This document shows, piece by piece, positions 1-46,184 of a stretch of DNA of 46,184 nucleotides. The notes under the pieces were generated by a model. It was not told where the DNA came from, ran no database searches, and saw only the letters and a list, made by a program, of their open reading frames with translations. Each line of letters begins with the position of its first letter. The first letter of the stretch is position 1. The stretch is from positions 1 to 46,184 of the forward strand of contig CAJWKF010000006.1 in the NCBI GenBank assembly GCA_913042265.1. The letters run 5' to 3'. Made by a program: the position numbers and the translations under genes. The stretch comes from an uncultured Gammaproteobacteria bacterium. Its GTDB lineage: Bacteria; Pseudomonadota; Gammaproteobacteria; Nitrosococcales; Methylophagaceae.

Positions 1-2
1 TG

Positions 3-260
3 AATGAAAAAATCACATCAAAGTTCATCGTTGGTGAGTTTTGCTATGTCGACATCCATTTTACATCATACCTACATCTATTATCAGTAATCGGTGAGGC
101 AGATATGTTGGACTCACTGCCTAACGTTAAATCATGGTTTGAACGTATCAAAACTCACAAAAGCTACTCAGGCCAAGATATTTTTGCTTATGATATGTTG
201 CCTTCTCTTGAAGACATCAAGTCAAAAACATTGGGCGATGTTGATTGCGGAGAATTTTAA
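3..260 (+). CDS. Glutathione S-transferase-like protein, C-terminal part (5' end outside window)
   Basis: Reading frame 3 is open from the window edge to a TAA at 258-260 and gives 85 residues. They include FCYVDIHFTSYLHL and LPNVKSWFERIKTHKSY, which resemble the end of the all-helical C-terminal GST domain: an Asp after the 'VD' starts a helix, followed by the usual P-N-V-K-x-W motif. The thioredoxin-like N-terminal half that would bind glutathione lies upstream of the window, so substrate and exact class cannot be judged. A strong rho-independent terminator follows 26 bases after the stop. The family call rests on motif recognition by eye. Confidence 0.72.
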   Translation, partial: NEKITSKFIVGEFCYVDIHFTSYLHLLSVIGEADMLDSLPNVKSWFERIKTHKSYSGQDIFAYDMLPSLEDIKSKTLGDVDCGEF

Positions 261-286
261 GTCAGATATAAATGATATGATTTTAA

Positions 287-315
287 AATAGGCCGCTAAA
301 TGCGGCCTATTTTTT
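287..315 (+). terminator. Rho-independent terminator after the GST-like gene
   Basis: A 10-bp perfect stem (AATAGGCCGC, loop TAAAT, GCGGCCTATT) runs straight into a T tract at 310-315. It ends the plus-strand GST-like transcript. The A-rich left flank could also let it work for minus-strand transcripts arriving from ctpA. Confidence 0.85.
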
Positions 316-354
316 GCGAAAAATTAAGTTTAAAACTAAAAGGATAGTACTCGA

Positions 355-406
355 AGCCTCTAAGATTGCTCCATGCCTTTCTTTTTTTACATGAAAGCTA
401 GAGGCT
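355..406. repeat. Long nested inverted repeat between convergent genes
   Basis: AGCCTCTA at 355-362 pairs perfectly with TAGAGGCT at 399-406. The 36-base interval contains a second possible stem (CTTTC ... GAAAG) around a T-rich loop. The element lies between the GST terminator and the ctpA stop, so it would be in the 3' region of ctpA mRNA if transcribed leftwards. It is not a classic terminator because no U tract directly follows the outer stem. Function unknown. Confidence 0.5.
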
Positions 407-450
407 GCCCCCAGCATTACATTCCAGCCAAGGCTGTATTTTTCACTAGT

Positions 451-1773
451 TTATTTTCTAAGGATACTAATTCCTTTTAATAAATTAAGGGCCTCAGAGA
501 GTGCGTAGTCCGTTACAGCTAGAGGGGCACTACTTGTTTCTTCATCTGTGGTTTTCTCAGAAATATCTGCATCTGTTTTACCGTTACCATTTGAGATGTG
601 CTTTGATAGATCTCGCTCACTTAGTGGCTTAAAGCCAGTGTTATCAATGGCTGTTATTTTCACACGCTCAACTATAATATCAGGAACAATACCTTCTGCC
701 TGTATAGAGCGACCTGATGGTGTGAAATAGCGTGCTGTAGTCATTTTAACGGCAGTTTTATCAGTTAAAGGCATGACTGTCTGTACTGAGCCTTTACCAA
801 AGGTTTTAGTCCCTAAAATAACCGCACGGTGATGATCTTGTAATGCACCAGCTACAATTTCTGATGCAGAAGCAGAGCCACCATTAACTAAAACTACTAG
901 AGGCGCGCCCTCTAGAAGGTCTCGAGGATTTGCGTTAAATTCTTGCTTGGAGTCAGGAATTCTTCCATCAGTGTAAACTATCATACCCTTTGTTATGAAA
1001 GCATCTGAGACATCTACAGCTGCATTTAATAATCCGCCAGGATTATTACGTAAATCAAGGACTAACCCTTTTAATGTGTCGTTATTATCTTTTTTTAATT
1101 GTTCAATGGCCTTGTTTAAGCCTTCGCTAGTGCGCTGTTGGAAAGTACTAATTCTTACATAGCCGTAACCGGGTTCAAGAGTCTTGTGCTTAACACTTTT
1201 TACTTTGATGATAGCGCGCGTTAAGGTGATATTTATCGGTTTGTCCTCACCCTCGCGGAGGATGGTTATTAATAGATCTGTGCCGGGCTTACCACGCATC
1301 ATATCGACAGCCTCACGCAACGCTAAACCTTTAACTGGTTTTTCATCGAGGCGAATAATGAGGTCCCCTGCTAATACACCAGCTTCAGCCGCGGGAGTGT
1401 CATCGATAGGAGAAACGACACGGACAAAGCCATCCTCCATGGTGACTTCAATGCCCAGGCCACCGAATTCACCTGAAGTACCTTCACGTAGGCTTTTAAA
1501 ATCCTCTAAGTCTAAATAAGTTGAGTGGGGGTCAAGTCCTGATAGCATGCCGCGAATTGCATTTTGCAATAACTCTTTATCTTCAACAGGTTCAACGTAA
1601 TTATTTTTAATACGGCCAAATATCTCAGAAAAAGCGCGTAGCTCATTGAGAGGAATATCAGGTTTGGAAATAGCTGGTGGATTTTCAGCAAAAACCATTT
1701 GACCAAATATTAATGTTGAACCAAGGATAGCACCGGCCGAAATTAAACCAATATCTCGTCTTAAAAAACTCAT
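451..1773 (-). CDS. ctpA: C-terminal processing peptidase CtpA (S41 family, PDZ)
   Basis: This 440-residue serine protease of the tail-specific protease family degrades or trims envelope proteins from their C-termini in the periplasm. The N-terminus (residues about 8-29) is a signal peptide ending near VFAEN. A PDZ domain spans roughly 100-175, with FGGLGIEV at its start. The S41 core contains NGGSASASE at 297-305; by spacing to E. coli Tsp the nucleophile is Ser302, with Lys327 in FGKGSVQ as general base and Asp313 between them. A low-complexity tail follows about residue 390. The ATG overlaps the envC stop by 4 bases, so the two are translationally coupled; gpmI-envC-ctpA is a common pseudomonad-type order. 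In Pseudomonas such proteases work with a TPR lipoprotein adaptor (LbcA); whether the TPR lipoprotein at 24009-25769 plays that part here is unknown. Confidence 0.94.
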   Translation of the reverse strand: MSFLRRDIGLISAGAILGSTLIFGQMVFAENPPAISKPDIPLNELRAFSEIFGRIKNNYVEPVEDKELLQNAIRGMLSGLDPHSTYLDLEDFKSLREGTSGEFGGLGIEVTMEDGFVRVVSPIDDTPAAEAGVLAGDLIIRLDEKPVKGLALREAVDMMRGKPGTDLLITILREGEDKPINITLTRAIIKVKSVKHKTLEPGYGYVRISTFQQRTSEGLNKAIEQLKKDNNDTLKGLVLDLRNNPGGLLNAAVDVSDAFITKGMIVYTDGRIPDSKQEFNANPRDLLEGAPLVVLVNGGSASASEIVAGALQDHHRAVILGTKTFGKGSVQTVMPLTDKTAVKMTTARYFTPSGRSIQAEGIVPDIIVERVKITAIDNTGFKPLSERDLSKHISNGNGKTDADISEKTTDEETSSAPLAVTDYALSEALNLLKGISILRK

Positions 1774-2921
1774 AACTTTTTCCTAGAATAATTATTAACT
1801 TTTTTACCTAACCATTGCACTGGATCTATAGGATTACCTCGATGCCGAAGCTCAAAGTAAAGGCCAGTGTATTGTCTTATACCCTGCTCACCACTCATCG
1901 CAATCATGTCACCGGTAGTTACTGAATCACCAGCTCTCTTGAGTAGACTCTGATTATTGCCATATAGCGTCATGTACTTGTCGCCATGATCAATAATTAA
2001 TAATAACCCAAAGCCTCTTAACCAGTCGGAGAATACCACACGACCGGGTGCAGCGGAGATGATTTCTTCACCTAGAGGTGCATTAATCATCAAGCCTTGC
2101 CATTTTAGTTTGCCAAGATTTCGCGAGCTGCCATAGCGAGCTATAATTTTTCCTTGAGTAGGCCACGCCAATGTACCTTTCCTCAGAGAAAATGGGAGGT
2201 CTGAAATAAGTGGGTTAGATTTTTTTGATAGTGATTGGAGTAAAGATTTTAAGGCACGTTCTTGCTCTAGTAATGAAGTGACCCGAACACCTTGCTTTTC
2301 CATCTTACGATCTAATTGCTTAGCAGTTGCGAATCGATGATGCCGTTCTTTTTGTAACAGCTGTTGTTGGAGTTGCTGCTCCTGATAAAGCGCTTGATGC
2401 TGTTGCTGGGCAATAAGTAGTATTTGCCTATTATGAGTGAGTGTTTTTAGGCTAGTGCTTATCTCAATTAACTGCTGTTGGCGAGCCTTGTGGAAATAGG
2501 CGTAATAAGCGCTAGTCCGACTCAAACTAGAAGGCTCATGCTGGCTTAGTAAGACTTTTAAATAATTGGGGCTGGTATTTAAAAATGCAGATCTTAGCTG
2601 TTTTTCAAGCGCATCTAATTGCTTGGCATGTGATCTGCGGTATTTCTGTTTATCTTTCTCTAACGTATCGAGCTCATTGTTTTTTATTTTAAGTTTGCGA
2701 GTTAAGTTTAGCAATGATCTATTAAGTGTTGAAATGGCTTTACTTTGTTTTTCAAGTTGATTATGTAATTCGGCCCTAGACTTCTTACTTTCATCTAGTG
2801 AATTAGTCAATGACTTTATTTCAGCTTGTACGTTTTCTAAACGCTGCACAGAGTCACTTTCAGCCATCACACATACTGAGAAAACTAACAAAAAAACAGA
2901 GTAATAAAAGGTACGTATCAT
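1770..2921 (-). CDS. envC: Murein hydrolase activator EnvC-like (degenerate LytM)
   Basis: This 383-residue periplasmic protein activates N-acetylmuramyl-L-alanine amidases at the division site. A signal peptide covers about residues 1-20 (ending VCVMAES). A long coiled coil with many Gln, Lys and Leu residues runs from about 22 to 240. The LytM/M23 domain fills the C-terminus (about 265-370). The metal ligands of active LytM endopeptidases are missing: the first His/Asp pair is replaced around KWQGLMINAP and the HxH motif reads LYFELRH. That is the EnvC pattern, meaning an activator rather than a hydrolase. It lies 25 bases after gpmI and overlaps ctpA by 4 bases. Confidence 0.92.
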   Translation of the reverse strand: MIRTFYYSVFLLVFSVCVMAESDSVQRLENVQAEIKSLTNSLDESKKSRAELHNQLEKQSKAISTLNRSLLNLTRKLKIKNNELDTLEKDKQKYRRSHAKQLDALEKQLRSAFLNTSPNYLKVLLSQHEPSSLSRTSAYYAYFHKARQQQLIEISTSLKTLTHNRQILLIAQQQHQALYQEQQLQQQLLQKERHHRFATAKQLDRKMEKQGVRVTSLLEQERALKSLLQSLSKKSNPLISDLPFSLRKGTLAWPTQGKIIARYGSSRNLGKLKWQGLMINAPLGEEIISAAPGRVVFSDWLRGFGLLLIIDHGDKYMTLYGNNQSLLKRAGDSVTTGDMIAMSGEQGIRQYTGLYFELRHRGNPIDPVQWLGKKVNNYSRKKL

Positions 2922-2946
2922 CTTTTTTGGACTTGATGAAAAGTGT

Positions 2947-4491
2947 TCATTTAAGTTTAATTAGAAGGTGCTTACCCATTTCATTAGGGATAGGCAAATC
3001 CATTAATGACAACAATGTAGGTGCAATATCAGACAAGCTACCCTGCTCTGCACATATCGCATCACGGCCAGCATAAATAAATGGCACTGGGTTATGCGTA
3101 TGGGCGGTATGTGACTGTCCGGTGAGAGGATCTGACATCTGTTCTGCATTGCCATGGTCTGCTGTTACAATCATTTCTCCCCCAACCTGTTTCAGGGCAT
3201 CCCATATTTTTCCTAAAGCACTATCTAATGCTTCGACGGCCTCAACGGCAGCATCAAACTTGCCGCTGTGACCCACCATATCAGCATTAGCAAAGTTACA
3301 AATAATGGCATCGTAAGTTTTACTTTTAATAGCCTCAATAAGTTTTTCGGTAACTTCAGCTGCCGCCATAGCAGGTTGTAAATCATAAGTTTCAACTTGA
3401 GGGGAAGGTATTAAGATACGGTCTTCGCCTTCGAAAGGAAGATCTCGGCCTCCATTGAAGAAGAATGTTACATGGGCGTATTTTTCTGTCTCAGCAATAC
3501 GTAGTTGACGACGGCCTTGTGTTGCAAGGTAAGCTCCAAAAACATTATTTAATGACGATGAAGGAAAAGCAATTGGGTTACTAAAGTCCTGTTTATATTC
3601 AGTTAGTGTTACAACTGAAGCTAGTTTAACGGGACGAGGGCGCTCAAAGGAATTAAAGCTTGGGTCAGTTAAGCTTAATGTTAATTCTCGAGCCCGATCA
3701 GATCTGAAGTTCATAAAGATAACAACGTCGCCATCCTGCATTATGATGGGATCAGCTTGCTCGGAGCAGATAGTAGTGGCTTTAACAAATTCGTCACTTT
3801 CGTCACGCTCATATGCCATCGCTAGGGCTGATGTGGCATTAGTGGCATGGTATTCTCCCTCCCCTTCTGACAACAGTCGATAAGCTTTTTCGACTCGCGG
3901 CCAGCGTTCGTCTCGGTCCATGGCAAAAAAGCGGCCGATTAAAGAAGCAAATTGGCCTTTACCGTGTTCTTTAAAAGTTGCTTCCATAGCATCTATAGAA
4001 GTTTGTGCACTCCTAGGCGGAGTGTCGCGCCCATCAAGGAAGGCATGTACATATATCCTTTCCCCTCCCCTCACGGCCGCCATTTCGACCATTGCTCGAA
4101 GATGTGAGTCATGACTGTGGACACCACCCGGAGATAACAAACCCATAATATGTATTGCTTTGCCTTGCTGTTTAGCGTTATCAACAGCGGATACTAGTGT
4201 GTCATTACTGAAGAATGTGCGATCACGAATAGCCAAGCTTACGCGGGTAAACTCTTGATAAACGACACGACCAGCTCCAATATTCAAATGGCCAACTTCA
4301 GAGTTACCCATTTGATTATCAGGAAGGCCGACACCCTCTCCGGAAGCGCTGATCAAGGTATGTGGATACGTCTGCCATAACTGATCCCAGTGAGGAGTTT
4401 TAGCAGCATGAATAGCATTATTTTCAGGTGTTTCACTATAGCCCCAACCATCTAAAATGATGAGTGCTACGGGCCGATGAGGCTGTGTCAT
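2947..4491 (-). CDS. gpmI: 2,3-bisphosphoglycerate-independent phosphoglycerate mutase
   Basis: This 514-residue cytosolic enzyme interconverts 3- and 2-phosphoglycerate in glycolysis using two Mn ions. It matches the usual family length. Asp14 lies in LDGWG, the phosphorylated serine is Ser64 in [17 protein letters not shown] provides substrate contacts, and the C-terminal metal motifs are NADMVGHSG and [10 protein letters not shown]. The start is an ATG followed by [17 protein letters not shown], typical for the family. It is the first gene of gpmI-envC-ctpA and divergent from the rhodanese-grxC-secB-gpsA operon, the same arrangement as E. coli gpmM-envC versus yibN-grxC-secB-gpsA. Confidence 0.97.
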
Positions 4492-4782
4492 AAAAGGTAT
4501 CCTTAATAACGATGGGCGTTTAATTAAAGGTGTGGAGTTAAAATAACGTCGTTTTATTCATTAGATTTTGCGAATACATGTGAATGATGGATGATGCCGT
4601 GTATTATAGTCACTTTTGTATAGATGAACAGGTTCTTACACAAGCATAATGTGGCTTTATACTGATATTAAAAAATGTATTAGTGGATTGAAAACATTAT
4701 CATAGTAAGCATAAAACATTGCTAGTTAAATTCAAAGAACTGTTACGCCCAATGGCAATAATATTTAATTTATAGGTCAAGT
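4492..4782. promoter_or_regulatory. Divergent intergenic region between gpmI and the rhodanese gene
   Basis: This 291-base AT-rich gap holds no convincing ORF and must carry promoters for both operons. On the minus strand a perfect TATAAT lies at 4603-4608, but I see no good -35 at the right distance, so the gpmI promoter call is tentative. Before the rhodanese ATG there is an AGG at about 7 bases. No recognisable riboswitch or operator was seen. Confidence 0.4.
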
Positions 4783-5202
4783 ATGGAAAATTTTGGTGAG
4801 TTTGTTGTTAATCATTGGGTGTTATGGACACTCTTTTTGGGTTTGTTAGCATTAATTGTTGGTAGCACGATAAGTGCAGGTCTTAGCGGTGGTACAGTAG
4901 TCAATACAACGCAAGCGATACAAATTATAAATCACCAAAAAGGTTTTTTTATAGACATTAGAACAAAAGTGGCGTTTGAGAAAGAGCATATTGCAGATTC
5001 TTTAAATATGCCCTTATCTACATTTACTGATGGTAGTGCAACTTTGAAAGATAGGTCAAAGCCAGCGATTATCGTACCGATAATGGGACAGGGAACGGCA
5101 GCCGTTGTTAAACAATTACAGGCTCTTGGTGTGTCGAATATTTATATTCTGAAAGGTGGTTTAAATACATGGAAAGAAGCCAAGTTACCCCTCTTTAGCT
5201 AA
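4783..5202 (+). CDS. Membrane-anchored rhodanese-like protein without active-site cysteine
   Basis: The protein has 139 residues, with an N-terminal membrane helix at about 13-36 and a single rhodanese domain at about 40-137 (FIDIRTKVAFEKEHIADSLNMPL, then YILKGGLNTWKEA). The active-site loop, normally Cys-x-x-Gly-x-Arg, reads PIMGQGT, and there is no cysteine anywhere in the protein. It therefore cannot form the persulfide of a sulfurtransferase and more likely acts as a binding or scaffold domain. By position it corresponds to E. coli yibN, first gene of yibN-grxC-secB-gpsA. It starts an operon with grxC 28 bases downstream. Confidence 0.88.
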   Translation: MENFGEFVVNHWVLWTLFLGLLALIVGSTISAGLSGGTVVNTTQAIQIINHQKGFFIDIRTKVAFEKEHIADSLNMPLSTFTDGSATLKDRSKPAIIVPIMGQGTAAVVKQLQALGVSNIYILKGGLNTWKEAKLPLFS

Positions 5203-5230
5203 TTTATTTTTTAATCAGGTAGATATTCAA

Positions 5231-5488
5231 ATGGCAAAAGTTGAAGTTTATTCCACAGGGCAATGCCCGTATTGCGTCATGGCGAAACAGCTTTTAGAGC
5301 GCAAAGGCATAAGTTACAGCGAGATCAGGGTTGATTCAGATCCTGTTAAGCGACAAGAAATGATGAAAAAAAGTCGGCAACGTACGGTCCCACAGATCTT
5401 TATAAATGGTGAGAGTGTTGGAGGGTATACTGACCTATTAGCCTTGGATCGTGCAAAAAAATTAGATAGCCGTTTGGCTGAACCTTAA
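5231..5488 (+). CDS. grxC: Glutaredoxin 3
   Basis: This 85-residue dithiol glutaredoxin reduces disulfides and glutathione mixed disulfides in the cytosol. The CPYC active site is at residues 12-15. The cis-proline loop is TVPQIF and the glutathione-binding GGYTDL follows, so all parts of a GrxC are present at normal length. It lies between the rhodanese gene and secB with short gaps (28 and 25 bases), consistent with one transcript. Confidence 0.96.
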   Translation: MAKVEVYSTGQCPYCVMAKQLLERKGISYSEIRVDSDPVKRQEMMKKSRQRTVPQIFINGESVGGYTDLLALDRAKKLDSRLAEP

Positions 5489-5513
5489 GACTTTAAATTG
5501 AAGGAAAGATATT

Positions 5514-5990
5514 ATGGCTGAAAAAAAAGCAGCTGAAGAAAAACAGCAACCACAATTCATGATTCAAAAAATCTACACTAAGGACATATCATTCGAAACA
5601 CCGAGCTCACCCGAAGTTTTTCGTGAAGAGTGGAAACCTGAGCTAGATTTGCAGCTGACTAATGAATATAAGCAGCTTGACGACAACAACCACGATGTAA
5701 CATTAGTTGCTACGGTCACTGCTAAGCTGGGTGATAAAACGGCTTTTTTAATTGAAGTAAAGCAATCTGGAATCTTTTCTCTGATAGGATATAGCAATGA
5801 AGAAATAGCTCCTTTGATTGGTAACCATTGTCCAACTATTTTATTTCCTTACATACGTGAAGTTATTTCAGACATTGTTTTGAAGGGAGGTTTCCCACAG
5901 CTAGTATTAGCCCCTGTAAATTTTGATGCCTTGTATATGAATCAAGTTGAGCAGGCGAAACAGGCAGCTGCCAAAGAAAGTACGCATTAG
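5514..5990 (+). CDS. secB: Protein-export chaperone SecB
   Basis: This 158-residue cytosolic tetrameric chaperone keeps preproteins unfolded and hands them to SecA. After a charged N-terminal extension (MAEKKAAEEKQQ), the family motifs appear in order: IQKIYTKDISFETPSSPEVF, then FLIEVKQSGIFSL and CPTILFPYIREVISD, and finally GGFPQLVLAPVNFDALY. It is preceded by a GGAAAG ribosome-binding site. The gap to gpsA is only 9 bases, keeping the grxC-secB-gpsA order of enterobacteria and pseudomonads. Confidence 0.97.
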   Translation: MAEKKAAEEKQQPQFMIQKIYTKDISFETPSSPEVFREEWKPELDLQLTNEYKQLDDNNHDVTLVATVTAKLGDKTAFLIEVKQSGIFSLIGYSNEEIAPLIGNHCPTILFPYIREVISDIVLKGGFPQLVLAPVNFDALYMNQVEQAKQAAAKESTH

Positions 5991-5999
5991 GCGAAGATA

Positions 6000-7016
6000 A
6001 TGAAAAGTTCAGTACTGATTCCAACAACAGTTATTGGTGCAGGTGCCTGGGGAACAGCGCTAGCAATTGCAATAGCTCGAAATGGTCATGAAGTTTTATT
6101 GTGGGGGCGTGATGCAGAGCATCTCAATGCAATGGAGTTGAGCCACTGCAATGAGCGTTATTTACCTAGGGTTTCTTTTCCAGCATCATTGGAAGTTGTT
6201 AAAAGCCTTGAGCAAGCAATTAGTCAGGCAAAACATGTCTTAATATCTGTTCCTAGTGTTGCCTTTGCCGATATGCTTTACATTATAAAACCGTTCTTAG
6301 CCAACGGAGTCCCCGTTAGTTGGGCTACAAAAGGTTTCACACCTGAAACCGGTCGTTTTCTCTATGATACAGCAACAGATATCCTAGGAGATACACATCC
6401 GCTAGCAGTTATTTCTGGCCCCTCTTTTGCGATGGAGGTAGCTAAAGATCTACCAACAGCAATCACAGTAGCATCAAAAGATAGTGGATTCTCTCAGAAT
6501 TTAGCAGAGGCAATGCACAGGCCTACTTTGAGAATATACACAACGACTGATGTTCAGGGCGTGCAGGTGGGCGGGGCTGTAAAGAATGTACTGGCCATCG
6601 GTGCAGGTATTTCTGATGGTTTAGGTTATGGCGCTAATGCCAGGGCTGCCTTGATTACGCGAGGAATGAATGAAACACTGCGATTAGCAGTTAGTTTAGG
6701 GGCAAAAACAGAAACAATGATTGGACTATCTGGTATTGGTGATTTAATTCTTACCTGCACTGATGATCAAAGTCGTAATCGACAGCTTGGTATAGCAATT
6801 GGCCGAGGAATGACTGTGGAGCAAGCGGTTAAAGAAGTGGGTAAAACAGTCGAAGGAATGAATGCGGCGCGTGAAGTGCTAATAAGGGCTAAGCAAGCAA
6901 GTATTGAAATGCCTATTGTGGAACAGGTTTATAAAGTTTTATTTGAAAATGCTGCTCCTCGAGAAGCTGTCAAGGCTCTACTTTGTCGTGAACAAAAAGC
7001 AGAAACTGAGCGCTAA
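6000..7016 (+). CDS. gpsA: Glycerol-3-phosphate dehydrogenase [NAD(P)+]
   Basis: This 338-residue enzyme makes sn-glycerol-3-phosphate from dihydroxyacetone phosphate for phospholipid synthesis. The Rossmann motif GAGAWGTALA is at 13-22, the second nucleotide/substrate loop is WATKGF at 108-113, and the catalytic lysine is Lys195 in GGAVKNVLAIG. GLSGIGDLILTC and SRNRQLG in the C-terminal helical domain also match. It is last in the rhodanese-grxC-secB-gpsA run and ends 7 bases from the stop of the convergent methyltransferase gene. plsY at 9803, which uses the same glycerol-3-phosphate pool, is close by. Confidence 0.97.
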   Translation: MKSSVLIPTTVIGAGAWGTALAIAIARNGHEVLLWGRDAEHLNAMELSHCNERYLPRVSFPASLEVVKSLEQAISQAKHVLISVPSVAFADMLYIIKPFLANGVPVSWATKGFTPETGRFLYDTATDILGDTHPLAVISGPSFAMEVAKDLPTAITVASKDSGFSQNLAEAMHRPTLRIYTTTDVQGVQVGGAVKNVLAIGAGISDGLGYGANARAALITRGMNETLRLAVSLGAKTETMIGLSGIGDLILTCTDDQSRNRQLGIAIGRGMTVEQAVKEVGKTVEGMNAAREVLIRAKQASIEMPIVEQVYKVLFENAAPREAVKALLCREQKAETER

Positions 7017-7023
7017 TAATAGT

Positions 7024-8199
7024 CTATAGGCTATAACGCCTATCGGCTGATTGTAGGCGAGGTAATAATTCGGGTAAATTTTTTGTTAAAGTCAGAACTT
7101 TAAAATTTTCGCCCATTTCAGAGGGTAAGGTAAGACGTTTTAAGGCAGTTTTTTGCTGAAAATTATTGAAAGTACTCTCGCTTTTCTCGTTAGTTTGCAG
7201 AAGGTCAGTGATGCCACCAGCGAGTAAAAAATCAGCTTGAGTCTGGAAGCCCTCAACATCTAAACCTGAAGCTAAAGCAGTTTCAGCTAAAGCAGTAAAG
7301 TCTATATGACTAGTGATGTCTTGTAAGCCAGGCAAGATAAGCGGGTTATCATGGCCTTGGTGCTGGTAGTAGCACATCATTGTGCCCTGTTGACGTTGTG
7401 GATGATAATAGCTATTCCGGCAATGCCCGTAATCAATAATAAATAAAGCACCTCGGTCCAGCGAGGTAGCCAAGCTTGTTAACCACGCTTCTGCTATTAA
7501 ATTGACTTCAGCATAATAATCAGTCCCACCATTAATTTGATGAATAGTCTTAGAGCGGCTAGATAATTCTTTATTTAGCAGGTGATGTTGTGTCCATTGT
7601 ATTCCCTCTCTCCCCTTCTCTATATAGCATTCACTTGGCTTACCATTTTCGAAATGAAGCCGATGAAAAGGCATCGCATCACAAACCTCGTTTGCCAGTA
7701 TTATGCCTGAAAACTGTAAGGGTAAACTAGTAAGCCAAGATACCTTTTTTTCAAGGTGAGGAATAGCATTACTGATTACTTCGCGTTGTATAGACTGTAA
7801 GTGGGCACTCGCTTCAATAATATAATAATGTAAAGGTAAAGCATTATCTTTTTCTAACTGAAGAAGGATGTCAATCGCCATTTTTCCACTACCAGCACCA
7901 AACTCTAACAAGTCGAAAGAGTCTAGTTGTTTGCTAACATCTTGTAGTTGACGGGCAAGTGTCTGTGAAAATAAAGAAGATATTTCTGGTGCAGTTGTGA
8001 AGTCACCCTGATGTCCTAGTTTCTGGCTGCCAGCGCTATAATAGCCTAAGCCAGGATAATAAAGGCAGAGCTGCATGAACTTTGCAAAACTGATTTTTCC
8101 GTGTGATTCTTTAATCTGTTGTTGAATGACGGACAATAATCTATCACTATGCTGTTGTGCAACTTTGCTGGGATCAGAAAAAGGTTTATAAGAAGTCAT
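7024..8199 (-). CDS. MidA/NDUFAF7-type class I SAM-dependent methyltransferase
   Basis: The protein has 391 residues and belongs to the DUF185/MidA family. Its mitochondrial member NDUFAF7 methylates an arginine of a complex I subunit; the bacterial substrate is not established. The family N-terminus ISFAKFMQLCLYYPGLGYYS is complete, followed by GDFTTAPEISSLF and the SAM-binding loop FGAGSG (about 100-105). ILANEVCDAMPFHRL and the acidic FIIDYGH are further family motifs. Its ATG shares two bases with the divergent folM ATG (8197-8200 reads CATG), and no Shine-Dalgarno is visible. A 6-bp inverted repeat (ATAGGC/GCCTAT, 7026-7043) lies at its very 3' end. Confidence 0.88.
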   Translation of the reverse strand: MTSYKPFSDPSKVAQQHSDRLLSVIQQQIKESHGKISFAKFMQLCLYYPGLGYYSAGSQKLGHQGDFTTAPEISSLFSQTLARQLQDVSKQLDSFDLLEFGAGSGKMAIDILLQLEKDNALPLHYYIIEASAHLQSIQREVISNAIPHLEKKVSWLTSLPLQFSGIILANEVCDAMPFHRLHFENGKPSECYIEKGREGIQWTQHHLLNKELSSRSKTIHQINGGTDYYAEVNLIAEAWLTSLATSLDRGALFIIDYGHCRNSYYHPQRQQGTMMCYYQHQGHDNPLILPGLQDITSHIDFTALAETALASGLDVEGFQTQADFLLAGGITDLLQTNEKSESTFNNFQQKTALKRLTLPSEMGENFKVLTLTKNLPELLPRLQSADRRYSL

Positions 8200-8932
8200 G
8201 GCTAATCAATTATTAGAAAATGCAATTGTAGTTACGGGAGCTGGGAGGCGAGTTGGTCATCATATTGCGTTACGTCTTCATCAAGATGGCTACGAAGTGA
8301 TAGCGCATTATCGTACGCTTACGCCGGAGATCCAAGTTTTAGCTAACTTGGGTATTAAAACGCTGCAGGCAGACTTATCAAATAGCCAACAGATCTTAGC
8401 ATTTGTAGCGACCCTAAAAATTTGTTGCAAGCAGTTTAGGGGGGTTATTCATAATGCATCCTCATTTGAGTCAACATCCGATAATATTGAGGTTGCTGTA
8501 GAACAATATAAGCAATTTTTTAATATCCATATGATGGCACCATTTTTGATAAATCAAAGTTTACAGTCAGTGTTAGTAGGTGAAGATGGTGCACCAGCGG
8601 ATATTATCCATATCACTGATATTAACGTTGAAAATCCAACGCCTGATTTTGACATTTATGGGAGTACCAAGGCGGGCTTACACAATATGACCTTAGCCTT
8701 GGCTAAAAAGTTTGGGCCTGAAATTAAAGTGAACGAGGTGGCACCTGGACCAGTATTATTTATGGAGACCCATTCTGACCAGGTTAGAGAGGACATTTTA
8801 GCGGAAACGTTGTTAGGAATAGAAGGCGGGCCAGAGCCCGTATATTTGGCAGTAAAAAGCCTATTGATGAACCCTTTTATCACTGGTTCAAGTATCCCGG
8901 TTGATGGTGGTCGCCGACTGTCCAAACGTTAA
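8198..8932 (+). CDS. folM: Dihydromonapterin reductase / pteridine reductase-like SDR (FolM)
   Basis: This 244-residue short-chain dehydrogenase of the pteridine reductase subgroup reduces dihydromonapterin and, weakly, dihydrofolate with NADPH. The coenzyme motif TGAGRRVG (13-20) has the Arg typical of this subgroup. The catalytic triad carries Asp141 instead of Ser (HITDINVE), with Tyr154 and Lys158 in YGSTK. HNASSF, KVNEVAPGPVLF and the closing PVDGGRRLS follow E. coli FolM closely. Its neighbours folK and folB support a pterin role. The 3' end overlaps the convergent folK by 45 bases, and the ATG overlaps the divergent methyltransferase ATG. Confidence 0.87.
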   Translation: MANQLLENAIVVTGAGRRVGHHIALRLHQDGYEVIAHYRTLTPEIQVLANLGIKTLQADLSNSQQILAFVATLKICCKQFRGVIHNASSFESTSDNIEVAVEQYKQFFNIHMMAPFLINQSLQSVLVGEDGAPADIIHITDINVENPTPDFDIYGSTKAGLHNMTLALAKKFGPEIKVNEVAPGPVLFMETHSDQVREDILAETLLGIEGGPEPVYLAVKSLLMNPFITGSSIPVDGGRRLSKR

Positions 8933-9385
8933 GCTATTGATTTCAATTAGGACACCTTTTTGACGAGCACTATAGGTTTGATGGGTTAAATAGTGACATA
9001 TTTCTTCAACTAGCGGATATAGAAAGTATTCATCGGTTATGTTGTTGGCGGGGCGAAGAAAATCTTCCTTGGAACCAATAGGACATAAAATATCCAGATC
9101 GGCAGGGCGATCTTTTATTTTGCTGGCAGGATCTTGCCTATCCCTCCCTAGTCTCGTTTCAATATCATTACAAACTGTTTTAAGTTCAGATGGATTATGG
9201 GCAGTTTCAATAAACACAACAACATTTAAAAAGTTATGGGTACTTTTCATTCCTACTGGCGGAATATTGAGAACACGACTCAATGTTAAGCTTGAAAAAT
9301 GCTTAAGCAACATAGTAATAATGGCGCCGATATTCTGGTGTGGCGATAAGTTACTGCCTATGCCGAGTAGATAACCTTGGGTCAT
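8888..9385 (-). CDS. folK: 2-amino-4-hydroxy-6-hydroxymethyldihydropteridine pyrophosphokinase (HPPK)
   Basis: This 165-residue enzyme transfers pyrophosphate from ATP to 6-hydroxymethyl-dihydropterin, the step before FolP in folate synthesis. It starts YLLGIGSNLSP. The Mg-binding core reads LGRDRQDPASKIKDRPADLDIL, a variant of the usual R-x-GPRTLDLDIL with the two key aspartates kept. The start overlaps the folB stop by one base (TGATG), so the pair is coupled. The last 45 bases are shared with the convergent folM gene. The C-terminus after about residue 140 is not conserved in an obvious way. Confidence 0.9.
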   Translation of the reverse strand: MTQGYLLGIGSNLSPHQNIGAIITMLLKHFSSLTLSRVLNIPPVGMKSTHNFLNVVVFIETAHNPSELKTVCNDIETRLGRDRQDPASKIKDRPADLDILCPIGSKEDFLRPANNITDEYFLYPLVEEICHYLTHQTYSARQKGVLIEINSLTFGQSATTINRDT

Positions 9386-9735
9386 CAGGCGGGACGTTCG
9401 ATAACGATCATGGCAATATTGTTGCCATGAAGTGCCACAGGCTTGCTCAGTGATAATTTAAGTTTTGGAATAGGGTAGTTTGAGAGTAATAGAGTGCATA
9501 GGTCTTCAGCTAGAGCTTCAATTAGTTGGTAGCTGCTATGTTCGACGAATTCAACAATAGTCTGAGCGATAGCGCCATAGTCGAGGGTGTCTGCGATATT
9601 ATCGCTGGCGGCAGCAAGACGAATATCCCAATCTATTTCTAAATTGAAATGAAGCGTCTGCTTTAATTCGCGCTCCCAGTCATGAATACCAATAATTGTG
9701 TCGATCTTTAGATTGTTAAGAAAAATTTTATCCAT
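9385..9735 (-). CDS. folB: Dihydroneopterin aldolase
   Basis: This enzyme of about 116 residues cleaves dihydroneopterin to 6-hydroxymethyl-dihydropterin and glycolaldehyde and feeds FolK directly. I start it at the ATG giving MDKIFLNNLKIDTIIGIHDWERE, which is where the family begins; an upstream in-frame start at 9777 would add 14 residues that look non-coding. Glu in the DWERE motif and the late active-site lysine in LKLSLSKPVAL are present, with DTLDYGAIAQ in between. It is divergent from plsY across 67 bases. Confidence 0.93.
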   Translation of the reverse strand: MDKIFLNNLKIDTIIGIHDWERELKQTLHFNLEIDWDIRLAAASDNIADTLDYGAIAQTIVEFVEHSSYQLIEALAEDLCTLLLSNYPIPKLKLSLSKPVALHGNNIAMIVIERPA

Positions 9736-9802
9736 GAGTCTGCATCTAATGTAAAAAATAACCCTATAATGGAGCAATAATGAAATTAGGCTAAATCATA
9801 TC

Positions 9803-10405
9803 ATGCTTGTAATATCAACTTTGCACATAGCGGCCATAGTCGCAGCTTATTTAATCGGTTCATTATCGAGCGCTATTATCTTATGCAAATTAGCTGGTCT
9901 GCCAGATCCAAGATCAGAAGGCTCAGGAAATCCAGGCGCGACAAATGTACTTCGGATTGGTGGAAAAAAGTTAGCTGTAATGGTGCTGTTTATTGATGTG
10001 GTAAAGGGTGTCTTGCCAGTTGCAATAGTTGGTATGGCGGGCTTCAACCTGACATGGGTAGCAGCTACTGCATTTGCAGTCTTTTTAGGTCATTTATATC
10101 CAGTTTTTTTCCAATTCAAAGGTGGTAAAGGAGTTGCCACTGCTTTAGGCGGCTTTCTCGCCTTATCACCCTCATTAGGCGGAGCGATTCTATTAAGCTG
10201 GTTAGTTGTCTTTTTTATCAGCAGAATATCATCATTATCAGCTATCATTGCTGCATCTTTAGCACCCTTATACAGTGTGTGGCTCATCAATAGCCTTGAG
10301 GCCCGTTGGATTATCTTTGTGATGACGACTATGTTGATAATCCGCCATAAAAGCAACATCAAGCGGCTTTTATTAGGTGAGGAATCTAATCTTAAACAGG
10401 ACTAG
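9803..10405 (+). CDS. plsY: Acyl-phosphate:glycerol-3-phosphate acyltransferase PlsY
   Basis: This 200-residue inner-membrane enzyme makes 1-acyl-glycerol-3-phosphate from acyl phosphate and glycerol-3-phosphate, the first committed phospholipid step. It has about five membrane helices. All three conserved cytosolic motifs are visible: [12 protein letters not shown] (about 41-52), [14 protein letters not shown] (about 107-120), and the C-terminal [14 protein letters not shown]. The divergent arrangement with folB and convergent arrangement with tsaD resemble E. coli ygiH/folB/tsaD. It overlaps the tsaD 3' end by 14 bases. Confidence 0.97.
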
Positions 10406-11411
10406 GTGGAGTTAACTCTTCCAGCGGCCAGCGCGGCCTTACTGAGAATGAAGGTGCTGTTGATGTTTTGATCATCGAACGTTGGCGCATGGCTCCTGTA
10501 AACGCGATCATAGCTCCATTATCACTACAAAATTCTTGTCTGGGATAGTAAGTTTGAATTTCTTTTATGTCATTGAGACTTACCCTTAAAGCTTTATTTG
10601 CACTAACGCCTCCTGCTATCACTAAAGTAGAATACCCCGTTTGTTTCATAGCGCGCTTGCATTTGATTGCGAGTGTTTCAACTGCGGCATTCTGGAAAGC
10701 TAAAGCAATATCAGCCCGATCTTGGTCAGTTTTTTTGCTATTGAGCCATGTGTTCATGCTAAAAGTTTTTAGTCCACTAAAGCTGAAATCCAAGCCCGGT
10801 CGATTTGTCATTGGTCGGGGGAATTCATATTTACCATGTGTACCGTGTTCAGCTAGAGCAGCTAAAACTGGGCCACCAGGATAAGGCAGACCTAACATTT
10901 TGGCAGTTTTATCAAAAGCCTCTCCCACAGCATCATCAAGAGACTCCCCTAGTAGTCGGTATTGACCAACACCTTGAACATCTACGAGTAAAGTATGGCC
11001 ACCTGATACTAATAGAGAAACAAATGGAAATAATGGTGGTTTTTCCTCCATTAAAGGTGATAACAAGTGCCCTTCCATGTGGTTAACTGCCAGTGCCGGG
11101 ATATTTAGTGCCCAAGCAAGACTTCGACCGATAGCTGCACCCACTAATAATGCGCCAACTAATCCTGGACCGGCAGTATAAGCAATTGCATCGATGTCAC
11201 AACGCCGAAGTTGTGCTTCAGCCAATACTTGCTCGATTAAAGGCAGAGTCTTGCGAATATGATCGCGAGAGGCTAATTCTGGAACTACTCCGCCATATTG
11301 AGCATGTAGCTCGATTTGACTATACAGGGCGTGGGCTAGCAAGCCTTGTTCAGTATCATAAAGTGCTATGCCTGTTTCGTCACAGGAAGATTCGATGCCT
11401 AATACGCGCAT
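10392..11411 (-). CDS. tsaD: tRNA N6-adenosine threonylcarbamoyltransferase TsaD
   Basis: This 339-residue Kae1/Qri7-family protein transfers the threonylcarbamoyl group to A37 of ANN-reading tRNAs, acting with TsaB and TsaE. The metal-binding His111 and His115 lie in [20 protein letters not shown] at the start, LVSGGHT, the FSGLKT core and [13 protein letters not shown] are canonical. The upstream partner TsaC is also in this window (29382-29930). The gene is divergent from rpsU, as in E. coli. No clear Shine-Dalgarno precedes its ATG. Confidence 0.97.
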
Positions 11412-11507
11412 TAAAAAAGTTCTTTGTAGAGCTAATAAAGTGAGTGTGTATTATGCCTTTATTTAAAAGAATTAGATTGATCTGTTTTCTTTCTGCCAAA
11501 TCTTTCG

Positions 11508-11513
11508 TACAAT
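11508..11513 (+). promoter_or_regulatory. Possible -10 element of the rpsU operon promoter
   Basis: TACAAT lies 39 bases before the rpsU ATG in the tsaD-rpsU divergent gap. The -35 region at standard spacing (TTTTCT) is poor, so only the -10 is suggested. The ribosome-binding site AGGA at about 11541 precedes rpsU. Confidence 0.35.
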
Positions 11514-11552
11514 TAAGGGCTTTCCAACAAATTTTGTATTAGGATCCTATAT

Positions 11553-11768
11553 ATGCCATCAGTTCGTCTAAAAGAAAACGAGCCATTTGATATTGCTCTA
11601 CGTCGTTTTAAACGTGCATGCGAAAAAGCAGGCACTGTTGCAGAAGCCAGAGCTCGTGAAGCGTATGAAAAGCCAACGACAGTGCGCAAACGCGCTGCCG
11701 CCGCAGCAGTTAAACGCCATCAGAAGAAAACATCACGTGAAAGCGCTCGCCGTATCCGCATGTATTAA
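11553..11768 (+). CDS. rpsU: 30S ribosomal protein bS21
   Basis: This 71-residue, very basic small-subunit protein sits near the 16S anti-Shine-Dalgarno region and aids initiation. [21 protein letters not shown] and the ending RRIRMY are family hallmarks. It heads the macromolecular synthesis operon rpsU-yqeY-dnaG-rpoD, which links translation, replication priming and transcription. yqeY follows after 14 bases. Confidence 0.98.
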
Positions 11769-11782
11769 ACAACGCTATCACC

Positions 11783-12244
11783 ATGCCCGCAGAAGCTAGT
11801 CCCTTAAAATTAACTATTCAAGACAATGTCAAGGCTGCAATGCGCGCCAAAGACAGAGTTCGTCTTGTGACATTGCGCACAATTATGGCTGAGATCAAGC
11901 AGATTGAAGTCGATAAGCGTGTTGATCTAACTGATGAAGGTATCCTTACAATCCTCACGAAGATGTGCAAGCAGCGTCGCGATTCCCTGAGTCAGTTTGA
12001 GAATGCAGGTCGTACTGACCTTGCTCAAATTGAAATTGCTGAGTTAGCAGTTATTAGTGAGTTCATGCCAACGCCCATGACAGATAATGAGATATCAGCT
12101 GCAATTGCAGAAACTATTACACAAACTGGCGCATCGAGCCCGAAAGATATGGGTGTAGTAATGAATATGCTCAGACCAAAGTTACAAGGTAAAGCCGATA
12201 TGGGGGCAGTGAGCGGCCTCGTTAAGGCGGCGCTCACCGTATAA
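11783..12244 (+). CDS. yqeY: GatB/YqeY domain-containing protein
   Basis: This 153-residue protein matches the YqeY family, a stand-alone version of the C-terminal tRNA-binding helical domain of the amidotransferase subunit GatB. Typical pieces are DNVKAAMRAKDRVRLVTLRTI, LTKMCKQRRDSLSQFENAGR, IAELAVISEFMP and the closing GKADMGAVSGLVKA. A role in tRNA-dependent amidation or tRNA quality control is assumed from homology only. Its place between rpsU and dnaG is common outside the enterobacteria. Confidence 0.94.
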   Translation: MPAEASPLKLTIQDNVKAAMRAKDRVRLVTLRTIMAEIKQIEVDKRVDLTDEGILTILTKMCKQRRDSLSQFENAGRTDLAQIEIAELAVISEFMPTPMTDNEISAAIAETITQTGASSPKDMGVVMNMLRPKLQGKADMGAVSGLVKAALTV

Positions 12245-12317
12245 ATAGTCCATCGCTTGCTAAGTCAGATTAACATTGTACTTGGATTGTTGGGCGCCTT
12301 AGGCTATAAGGTTTAAT

Positions 12318-14051
12318 ATGGCTGGCCAAATTCCTCCCCAATTTATTGATGACTTATTAATTCGTGTAGATATCACTGATGTCATAGACGCTAGGGTTCC
12401 GCTTAAGAAAGCAGGAAAAAACCTACAAGCGTGCTGCCCTTTTCATAACGAAAAAACTCCTTCTTTTACTGTGAGTTCTGAAAAACAGTTCTATCATTGT
12501 TTTGGATGTGGAGCACACGGTACAGCGATTGGGTTTTTGATGGAATATGATCAGATGAGCTTTCCAGAAGCTATTCATGAGCTAGCCGATTCTGTGGGCA
12601 TGATTGTACCGACTTCACAGTCATTCACTCCTAATCCAGCGAAACAGAACTTGTATGAATTGTTGGATAAAGTGAGCCAGTTTTATATTCAACAATTACA
12701 GACACACCCTAAGCGTAACGAATTCAAGAGTTATCTCAAACAGCGCGGCTTATCATCTGCGATTATTGAGCACTTTGGTATAGGTATGGCTCCAGAAGGT
12801 TGGGACTATGTCCTTAAGAAATTTGGAGGTTCGAAGCAAGCAATAGACCAGTTAAATGAAGCCGGGTTATTGAGCAGTAACGATAAAGGTAGTACATATG
12901 ATCGTTTTCGTAACCGAGTTATGTTTCCAATTAGAGATCGGCGAGGCCGAGTTATTGGCTTTGGTGGTAGAGTTTTAGATGATAGTACGCCAAAATATTT
13001 AAACTCACCCGAAACGCCTGTATTTCATAAAGGTCATGAGCTCTATGGGCTATATCAAGCGCGAAAAGCGAATCGAAAGCTAGAGCGGCTCATCATCGTT
13101 GAAGGTTACATGGATGTCATTGCATTAGCAGAAAAAGGTATTAGTAATGCAGTTGCTACTCTAGGAACTGCCACCACTCCAGAGCACCTGAGGCAACTAC
13201 AGCGAAGCGCACCAGAAGTCATTTTTTGTTTTGATGGAGATAGGGCAGGAAGAGAAGCTGCATGGCGTGCGGCTGAAAATGCATTACCCTTATTGGGAGG
13301 GAATCATCAGCTCAAATTTATGTTCCTTCCTGAAGGCGAAGATCCTGACACGTTAGTTAAACAAGAGGGTGCTGATGCTTTTAACAAGTTAGTTACTGAT
13401 GCTATGAATTTTTCAGATTTCTTTTTTGAAAGCTTAGAAAAGCGGGTTGATATTGACTCTATGGATGGAAGGGCAAGGTTAATTGAAATTGCCCGGCCAT
13501 ATTTAAGGCACATTCCCACAGGTGTTTATCGCGATATGTTTGAGCAGCGTTTAGTAGAGAGGGCGCAAACAAGCACCGCGGTATTACATAAGCATCTAGA
13601 AACGCCACCTAAAGCAGAAAAAATTATTAATAAAATGACTGGGGTATCCACCGGTATGTCACCGATTAGGATGGCCATTACAATTCTTCTGCAACACCCA
13701 GAGCTACATAAAGCCGTTGGTGATTTTGACAAGATTGCAAATTTATCACGACCGGGAATTGCTATTTTGATAGAGCTACTTGAAACTTTACGTCAACAAC
13801 CACATTTGAATACTGCTGCTTTATTAGAAAGAGCAAGAGAAGCAGAACATGCTGACCATTTAATAAAGTTAGCGATACAAACGTTAACTTTAAGCGCAAA
13901 AGAGCTGGAACATGAATTAGTCGGTGCTGTGGAACAATTGCAACAGGAGGCTCAAAAGTCACGTCATGAAGTTCTGATGGCAAAGGGCTTGAGTCAGCTA
14001 ACACAAGAAGAGCGAGAAGAAATTCAACGACTAGAAATAAGAATGAGGTGA
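12318..14051 (+). CDS. dnaG: DNA primase
   Basis: This 577-residue primase makes RNA primers at the replication fork and binds DnaB helicase. The CHC2 zinc ligands are Cys40, His43, Cys61 and Cys64 (CPFH and CFGC). The TOPRIM domain has the acidic EGYMDVIAL (Glu262, Asp266) and [15 protein letters not shown]. The C-terminal part from about 435 is the helicase-interaction domain. Length and order fit the family. It lies 73 bases after yqeY, and about 100 bases before the rpoD start. Confidence 0.98.
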
Positions 14052-14064
14052 TAAGTATGAAAAT

Positions 14065-14109
14065 TTGCGCATCAAAAAATGTGCAATATTATGGACTTAT
14101 AGTTATAAT
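14065..14109 (+). promoter_or_regulatory. dnaG-rpoD junction: imperfect inverted repeat and possible rpoD promoter
   Basis: TTGCGCAT (14065-14072) and ATGTGCAA (14079-14086) form an inverted repeat with one G-U pair around an A-rich loop. A perfect TATAAT follows at 14104-14109, 45 bases before the rpoD ATG. TTGCGC with TATTAT (14087-14092, 16-base spacer) is an alternative promoter. In E. coli extra promoters lie in dnaG and the dnaG-rpoD region is a processing site; this element may serve either purpose here. Confidence 0.4.
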
Positions 14110-14154
14110 TGTCTACCCACAGTATTTGTCAGATATGATGTAAAAAGAGGTCAA

Positions 14155-15957
14155 ATGAAAGATCAACAATCCCGCATTAAAGCGCTTATAACCCTCGGTA
14201 AAGAGCGAGGGTATCTCACTTATGGTGAGATTAATGATCATTTACCAGAAGATATGGTCGATGCGGATCAAATTGAAGACATCATTGGTATGTTTAGTGA
14301 CCTTGGCATCGTGGTGCATGAAGATGGTATGGATACTGATGAGATGGAGCGCTTGGCTGAAGCTGCGTCTTCAGGTGATGAGGTATCAGCAGAAGAAGCA
14401 GCAGCAGTATTAGCTAGCTCGGATGGTGAATTTGGACGCACAACTGATCCTGTCCGTATGTACATGCGTGAAATGGGGTCTGTTGAGTTATTGACTCGTG
14501 AAGGTGAGATCGTTATTGCAAAGCGGATTGAAGCTGGTCTGCGCGAAAGTCTTTTCATGCTGTCTACCTACCCACCTTGCATCCTTAACTTTTTGGAGTT
14601 GTACGATGCTGTTGAGGCAGGCGAAATGCGGCTAAATGAATTGATGAAAGGTTTTAATTTAAGCGATGAAGAACAAGCTAAATTAATTGCTGAGCAGGCG
14701 GCTATAGCATTATCTGATGACGGTGATGAAGATGATGAAGCTGCAGCAGGAGTTGATCCTGAAGAAGCTCGCGAACGTTTCCAACTATTACGAGATGCCC
14801 ATCTTGCCGCAGAAAAAGCCAAAGCAGCTGGCAAAGCCAACCTACCAGAGTTGAATGAATTAGTTAGTAGTATCTTTATGGAATTCAAGTTAACTCCAAA
14901 AACGCTGATTTTCTTGAATAACTTAATGGGTAGTACGGTGGAAGTCATCCGAAAACAAGAGCGTTCTATTGCTAAGATAGTTGTTGATCAAGGCCGAATG
15001 AATCGTCGTGACTTTATTGATTCTTTTACAGGTAATGAAGTTAATTTAAAGTGGACTGATAAGCATGTCCGTGCCAAAAAACATTACTCATCAACGATTA
15101 AAAAAAATCTCGAGCAGGTTTTAGAAGCACAACAAACAATGGCAGTATTAGCTGATGATCGTGAAATGAATATCGGTGAGATTAAAGAGATAAGTCGGCA
15201 AATGTCGATTGCTGAAGCGAAAGCGCGGCGGGCTAAAAAAGAGATGGTAGAAGCGAACTTGCGCCTAGTTATTTCAATTGCTAAAAAATATACTAACCGA
15301 GGCTTACAATTCTTAGATCTGATTCAAGAAGGTAATATCGGCTTGATGAAAGCGGTTGATAAGTTTGAATATCAACGAGGTTATAAATTCTCTACTTATG
15401 CAACATGGTGGATTCGCCAAGCAATCACCCGTTCCATTGCTGATCAAGCGCGGACGATACGAATCCCTGTACATATGATTGAAACAATTAATAAGCTTAA
15501 TCGTATTGCACGCCAAATGCTGCAGGAAATGGGTCGTGAGCCTACACCAGAAGAGCTGTCTGAGCGTGTTGAGATGCCAGAAGATAAGGTACGGAAAGTC
15601 CTTAAAATTTCTAAAGAGCCTATATCTATGGAAACTCCAATCGGCGATGATGAAGATTCTCATCTAGGTGATTTTGTGGAAGATGTGAACGTTATGTCTC
15701 CTCAAGATGCTGCAATGATAGAGGGTTTAAAAGAAGCAACTCAAGGTATGCTGGGTGGATTGACTGAACGTGAGGCGAAAGTCTTGCGGATGCGTTTCGG
15801 TATAGATATGAACACCGATCACACACTTGAAGAAGTAGGTAAACAGTTTGATGTAACGCGTGAACGTATTCGTCAAATTGAAGCTAAAGCGTTGCGTAAA
15901 CTTCGCCACCCAACACGGTCGGATCAATTACGCAGCTTCCTTGATACTGATAATTAA
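14155..15957 (+). CDS. rpoD: RNA polymerase primary sigma factor (sigma-70)
   Basis: This 600-residue housekeeping sigma factor starts at the ATG giving [19 protein letters not shown], with AAAGAGG upstream; a TTG 90 bases earlier is in frame but would add a non-family sequence. Region 1.1 is followed by an acidic stretch and by the non-conserved region. Region 2 includes [18 protein letters not shown] and [15 protein letters not shown], which bind core and the -10. Region 4.2, with [20 protein letters not shown], binds the -35. It is last in the rpsU operon, and a tRNA begins 7 bases after its TAA. Confidence 0.98.
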
Positions 15958-15964
15958 AAGTTTA

Positions 15965-16041
15965 GGGCCCATAGCTCAGCTGGTTAGAGCACTCGACTCA
16001 TAATCGATTGGTCCCAGGTTCAAGTCCTGGTGGGCCCACCA
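15965..16041 (+). tRNA. ileX: tRNA-Ile2 (CAT anticodon, lysidine type)
   Basis: The gene is 77 bases with encoded CCA. Acceptor GGGCCCA pairs with TGGGCCC, the anticodon loop is CTCATAA, and the T arm is CCAGG/CCTGG. The anticodon stem ...CGA/TCG... and the position next to rpoD match E. coli ileX rather than elongator tRNA-Met, and a separate tRNA-Met with the typical stem occurs at 18391. The wobble C would be converted to lysidine by TilS to read AUA. Base 27-43 is a C-U mismatch. It can only be transcribed from promoters in or before rpoD. Confidence 0.85.
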
Positions 16042-16045
16042 GAGT

Positions 16046-16077
16046 AAAACCCAGTATCGAAGGATATTGGGTTTTTT
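16046..16077 (+). terminator. Terminator of the rpsU-rpoD-tRNA operon
   Basis: AAAACCCA and TGGGTTTT flank an inner TATC/GATA stem, followed by a T run at 16072-16077. It starts 4 bases after the tRNA CCA and is symmetrical enough to act in both directions. Confidence 0.85.
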
Positions 16078-16189
16078 AATGAAATAAATAGTGCTGGCTG
16101 TTTAGGGTCATTTTAAGACATCATTTTTGATTAAAAAAACACATACTTACGCTTATCAAGGTTGATGTCAAATAAGATTAGCTACGAAA

Positions 16190-16218
16190 GAGACAGTGAA
16201 ACATATCTACATTATAAT
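16190..16218 (+). promoter_or_regulatory. Sigma-70 promoter of mltD, very close to the start codon
   Basis: GAGACA (16190-16195, 4 of 6) and a perfect TATAAT (16213-16218) are 17 bases apart. Transcription would begin about 16225-16227, at or just before the mltD ATG at 16227, giving a leaderless or almost leaderless mRNA. No Shine-Dalgarno lies before that ATG. Confidence 0.5.
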
Positions 16219-16226
16219 GCTGCACT

Positions 16227-17777
16227 ATGAAATATTTGAAAGCAATAAAAAAGACGACGATCACAGTTATATTAGTAATGTTGGGGGGATGTAGTATTAC
16301 ATCGCTGAATGTTAAAACAAGCTTGGTAGAGCCGATAAAATCTCTAAGCCCTCAAGAAGAAGCTAAAGCCATTACTTTAGCTCTAACCAAGACAGGATCT
16401 GAGTCGGATATCTGGCAGCGTATACGGGGTGGCTTTGAAATGACGTCAGAACAGCCACTTAACGTGTCAACACAAAAGCAATTGAACCGCCTTTTAAAAA
16501 ACCGTGAATATTTGGACATAGTCACGGAACGAGCTAGGCCTTACCTACATTACATTGTCTCCGAACTAGAAAAACGTAACATGCCAATGGAAATAGCTTT
16601 GTTACCAGTGGTTGAAAGTGGATTTAAGCCCCATGTTTATTCAAATAGTGGGGCTGCTGGTTTATGGCAGTTTATGCCTGCAACTGGAAAGATGTTTGGT
16701 CTCGAACAAAATGTTTGGTATGACGGCCGAAGAAATATTGTTGCTTCAACAGATGCGGCTTTGGACTATTTGCAAAAGTTGTATGGTTATTTTGAGGATT
16801 GGCAGTTGGCACTTGCAGCATATAATGCTGGCGAAGGGAGAGTGGGAAGGGCTATTGAGAAAAATAAAAAAGCGGGGAAGCCCACAGACTTTTGGTCATT
16901 AGAGCTACCTGCTGAAACGACAGCCTACGTTCCAAAATTACTGGCTATTTCACACTTAGTTTTACAAGCTAATCATTATGGGTTGACTATACGGCCAATT
17001 GAAAATAAGCCTGTATTTACTGTTGTTAATGTTGGATCACAAATTGACTTGGCATTAGCAGCTAAGTTAGCAGGCATAACTACCGATGAGCTCTACCAAT
17101 TTAATCCAGGCTTTAATTACTGGGCGACACAACCTAAAGGGCCGCATGAACTAGTCATCCCAGTAGAAAATAGTGAAAAGTTCAAACGCAACTTAGCTGC
17201 TTTACCTATGAAAGATAGAATGCAGTGGCAACGACATAAAATAAAAAGAGGTGAGTCATTAAGCGTGATCGCCTTGCAATATAAAACTACGGTCTCAGTA
17301 TTACAACAGACCAATAAATTAAGGTCTTCTAAAATCCGTACTGGTCGACATCTAATGATTCCTATGTCAGCAGGGAGGGATAGGAATTTTAAGAGTCAGG
17401 ATAAATTTGCCAATAACAGGGCAGGCAAAAAAGAAAAAAAAGGTAAAAAAGTTATTCATCTAGTAACGAAAGGTGATACTTGGTGGGACTTAGCCCGCAC
17501 TTATAATGTGAGTATACGAGAACTTGCGGCATGGAACGGGAAAGTGCCAAAGGATACTTTAAGTCTGGGACAGAAACTTGATATTTGGACTATGAGAGCA
17601 CATTCAGGAGAAGCCCTCACTAAAACAATCGATTATGTAATTAAAAGAGGTGACTCCCTTTGGAGAATATCCCAAGAATTTAAAGTCAGCATTGCTCAAT
17701 TAAGAGAGTGGAATGGACTTAGTATACGAAGCTTATTAAAACCAGGTCAGAAATTGACTTTATATGTCGATGTGTAG
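16227..17777 (+). CDS. mltD: Membrane-bound lytic transglycosylase D with three LysM domains
   Basis: This 516-residue lipoprotein cleaves the MurNAc-GlcNAc bond of peptidoglycan with 1,6-anhydro product formation. The signal peptide ends in the lipobox MLGGC with Cys22 as lipidated residue. The SLT domain spans about 105-235: catalytic Glu130 lies in VVESGFKPH, then SGAAGLWQFMPATG and AAYNAGEGRVGRAI. Three LysM repeats follow at about 337-379, 410-454 and 470-514, separated by a lysine-rich linker (about 395-408). E. coli MltD has two LysM repeats, so this one is longer in its wall-binding part. It stands alone behind its own promoter. Confidence 0.96.
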   Translation: MKYLKAIKKTTITVILVMLGGCSITSLNVKTSLVEPIKSLSPQEEAKAITLALTKTGSESDIWQRIRGGFEMTSEQPLNVSTQKQLNRLLKNREYLDIVTERARPYLHYIVSELEKRNMPMEIALLPVVESGFKPHVYSNSGAAGLWQFMPATGKMFGLEQNVWYDGRRNIVASTDAALDYLQKLYGYFEDWQLALAAYNAGEGRVGRAIEKNKKAGKPTDFWSLELPAETTAYVPKLLAISHLVLQANHYGLTIRPIENKPVFTVVNVGSQIDLALAAKLAGITTDELYQFNPGFNYWATQPKGPHELVIPVENSEKFKRNLAALPMKDRMQWQRHKIKRGESLSVIALQYKTTVSVLQQTNKLRSSKIRTGRHLMIPMSAGRDRNFKSQDKFANNRAGKKEKKGKKVIHLVTKGDTWWDLARTYNVSIRELAAWNGKVPKDTLSLGQKLDIWTMRAHSGEALTKTIDYVIKRGDSLWRISQEFKVSIAQLREWNGLSIRSLLKPGQKLTLYVDV

Positions 17778-17796
17778 TGTTAAAAAAGTTCAAATG

Positions 17797-17812
17797 ACCT
17801 CTTGGTAGAGGT
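17797..17812. terminator. Short inverted repeat between convergent mltD and trmL
   Basis: ACCTCT, loop TGGT, AGAGGT lies in the 41-base gap between the two stop codons. There is no T tract on the plus side. On the minus side the T-rich run (ACTTTTTTAAC) is a few bases away, so it may be a weak terminator for trmL. Confidence 0.35.
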
Positions 17813-17818
17813 AAGTTA

Positions 17819-18283
17819 TTACTGACCACCAGAGAAGGCTTGTTGTCTCCAAGCTTCATAACTAATAATAGCGACCGAGTTCGACAAATTGAGGCTTCGA
17901 TTTGACGCTTGCATGGGAATTCGAATGCATTGTTCATTTGGTAAGCTTTCGATAATAGATTCGGGCAAGCCCGAAGTTTCAGATCCAAAGAGCAAAATAT
18001 CCCCAGGATGATAGTCAACTTGATGGTAGTGCTGGGAGCCCTTTGTTGTACAAGCAAAGATACGATGATTGGCCATGACTTTAAGAAAGTCTTTATAATT
18101 TTCATAATGACTAACGTTGGTTAGGTCATGGTAATCAAGACCTGCACGGCGTAACTGTTTTTCCTCGAGCCCAAACCCTAGGGGCCCAATCAAATGCAAA
18201 TGGCAGCCATTATTAGCTGATAAACGAATGATATTACCAGTGTTTGGAGCGATACAAGGTTCATGAAGAGCAATATGAAACAT
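17819..18283 (-). CDS. trmL: tRNA (cytidine(34)-2'-O)-methyltransferase TrmL
   Basis: This 154-residue SPOUT-fold enzyme 2'-O-methylates the wobble nucleotide of tRNA-Leu(CAA) and tRNA-Leu(UAA); the UAA isoacceptor gene is in this window (32298-32384). The minimal length and the trefoil-knot motifs fit: [32 protein letters not shown], then CIRIPM and [16 protein letters not shown]. It lies about 107 bases downstream of tRNA-Met on the same strand, with a hairpin between them. Confidence 0.95.
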
Positions 18284-18303
18284 AGCGAGAGTTTCTGATC
18301 TTT

Positions 18304-18333
18304 GAAATTAAACCGTCATTATTCACTGACGGT
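18304..18333 (-). terminator. Terminator-like hairpin between tRNA-Met and trmL
   Basis: On the minus strand a perfect 7-bp stem ACCGTCA/TGACGGT with an 8-base loop is followed by TTTAATTT. It would end the tRNA-Met transcript just before trmL, or lie in the trmL leader about 20 bases before its ATG. The U tract is broken by AA. Confidence 0.5.
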
Positions 18334-18390
18334 AGCCGACAAGCAACTTAATATGTAGTAGGGCTATAACTGGCAGGGATGGAAAGGTGT

Positions 18391-18467
18391 TGGTGGCTAT
18401 GGGTGGATTCGAACCACCGACCCCATCATTATGAGTGATGTGCTCTAACCAACTGAGCTACATAGCC
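18391..18467 (-). tRNA. Elongator tRNA-Met (CAT)
   Basis: This 77-base gene with encoded CCA starts GGCTATGTAGCTCAG. Acceptor GGCTATG pairs with CATAGCC, and the anticodon arm ATCACTCATAATGAT is identical in the loop and stem to E. coli metT-type elongator tRNA. The initiator features (C1-A72 mismatch, three G-C pairs in the anticodon stem) are absent. It lies beyond ychF, as in pseudomonads. Confidence 0.94.
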
Positions 18468-18481
18468 ACGCGAAGCTGGGC

Positions 18482-18510
18482 ATTTTACGATGCTACTACT
18501 TAAATATCAA
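18482..18510 (-). promoter_or_regulatory. Promoter of tRNA-Met
   Basis: On the minus strand TTGATA (18505-18510, 5 of 6) and TAAAAT (18482-18487) are separated by 17 bases. A G+C-rich GCCC follows the -10, like the discriminator of stringently controlled stable-RNA promoters. The expected start is about 18475, 8 bases before the mature 5' end. Confidence 0.62.
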
Positions 18511-18836
18511 GTTATTTACGGCTTGCCTGATAGTTGGAGGCCTAAACTAGAGTATTTTAGTATAAGTCGTAATCATTTAAGCTCGCACGATGGTAAATAG
18601 AATAAATAAGAACATGTTTGAAATACTGCAAACTTAAGGGTAGAAAATCAGCTTAATGAGGCCATGCTTGCCATTAGGTCATAAAATGTTATGAATTTAA
18701 AGCTCAAGCCTTCATCTGGTATATACGAGTAATAGGTTTATTTTTACTGGGAGCTAACCTGTTTTTTATGAAAGAAATAATAAATGTTGTTACCTAAGTT
18801 GCCTCAGAGGTTGCCATATATATGCGGGTTAAGAAT
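18511..18836. other. Gene-free stretch between tRNA-Met and ychF
   Basis: About 325 bases with no ORF of note, no tRNA and no clear terminator behind ychF. Only weak inverted repeats are seen (CATAA/TTATG near 18682; AGGTT/AACCT around 18733-18760 with Ts to its right). Stop codons are frequent in all frames. I see no evidence of function beyond spacing or an unrecognised small RNA. Confidence 0.4.
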
Positions 18837-19928
18837 TTAAACATTAAACCTAAAGTGCATCACATCACCATCCTGAATAATATAATCTTTACCTTCTAAA
18901 CGCCATTTTCCTGCGTCCTTGGCGCCAGCTTCACCATTGTGCTCGACGAAGGGATCGTAACCAATTACTTCGGCTCGGATAAAGCCCTTTTCGAAATCAG
19001 TATGTATGACCCCTGCTCCTTGCGGCGCTGTTGCACCTATAGCTACAGTCCATGCTCGTACTTCTTTAATACCAGCAGTGAAGTAGGTTTGTAGGCTTAA
19101 TAAACTATAGCCACTACGAATAACTCGATTTAAACCAGGTTCTTGAAGGCCTAAATCTTCTAAAAAAGCCATTTTTTCATCATCATTTAACTCAGCAATT
19201 TCGGACTCGATTGCAGCGCAAATAACGACTACAGTTGCAGCTTCCGTTGATGCGTGCGCGTTCAAGGCATCTAGAGAAGGGTTGTCATTAAAGCCCTCTT
19301 CTGAGACATTGGCAATGTACATAGTGGGCTTGATAGTGAGTAAGTGTATTTCTTTGAGCAATACGCACTGCTCATCATCTAAAGCCATGGTGCGTATAGC
19401 TAAGCCTTGGTTTAAGTGTTCCTGCATCTGAGTTAACAATTCGAGACGTGCTTTGGCGACTTTATCACCACCTTTGGCATCACGAGTGGTTTTCGTAATA
19501 GCTTTTTCAACACTTTCCAAATCAGCCAAAGCTAATTCAGTATTAATAACTTCAATGTCATCTAAAGGTGAGACTTTACCGGAAACATGGACAACATTGT
19601 CATCTTCAAAGCAGCGAACAACATGAGCAATGGCATCAGTTTCACGAATATTAGCTAAAAATTTATTACCTAAGCCTTCACCTTTTGATGCACCTGCAAC
19701 GAGTCCTGCGATATCGACGAATTCCATTGTTGTGGGTATGACGCGTTCGGGATTCACAATGCTAGCCAAAGCATCCATTCTGATGTCAGGAACTGGCACA
19801 ATACCAATGTTAGGTTCAATCGTACAAAAGGGATAGTTCTGTGCTTCGATGCCGGCTTGTGTCAGTGCATTAAATAGTGTGGATTTACCGACATTAGGTA
19901 AACCAACAATGCCACATTTGAATCCCAT
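18837..19928 (-). CDS. ychF: Redox-regulated ATPase/GTP-binding protein YchF
   Basis: This 363-residue member of the Obg-related P-loop family prefers ATP, binds ribosomes and the proteasome-like machinery in various species, and negatively affects the oxidative stress response. Motifs: P-loop [14 protein letters not shown] near the start, [10 protein letters not shown] switch, [17 protein letters not shown], and a C-terminal TGS domain ending in the conserved [17 protein letters not shown]. Length is standard. It follows pth on the same strand (63-base gap), an order common in gammaproteobacteria. Confidence 0.97.
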
Positions 19929-19991
19929 GTTACTTCCTTATGATTAATCTGCTCGAAGCAAATCTGTGTATGTTAATGAATGATGATAACT

Positions 19992-20564
19992 TTACTGAGA
20001 GTGTAGCCAGTGCATTGCCTTTTCAAGATCTCCAGAGAAAATATCTGGCAATGCACATAGTGAATCAGAAATTGCTGAGACTATATTTTGTCGATCAGTT
20101 TGAGACGGCTTACTTAAAACATAGTCTGCAACTTGGCGACTATCTCCGGGATGTGCAATGCCTATGCGGCAGCGTAAAAAATCATTACTGTTGGTACAAG
20201 TAATAATATCCCGTAAACCATTATGGCCTCCATGGCCACCTCCGCGCTTCAATCTAGCGGTACCTGTAGGCAAATCAAGTTCATCATGGATAATTAAAAT
20301 ATTGCAAGGAGGAATTTTATAGAAATTGGCTAAAGCAGCAACAGATTGCCCACTGCGATTCATAAAGAGTAAAGGCTTAAGCAAAAATATTTTATGCTGT
20401 GAAGATTGGCACTGAGCCAACTGACCATGATATTTGTTATCAACAGTAAAGGTTGTTTTCATATCATAGGCCAGCTGATCCAATGACCAGAACCCAACAT
20501 TATGTCGGGTTTGTTCGTATTGTGGGCCTGGGTTGCCCAACCCGGCGATTAACCAGTTAGCCAT
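19992..20564 (-). CDS. pth: Peptidyl-tRNA hydrolase
   Basis: This 190-residue monomeric enzyme frees tRNA from prematurely dropped peptidyl-tRNA. The N-terminus WLIAGLGNPGPQYEQTRHNVGF contains Asn11 and the catalytic His21. LLKPLLFMNRSGQSV, the ILIIHDELDLPTG motif with its conserved Asp, and GGGHGGHNGLRDI are also present. It lies 24 bases after rplY, the usual rplY-pth-ychF order. Confidence 0.97.
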   Translation of the reverse strand: MANWLIAGLGNPGPQYEQTRHNVGFWSLDQLAYDMKTTFTVDNKYHGQLAQCQSSQHKIFLLKPLLFMNRSGQSVAALANFYKIPPCNILIIHDELDLPTGTARLKRGGGHGGHNGLRDIITCTNSNDFLRCRIGIAHPGDSRQVADYVLSKPSQTDRQNIVSAISDSLCALPDIFSGDLEKAMHWLHSQ

Positions 20565-20588
20565 AATCGAGGCCTCTATATGACGAAC

Positions 20589-21284
20589 TTACTCTTCAGT
20601 CGCTGTTTCACCTTCAGCTTCATCTTCAGCAGGCTCAGCAGGCTCATCAGTCTCTTCTTCTTCTTCTACAACAAGACGAGGCATGTGAACGTTAACGACA
20701 GATTGGTCGTAAGAAGAATGTTCACCTTCTGCAAGGTCTTCTTCTTTACCATGTGAAAGGGCCGTCAATGTCACACCTTTTGGTAAAACAACCTCAGACA
20801 AATGAATACTCTGATCTAATTCTAATGTAGAAATATCGACTTCAATGTATTCAGGTAAATCTTGTGGTAAACAAGAAACCTCGACATCTGACATTAAGCG
20901 AGACAGCACGGCACCACCTTTAATGGCAGCGGAAACATCTTCACCAAGGAAATGTAACCTCACCGACATTGTCATAGCGTGTTTAGCATCTACACGTAAG
21001 AAATCGGCGTGCATTATTTTGCTATCTTTAGCAGGATGACGTTGTAAATCTTTTAAAACGACTTGCTGTTTCTTACCGTCAACGATAATTGTCAAGATAT
21101 GAGCATAAAATGCTTCCTCTTGTAGATGACGCAAAAATCGGTTGTGATCTAGACTAATTGAAACAGGTGCATCACTACTACCATAAATAATAGCGGGTAC
21201 ATTACCAGCATGACGTAGGCGGCGGCTCGCACCTTTCCCCTCATCAGTGCGGAGCTCAGCATGAACTTCAAATAAATTTTCCAT
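20589..21284 (-). CDS. rplY: 50S ribosomal protein bL25 (Ctc/TL5 long form)
   Basis: This 231-residue 5S rRNA-binding protein has the L25 domain at about 1-92 (LRTDEGKGASRRLRHAGNVPAIIYG) and a TL5-type C-terminal beta domain at about 95-190. E. coli L25 is only 94 residues; the long form is usual in many other bacteria. The tail after about 205 is almost purely acidic (Glu, Asp, Ala, Pro). I start it at the ATG with GGAG seven bases upstream; an in-frame ATG at 21308 would add eight residues. A TATAAT on the minus strand near 21322-21327 suggests its own promoter. Confidence 0.95.
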   Translation of the reverse strand: MENLFEVHAELRTDEGKGASRRLRHAGNVPAIIYGSSDAPVSISLDHNRFLRHLQEEAFYAHILTIIVDGKKQQVVLKDLQRHPAKDSKIMHADFLRVDAKHAMTMSVRLHFLGEDVSAAIKGGAVLSRLMSDVEVSCLPQDLPEYIEVDISTLELDQSIHLSEVVLPKGVTLTALSHGKEEDLAEGEHSSYDQSVVNVHMPRLVVEEEEETDEPAEPAEDEAEGETATEE

Positions 21285-21412
21285 TGTTTTCTCCAAAATC
21301 ATGAGCAAAGTTTTTACTGCCCATTATAAATTGCCACTATAGTTTGGTGGCGATTGCTTGCCTCCCCGCGACCAGGTTCGGCATCTTTTTAGTACGTTAG
21401 ATAACTGATATG

Positions 21413-22348
21413 TTAATCCATATACAAAGAGCTAACGGACTCTTCGGCATTAATCCGGTACATGGCTTCTGCTAGCATCTCAACAATGCTAAGCGGCCGG
21501 ATCTTATCACATTTTTTTGCTTCTGGGCGCAAAGGGATAGTATTTGTAACGACCAATTCATCCAAAACCGAGTTAGTAATATTCTCAACTGCATCGCCAG
21601 ATAAAATAGCATGAGTACAGTAAGCGACTACTCGAGTAGCGCCTTTCTCTTTAAGAGCAGCAGCAGCAGCGCATAGTGTGCCACCAGTATCGACCATATC
21701 ATCAATTAGTACACAAACACGACCTTCTATTTCACCAATTATATGCATGACTTTGGCAACGTTTGCCTGAGGACGGCGTTTATCAATAATGGCTAGCTCG
21801 ACGTCAAGTAACTTAGCCAATGCGCGTGCTCGGACTACGCCACCAACATCGGGTGAAACAACAACTAAGTCTTGATACTTATGCTTCCAAATATCACCAA
21901 GAAGTATGGGTGAGGCATATATATTGTCTACTGGGCAGTCAAAAAACCCTTGTATTTGATCTGCATGTAAATCGACTGTTAAAACGCGGTCAGCACCAAC
22001 ACCTGTTAGCATGTTAGCCACGACTTTAGCAGTGATAGCAACACGAGCAGAGCGCGGTCTACGATCTTGTCTTGAGTATCCCATGTAAGGGATTACTAAG
22101 GTAATGCGTTTTGCCGAAGCCCGACGAAGAGCATCTGTCATCACCATTAATTCCATCAGGTTTTCATTAGCAGGCATACAGGTAGGTTGGACAATGAATA
22201 CATCTTTGCCTCGAACATTATCTAAAATTTCAACCATGACTTCGCCGTCACTAAAGGACTCGACGCTGGCTTTACCTAGAGGAACGTTAAGAAAGCGAGC
22301 GACATCTGATGATAGCTGGGGGTTTGCATTACCCGTGAATACCATCAT
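21413..22348 (-). CDS. prs: Ribose-phosphate pyrophosphokinase
   Basis: This enzyme makes PRPP from ribose-5-phosphate and ATP for nucleotide, His, Trp and NAD synthesis. The catalytic flexible loop is in [17 protein letters not shown], the metal site in [11 protein letters not shown], and the PRPP loop in [13 protein letters not shown]. Starting at the ATG giving [12 protein letters not shown] gives 311 residues, the family norm; an upstream GTG at 22399 would add 17 residues ([10 protein letters not shown]...), and neither start has a clear Shine-Dalgarno. It follows tRNA-Gln on the same strand, the classic ispE-tRNA-Gln-prs order. Confidence 0.94.
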
Positions 22349-22438
22349 GCTGTTGTCAGCTGTCCGCTGTTGTAGTTGAGAAAGTCTGTTTTTGCTCACG
22401 ATTAGTTGCCGAAATCTCTGTTAATAGAACAAAAAAAA

Positions 22439-22513
22439 TGGCTGGGGTACCAGGATTCGAACCTGGGAATGCAAGGATCAAAACCTTGTGCCTTACCGCT
22501 TGGCGATACCCCA
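22439..22513 (-). tRNA. tRNA-Gln (TTG)
   Basis: This 75-base gene with encoded CCA has acceptor TGGGGTA pairing with TACCCCA, discriminator G73 and an anticodon loop of TTTTGAT. TGGGGTATCGCCAAGCGG is the typical tRNA-Gln start. It lies between ispE and prs, as in Pseudomonas and relatives. Confidence 0.96.
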
Positions 22514-22523
22514 ACTGAAATAA

Positions 22524-22550
22524 AACATAACTTTAACATCTTGTTGTCAA
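22524..22550 (-). promoter_or_regulatory. Possible promoter of tRNA-Gln and prs
   Basis: On the minus strand a perfect -35, TTGACA (22545-22550), is 15 bases from TATGTT (22524-22529, 4 of 6). The spacing is short, so the -10 assignment is uncertain. Transcription would begin a few bases before the tRNA and run on into prs. Confidence 0.45.
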
Positions 22551-22558
22551 ACTGTGGC

Positions 22559-23395
22559 TTAATTTCTTAAATCCATTAGTGTAGCCAATGGAGATTGATT
22601 GCATCCTTTTGCAATAAACCCCTGCCAATTCTGGGGCAAATTATCTAACACTTGTTGCGCTTGAACTTGGCTACTGAAGTCGGCAAAGATACAAGCACCT
22701 GTTCCTGACATTCGCGATTTACCATAACAATTCAACCAGTCTACGGCCTGTGAAATAGCAGGATAGCTTTTTAAAACCACACCTTCACAGATATTTTCAC
22801 CCTCGCCAGAAAGGAAGCGCGATATTGTGATAGGTTCGCAATCGCGTGTCAATTCTTGAGATGAGAATACTTCAGCTGTAGAGACCTGACAATCGGGTAC
22901 GATGATGACATACCATGGTTCAGCCGGCAATATAGGCGTTAATTCTTCACCGACACCTTCAGCCCAAGCTGCATACCCATGAATAAATACAGGCACATCT
23001 GCGCCGAGAGTTAGCCCTAATTGTGCTAATTCGTTGGTTGTTAATTTAGTCTTCCAAAGATGGTTAAGTGCGATTAAAGTTGTTGCAGCATTGGAGCTGC
23101 CGCCACCTAAGCCTCCACCTATAGGGAGCCTTTTTTTTATGGAAATTTTTGCACCCTGCGGTGAATTAGTATGTGATTGAAGACATTTTGCTGCTCGAAG
23201 GATTATATTAGATTCATTTTTAACACCTTTGACAGGTGTTAAAAGTTCTAGCGTAGTGCTCTGCTCAATTTGAAATTCTAAGGAATCACAATAGTCTAAG
23301 AATTGGAACACAGTTTGAATTTCATGGTACCCATCATTACGCTGGGCAGTGACATGTAAAAAAAGATTTATTTTCGCGGGGGAAGGCCAAGCCAT
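22559..23395 (-). CDS. ispE: 4-diphosphocytidyl-2-C-methyl-D-erythritol kinase
   Basis: This 278-residue GHMP kinase phosphorylates CDP-methylerythritol in the non-mevalonate isoprenoid pathway. WPSPAKINLFLHV with the conserved Lys opens the protein, and the ATP loop is LPIGGGLGGGSSNAA (about 90-104). SRMSGTGACIF is the third motif. The ATG chosen overlaps the lolB stop as TGATG, indicating coupling; an ATG at 23413 would add six residues. Products feed isoprenoid chain synthesis, including undecaprenyl phosphate and quinones. Confidence 0.95.
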   Translation of the reverse strand: MAWPSPAKINLFLHVTAQRNDGYHEIQTVFQFLDYCDSLEFQIEQSTTLELLTPVKGVKNESNIILRAAKCLQSHTNSPQGAKISIKKRLPIGGGLGGGSSNAATTLIALNHLWKTKLTTNELAQLGLTLGADVPVFIHGYAAWAEGVGEELTPILPAEPWYVIIVPDCQVSTAEVFSSQELTRDCEPITISRFLSGEGENICEGVVLKSYPAISQAVDWLNCYGKSRMSGTGACIFADFSSQVQAQQVLDNLPQNWQGFIAKGCNQSPLATLMDLRN

Positions 23396-24009
23396 CACTG
23401 CACATATTTCCAATTGTCCACAACGAGTCGCATACTTAACTCAGGGTGAGACATAAAAATTTTCGATGGCATTTGCCGCTGCCCATAGGTTTTGTATTGT
23501 TGGTAATTAATTTTCCATCCCTGTTGCTCTATGTATTTGAGTCGACCTTGATTGTCTATTTCAATGCTTTTATAGGGAGTGCCACCCTGATAAGGTACGC
23601 CCTTTAACCAACTACGTAAGGCGCTCAGGGGAAGATTCAAGTTGAAAGTTTCAGTAAGTAAGGCCTGAGGGCTTGATGAGGTAACTATTTTACCATCGGA
23701 GAGGGTTAAAATGACTTGATCAGGGGTCCCATCTAAATGGAATCCACCCTGTGAAAATGGTCCCATCATCTTAATGAGATAAACACCGTTGTTTTCATGC
23801 CAGTTTATTCCTGCATTCCAAGCTTTTTTATCTTGAGCTATGGATACCCTGCCCACCATTTGCCATTTTGTTAGTTGTCTGAATTCTGCTTGTCTCTCTT
23901 GCCACCCAATGCTTGGGTCTCTAGCGGAGTATGACTTTTCATATAAAGGCGCGCAGGCGGAGAGGAACAATACGACTAGGACAATGCTAGATAATTTATG
24001 CTTATGCAC
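23395..24009 (-). CDS. lolB: Outer-membrane lipoprotein receptor LolB
   Basis: This 204-residue lipoprotein takes lipoproteins from LolA and inserts them into the outer membrane. The signal peptide ends in the lipobox FLSAC with Cys19. The domain motifs WQMVGRVSIAQDKKAW, GGFHLDG and the LSALRSWLKGVPYQGG stretch fit LolB. It starts with GTG that overlaps the stop of the upstream TPR gene by one base (TAGTG). The TPR-lolB-ispE order is conserved in pseudomonads and relatives. Confidence 0.94.
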   Translation of the reverse strand: MHKHKLSSIVLVVLFLSACAPLYEKSYSARDPSIGWQERQAEFRQLTKWQMVGRVSIAQDKKAWNAGINWHENNGVYLIKMMGPFSQGGFHLDGTPDQVILTLSDGKIVTSSSPQALLTETFNLNLPLSALRSWLKGVPYQGGTPYKSIEIDNQGRLKYIEQQGWKINYQQYKTYGQRQMPSKIFMSHPELSMRLVVDNWKYVQ

Positions 24010-25769
24010 TATAGGCCGAAATACTGCATGGTTTTAAGGATTAATTTATTTTTACTATCCAGTTTTAGACCACGGAGCCATACTTCCTTGGCAGCATTCT
24101 GTTGATCCTGCTGCCAAAGTACTTCTCCAAGATGAGCTAAGAATTCTGGTTCATCTCGAATAGTGACAGCTTGTTTTAAAAATTGCTCCGCCTTGTCTAG
24201 CTGGCCCAGTCGATAATAGACCCAGCCTAGGCTATCAAGGTAGAAAGGGTCGCCAGGTGAAAGAATTAGTGCTTTTTTAATTAAGACAAGAGCCTCTTGA
24301 TGACGATCGGTTTGGTCAGTCAAGCTATATCCTAAAGCATTGAGTGTCTCGGAATTATCAGGGTCAATAGCTAAAATGCTACGTAAGTCTTGCTCAAGTA
24401 TATCCATCCGATCGATAGACTCTGCCAGCATGGCATGGGTATATAACAAGTCGATATTTTCAGGGTATTTTGAAATGGCTTCGTCAAGTAGAGAAAAAGC
24501 AAGTTGATTTTGGTTGCGATCTTGGAGGAGTAGAGCCTCAAAGAGGTAGTAATCAACTGCCAATTTTGGGTTTGCAATTCGAATATTAGCCAAGTGTTGG
24601 CGGGCTTTTGCAAGGGCACCATTGTTGGCTAATAGGTTCACGTAATGGGTTTGCGCTTTTTGAAAACGAGGTGAGTTATTAGGGACTGATGAAAACCAAA
24701 CCAAAGCTTGTTCAACATTATTATTCATCTTTTCAGCAATGCCTAAAAAATAGGCAGCTTGCATGCCCGGGTCACCTAAATCATGTAGGCGCATAAAGTA
24801 AATTTTTGCTTTAAGGCCTTGTTTTTCTTCTATAGCGATGACACCAAGAGCAAAGATAACATCTGGCTTATTACCTTCTTCATTATCGAGCTTTTCAAAA
24901 AGCTGACGTGATTTTTTAATTTGATTATTCTCACCTAATAATTGTGCATAGCTGAAACGAAGAGATCTACTCGCCGACTTACTTTTACTAGCTTCACTTA
25001 GGATATTGAGTGCCTCATCAAGGCGTTTTAATCGTTGTAATATAGTAGCTTTTAAAATGAGAGCTTCTTGGAAGTCAGGCTCATAGTCAAGTACAGCGTT
25101 GATTGTTGGTAGAGCATCATCATACCTCTGATAGTAAAGAGCTAAACGACTATAGTGATATAAAGCATGGGGGTCTTCCTGTTGAAACACATCTAATTGT
25201 TTCATAATTCTGAGCGCTGGGTCAGCTTTGACAATTTTGCTTAAATTATCGGTTAGTCGAACTAAATATGTAGCTATTTTTTCTGGGTCTATGGCCAAAG
25301 CAGTATTAACGACAGGGGCAATTTCATCATGTTTGCCTTGCATCATTAAAAAAGGTGTTTTAAGCATATGAATATCAGAATCGGTGGGGTCAACTTCTGC
25401 CCATCGGTTTAATGCTAAATCAATTCGTTTTTGATCGCGGGTGAAGTTAGCCATTTGGGTGGAGCGACTGGCTAATTTTGGGGATTCAATGAGAGCGGCA
25501 GCCCGTTTATATTGTTCTGCTGCATTAATTAAGTCGCCACGCTGGCTTGCAATCTCGGCTGTCAAAACAAGATAGGTAAGCTCTGCAGTTAAAGGAACTG
25601 TCTTGACTGTTATTCCTGATTCCTTTTGAACAGCTAAAGGTTGTTCCGCTGGTGTTGGCCTCTCTACAGGTACTTTAGTGCAAGCGAAGAGTATGAATAT
25701 TGAGCTAAACATTATGCCGCATAGGCTTAAATAACTTGATTTTTTCCAAAGTGCTTGCGATAAATCCAT
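24009..25769 (-). CDS. TPR-repeat lipoprotein
   Basis: This 586-residue protein has a long signal peptide with lipobox LFAC (Cys30), then tetratricopeptide repeats over almost its whole length. Recognisable repeats include ALYHYSRLALYYQRYDDALP, EALNALGYSLT-type units (LNALGYSLTDQTDRHQEAL) and FYLDSLGWVYYRLGQLDKAE near the C-terminus. It corresponds to the TPR lipoprotein encoded before lolB in Pseudomonas, where the homologue LbcA is an adaptor for CtpA-type proteases; a ctpA gene is at 451-1773 here, so such a partnership is possible but unproven. It starts divergently from hemA. Confidence 0.9.
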   Translation of the reverse strand: MDLSQALWKKSSYLSLCGIMFSSIFILFACTKVPVERPTPAEQPLAVQKESGITVKTVPLTAELTYLVLTAEIASQRGDLINAAEQYKRAAALIESPKLASRSTQMANFTRDQKRIDLALNRWAEVDPTDSDIHMLKTPFLMMQGKHDEIAPVVNTALAIDPEKIATYLVRLTDNLSKIVKADPALRIMKQLDVFQQEDPHALYHYSRLALYYQRYDDALPTINAVLDYEPDFQEALILKATILQRLKRLDEALNILSEASKSKSASRSLRFSYAQLLGENNQIKKSRQLFEKLDNEEGNKPDVIFALGVIAIEEKQGLKAKIYFMRLHDLGDPGMQAAYFLGIAEKMNNNVEQALVWFSSVPNNSPRFQKAQTHYVNLLANNGALAKARQHLANIRIANPKLAVDYYLFEALLLQDRNQNQLAFSLLDEAISKYPENIDLLYTHAMLAESIDRMDILEQDLRSILAIDPDNSETLNALGYSLTDQTDRHQEALVLIKKALILSPGDPFYLDSLGWVYYRLGQLDKAEQFLKQAVTIRDEPEFLAHLGEVLWQQDQQNAAKEVWLRGLKLDSKNKLILKTMQYFGL

Positions 25770-26057
25770 AATAAAACGACCTGAGCGAGTGATTTTGTTA
25801 GAATGTTGGTTTGTTATAGGCTAACAGACAATAAATAGTGTGCAACTGTTACGAAGTCTAACAGGATTTTTGACTCTGACTATCACCAAAGACGTATCGA
25901 ACCAGGACATGACTTTAAATTTTATGCCAAGACACTTTATCTTATGTATTAAAGCCAGGCTCTACAACTGGTATTTATGTGTACTTGTGTGTGCAGAGAC
26001 TAGTCATCATATGCGACAGTTATGCTGTCAAAACAATATTCAGGATTTATAAAACAG
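25770..26057. promoter_or_regulatory. Divergent region between the TPR lipoprotein gene and hemA
   Basis: 288 bases without a convincing gene. It contains an inverted repeat TGTTAG (25796-25801)/CTAACA (25821-25826), a TTGACT at 25870-25875 without a good -10, and a small stem GACAG-TTATG-CTGTC (26015-26029) whose right end is 28 bases before the hemA ATG. A possible 70-codon ORF at 25840-26052 looks non-coding. Any regulatory function is a guess. Confidence 0.35.
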
Positions 26058-27311
26058 ATGCAACTGGTAGCCTATGGCATTAATCACACCACAGCACCGG
26101 TGGATATTCGTGAGAATATTGCCTTTAATGCTGATAGCTTACCTAAGGCGTTAGACTCATTAAAAGCTGAGCCGGGTATAGTTGAAGCTGTGATCGTTTC
26201 GACTTGTAATCGAACAGAGGTATATTGCCATATTGAAGGTGAGGAGCCCGTTAACATAGGCGATTGGTTACATCGATATCACCGGCAACAAGCTAATTCA
26301 CTCAATAGTTATCTTTATCATTATCATGATGATGATGTTATTAGGCACTTGTTAAGAGTAGCTTGTGGCTTAGATTCCATGGTGCTGGGTGAGCCCCAAA
26401 TTTTAGGGCAAATAAAAACAGCTTACAGTGATGCATTGCATCATCAATCGGTCGGAAAATCGTTAAGCAAATTATTTCAGCATGCTTTCACTGTTGCCAA
26501 GCAAGTACGAACGGATACTGCAATTGGAGATAGTCCAGTTTCAGTAGCTTTTGCGGCTGTTAGCTTAGCTAGGCAAATATTCACGGACTTATCAAAATCT
26601 ACAGCTCTTTTAATCGGGGCGGGAGAAACTATTGAGTTGGCAGCGAGGCATCTTTTTGATAATGGTATTGGTCGGATTGTTATCGCAAATCGCACTATTG
26701 AAAAGGCCCTTCATTTAGCCACGCAAGTGGACGGTTACGCGATTAACTTAAGTGAAATGCCAGCACATATTGCCGAAGCAGATATAGTTATGAGTTCGAC
26801 GGCTAGCCAGTTACCTATCCTTGGGAAAGGTGCTGTTGAGCGTGCTTTAAAAGAACGTAAGCACAGGCCTATTTTTATGGTTGATATTGCTGTTCCAAGA
26901 GATATTGAGCCTGAGGTTGGAAACCTCGAAGACATATATTTGTATTGCGTTGATGATTTGCACGATATTATAGAAGAGAACTTGCAGTCTCGTCGGGACG
27001 CAGCGTTAAAAGCCGAAGAAATTATTGAAATTCAAGTTAAAAGCTTTATGGACTGGCTTAAGACGCAAGATGCAGTTCCTATAATTAAGTCTCTACGCGA
27101 AGCGGCTGAAAAAGAAAGTGATTACTTACTATTAAAAGCAAAAAAGCAGCTTGACCAAGGTGTATTGCCAGAGCGTGTGCTTGAAGAGCTTGCCAGAACA
27201 TTGACGAAGAAATTACTCCATGAACCAAGCAGGAAACTTCGACAATCGGCTTCAGATGTAGACAACAATCTGATTGAAGCGGCAAGAAGCCTATTCAATC
27301 TTAAGGATTAA
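26058..27311 (+). CDS. hemA: Glutamyl-tRNA reductase
   Basis: This 417-residue enzyme reduces glutamyl-tRNA(Glu) to glutamate-1-semialdehyde, the first step of C5 tetrapyrrole synthesis. The start is the ATG giving [14 protein letters not shown], the family N-terminus. The catalytic Cys50 lies in [27 protein letters not shown], the NADPH motif [15 protein letters not shown] and [13 protein letters not shown] follow, with a C-terminal dimerisation helix. A TTATAAAACAG leader with a distant AGGA precedes it. prfA begins 5 bases after its stop. Confidence 0.97.
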
Positions 27312-27316
27312 CAATA

Positions 27317-28405
27317 GTGAAAGATTCGATTAAGCATAAACTTGAAACATTAGTTGAGCGTCATGAAGAGATTAGTGGTCTATTGTCTGAGCCAGAGACG
27401 ATGGCAGACCAAAATAAATTTAGATCACTGTCTCAAGAATATGCACAACTCGAACCAGTTGTTTCCAATTTCAGTGCTTATAAAAATAGCCTTGTAGCCA
27501 TCGAAGATGCCAAAGTCATGATGGAGGAAAATGATTCTGAAATTCGTCAAATGGCGAGAGAGGAGTTAACTGAAGCACAAAAAAGTGAGCAGGTAATAGA
27601 AGCTACTTTACAGAAATTGTTATTACCAAAAGATCCTAATGATCAACGTAATATTTTCCTAGAGGTGCGAGCTGGAACAGGTGGTGATGAGGCTGCTATT
27701 TTTGCCGGTGATTTATATAGAATGTATAGCAGGTATGCTGAAGGTCATCGCTGGGTCGTTGAATTGATAAATGCTCAAGAAGGCGAACACGGTGGTTATA
27801 AAGAAGTCGTTATTAGAATTGTTGGAGAGGGTGCGTATTCAAGATTAAAATTTGAAGGTGGCGGGCATCGGGTTCAGCGCGTGCCAGAAACCGAATCCCA
27901 AGGCCGTATTCATACTTCTGCTTGTACAGTCGCTATAATGCCTGAGGCAGATGAAATGGATGAGATTGAAATTAATGCAGGAGACTTAAGAGTTGATACT
28001 TTCCGTGCATCGGGTGCAGGTGGGCAACATGTTAATAAAACAGACTCAGCGATCAGGCTCACGCATCTTCCTACTGGTATTGTGGTGGAATGCCAGGATC
28101 AGCGCTCACAGCACAAAAATCGTGCGCAAGCTATGTCCGTACTACAGGCAAGGATTATGGCTGAAAAACAAGAAAAGATAGATTCTGAACAAGCTGAAAC
28201 ACGAAAGTTACAAGTCGGGAGTGGCGATAGAAGTGAACGAATTAGGACTTATAACTATCCTCAAGGTAGGATGACTGACCATCGCATAAATTTAACACTT
28301 TATAAATTAGCTGAAGTGATGGCAGGTGATCTAGAACAAGTCATCGAACCATTGATTAATGAATACCAAGCTGATCAGTTGGCATCTTTAGCAAGTGATC
28401 AATAA
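27317..28405 (+). CDS. prfA: Peptide chain release factor 1
   Basis: This 362-residue factor reads UAA and UAG. The stop-codon tripeptide motif is PET at about 190-192, and the catalytic GGQ is at 235-237 within [16 protein letters not shown]. It starts with GTG. In most gammaproteobacteria hemA-prfA is followed by prmC (hemK), the methyltransferase that modifies this GGQ glutamine; here prfA is followed by the convergent hemF, so prmC must be elsewhere or missing. Confidence 0.97.
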
Positions 28406-28458
28406 AATCGTAAGAGTTTATTACTTGAGTAATTAAGCTGGCTTATGGCTTATAAGTA

Positions 28459-29930
<1,472 letters not shown>

Positions 29931-30028
29931 AGTGATCTTTTCAAATTTATCGGCTTGTAAGGATGGTTATAATTCATAAAAATTATAAGGCTGTGACGTA
30001 TACATATAACCTTCTCCTAAAAAGCGAG

Positions 30029-31309
30029 TTATTGCCTTGCAATGGCACGATAACCAATGTCAGTACGATAATACATATCTTTCCAATTAACACTCACTAT
30101 CATTTTGTATGCTCTATCTTGGGCTTCTGCGACAGTATTGCCCAAGGCTGTTACACATAAAACTCGTCCTCCAGCAGTGACAACTTGGTTATCTTGTAAG
30201 GCAGTACCTGCGTGAAAAATTTTGCAGTCATCGCTATCAATACCATCAAAGCCAGTGATTACATCACCTTTACGATAGGCTTCAGGATAGCCACCAGCGG
30301 CAAGCACTACACCGACCGCAGCACGGTTATCCCACTGGGCATCGACGGTGTTTAAACGGCCATCAAGTGCCGCTTCACATAAAGGAATTAAATCAGATTG
30401 TAACCGCATTAAAAGTGGTTGTGTTTCAGGATCGCCAAACCTACAGTTATACTCGACTACACGAGGAGAACCATCGCCATCAATCATTAAGCCTGCATAC
30501 AAGAATCCGGTGTATGGTCTACCATCAGCAGCCATTCCTTTTACTGTAGGCTCAATAACCTCTGCCATAATGCGGGCATGCACTTCAGCTGTTACCACGG
30601 GTGCAGGTGAATACGCACCCATACCTCCAGTGTTTGGACCTTTATCGCCATTGTCGCGTGCTTTATGATCTTGAGATGTCGCCAATGTTAAAATATTCTC
30701 TCCATCAACCATAACAATAAAGCTAGCTTCTTCGCCGGTCATAAACTCCTCAATAACAACACTGTGTCCTGCCTCTCCAAACGCATTGCCTGATAGCATA
30801 TCCTCAACAGCAGTAATGGCCTCTTCTTCAGTCACGGCAACAATAACCCCTTTTCCTGCTGCTAAGCCATCAGCTTTGACAACAATAGGTGTACCTTGAA
30901 CTTTAATATATGCGATAGCGGGAGCGACATCAGAAAAGACTTCGTAATCAGCCGTTGGAATAGAGTGACGTGCCAGGAAGTTTTTAGTAAAGCTTTTTGA
31001 AGCTTCTAATTGTGCAGCTTCTTTAGACGGACCAAAACAGCGTAAACCCTCTTTAGCAAAAGCATCCACAATACCCATCACTAAGGGGACTTCGGGTCCA
31101 ATAATTGTGAGCCCAACATCATTATTTTTAGCAAAAGTAACGAGTCCTGGAATGTCTTCAACAGCAATATCAACATTGTCGACATTGGGCTCTGCAGCAG
31201 TGCCAGGGTTACCCGGTGCAACATAAACTTGCTCACAAGTAGGTGATTGAATTAATTTCCATGCCAAGGCATGTTCTCGACCACCGCCACCAACCACCAA
31301 AACCCTCAT
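30029..31309 (-). CDS. purD: Phosphoribosylamine-glycine ligase
   Basis: This 426-residue ATP-grasp enzyme makes glycinamide ribonucleotide in purine synthesis. The N-terminal MRVLVVGGGGREHALAWKL, IGPEVPLVMG, the ATP-grasp core (VKADGLAAGKGVIVA; DHKARDNGDKGPNTGGMGAYSP) and the CRFGDPETQP motif are complete. Its usual partner purH is not next to it. It lies 98 bases before tsaC in the same direction and may be co-transcribed. Its substrate phosphoribosylamine derives from the PRPP made by Prs (21413-22348). Confidence 0.97.
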   Translation of the reverse strand: MRVLVVGGGGREHALAWKLIQSPTCEQVYVAPGNPGTAAEPNVDNVDIAVEDIPGLVTFAKNNDVGLTIIGPEVPLVMGIVDAFAKEGLRCFGPSKEAAQLEASKSFTKNFLARHSIPTADYEVFSDVAPAIAYIKVQGTPIVVKADGLAAGKGVIVAVTEEEAITAVEDMLSGNAFGEAGHSVVIEEFMTGEEASFIVMVDGENILTLATSQDHKARDNGDKGPNTGGMGAYSPAPVVTAEVHARIMAEVIEPTVKGMAADGRPYTGFLYAGLMIDGDGSPRVVEYNCRFGDPETQPLLMRLQSDLIPLCEAALDGRLNTVDAQWDNRAAVGVVLAAGGYPEAYRKGDVITGFDGIDSDDCKIFHAGTALQDNQVVTAGGRVLCVTALGNTVAEAQDRAYKMIVSVNWKDMYYRTDIGYRAIARQ

Positions 31310-31497
31310 AATACCTGCCTGAAGAACATAGTAAAGGGGATATGATACCGTAGATAGGGCTATAACTGAATTGCCTATTTAAAGCTAAAAAACTTGCGAA
31401 AGAATGCTTTAGACCAAACTTGGCGATTGCAAACCGAAGATGATTTCTTTATGGTCATCTTAAACTAGCTAGAATAATAAGGAAAAAGATAAAGACG

Positions 31498-32169
31498 ATG
31501 AAAGATTTTAGAAGTTCAGAAGCTTGGCGTGTTTTCCGTATTCAATCAGAAATGGTTGATGGTATAGAAACTTTGAGTGATTTAGGTCCTTCGGTGTCAA
31601 TTTTTGGTAGTGCGCGGCTGCTAGAAACATCCCCTTTTTATAAGGCAGCGGAGCGAGTGGCAAGAGAGATATCTAAAGCCAAGTTTTCTGTAATTAGTGG
31701 CGGCGGGCCCAGTATCATGGCAGCCGCTAACAAAGGTGCTTTTGGGCAAGGTGGGCGCTCAGTTGGTTTGAATATTGAATTGCCATTTGAACAGTCGCCC
31801 AATTCTAATCAGGATGTTAGCCTTTCTTTCCGTTACTTTTTTGTGCGTAAATTGATGTTCGTAAAATACTCTATGGCATATGTAGTTTTCCCCGGAGGCT
31901 TTGGGACTTTGGATGAGTTTTTTGAAGCACTGACGCTCATTCAAACTAGAAAAATTTCAAACTTTCCTGTGATCCTTTATGGCGAGTCATTTTGGAGAGG
32001 TTTGATAGATTGGCTTAAAGAGGAAGTACTTAAGCAGGGATGCATCAGCGAAAAAGACTTAAATTTATTTTATATCGTCGATTCTCCGGAAGAAGTGTTG
32101 CCTATCATTAAAAGACATCATCAACAACTGCGTGAAAACCCAGAAGGAGACCATCGTTACTCAGTTTAG
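31498..32169 (+). CDS. LOG-family protein (TIGR00730, Rossmann fold)
   Basis: This 223-residue protein carries the two signature motifs of the LOG family: GGGPSIMAAANKGA and PGGFGTLDEFFEALTLIQT (the PGGxGTxxE motif). Characterised members release cytokinin bases from their riboside 5'-monophosphates or hydrolyse other nucleotide monophosphates (PpnN-like). The older label lysine decarboxylase is a misannotation. VSIFGSARL near residue 35 forms the first beta strand. The bacterial role, probably nucleotide salvage or housekeeping, is not known. It is transcribed alone; a parS-like site follows its stop. Confidence 0.9.
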   Translation: MKDFRSSEAWRVFRIQSEMVDGIETLSDLGPSVSIFGSARLLETSPFYKAAERVAREISKAKFSVISGGGPSIMAAANKGAFGQGGRSVGLNIELPFEQSPNSNQDVSLSFRYFFVRKLMFVKYSMAYVVFPGGFGTLDEFFEALTLIQTRKISNFPVILYGESFWRGLIDWLKEEVLKQGCISEKDLNLFYIVDSPEEVLPIIKRHHQQLRENPEGDHRYSV

Positions 32170-32176
32170 TATTAGT

Positions 32177-32192
32177 TGTTTCACGTGAAGAA
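32177..32192. promoter_or_regulatory. parS-like palindrome
   Basis: TGTTTCACGTGAAGAA matches the ParB binding consensus TGTTNCACGTGAAACA at 14 of 16 positions; the left half is perfect and the core TTCACGTGAA is a perfect palindrome. It lies between the LOG gene stop and the tRNA-Leu promoter. No parA, parB or dnaA is in the window, so a role in chromosome segregation is unproven, and other E-box-like binding sites would look similar. Confidence 0.4.
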
Positions 32193-32259
32193 GCTAAAGT
32201 AATTTTGGAAGAAAACTATTAGCTTTCTTCAATTAACTAACATTTTTGTTAAAAACCTA

Positions 32260-32288
32260 TAAACAAACTATAAAACCTTCTGTATAAT
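32260..32288 (+). promoter_or_regulatory. Promoter of tRNA-Leu
   Basis: TAAACA (32260-32265, 4 of 6) and perfect TATAAT (32283-32288) are separated by 17 bases. The sequence just after the -10 (GCGGCGG) is a G+C-rich discriminator like those under stringent control. The tRNA starts 10 bases after the -10. Confidence 0.62.
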
Positions 32289-32297
32289 GCGGCGGAT

Positions 32298-32384
32298 GCC
32301 TGGGTGGTGAAATTGGTAGACACAAGGGACTTAAAATCCCTCGACTTCACGGTCGTGCCGGTTCGAGTCCGGCCCTAGGTACCA
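32298..32384 (+). tRNA. tRNA-Leu (TAA)
   Basis: This 87-base class II tRNA gene with a long variable arm (TCGACTTCACGGTCG region) and encoded CCA has anticodon TAA in the loop ...ACTTAAAAT.... Acceptor GCCTGGG pairs with CCTAGGT using two G-U pairs. TrmL, encoded at 17819, is expected to methylate this tRNA at its wobble base. Confidence 0.95.
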
Positions 32385-32393
32385 ACAAATACC

Positions 32394-32431
32394 AAGCCTC
32401 AGCCCCCTTTATGGGTGCTGGGGCTTTTTAT
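32394..32431 (+). terminator. Terminator of tRNA-Leu
   Basis: AAGCCTCAGC...GCTGGGGCTT forms a long G+C-rich stem with a T run at its 3' edge (TTTTTATT). It begins 10 bases after the CCA. Confidence 0.85.
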
Positions 32432-32532
32432 TGTCCTTATTTAATTGAAAATACAAATTTTAAAACAATAAGTTGCCTAACAATGAGTCGTCAGGTAAAT
32501 TTAAAAAAAACTATATTTTCTTGGGAACATGC

Positions 32533-32685
32533 GTGAGGTTATTGATTGTAAGTTTTATATTTATTTTGTTGACTGGCTGTTCAGTTATTGGGACTGATAA
32601 ATGCCGGAGTGGGAATTTAGAAGATGAAGAATACTTAGCTATATGCCATAAAAAAGTTGAGGACAAAGAGAACACAAACCTTTAA
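32533..32685 (+). CDS. Small putative lipoprotein (50 aa)
   Basis: Starting at a GTG with GGGA six bases upstream, the product begins MRLLIVSFIFILLTGC, a complete short lipoprotein signal peptide with Cys16 as lipidated residue. The mature part is only about 35 residues, polar and acidic/basic, with two more cysteines (Cys24, Cys38) that could form a disulfide. The frame is open further upstream to a TTG at 32473, which would put a polar tail before the signal, so I prefer the GTG. It follows the tRNA-Leu terminator and converges with the RNA methyltransferase gene. No family recognised. Confidence 0.55.
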   Translation: MRLLIVSFIFILLTGCSVIGTDKCRSGNLEDEEYLAICHKKVEDKENTNL

Positions 32686-32712
32686 ACCTTCATTTCAATT
32701 TAAAGGATATTA

Positions 32713-33234
32713 TTACCGCTTATCTATTAAACGGTTATTGGTATCTCTGTTTTCACGAATTAATGTATTTCCTGCATTGTAATTCCCAGCTTTTAATAGT
32801 CGATCATAAAGTAGCACAATAACTGAAGCCGATAAGTTCATACAGCCTATCGTTGGCACATAAATAATGTCATCGGCCTTATCAATAATAGCCTGGTCTA
32901 TGGAACCATCTTCAGGGCCAAAAATATAAAGAGCATTTTCTGGGTGCTCATATTCAGGTAAAGGGATGGCATTTAATACAAATTCAACGCATATGACTTT
33001 CATGTCTTCGTGGACATCATCTAAAAGGCAATCCTTTTGAGTTATCATTACATCCTTACTAACCTTACGGCTCATGTCGACAGTTCTTGCTTTACGCTCA
33101 ATCGCTCGTGGGTAACGGTCACCCGTATAAAAAACATTGTCAATGCCATAGTTTGCAGCAGCTCGCAAAACAGCCCCCACATTATCTGGGCTTTTAGGGT
33201 TGACTAAACCGAGGCATACTTGAGGCTTTTTCAT
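32713..33234 (-). CDS. SpoU/TrmH-family RNA methyltransferase
   Basis: This 173-residue SPOUT protein has the three SpoU motifs: NPKSPDNVGAVLRAAANYG, then LYIFGPEDGSI, and VPTIGCMNLSASVIVLLYDR. These form the knotted SAM site and suggest a 2'-O-methyltransferase acting on tRNA or rRNA. The target is unknown; it is distinct from TrmL (17819-18283), which is shorter and carries different loops. It lies downstream of the LON-domain gene on the same strand with a gap of 45 bases. Confidence 0.85.
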   Translation of the reverse strand: MKKPQVCLGLVNPKSPDNVGAVLRAAANYGIDNVFYTGDRYPRAIERKARTVDMSRKVSKDVMITQKDCLLDDVHEDMKVICVEFVLNAIPLPEYEHPENALYIFGPEDGSIDQAIIDKADDIIYVPTIGCMNLSASVIVLLYDRLLKAGNYNAGNTLIRENRDTNNRLIDKR

Positions 33235-33279
33235 TGGTTCCTCGTTGAGACAATAGCTGATAAAGAGAATTAATAGTTG

Positions 33280-33924
33280 CTAAATGGAATTCAGCGCTTC
33301 CAATATTACATCTAACCGCTGCTGTGGCTGTTTCATTTCAAGCAAGTCCTGTTTGACCTCTGCAGGCATGGCAACCAAACTGTTCACTAAAAAGCTAAAC
33401 TCAATCGGTGACATATTTTGCCAATGGTCACCAACAAGAACTTTTTGAATTTCTGCATTTCCATGGCTTATGGCTAATAAGCGTTGCATGATCTTTTCAT
33501 GACTTTGCCTTAATGATAATTCTTCGGAGCTGCCATCCTTAATCTTGTCATCTTCATAAGCTTCACAAACCCAAATATTAAACGGTAAGGTTTGACGCTC
33601 TTGTTGTAGTTTAAGTCGTGTTTCAAAGTTAACCATTATTGCCATGCGGCCATCGTCTGTCTCCTCTATGAGCTCTACGGCTCCAGCAGAAAAAACAGCG
33701 CATGGTTTGTAGGTAGATTGGTTGTTGTTGAGTACTTCTTCTTCTGTCTGCTCACGCGAAATAGCGTGTAACATTTTTTCGGTATGACAAACTCCCATCA
33801 TCACGTTGTTATCGATGCAGTATTTCACCATTTTTCGATAACGCGGCTCAAAAACATGTAAAGGCATTGGCACGCCAGGAAAATTAACTGAGTTGGGGAT
33901 GGGGAAAAGTGCAACTTCTATCAT
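33280..33924 (-). CDS. Stand-alone LON substrate-binding domain protein
   Basis: The protein has about 214 residues from the ATG giving MIEVALFPIPNSVNFPGVPMPLHVFEPRYRKM; an upstream TTG at 33960 would add 12 residues. The N-terminal LON (PUA-like) domain is followed by helices, with no AAA+ ATPase and no Ser-Lys protease domain, so it is not a Lon protease. Such lone domains are widespread and of unknown function, perhaps in substrate or ligand binding. It is followed by the SpoU-type methyltransferase gene on the same strand. Confidence 0.85.
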   Translation of the reverse strand: MIEVALFPIPNSVNFPGVPMPLHVFEPRYRKMVKYCIDNNVMMGVCHTEKMLHAISREQTEEEVLNNNQSTYKPCAVFSAGAVELIEETDDGRMAIMVNFETRLKLQQERQTLPFNIWVCEAYEDDKIKDGSSEELSLRQSHEKIMQRLLAISHGNAEIQKVLVGDHWQNMSPIEFSFLVNSLVAMPAEVKQDLLEMKQPQQRLDVILEALNSI

Positions 33925-34161
33925 AAGGTCAAAAGCTTTAATTAGAGGTGGATGAATCAAGCGCTACTATAGGTCAATAAGAACAGGTCAGTTTTTGTCA
34001 AAGCAGCCTCCAATACTTTGCTGCAAATCTTCATTTAACCTAGCCAACTGAGAGATTATTTGTATTAATTAAGTGTAGAAGGTCTGCTCGCTAATATCAA
34101 CCTGAGAAGAAGGTATGAGTATTTAATATTTCAAGTTATCTTGCGAAATTGCCCCGTCTTT

Positions 34162-34803
34162 TTAATCAGTCATAGGAGTTACTTGTTGTTCAATTAGCAA
34201 TGGTTGTAAATAGGGTAAGATATTCTGTAATACGAAGGGTTGGCCATCTTTATTTGGATGGAGTCCATCTTCGAGCATCAAGCTTTTATTGAGGGCAATG
34301 CCTTCCAGCATAAATGGGAGGTATGCGACCTTGTATTTTTTTGCGATTTTCTCGTATAGAGTAAAAAACATCTTGGTGTAGCGTTTACCATAATTCTGTG
34401 GAATTTGATTTCCGATTAAAAGAACCTTGGTATTTAATTTTTGAGCTTGCTCAATCATTTTTTCAATATTTTTACTAGTTTGAGTCAAGGGGTATCCTCG
34501 TAAAGCATCATTAGCACCTAGCTCTAAAATTATCCAGCGTGGTTTATATTGTTGGAGAAGCGGACTAAAACGGGACAAACCACCTTGAGTAGTTTCACCA
34601 CTGACGCTGGCATTGACTATTTTAATTTCGGGGTTTGATTGAGAAAGTTGGTTTTCGAGTAAACTAACCCATCCAACCTCTTGTCGTAAGTTGTAGGCTG
34701 CACTTAGACTATCTCCCATTACAAGTAATGTAGATGCTGAAACTGAATTCATGCTGAGCAAAATAACATACAAAAACAACAATAATTGTTTTTTAAAAAA
34801 CAT
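34162..34803 (-). CDS. tesA: Multifunctional acyl-CoA thioesterase / lysophospholipase TesA
   Basis: This 213-residue periplasmic SGNH hydrolase has a signal peptide at residues 1-24 (ending VSAST). The catalytic nucleophile Ser32 is in GDSLSAAYN. The oxyanion residues are in SGET and ELGANDAL, and the Asp-His pair in DGLHPN. It can cleave acyl-CoA, lysophospholipid and some peptide substrates. It starts only 26 bases from the divergent ybbA ATG, the E. coli tesA/ybbA arrangement. Confidence 0.95.
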   Translation of the reverse strand: MFFKKQLLLFLYVILLSMNSVSASTLLVMGDSLSAAYNLRQEVGWVSLLENQLSQSNPEIKIVNASVSGETTQGGLSRFSPLLQQYKPRWIILELGANDALRGYPLTQTSKNIEKMIEQAQKLNTKVLLIGNQIPQNYGKRYTKMFFTLYEKIAKKYKVAYLPFMLEGIALNKSLMLEDGLHPNKDGQPFVLQNILPYLQPLLIEQQVTPMTD

Positions 34804-34829
34804 ACCAAACCTTTTTAGAGTGAAATGCC

Positions 34830-35507
34830 ATGGCGAAAAGAACTGCGATTAAAGTAAGCAATTTAACTCATACAGTTACTGCAAATACAGGAGACTTGAC
34901 TATACTGAAGGGTATTAATCTAGAAATCAAGGAAGGCGAGTCTGTTGCAATAGTAGGTTCTTCTGGGTCAGGGAAATCGACGTTACTTGGCTTATTAGCA
35001 GGGCTAGATGTCAACACATCTGGTGAAATAGTTTTATATGGGCAAGCTTTCTCTAGTTTAGATGAAGAAAAGCGAGCCATAATAAGAGGAGAGTACGTTG
35101 GTTTTATTTTTCAGTCTTTTCATTTATTACCTAGCCTTCAAGCAATTGAAAATGTGATGTTACCTGCCGAATTAAAAGGTGATGAGGGTGCGCGCAAAAA
35201 GGCAGAGCAGTTATTAGATAAAGTCGGCTTGTCTCATCGCTTAACGCACTACCCTAATCAACTTTCAGGTGGTGAACAGCAGCGAGTAGCTATTGCTAGG
35301 GCTTTTGCTTCTAGCCCTAAAATTCTCTTTGCCGATGAGCCTACGGGCAACCTGGATGAGGCCAATGGTAAAATTATCATTAAGCAACTTTTCGAACTCA
35401 ATAAGTCTCAAGGTACAACACTAATCATGGTCACTCATGATAATGAACTAGCCAAGAAATGTGATCGACATATGGTGATGTCTGAAGGAAGTTTAGTAGA
35501 AAAATAA
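34830..35507 (+). CDS. ybbA: ABC transporter ATP-binding protein YbbA (LolD/MacB type)
   Basis: This 225-residue ATPase has Walker A GSSGSGKST at 43-51, the signature LSGGEQQR, Walker B ILFADEPTGNLD and an H-loop in MVTHD. It belongs to the MacB/LolD/FtsE type that drives type VII mechanotransmission ABC systems, which move substrates on the periplasmic side rather than through the membrane. Its stop overlaps the ybbP start (TAATG), so it is paired with that permease. Divergent from tesA. Confidence 0.94.
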   Translation: MAKRTAIKVSNLTHTVTANTGDLTILKGINLEIKEGESVAIVGSSGSGKSTLLGLLAGLDVNTSGEIVLYGQAFSSLDEEKRAIIRGEYVGFIFQSFHLLPSLQAIENVMLPAELKGDEGARKKAEQLLDKVGLSHRLTHYPNQLSGGEQQRVAIARAFASSPKILFADEPTGNLDEANGKIIIKQLFELNKSQGTTLIMVTHDNELAKKCDRHMVMSEGSLVEK

Positions 35508-37969
35508 TGGTGAATTTTGCATTTAAGTTAATGTTAAGGGACTTGCGAAGCGGGGATATTCTGATGCTTCTTATGGCATTAATTATTTCAGTTAGCACTG
35601 TTACTACAATTAGTTTATTCATCGATAGGCTTCAGCTTTCATTTGAGCAAGAGTCTGCAAACTTACTTGCAGCGGATCGACTAATTCGATCCGATGAGGC
35701 AATCCCCAAAAACTGGCAATTCAAAGCAAGAGAACTGTCTTTAAAGCAAGCTAGACGGACTTCATTTGGCACTATGATATTTTCAGGTGATGCGCTGCAG
35801 TTAAGCCAGTTAAGTGCAGTAACAGATAGTTACCCATTAAAAGGCGCCTACTTAGTAGATGATACATTATTTGCTAGAGGACAGCCTTCAAAACAGCCAC
35901 CCAAAAAAGGGGAAGTCTGGCTGTCATCTAGGCTCGCTAGCCTATTGAATGTAAGGATTGGTGAAAAGGTGGAAGTGGGTGAATTACAATTAACAGTCGC
36001 CAAGTATTTGGTGAGAGATCCAGGATCAAGTTCTTCAGCATTTGCGATATCACCCCGTGCAGTAATGAATATCAGAGATCTCCCATCGACTAAAGTTATT
36101 ATTCCAGGTAGCCGAGTTCGCTATTCTCTTTTACTAGCAGGAGAGCCTGTCGATCTTGAGAACTTTGAAAGCTGGGTGGTACCTGAGTTGAAGGAGGGCC
36201 AGCGGTGGCGAACACCGGTAGAGAAAGGTGAGCGTATTGGTGACACGATTGTAAAAGCGGAGTCCTTTTTATTGCTGGCAGGGATCTTGGCTGTTGTAAT
36301 GTCTGGAATAGCAATGGCACTGGCATCCACACGATTTGTAAAGCGACATTTGGTTCAGGTGGCAGTGCTTAAAACTTTAGGAGCAACACCAAAAGTTTTG
36401 ATTAAAGTGTTCTCGATACAATTTGTAATACTATTTTTCACTGGCGCGCTACTAGGTTTGGCTGTTGGCTGGGGGGGGCAGGGAGTTATTTCATCACTCT
36501 TATCTGGATTAATGTCGACTTCATTACCGGAGCCTTCAGTTGGCCGATTATGGCTAGGGACCATAACCGGCTTGGTTTCTATGGTGGCTTTTTGCCTGCC
36601 AATGATGCTGCGGCTTATCAAAATATCGCCAATGTCAGTATTACACCCGAGTCGGAAACTAGAAAAAAATTCTTTGGCCCTATACAGCATGGGTTTTATT
36701 GGGATTTACGGACTAATGTGCATTTATACAAAAGGATTTTTATTGCCTAGCATTATGACACTAGCGATGTTGGCAATTGGAATTTTGGTAAGCATAGTAG
36801 GCTGGATGGTCTTCAAATTAGGAAGATCTTTAACATCTGGCGCTACCAGCGGATGGCAGATTGGTTTTGCTTCGCTCTACCGAAGACTTTTGCCAAATCT
36901 TTTCCAATTATTAGTGTTTACATTAATCATAATGCTTGGCCTGGTTTTAGTTGGAGTAAAGTCCAGCATAGTAACGGAATGGCAGGAACAACTGCCCGTA
37001 GACGCTCCCAATCATTATTTGTTTAATGTGCAGAAAGATCAGATTGAACAAATTAATGCGTCAACGGAAAACTTGAGGGTTTTAAGATCTGATTGGTACC
37101 CGATGGTTAGAGGTCGCGTAATATCAGTCAATGGAAAAAGTATTCAAACACTTTACCCTGAAGGTAAGGGTGAACCAGAATTATATGAACGTGAATTAAA
37201 CTTAACGTGGTCACATTCTTTAGGTAAAGGAAATAAGCTTTTATCTGGTGACTTTTCGGCTGATGGGTTATCTATCGAACAAAGAGTAGCCAAGGCAGCC
37301 AACCTTAGCCTTGGAGATACTCTAACTCTCAACATAGGAGGTAATATTGTTAGTTTGCCAATAACTTCAGTTCGCTCAGTTGATTGGAGTTCAATGCAGC
37401 CTAATTTTTATTTAATTTTACCAAAAAGAGTACTAGATGGTTACTCAGCAAACTTTGTTAGTAGCTTGTTTATTAGTAATGAGAACGCGCAGCCCTTTTA
37501 TAAGTCGATGTCTCAGCATCCAACTGTGTCTATTCTTAATGTTGGTGATATTTTAAAACAGATTCAAACGGTCATAGAACAATTATCAGAGGCGATTCAG
37601 TTGGTATTATTATGCATACTGATTGCTGGAGCTTTAGTTTTGATTGCTAGTGTAAGAGCAACATTAGAAGAACGATTAGAGGAGGGAGCATTATTACGTG
37701 TTTTGGGGGCAAAAAAAGCTTTGGTACAACAGTCACTTGTTGTAGAGTTTGGTGCCCTTGGACTATTTTCAGGGCTTATTGCAGCGGCTGGAGCTGAGGC
37801 CTGCGTGTATGCTCTACAAGTTTTTATATTCAAATCTCAAGCCAGCTGGCACCCATTACTTTGGGCATTAGGCCCTTTAATTGGAATATCTATTATTACG
37901 GCTATTGGTCTATTTGCCAGCAGGATAGTATTAAAAGTACCTCCTATGCATTTATTACGTGACTTTTGA
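35507..37969 (+). CDS. ybbP: ABC transporter permease YbbP (FtsX/MacB-like fold)
   Basis: This 820-residue inner-membrane protein has an N-terminal helix, a large periplasmic region (about 45-240), a first FtsX core of three to four helices at about 250-370, further helices to about 480, a second periplasmic domain (about 490-690) and a final FtsX core (about 695-815). ASTRFVKRHLVQVAVLKTLGATPK and RATLEERLEEGALLRVLGAKKA are the two copies of the typical FtsX cytosolic coupling motif. With YbbA it probably moves or releases lipids or hydrophobic compounds; the E. coli substrate is not firmly known. TesA, encoded next door, acts on acyl esters. Confidence 0.93.
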   Translation: MVNFAFKLMLRDLRSGDILMLLMALIISVSTVTTISLFIDRLQLSFEQESANLLAADRLIRSDEAIPKNWQFKARELSLKQARRTSFGTMIFSGDALQLSQLSAVTDSYPLKGAYLVDDTLFARGQPSKQPPKKGEVWLSSRLASLLNVRIGEKVEVGELQLTVAKYLVRDPGSSSSAFAISPRAVMNIRDLPSTKVIIPGSRVRYSLLLAGEPVDLENFESWVVPELKEGQRWRTPVEKGERIGDTIVKAESFLLLAGILAVVMSGIAMALASTRFVKRHLVQVAVLKTLGATPKVLIKVFSIQFVILFFTGALLGLAVGWGGQGVISSLLSGLMSTSLPEPSVGRLWLGTITGLVSMVAFCLPMMLRLIKISPMSVLHPSRKLEKNSLALYSMGFIGIYGLMCIYTKGFLLPSIMTLAMLAIGILVSIVGWMVFKLGRSLTSGATSGWQIGFASLYRRLLPNLFQLLVFTLIIMLGLVLVGVKSSIVTEWQEQLPVDAPNHYLFNVQKDQIEQINASTENLRVLRSDWYPMVRGRVISVNGKSIQTLYPEGKGEPELYERELNLTWSHSLGKGNKLLSGDFSADGLSIEQRVAKAANLSLGDTLTLNIGGNIVSLPITSVRSVDWSSMQPNFYLILPKRVLDGYSANFVSSLFISNENAQPFYKSMSQHPTVSILNVGDILKQIQTVIEQLSEAIQLVLLCILIAGALVLIASVRATLEERLEEGALLRVLGAKKALVQQSLVVEFGALGLFSGLIAAAGAEACVYALQVFIFKSQASWHPLLWALGPLIGISIITAIGLFASRIVLKVPPMHLLRDF

Positions 37970-38177
37970 GTGAACAGCTTTTAACGAGAAAAAGAGTAGA
38001 CTTCATAATGGCTATTTCAATTTTGAAAACTACAAAGAGAATAATTATTAAATCCGAATAAAAGAATGAGAAGTGGAATTACTTGAACAAATAGGACTAG
38101 GCTTACTTAACACTATAATAAAAAGCTAGCTAAGAGTCGCTGGGTCAAAAAAATGAACTAAAGGACATAAACAGGCT

Positions 38178-38933
38178 ATGACAAAAGGTAGTAACAAACT
38201 GGCTTGGATTACCGGAGGTGGTACCGGAATTGGCAAAGCATTGGCATTAGCTTTGGATAAGCGGGGGTGGCAAGTTATAATTTCTGGTAGAACAGAACAA
38301 AAGCTCCAGGCTGTTGTAGAGCTTGGCAAAAAAATAGCTTATCTGACGTTAGATGTAACGGATAGGGAGCAGAGTCAGCAAGTTTTTAATACCTTATACG
38401 AGAAGTACGGGCTACCGGACGTCGTTGTTTTAAATGCTGGTGATTACACCCCGATGCCAGTAGATGAATTTAACCTTGACTTGATTTATAAGCTGAATCA
38501 AGTGAATTACTTAGGGGTCATGAATGGGCTTGCCTCAATACTACCTTTGATGAAAGCACGTAAATCAGGACAAATATTACTTATGGCCAGTGTGGCGGGT
38601 TACCGAGGCTTACCAGATGCTGCGCCATATGGAGCAACGAAAGCTGCTTTAATCAATTTTTGTGAGGCGATGTATATACCCTTGAAAAAGGAGGGTGTTT
38701 TGTTGCGAATAATTAACCCTGGCTTTGTAACAACACAGTTAACGGCGAAAAATACTTTTAAGATGCCAGCGGAAATAACATCAACTGAAGCAGCAGGGCG
38801 AATAGTTAAAGCGCTTGCATCGGAGAGTTTTGAAATTACATTTCCAAAGCGTTTCACCTACATTTTAAAAATATTACGTATTTTACCTTATCGGCTTTAT
38901 TTCTTCTTTACCAGTAAAATAATAGGTAAATAG
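38178..38933 (+). CDS. Short-chain dehydrogenase/reductase of the lipid-modification cluster
   Basis: This 251-residue classical SDR has the cofactor motif TGGGTGIG (12-19), NAG at 86-88 and the catalytic Ser138, Tyr151 and Lys155 (YGATK). The C-terminal part from about 220 (ILKILRILPYRLYFFFTSK) is hydrophobic and may bind the membrane. Its stop is directly followed by the ATG of the SnoaL-like gene, so the two are one operon. TATAAT at 38114-38119 could be its -10. It faces the FAD/CFA-type gene run and probably reduces or oxidises an acyl or lipid intermediate; substrate unknown. Confidence 0.88.
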   Translation: MTKGSNKLAWITGGGTGIGKALALALDKRGWQVIISGRTEQKLQAVVELGKKIAYLTLDVTDREQSQQVFNTLYEKYGLPDVVVLNAGDYTPMPVDEFNLDLIYKLNQVNYLGVMNGLASILPLMKARKSGQILLMASVAGYRGLPDAAPYGATKAALINFCEAMYIPLKKEGVLLRIINPGFVTTQLTAKNTFKMPAEITSTEAAGRIVKALASESFEITFPKRFTYILKILRILPYRLYFFFTSKIIGK

Positions 38934-39359
38934 ATGGTTTCTCGACAACATGCATTGAATAGTTATATTGTTTTCTTTGAACAAATGAAAAGGGAAGATT
39001 TAGTTCGGCTGCCAGAGTTTTTTTCTCATCAAGCTCGCTTTAAAGACCCCTTTAATGATGTAACGGGCATTGAACAAATTAATAAAGTTTTTCATCACAT
39101 GTTTGAGACTTTAAATACGCCTAAATTTGTTATTGATGAAGCTGTTTTAGAGTCTGATGTAGCTTATATAAAATGGAAGTTTACGGGTGCTGTAAATACC
39201 AAGCAATTAAAACTGGTTGGGCTCAGTAGAGTAGTCTTTGATGAACAAGGCCTTGTTTCAGAACATATCGATTACTGGGATGCGAGTGAACAGTTTTATA
39301 TGAAGCTACCGATCATCGGTAGTATTTTACGTTTTATTCGTAATAAAGCTGCCAATTAA
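38934..39359 (+). CDS. SnoaL-like / NTF2-fold protein
   Basis: This 141-residue protein has the features of nuclear transport factor 2 or SnoaL-like domains: HQARFKDPFNDVTGIEQINKVFHHMFETL near the start and VSEHIDYWDASEQFYMKLPIIGSILRFIRNK at the end. Such folds form small hydrophobic pockets used by isomerases, hydrolases or binding proteins. Genes of this type usually sit beside the SDR, FAD and CFA-like genes found here. Its TAA is directly joined to the stop of the convergent chalcone-isomerase-like gene with no base between. Confidence 0.85.
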   Translation: MVSRQHALNSYIVFFEQMKREDLVRLPEFFSHQARFKDPFNDVTGIEQINKVFHHMFETLNTPKFVIDEAVLESDVAYIKWKFTGAVNTKQLKLVGLSRVVFDEQGLVSEHIDYWDASEQFYMKLPIIGSILRFIRNKAAN

Positions 39360-39908
39360 TTACCAATTGAGAAGCTCTGTCCTGAGAGATTCAGATAAAG
39401 AGTTTTCGGCTAACCACAGACCAAGGTAGTATCGGGCAAAGCTGATGTTGGTGTTTTGGTAAAGTAACTTATCATTAAAGAATAGAGAAAGTCCTTTATC
39501 ATGATGAATATCTAGACGAAAGCGGTCACCGCTAATGACGTCCTGATAAAAACCGTGCAGAGCATCAATATCATTTTGATATAAGGCCTGTTGATTTTTA
39601 GTATTTTGGCGGCTGAGAACCTCATCTGCACTGTCGATTAACTGAGACTTAGAAAGAGATACTTTATAGTGGAGCTCAAGAGAAAAAGGGTGGTTAACTT
39701 TCAAAACCTGACCGGCCTGCACACCTGGTGCAGCATAAAGAGCAGCATCATAAACATCAATAAAACCAAGCCAAGTTGCTGTAGCCATGGACTTTAGTTC
39801 AATTTCACCGCGCGATGGTTGAAAATCAAGCTGTGAGGGTGGCATAGCCCAGCTAATATTAAAGAGTAATGAATAAGTAATCCATACAAAAAATATGTGC
39901 TTTTTCAT
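39360..39908 (-). CDS. Periplasmic chalcone isomerase-like protein
   Basis: This 182-residue protein has a signal peptide at residues 1-21 (ISWAMPP). The rest matches the bacterial chalcone-isomerase-fold family (GEIELKSMATATWLGFIDVYDAALYAAPG; FARYYLGLWL near the C-terminus). Bacteria lacking flavonoids use this fold for fatty-acid or lipid binding. It is the last gene of the minus-strand run, 3 bases after the DUF3833 gene. A catalytic activity is not supported by the sequence alone. Confidence 0.82.
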   Translation of the reverse strand: MKKHIFFVWITYSLLFNISWAMPPSQLDFQPSRGEIELKSMATATWLGFIDVYDAALYAAPGVQAGQVLKVNHPFSLELHYKVSLSKSQLIDSADEVLSRQNTKNQQALYQNDIDALHGFYQDVISGDRFRLDIHHDKGLSLFFNDKLLYQNTNISFARYYLGLWLAENSLSESLRTELLNW

Positions 39909-39911
39909 AAC

Positions 39912-40442
39912 TTATGGGGTTTTGAAGATGAGTGTAACTTCACCTAAAAATATACCAAATTTTGTCATTTTCGCCCGATTAATGAGCACACCGTCTTCTT
40001 GTAAAAACATCCAGTCATCAAACTGTACTTTGATTGTCCCCTCTTTATAAGGGAGATCTAGCGTATATGCCCAATTCAGACTATTACCGTAAGCTTTACC
40101 AGTAGCGTGTCCAATTACATCAGCTGCTCGACCTTCATAGTTGTTTTCATCAATTTTATTAATAGTCCACACACGTCTATCTATGGTTCCATCAGAATAT
40201 GTAAAGTCTTCCTCTAATACAAGATCTCCATCTACTATTTTACCTAAGATGTCGACAGTAAACTGCCTTTCAACATCACCGCTACGGTTTTGGAATATGC
40301 CCCAAGCACGTGTTTGGCCCAAAAAATAGTCTTCTAAAATTAAGCGAGGTGTAGTGTTTTTATAGTGCTCTGGAGTCATATTGTTACAGCCAGTGAGGTT
40401 AAAAAGAAAGAACGATAATAAAATTAAGAGGCTCTTGTTCAT
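39912..40442 (-). CDS. DUF3833 family lipoprotein
   Basis: This 176-residue protein has a signal peptide with lipobox LTGC (Cys19), followed by a beta-rich domain with RLILEDYFLGQTRAWGIFQNRSGDVERQFTVDI and GVLINRAKMTKFGIFLGEVTLIFKTP, which I recognise as DUF3833. Its function is unknown, but it recurs beside the FAD, DUF1365 and CFA-like genes. It lies between the transporter gene (10-base gap) and the chalcone-isomerase-like gene. Confidence 0.87.
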   Translation of the reverse strand: MNKSLLILLSFFLFNLTGCNNMTPEHYKNTTPRLILEDYFLGQTRAWGIFQNRSGDVERQFTVDILGKIVDGDLVLEEDFTYSDGTIDRRVWTINKIDENNYEGRAADVIGHATGKAYGNSLNWAYTLDLPYKEGTIKVQFDDWMFLQEDGVLINRAKMTKFGIFLGEVTLIFKTP

Positions 40443-40452
40443 ACTATGGTTC

Positions 40453-41742
40453 CTAAGTTAGTTGTTGTATATGTCTTTGTTGCTGGCGGTCTAAGGGGAA
40501 ATTCCAGATTGTCCAAGCAGCTACTAGCTTAAAAGGGATTGGTAGAAGGCCATAAAGCAGAGTAAGTGCTAATAAATTATTATCTGCAGGTGCTGTTTGT
40601 GTATCAAAGCCCAAAAAGACTAATAAAGGAAAAGCAATGCCGACAGCTAATGCCAGTGATAGCTTCGTGGCCATACCCCAAAGACCAAAGAAAAACCCAC
40701 TTCGCTGCCCGCCGCCATTTGCGCTATCAACATCAATCACATCAGCTTGAATTGAGGCCGGTAAGGCCATATCGATACCTAAGCTTAGTCCAGACAGAAT
40801 ACAGATAAGAAGGAAAGGTAGAAAGTCTCCTGCCCCTAGGCTGGGGACCCATGCAAAAATACCAACAGCCCACAACATTGATACACCCCATACACGATGT
40901 TTATTATAACGCTTGGCGAGCTTCACTCCTATAGGTAAACCTATTAAACCGCTGATAAAATAGGCCGATAATAACAGGCCAAACTGTTCGGGCATGACCA
41001 AAACATAGCTCACGAATAGCAAGAAGAGTGTCGCGGGTAGGCCGTTAGCGATGCCATTCATAAAATAAGCAAAAAGTAACCTTATAAACAAGCGGTTGTT
41101 TTTTAGTAAAGTTAACCCCGCCCGATAACTGATAGGCTTTGTACGCCGATTAGACTCGGGTACCTTGAGAATGCAAACCAGGATAGTAATAGGAAGAAGA
41201 ATAGTTAAAGATTGGGCGAGAATAAGTAATGCTTTGCCAGGTTCATCACTAGCAATGCCCATTGTTAAGGGTAAACCTGCAGCAAATAAAGTGCCGATTA
41301 AAACAAAGCTTTCGCGGCTGGCTGTTATTGTACTTCGCTGGTCATAATCACCTGACAACTCAGCTCCCCAGGCGTTATAAGGCAAGGTGAGTAGACTCCA
41401 AGCGAAATAAACAAGAATACTCCAGAGTAAAAGCCAATAAAAACTACTTCCTTCAGGCGGCACAAAAAGTGCCCAAAGGGCTATGATTAATAATGGCGTA
41501 GCTATAGCCATTAACCATTTACGCCTTGATGGCATAGGTAGCCAATCAGAGAATATCCCTATCATTGGGTCTGTGATGACGTCACTGATACGCGCGATCA
41601 TTAAAGCTAATCCGACAGCGGCAAGGCCAAGGCCTAATTGCTCAGCATAAAAAGTGGGTAAGTAAATATAAAGGGGCAGGCCCAAAGCGGCCAAGGGTAG
41701 GCCCGGCAGACCATAAAACCAATAGCGAATAATTTGAGACAA
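40453..41742 (-). CDS. GPH/MFS_2-family transporter
   Basis: This protein of about 429 residues has 12 predicted membrane helices. After the first helix it carries ISDVITDPMIGIFSDW, the two-Asp motif of the MelB-type GPH family. I propose the TTG at 41740-41742 giving MSQIIRYWFYGLPGLPLAALGLPLYIY; it is 2 bases after the stop of the methyltransferase gene. The longer in-frame start at 41832 lies inside that gene and gives a non-family N-terminus. MFS_2 members include sugar symporters and, in animals, the lysophospholipid transporter MFSD2A, so a lipid substrate is possible here but unproven. Confidence 0.85.
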   Translation of the reverse strand: MSQIIRYWFYGLPGLPLAALGLPLYIYLPTFYAEQLGLGLAAVGLALMIARISDVITDPMIGIFSDWLPMPSRRKWLMAIATPLLIIALWALFVPPEGSSFYWLLLWSILVYFAWSLLTLPYNAWGAELSGDYDQRSTITASRESFVLIGTLFAAGLPLTMGIASDEPGKALLILAQSLTILLPITILVCILKVPESNRRTKPISYRAGLTLLKNNRLFIRLLFAYFMNGIANGLPATLFLLFVSYVLVMPEQFGLLLSAYFISGLIGLPIGVKLAKRYNKHRVWGVSMLWAVGIFAWVPSLGAGDFLPFLLICILSGLSLGIDMALPASIQADVIDVDSANGGGQRSGFFFGLWGMATKLSLALAVGIAFPLLVFLGFDTQTAPADNNLLALTLLYGLLPIPFKLVAAWTIWNFPLDRQQQRHIQQLT

Positions 41743-41744
41743 TG

Positions 41745-42962
41745 TTAGTGTGGTTTTGACATTAAGTATTGATAAACCCCGGTGTGCTGCTCCCGAAAAC
41801 CTGCTTCGCAGTATGATAAATAATATCGCCACATACGTATGAATTGATTATCGTAACCGAGATCTTCTACTTGGTGTACAACCTCATTAAACCCTTGATG
41901 CCAAGCGAGAACAGTCTGTTCATAGTGAGAGCCGTAGTTAGTGGCTTGTTCGATCTTAAGTCCTGCCTGTTGTGCATGTTGAGAAAAAATTTCAGGAGAA
42001 GGCAACATACCTCCTGGGAAAATATAGCGTTGAATAAAATCCACATTTTGTCGATAGTGGTCAAAATATTGGTCGTCAATGGTTATTGTTTGTAGGGCTA
42101 TTCTGCCTCCTGATTTTAGACGTGCAAATAACATTTCAAAAAAGCCGGGCCAATAAGACTCCCCAACGGCTTCAAACATTTCAATACTTACAATATGATC
42201 GAACTGTTCTTCTATCTCACGGTAATCTTGTAACCGTAAGTCAACAAGGGAATCAAAGCCTGCATCACGAATCCGCTGTTGTCCCCATGCTAATTGTTCA
42301 GTTGATAAGGTGACTCCGGTCACTTGATAACCTTGCTTAGCAGCATGTTCAGCAAAACCTCCCCAACCGCAGCCTACTTCTAGAATGTGTTGTCCAGGCG
42401 CTGCACCGAGAGAAGATAGTAAGAGTTCATATTTTCGAGTTTGTGCTTGCTCAAGACTATCAGACGGATCAGCGAAAATGGCACTTGAATAAGTCATCGT
42501 TGAGTCAAGCCATAACTGATAGAAGTCATTACCTAAATCATAATGTGCAGAGATATTGCGACGGCTACCTCGTTGACTGTTTCGTCGAGTTATATGGCGC
42601 AGGCGATTAAATAAGCGAATAAAGAAATTAGCTTCAAGGTGGGTAGATAATTCTTCTAAGTTGAGTGTAGCCCAGTAGAGGAAGTCAGATAGGTTACTCG
42701 TGTCCCAATCACCTTGCATATAGGCCTCGGCAAAACCAATATCACCATCTCTACTTAACTTTTTGATGATTTTTAAGCTTTTATGAATGGTTATGTTTGC
42801 ATCTGGGCCCGGCTGTTTTCCTTCAACAAGGTAAGTTTCGGCATCAACTGTAATGTGAAGGCGACCTCGCTTACATTTCGATAATAATTGATAGAGCAGC
42901 TTAATTGTAAGTGGTGCGCTGGAATCAGGAAGTAATCTTATTTTCGTGTTTTGACTAACCAT
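41745..42962 (-). CDS. Cyclopropane-fatty-acyl-phospholipid synthase-type methyltransferase
   Basis: This 405-residue SAM-dependent enzyme acts on the double bond of membrane phospholipid acyl chains. The SAM loop EVGCGWGGFAEHAAKQG is at 195-211, and YDLGNDFYQLWLDSTMTYSSA is the family motif around the acyl site (about 141-161). FPGGMLPSP and HYRQNVDFIQRYIFPGG match. It may produce cyclopropane or methyl-branched chains; the family includes both, and its neighbours favour a further modified product. It overlaps the DUF1365 gene by 25 bases at its 5' end and is followed 2 bases after its stop by the transporter start. Confidence 0.92.
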   Translation of the reverse strand: MVSQNTKIRLLPDSSAPLTIKLLYQLLSKCKRGRLHITVDAETYLVEGKQPGPDANITIHKSLKIIKKLSRDGDIGFAEAYMQGDWDTSNLSDFLYWATLNLEELSTHLEANFFIRLFNRLRHITRRNSQRGSRRNISAHYDLGNDFYQLWLDSTMTYSSAIFADPSDSLEQAQTRKYELLLSSLGAAPGQHILEVGCGWGGFAEHAAKQGYQVTGVTLSTEQLAWGQQRIRDAGFDSLVDLRLQDYREIEEQFDHIVSIEMFEAVGESYWPGFFEMLFARLKSGGRIALQTITIDDQYFDHYRQNVDFIQRYIFPGGMLPSPEIFSQHAQQAGLKIEQATNYGSHYEQTVLAWHQGFNEVVHQVEDLGYDNQFIRMWRYYLSYCEAGFREQHTGVYQYLMSKPH

Positions 42963-43720
42963 TCGCTTTTGACCTCTTGCTGTTGTTTTTTGTCATAAGA
43001 ATGAAACTTTCCACCACGTATCCATATTTTTAATGCGTGCCAATGGATCATAAGCATTATTTTGAAAGACATCATTGGCATCATAAAAAAAGCCTTGAGC
43101 AAATGTAAGTTGTTTAAGGTTTCAATTTTAGAGTTTTGAGACGCAATGAAATGAAGTTGATCATTCTGGTATTCGTTGATTAAAATGCCGAAGCTAGCTT
43201 TCGCTTGACTAAATTTAAAGTGATACTGTTGGTCCTTATTAATGAATGGGGAAACATAAAATCGCTTTTCTGCAATACATTCCACCGGCCACTGTAAACT
43301 TTTCCCTTCATGGTGATGGACATAATGGTAAGCATCACCAAAGGTATTGCTAACCTCACTAATAATCGCAACAGTTTCACCATCTTGACCATCACAATAC
43401 CAAACTGAAATGGGATTAAAACCATAACCCAAAACACGAGGGAAACATGATAACCGGATGCGACAAACATTATGTATGCCTGCATCAGATAATGTTTGTT
43501 CTACCCATGGCCGCCAGGCAGTTCCGTCTCTAGGACCATGATCCTGTTTTCGGAGACTGAGTAAATTAAACCGTTCTAAACTAAGCCACCTCAATGAGGA
43601 GGCTTCTTGCTCAATAAGATCTATATCAATCAATAACCCAAAGACCTTGTAGGTAAACTGATAGACCATAGGGAACATACGTTGGTGCATGACATGCCCA
43701 AAAAAGAGCTTACTTGCCAT
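42938..43720 (-). CDS. DUF1365 domain-containing protein
   Basis: This 260-residue protein begins with the DUF1365 signature KLFFGHVMHQRMFPMVYQFTYKVF and contains FNPISVWYCDGQDG and YHYVHHHEGKS followed by EKRFYVSPFI. Many histidines (for example HVMHQR) could form a metal or acid-base site. The family always lies between a flavoprotein and a CFA-like gene, as here, and has no proven function. It overlaps the flavoprotein gene by 11 bases and the methyltransferase gene by 25, so all three are translationally linked. Confidence 0.9.
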   Translation of the reverse strand: MASKLFFGHVMHQRMFPMVYQFTYKVFGLLIDIDLIEQEASSLRWLSLERFNLLSLRKQDHGPRDGTAWRPWVEQTLSDAGIHNVCRIRLSCFPRVLGYGFNPISVWYCDGQDGETVAIISEVSNTFGDAYHYVHHHEGKSLQWPVECIAEKRFYVSPFINKDQQYHFKFSQAKASFGILINEYQNDQLHFIASQNSKIETLNNLHLLKAFFMMPMMSFKIMLMIHWHALKIWIRGGKFHSYDKKQQQEVKSEWLVKTRK

Positions 43721-45008
43721 GGGATAATCCCTCTTCCCATGGAATAGGGACGTTCAAATCCCTAGCAATAGAAACGGCAGAACTCAGTGCATCCTCATGG
43801 AAGCCATACCCAAAGTAACTGCCTGCAAACCAAGTTCTATTTTGACCCTGTAATTTATAGAGTTGTTTTTGAGCCGCCATGGCACGATTATCGAAAATAG
43901 GGTGCATATAATTAATTCTTTGAATAATCTTTTGAGGAGCAATTTTATGAATTGGGTTTAAGCTAACAAAGTAGTTTTGTGATTCATCTAAGCCCTGCAA
44001 TGCATTCATCCAGTAGCTGACAGACACCGAAGGTGCCGTCTCGCCACTCTGCTTTGCAAGATAGTTCCAGCATGACCAAACTTTTGAGAGTGTTGGCATG
44101 AGATTGGAATCAGTATGTAAATAAGTATCGTTTTCTTGATAGCGAAATGAAGATAATAGGGTTTGTTCGAGTTTGGACTTATTTTTGAGTATAGACAAAG
44201 CTTCATCAGCATGAGTGGCAATAACAACTTGGTCTACAATACATTCTTGCCCATCTTCTAATTTAATAACGACAGAATCAGTTTTTCTATCTATTTTGGT
44301 AGCCCCATTGTTGATAATCGTTTCTCCAGAAAACGAGGCTAACAACTTATCGACATAGCGTTGGCTTCCACCCGTAACGGTCCGCCACTGAGGGCGGTCT
44401 TTAACATTTAGTAAGCCATGATTATTAAAAAACTGAGCAAAACTTTTAGCTGGGAACGATTGCATTTGTTGAGGTGGACAAGACCATATGGCTGCAGCCA
44501 TGGGCAGCAAATAATCATCCTGCATCGGTTTACCAATACGTAGATCGGAGAGGAAGTCACCTAAAGTGAGTTTAGAGTCAGCTTGATTATTACTAATAAG
44601 TGCTTTGGCATTTCGATTAAACTTAAGGATGTCATAAACTAACTTGATAAACCTTGGAGATAACAGGTTTTTCCGTTGGGCAAATAGAGTATCTAGGTTA
44701 TTACCAGCATATTCCAATCCTGAATTCAAAATCGAAGCCGAGAAGGTCATGTCGGTCGCCTGTGTTTTCACATCAAGAGCATTTAGTAAACCGACTAAAT
44801 TTGGGTAGTTCGGTTCGTTATAGACAATAAACCCTGTATCCACCGCAGTATCAATACCTGTCTTTTCATTAGCTACTGAAATTGTATTGGTGTGTCCACC
44901 AATGTAGTTATTCTTGTCGATCAAAACTACTTGGTATCGTTGACTTAATAGCCATGCACTAGCCATACCAGCTATACCCGTTCCTATGACTGCTATTTTC
45001 TTAGTCAA
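43710..45008 (-). CDS. FAD-dependent amine-oxidase-like flavoprotein
   Basis: This 432-residue protein has the dinucleotide motif VIGTGIAGM at 6-14 and the GGHTNT loop that follows. It resembles the amine oxidase/phytoene desaturase superfamily. Other motifs are AVDTGFIVYNEPNYPNL, QWRTVTGGSQRYV and FAGSYFGYGFHEDALSSAVS at the C-terminus. In clusters of this kind the flavoprotein is thought to desaturate or oxidise an acyl chain modified by the CFA-type methyltransferase; that is inference. It comes 52 bases after the TIGR01777 gene on the same strand. Confidence 0.9.
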   Translation of the reverse strand: MTKKIAVIGTGIAGMASAWLLSQRYQVVLIDKNNYIGGHTNTISVANEKTGIDTAVDTGFIVYNEPNYPNLVGLLNALDVKTQATDMTFSASILNSGLEYAGNNLDTLFAQRKNLLSPRFIKLVYDILKFNRNAKALISNNQADSKLTLGDFLSDLRIGKPMQDDYLLPMAAAIWSCPPQQMQSFPAKSFAQFFNNHGLLNVKDRPQWRTVTGGSQRYVDKLLASFSGETIINNGATKIDRKTDSVVIKLEDGQECIVDQVVIATHADEALSILKNKSKLEQTLLSSFRYQENDTYLHTDSNLMPTLSKVWSCWNYLAKQSGETAPSVSVSYWMNALQGLDESQNYFVSLNPIHKIAPQKIIQRINYMHPIFDNRAMAAQKQLYKLQGQNRTWFAGSYFGYGFHEDALSSAVSIARDLNVPIPWEEGLSHGK

Positions 45009-45060
45009 AATACATTCCTTAAGCTCACAATGGCATTATGACCGATATAAACTTTATCTG

Positions 45061-45978
45061 TCATAAGGTTTCCTTTCCTTGAGTTAAGATGTTGTTTAGT
45101 GCTGGTGCTAGATAAGCATATGTAAAATTAAACCCGTTTTCTAATACTCGCTGAGGTACTGCGCGTTGCCCTGTCAGCAATAAAGATGACATTTCACCTA
45201 ACAATATTTTTAATAGCCATTCAGGTGCGGGAAGAAGTTTGTAACGGTGTAGTTGTTTAGCAAGCTCTGTGGTGAATTCATCATTAGTCACAGGGTTAGG
45301 AGCAGAGGCGTTAAAAACACCATTTAATTTCTCGCTCGAAGCTAAAAAAATTATTAAATTAACCATGTCGGAAATATGAATCCAAGGCATATATTGATGG
45401 CCTTCACCAAAATTACCCCCTAGATTAAATTTAAAGGGTAATAACATTTTTTTTAATACGCCCCCCTTTGATGTCAACACTAAACCTGTTCTGATGACAC
45501 AGACTCTGATGCCTGCTTTATCTGCTTTAAATGCTTGTTTTTCCCAGGCAGCACAGAGCTTATGAGTATATTCATCGTGATATTTAGATTGTTCCGTTAA
45601 AATTTGGTCACCACCATCACCATACCAACCAACTGCAGAACCACTAATTAAACATTCTGGTTTTTGTTTTCTATGGAAGATCCAATTCACAAGTTCTCGT
45701 GTTGTGTTGATTCGACTTGACTCTAACAATTCTTTTCGTTTATCTGACCATTTAGCGTTGGCAATGGGTTCACCTGCAAGATTTATCACAATATCTATTG
45801 TGTTATCAGGTGATATTTCAGTTAAGGACTGAATAGCCTTAACATTAATGCCACATTTATCTCTAACATTTCTGGGGGTTCTACTAAGGACTGTGACGTC
45901 ATGTCCTCCAGCTATTAATTGTTGACATAATTCTGAGCCAATTAGACCTGATCCACCAGATATTAGGTAGTGCTTCAT
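45061..45978 (-). CDS. TIGR01777 family epimerase (NAD-dependent, YfcH-like)
   Basis: This 305-residue extended SDR has the N-terminal NAD(P) motif SGGSGLIGSEL, INLAGEPIANAKWSDKRKELLE, the ISGSAVGWYGD motif with its catalytic Ser/Tyr pair, and WIHISDMVNLIIF. The C-terminal LLTGQRAVPQRVLENGFNFTY is typical of the family. E. coli YfcH is a homologue of unknown function. It is the first gene of the seven-gene minus-strand run; an AAGG lies about 11 bases before the ATG. I see no clear promoter or ECF sigma site before it. Confidence 0.9.
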   Translation of the reverse strand: MKHYLISGGSGLIGSELCQQLIAGGHDVTVLSRTPRNVRDKCGINVKAIQSLTEISPDNTIDIVINLAGEPIANAKWSDKRKELLESSRINTTRELVNWIFHRKQKPECLISGSAVGWYGDGGDQILTEQSKYHDEYTHKLCAAWEKQAFKADKAGIRVCVIRTGLVLTSKGGVLKKMLLPFKFNLGGNFGEGHQYMPWIHISDMVNLIIFLASSEKLNGVFNASAPNPVTNDEFTTELAKQLHRYKLLPAPEWLLKILLGEMSSLLLTGQRAVPQRVLENGFNFTYAYLAPALNNILTQGKETL

Positions 45979-46065
45979 AAGATAAAGACCTTGTCTAGAT
46001 TTATACGCAATAGCATCAATTTCATACTATTTTTCACGAATTGTGGGTTTTTTAATGTATGTTGT

Positions 46066-46106
46066 AAAAAAAAAGCAACGACATTAGTAAATGTCATTGC
46101 TTTTTT
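46066..46106. terminator. Bidirectional terminator upstream of the TIGR01777 gene
   Basis: GCAACGACATT and AATGTCATTGC form a nearly perfect stem (one G-U type mismatch), flanked by an A/T-run on both sides (A run at 46066-46074, T run at 46101-46106). Its main use is to end the minus-strand gene at the window edge, whose stop is 18 bases away. Confidence 0.85.
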
Positions 46107-46124
46107 AGTTCTAACTAGGTGATG

Positions 46125-46184
46125 TTACTTAAACCATTCAAACGGACGTTCACCAGCAATTTTGAAATACAAAGACATATTGAT
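46125..46184 (-). CDS. C-terminal fragment of an unknown protein (5' end outside window)
   Basis: The minus-strand frame is open from the window edge to a TAA at 46125-46127 and gives the last 19 residues, INMSLYFKIAGERPFEWFK. The terminator just downstream shows that this is a real gene end. The fragment is too short to assign a family. Confidence 0.6.
   Translation of the reverse strand: MNMSLYFKIAGERPFEWFK

Follow-up and report, generated by a model that had tools for sequence, protein, structure and literature searches.

A probable ufa-type furan fatty acid gene cluster with a candidate lipid transporter in an uncultured member of the Methylophagaceae

The window, a stretch of 46,184 nucleotides, was the complete contig C6 of genome G000, an uncultured gammaproteobacterium of the family Methylophagaceae with a genome of 1.18 Mb at 84% completeness. 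Nine genes were arranged in two convergent arms. The plus strand held a short-chain dehydrogenase (SDR; 38178..38933, adh_short, E 4e-43), directly followed by a gene for a small SnoaL-like protein (38934..39359, SnoaL_2, E 1e-11). The minus strand comprised a secreted chalcone-isomerase-like protein (39360..39908, Chalcone_3, E 4e-17) with a signal-peptide-like N-terminal stretch, a DUF3833 lipoprotein (39912..40442, PF12915, E 1e-64, lipobox LTGC), an MFS_2/GPH cation symporter (40453..41742), a CFA-type SAM methyltransferase (41745..42962, CMAS, E 1e-87), a DUF1365 protein (42938..43720, PF07103, E 1e-69), an amine-oxidase-like FAD protein (43710..45008, Amino_oxidase/NAD_binding_8) and a TIGR01777 epimerase-like protein (45061..45978, TIGR01777, 350 bits). 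The nine open reading frames and their strands in a preliminary description of this DNA were borne out, and the families named by Pfam and NCBIfam agreed with it. The spacings agreed as well, with 52 bases between the epimerase and FAD genes, overlaps of 11 (FAD/DUF1365) and 25 bases (DUF1365/CFA) and then gaps of 2, 10 and 3 bases. The 2-base gap between the CFA and transporter genes requires a TTG start at 41742 for the transporter. Its longest frame starts at 41832, overlapping the CFA gene by 88 bases. The SnoaL and chalcone-isomerase-like genes met stop to stop (39359/39360). Since the window was a whole contig, the left arm, on the minus strand, stopped 206 bases short of the contig end. 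Read directly from the sequence, a hairpin with T runs beside it on each strand (46075..46100) stood between this arm and an upstream gene and likely bounds the arm.

Each of the 10 congeneric loci read had the eight genes from the SDR to the FAD gene, unchanged in order and orientation, a recurrence that exceeds chance. The linkage of FAD-DUF1365-CFA sets with the transporter, which the preliminary description had proposed to check in relatives, was found in every one of them. Its treatment of all nine genes as a unit held only for these eight. The TIGR01777 gene adjoined the cluster in 5 of 11 congeneric loci, the window included, and is therefore regarded as an optional neighbour. Thiothrix lacustris (L139) had the same layout plus one additional ORF. 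DUF3833 was present in 11/11 DUF1365-positive genomes of the genus and in 0/10 negative genomes searched, indicating that the module was gained or lost as a unit within the genus.

In the window, the FAD, DUF1365 and CFA genes had the order of UfaD, UfaO and UfaM in Rhodopseudomonas palustris, where the three are adjacent as RPA2571-2570-2569 (PMC7380195). UfaM, UfaD and UfaO convert the vaccenate of phospholipids to a methylated furan acid in Rhodobacter sphaeroides and R. palustris, and the three enzymes suffice for methyl-furan fatty acids (PMC7380195). UfaM methylates, the phytoene-desaturase-like UfaD desaturates, and UfaO, which contains DUF1365, adds an O2-derived oxygen, closing a furan (PMC7380195). 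A Halomonas also encodes ufaD-ufaO-ufaM consecutively. Its UfaM produced 11-methyl-octadec-12-enoate in Escherichia coli, and cyclic acids were detected too upon UfaM overexpression (PMC12089945). The triplet occurred in nearly all DUF1365 loci read; 60 of these came from whole genomes and the other 80 were named loci, some of the loci being duplicates. R. sphaeroides and R. palustris were not among the 80 named loci, in which the Nitrobacteraceae loci L152, L166 and L167 were the nearest proxies for the tested Ufa proteins. The nearest solved structure to the FAD protein was LkcE (E 1e-32), and the window methyltransferase was the only PF02353 match found in the 84%-complete genome.

Residues H12, R14, P103, Y133, K152, S157, P158 and Y166 of the DUF1365 protein were invariant in 53 homologues. 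A sequence search with this protein against the PDB gave no relative. Its predicted structure (pLDDT 90) gave weak calycin-like matches only (best Z 7.1, rmsd 4.4, 132 residues aligned), from which no haem or other cofactor is argued. In a further genome, the DUF1365 match was split in two (G257:C2:312418-313974) and contained an in-frame TAG; this gene is possibly a pseudogene. Linked to the experimentally tested Ufa proteins by family, gene order and clade, the locus probably represents a ufa furan fatty acid cluster whose core would form methyl-furan acyl chains. The FAD protein is thus read as a UfaD homologue and likely acyl desaturase, the DUF1365 protein as a UfaO homologue and putative furan-forming oxygenase, and the methyltransferase as a UfaM homologue. 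The earlier proposal that acyl chains of phospholipids are first methylated and afterwards oxidised further gains support, as homologues of the three core genes make such chains.

The window is a fuller version of the known R. sphaeroides-type cluster. Five window genes, those for the FAD, DUF1365, GPH, DUF3833 and SDR proteins, have counterparts in the operon RSP1091-1087 of R. sphaeroides. RSP1089 is annotated as a GPH-family (sugar/cation) symporter and RSP1087 as an SDR (PMC7074977). RSP1088 would be the DUF3833 protein, judged by position and length: it has 186 residues, and the DUF3833 protein of L044, at the matching position, also has 186. Rhodobacter (Cereibacter) sphaeroides differs in that ufaM lies apart (RSP2144), whereas in the window it lies inside the cluster. 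The window further adds the chalcone-isomerase-like and SnoaL genes, places the SDR on the convergent arm and has no adjacent rpoE-chrR. The core trio of R. palustris (RPA2571-2569), whose expression in R. sphaeroides sufficed to give the methyl-furan acid, is identical in content and order, but the window has the transporter and envelope genes in addition. Single deletions of RSP1087, RSP1088 and RSP1089 left the fatty-acid profile unchanged (PMC7380195), so synthesis does not require the accessory genes.

The lack of a fatty-acid phenotype of the RSP1089 deletion, together with the GPH annotation and the listing of RSP1089 as a sugar/cation symporter, would suit an ordinary GPH symporter for sugars or small solutes, tied to the cluster only by shared stress regulation. 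This reading is possible but doubtful, as several features of the transporter speak against it. On the GPH sugar:cation symporter model TIGR00792, the protein scored 136 bits, under the cut-off of 231. By sequence, the best solved relative in the PDB was MFSD2A with 91 bits, against 21 for MelB, and the transporter as a profile scored 136 for MFSD2A and 95 for MelB. The control sugar carriers were reversed, with MelB at 129 and MFSD2A at 63 for UidB, and 192 against 64 for YicJ. In the alignment to MelB, the cation-site residues R52, D55, D59 and K377 were kept in 18/18 cluster transporters. The sugar-site residues D19, D124, W128 and W342 were replaced in all 18 members, by A/S/T, T/I/L/A, N/T/Y/V/Q and A/P/S/G, respectively. 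From the higher similarity to MFSD2A than to MelB, the retained cation site and the lost sugar site, we infer that the cluster transporter may carry a lipid substrate in a cation-coupled manner. It is listed as a predicted lysophospholipid or acyl-lipid transporter. The acidic pair and the TM11 lysine of the lysophosphatidylcholine symporter MFSD2A align with it, whereas it differs from MFSD2A in being bacterial and about 100 residues shorter, its lipid substrate being a prediction. This reading of a "sugar" transporter as a lipid carrier is new; the furan recipe itself is already known. The cluster transporter could be studied as a bacterial relative of MFSD2A, a medically important brain lipid transporter.

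In many other gammaproteobacterial clusters, DUF2878 occupied the place of the GPH transporter of the window. GPH and DUF2878 never co-occurred in 99 other loci, which are not fully independent (30 with GPH, 7 with DUF2878). This exclusivity may reflect replacement of one by the other but is confounded by ancestry.

The predicted structure of the DUF3833 protein (pLDDT 94) matched barrels of the nitrobindin, BFA1 and Ycf58 type with Z 12-15 and fatty-acid-binding proteins with Z about 9. For the natural proteins that ranked high in this search, rmsd was 2.3-3.6 over 114-142 residues. A sequence search of the PDB gave no convincing relative of this protein. It is predicted with high confidence to be a barrel lipoprotein like nitrobindin and the fatty-acid-binding proteins. 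For the chalcone-isomerase-like protein, a putative periplasmic acyl or lipid binder, a profile search of the PDB gave a member of the chalcone-isomerase family as a weak match (E 0.18). The SDR, by family the counterpart of RSP1087, recurred across families in ufa clusters, and the SnoaL-like gene was conserved in all congeneric loci.

The observations made here concern which genes are present, their synteny, the clade of the methyltransferase, the residue signatures and the predicted folds; the reactions and trafficking steps that follow are a proposal. On the model of tested homologues, the UfaM homologue would methylate a cis-unsaturated acyl chain on a membrane phospholipid, and the UfaD homologue would desaturate the methylated chain to a methylated conjugated diene. 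The UfaO homologue would then insert an O2-derived oxygen, giving a methyl-furan acyl chain. Methyl-furan acyl chains are known scavenger-type lipids. The MFSD2A-like symporter, the chalcone-isomerase-like protein and the DUF3833 lipoprotein may pass (lyso)phospholipids, whether modified or damaged, through the inner membrane and the envelope, and the SDR and SnoaL proteins may act on oxidised acyl products. The preliminary description had left the envelope proteins and the transporter without a role, and a lipid-handling role is now proposed for them. That the accessory set forms a lipid-trafficking arm is put forward tentatively, and the unaltered fatty-acid profiles of the RSP1087-1089 deletions speak against it. 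Still more speculative is the specific form of this proposal, in which the ufa-cluster transporters, RSP1089 included, are bacterial MFSD2A-type lysophospholipid symporters that, together with the DUF3833 lipoproteins and chalcone-isomerase-like proteins, provide a dedicated envelope route for furan-bearing or photo-damaged lipids. Rather than exporting new lipids, the accessory genes could serve in the repair or removal of oxidised lipids, furan or unsaturated, with import of lyso-lipids and an SDR that reduces carbonyls. The SDR, SnoaL and lipid-binding folds suit such handling of oxidised acyl products, and synthesis was not blocked by the RSP1087-1089 deletions, yet this function too is rather unlikely. 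The ufa reading explains most of the gene set by a known protective-lipid pathway, and RSP1087-1089, which lack a fatty-acid phenotype, gain a concrete hypothesis, namely lipid transport and handling.

In phylogenetic trees, the CFA-type enzymes encoded beside DUF1365 grouped in a single clade, separate from other CFA-like proteins and from E. coli Cfa. The window methyltransferase fell inside this DUF1365-linked clade, together with members of the Nitrobacteraceae, the family of R. palustris. The L050 methyltransferase was also placed there; its locus has DUF1365, not directly beside it. Residue H266 of E. coli Cfa was replaced by Q in 131/131 DUF1365-linked enzymes and in 1/22 others, that of L050. 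Residue H240 was replaced by A in 130 of the 131. His266 is a bicarbonate ligand of E. coli Cfa (PMC11387697). Cotton cyclopropane synthases also carry Gln at position 266, and two of them also C139S (PMC3132707). The reading of H266Q as evidence against a cyclopropane product was therefore rejected, and the substitution serves as a clade marker only. The cotton enzymes, as well as the annotation of the Vibrio cholerae homologue VC1122 as a CFA synthase, leave room for a cyclopropane synthase that yields methylated or cyclopropane chains and no furan, the FAD and DUF1365 proteins acting elsewhere. This is improbable, as the trees place the window enzyme in the DUF1365-linked clade and not in that of Cfa, and tested relatives of the same gene order yield 11-methyl-ene and furan products. 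Of the two options in the preliminary description, Bfa or Ufa, the latter is favoured because the DUF1365 protein corresponds to UfaO. Judged from the bfa descriptions, a Bfa-type pair making 10-methyl saturated branched acids is very improbable, since, although BfaB is a CFA homologue encoded next to a FAD protein, the bfa operon is described with two genes, whereas the window has a DUF1365 (UfaO-family) gene between flavoprotein and methyltransferase, and the flavoprotein is amine-oxidase/LkcE-like, fitting the phytoene-desaturase-like UfaD.

As seen from the tree position of the window methyltransferase, the genus of the window has the transporter-type cluster and most of the sister genus g112 the DUF2878-type. 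This split suggests horizontal acquisition or replacement.

A related arrangement was found in SAR11. FAD-DUF1365-CFA-DUF3833 with a convergent SDR made up 21 of the 80 named loci, assigned to Pelagibacteraceae/Pelagibacterales (e.g. L159, L161, L169, L171 and L175). A single paper was found that mentions furan fatty acids as well as SAR11, and it deals with dinoflagellate volatiles. The ufa core occurs in many SAR11 genomes, which bears on the origin of marine furan fatty acids and makes these bacteria a possible source.

The link to RpoE-ChrR singlet-oxygen regulation drawn in the preliminary description was not upheld. No ChrR scored over the TIGR02451 cut-off in the 62 genomes of the order, and the 84%-complete G000 gave no match. 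The ChrR-type promoter TGATC-N16-19-CGTA had 0 matches in the window, and hits with mismatches were below the chance mean. In relatives from other orders, ChrR or RpoE adjoined the cluster; L044 and L047 had the layout ChrR-RpoE followed by FAD-DUF1365-GPH-DUF3833-SDR. The light-induced clusters of Shewanella (SO_3386-3374, an operon that includes a photolyase) and of the V. cholerae VC1122 type likewise have a CFA gene in a light or singlet-oxygen response. These clusters are controlled by a ChrR-sigma system, whereas no ChrR was found in the order of the window. This suggests that furan-lipid synthesis is able to persist without the ChrR sensor.

In two congeners, a YbgA-MerR-photolyase block adjoined the ufa cluster (L105:12951-16220; L108:15764-18871). 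In G000, MerR and photolyase genes lay near each other on contig C4 (G000:C4:57914-60207). This MerR was present in 10/11 cluster-positive and 3/17 negative genomes of the genus (Fisher p 0.0003, uncorrected for ancestry). A light-linked MerR regulator of the ufa cluster is a reasonable lead. In L105 the TIGR01777 and YbgA genes diverge, and the stretch that separates them (12841-12950) holds TTGTACAAGAATATTTATTTGTATAATAATG, possibly a MerR-type operator or promoter. Upstream of the SDR, a CTAG ... GCTGGGTCAAA element was located at 38127-38150 of the window and found again in several congeners.
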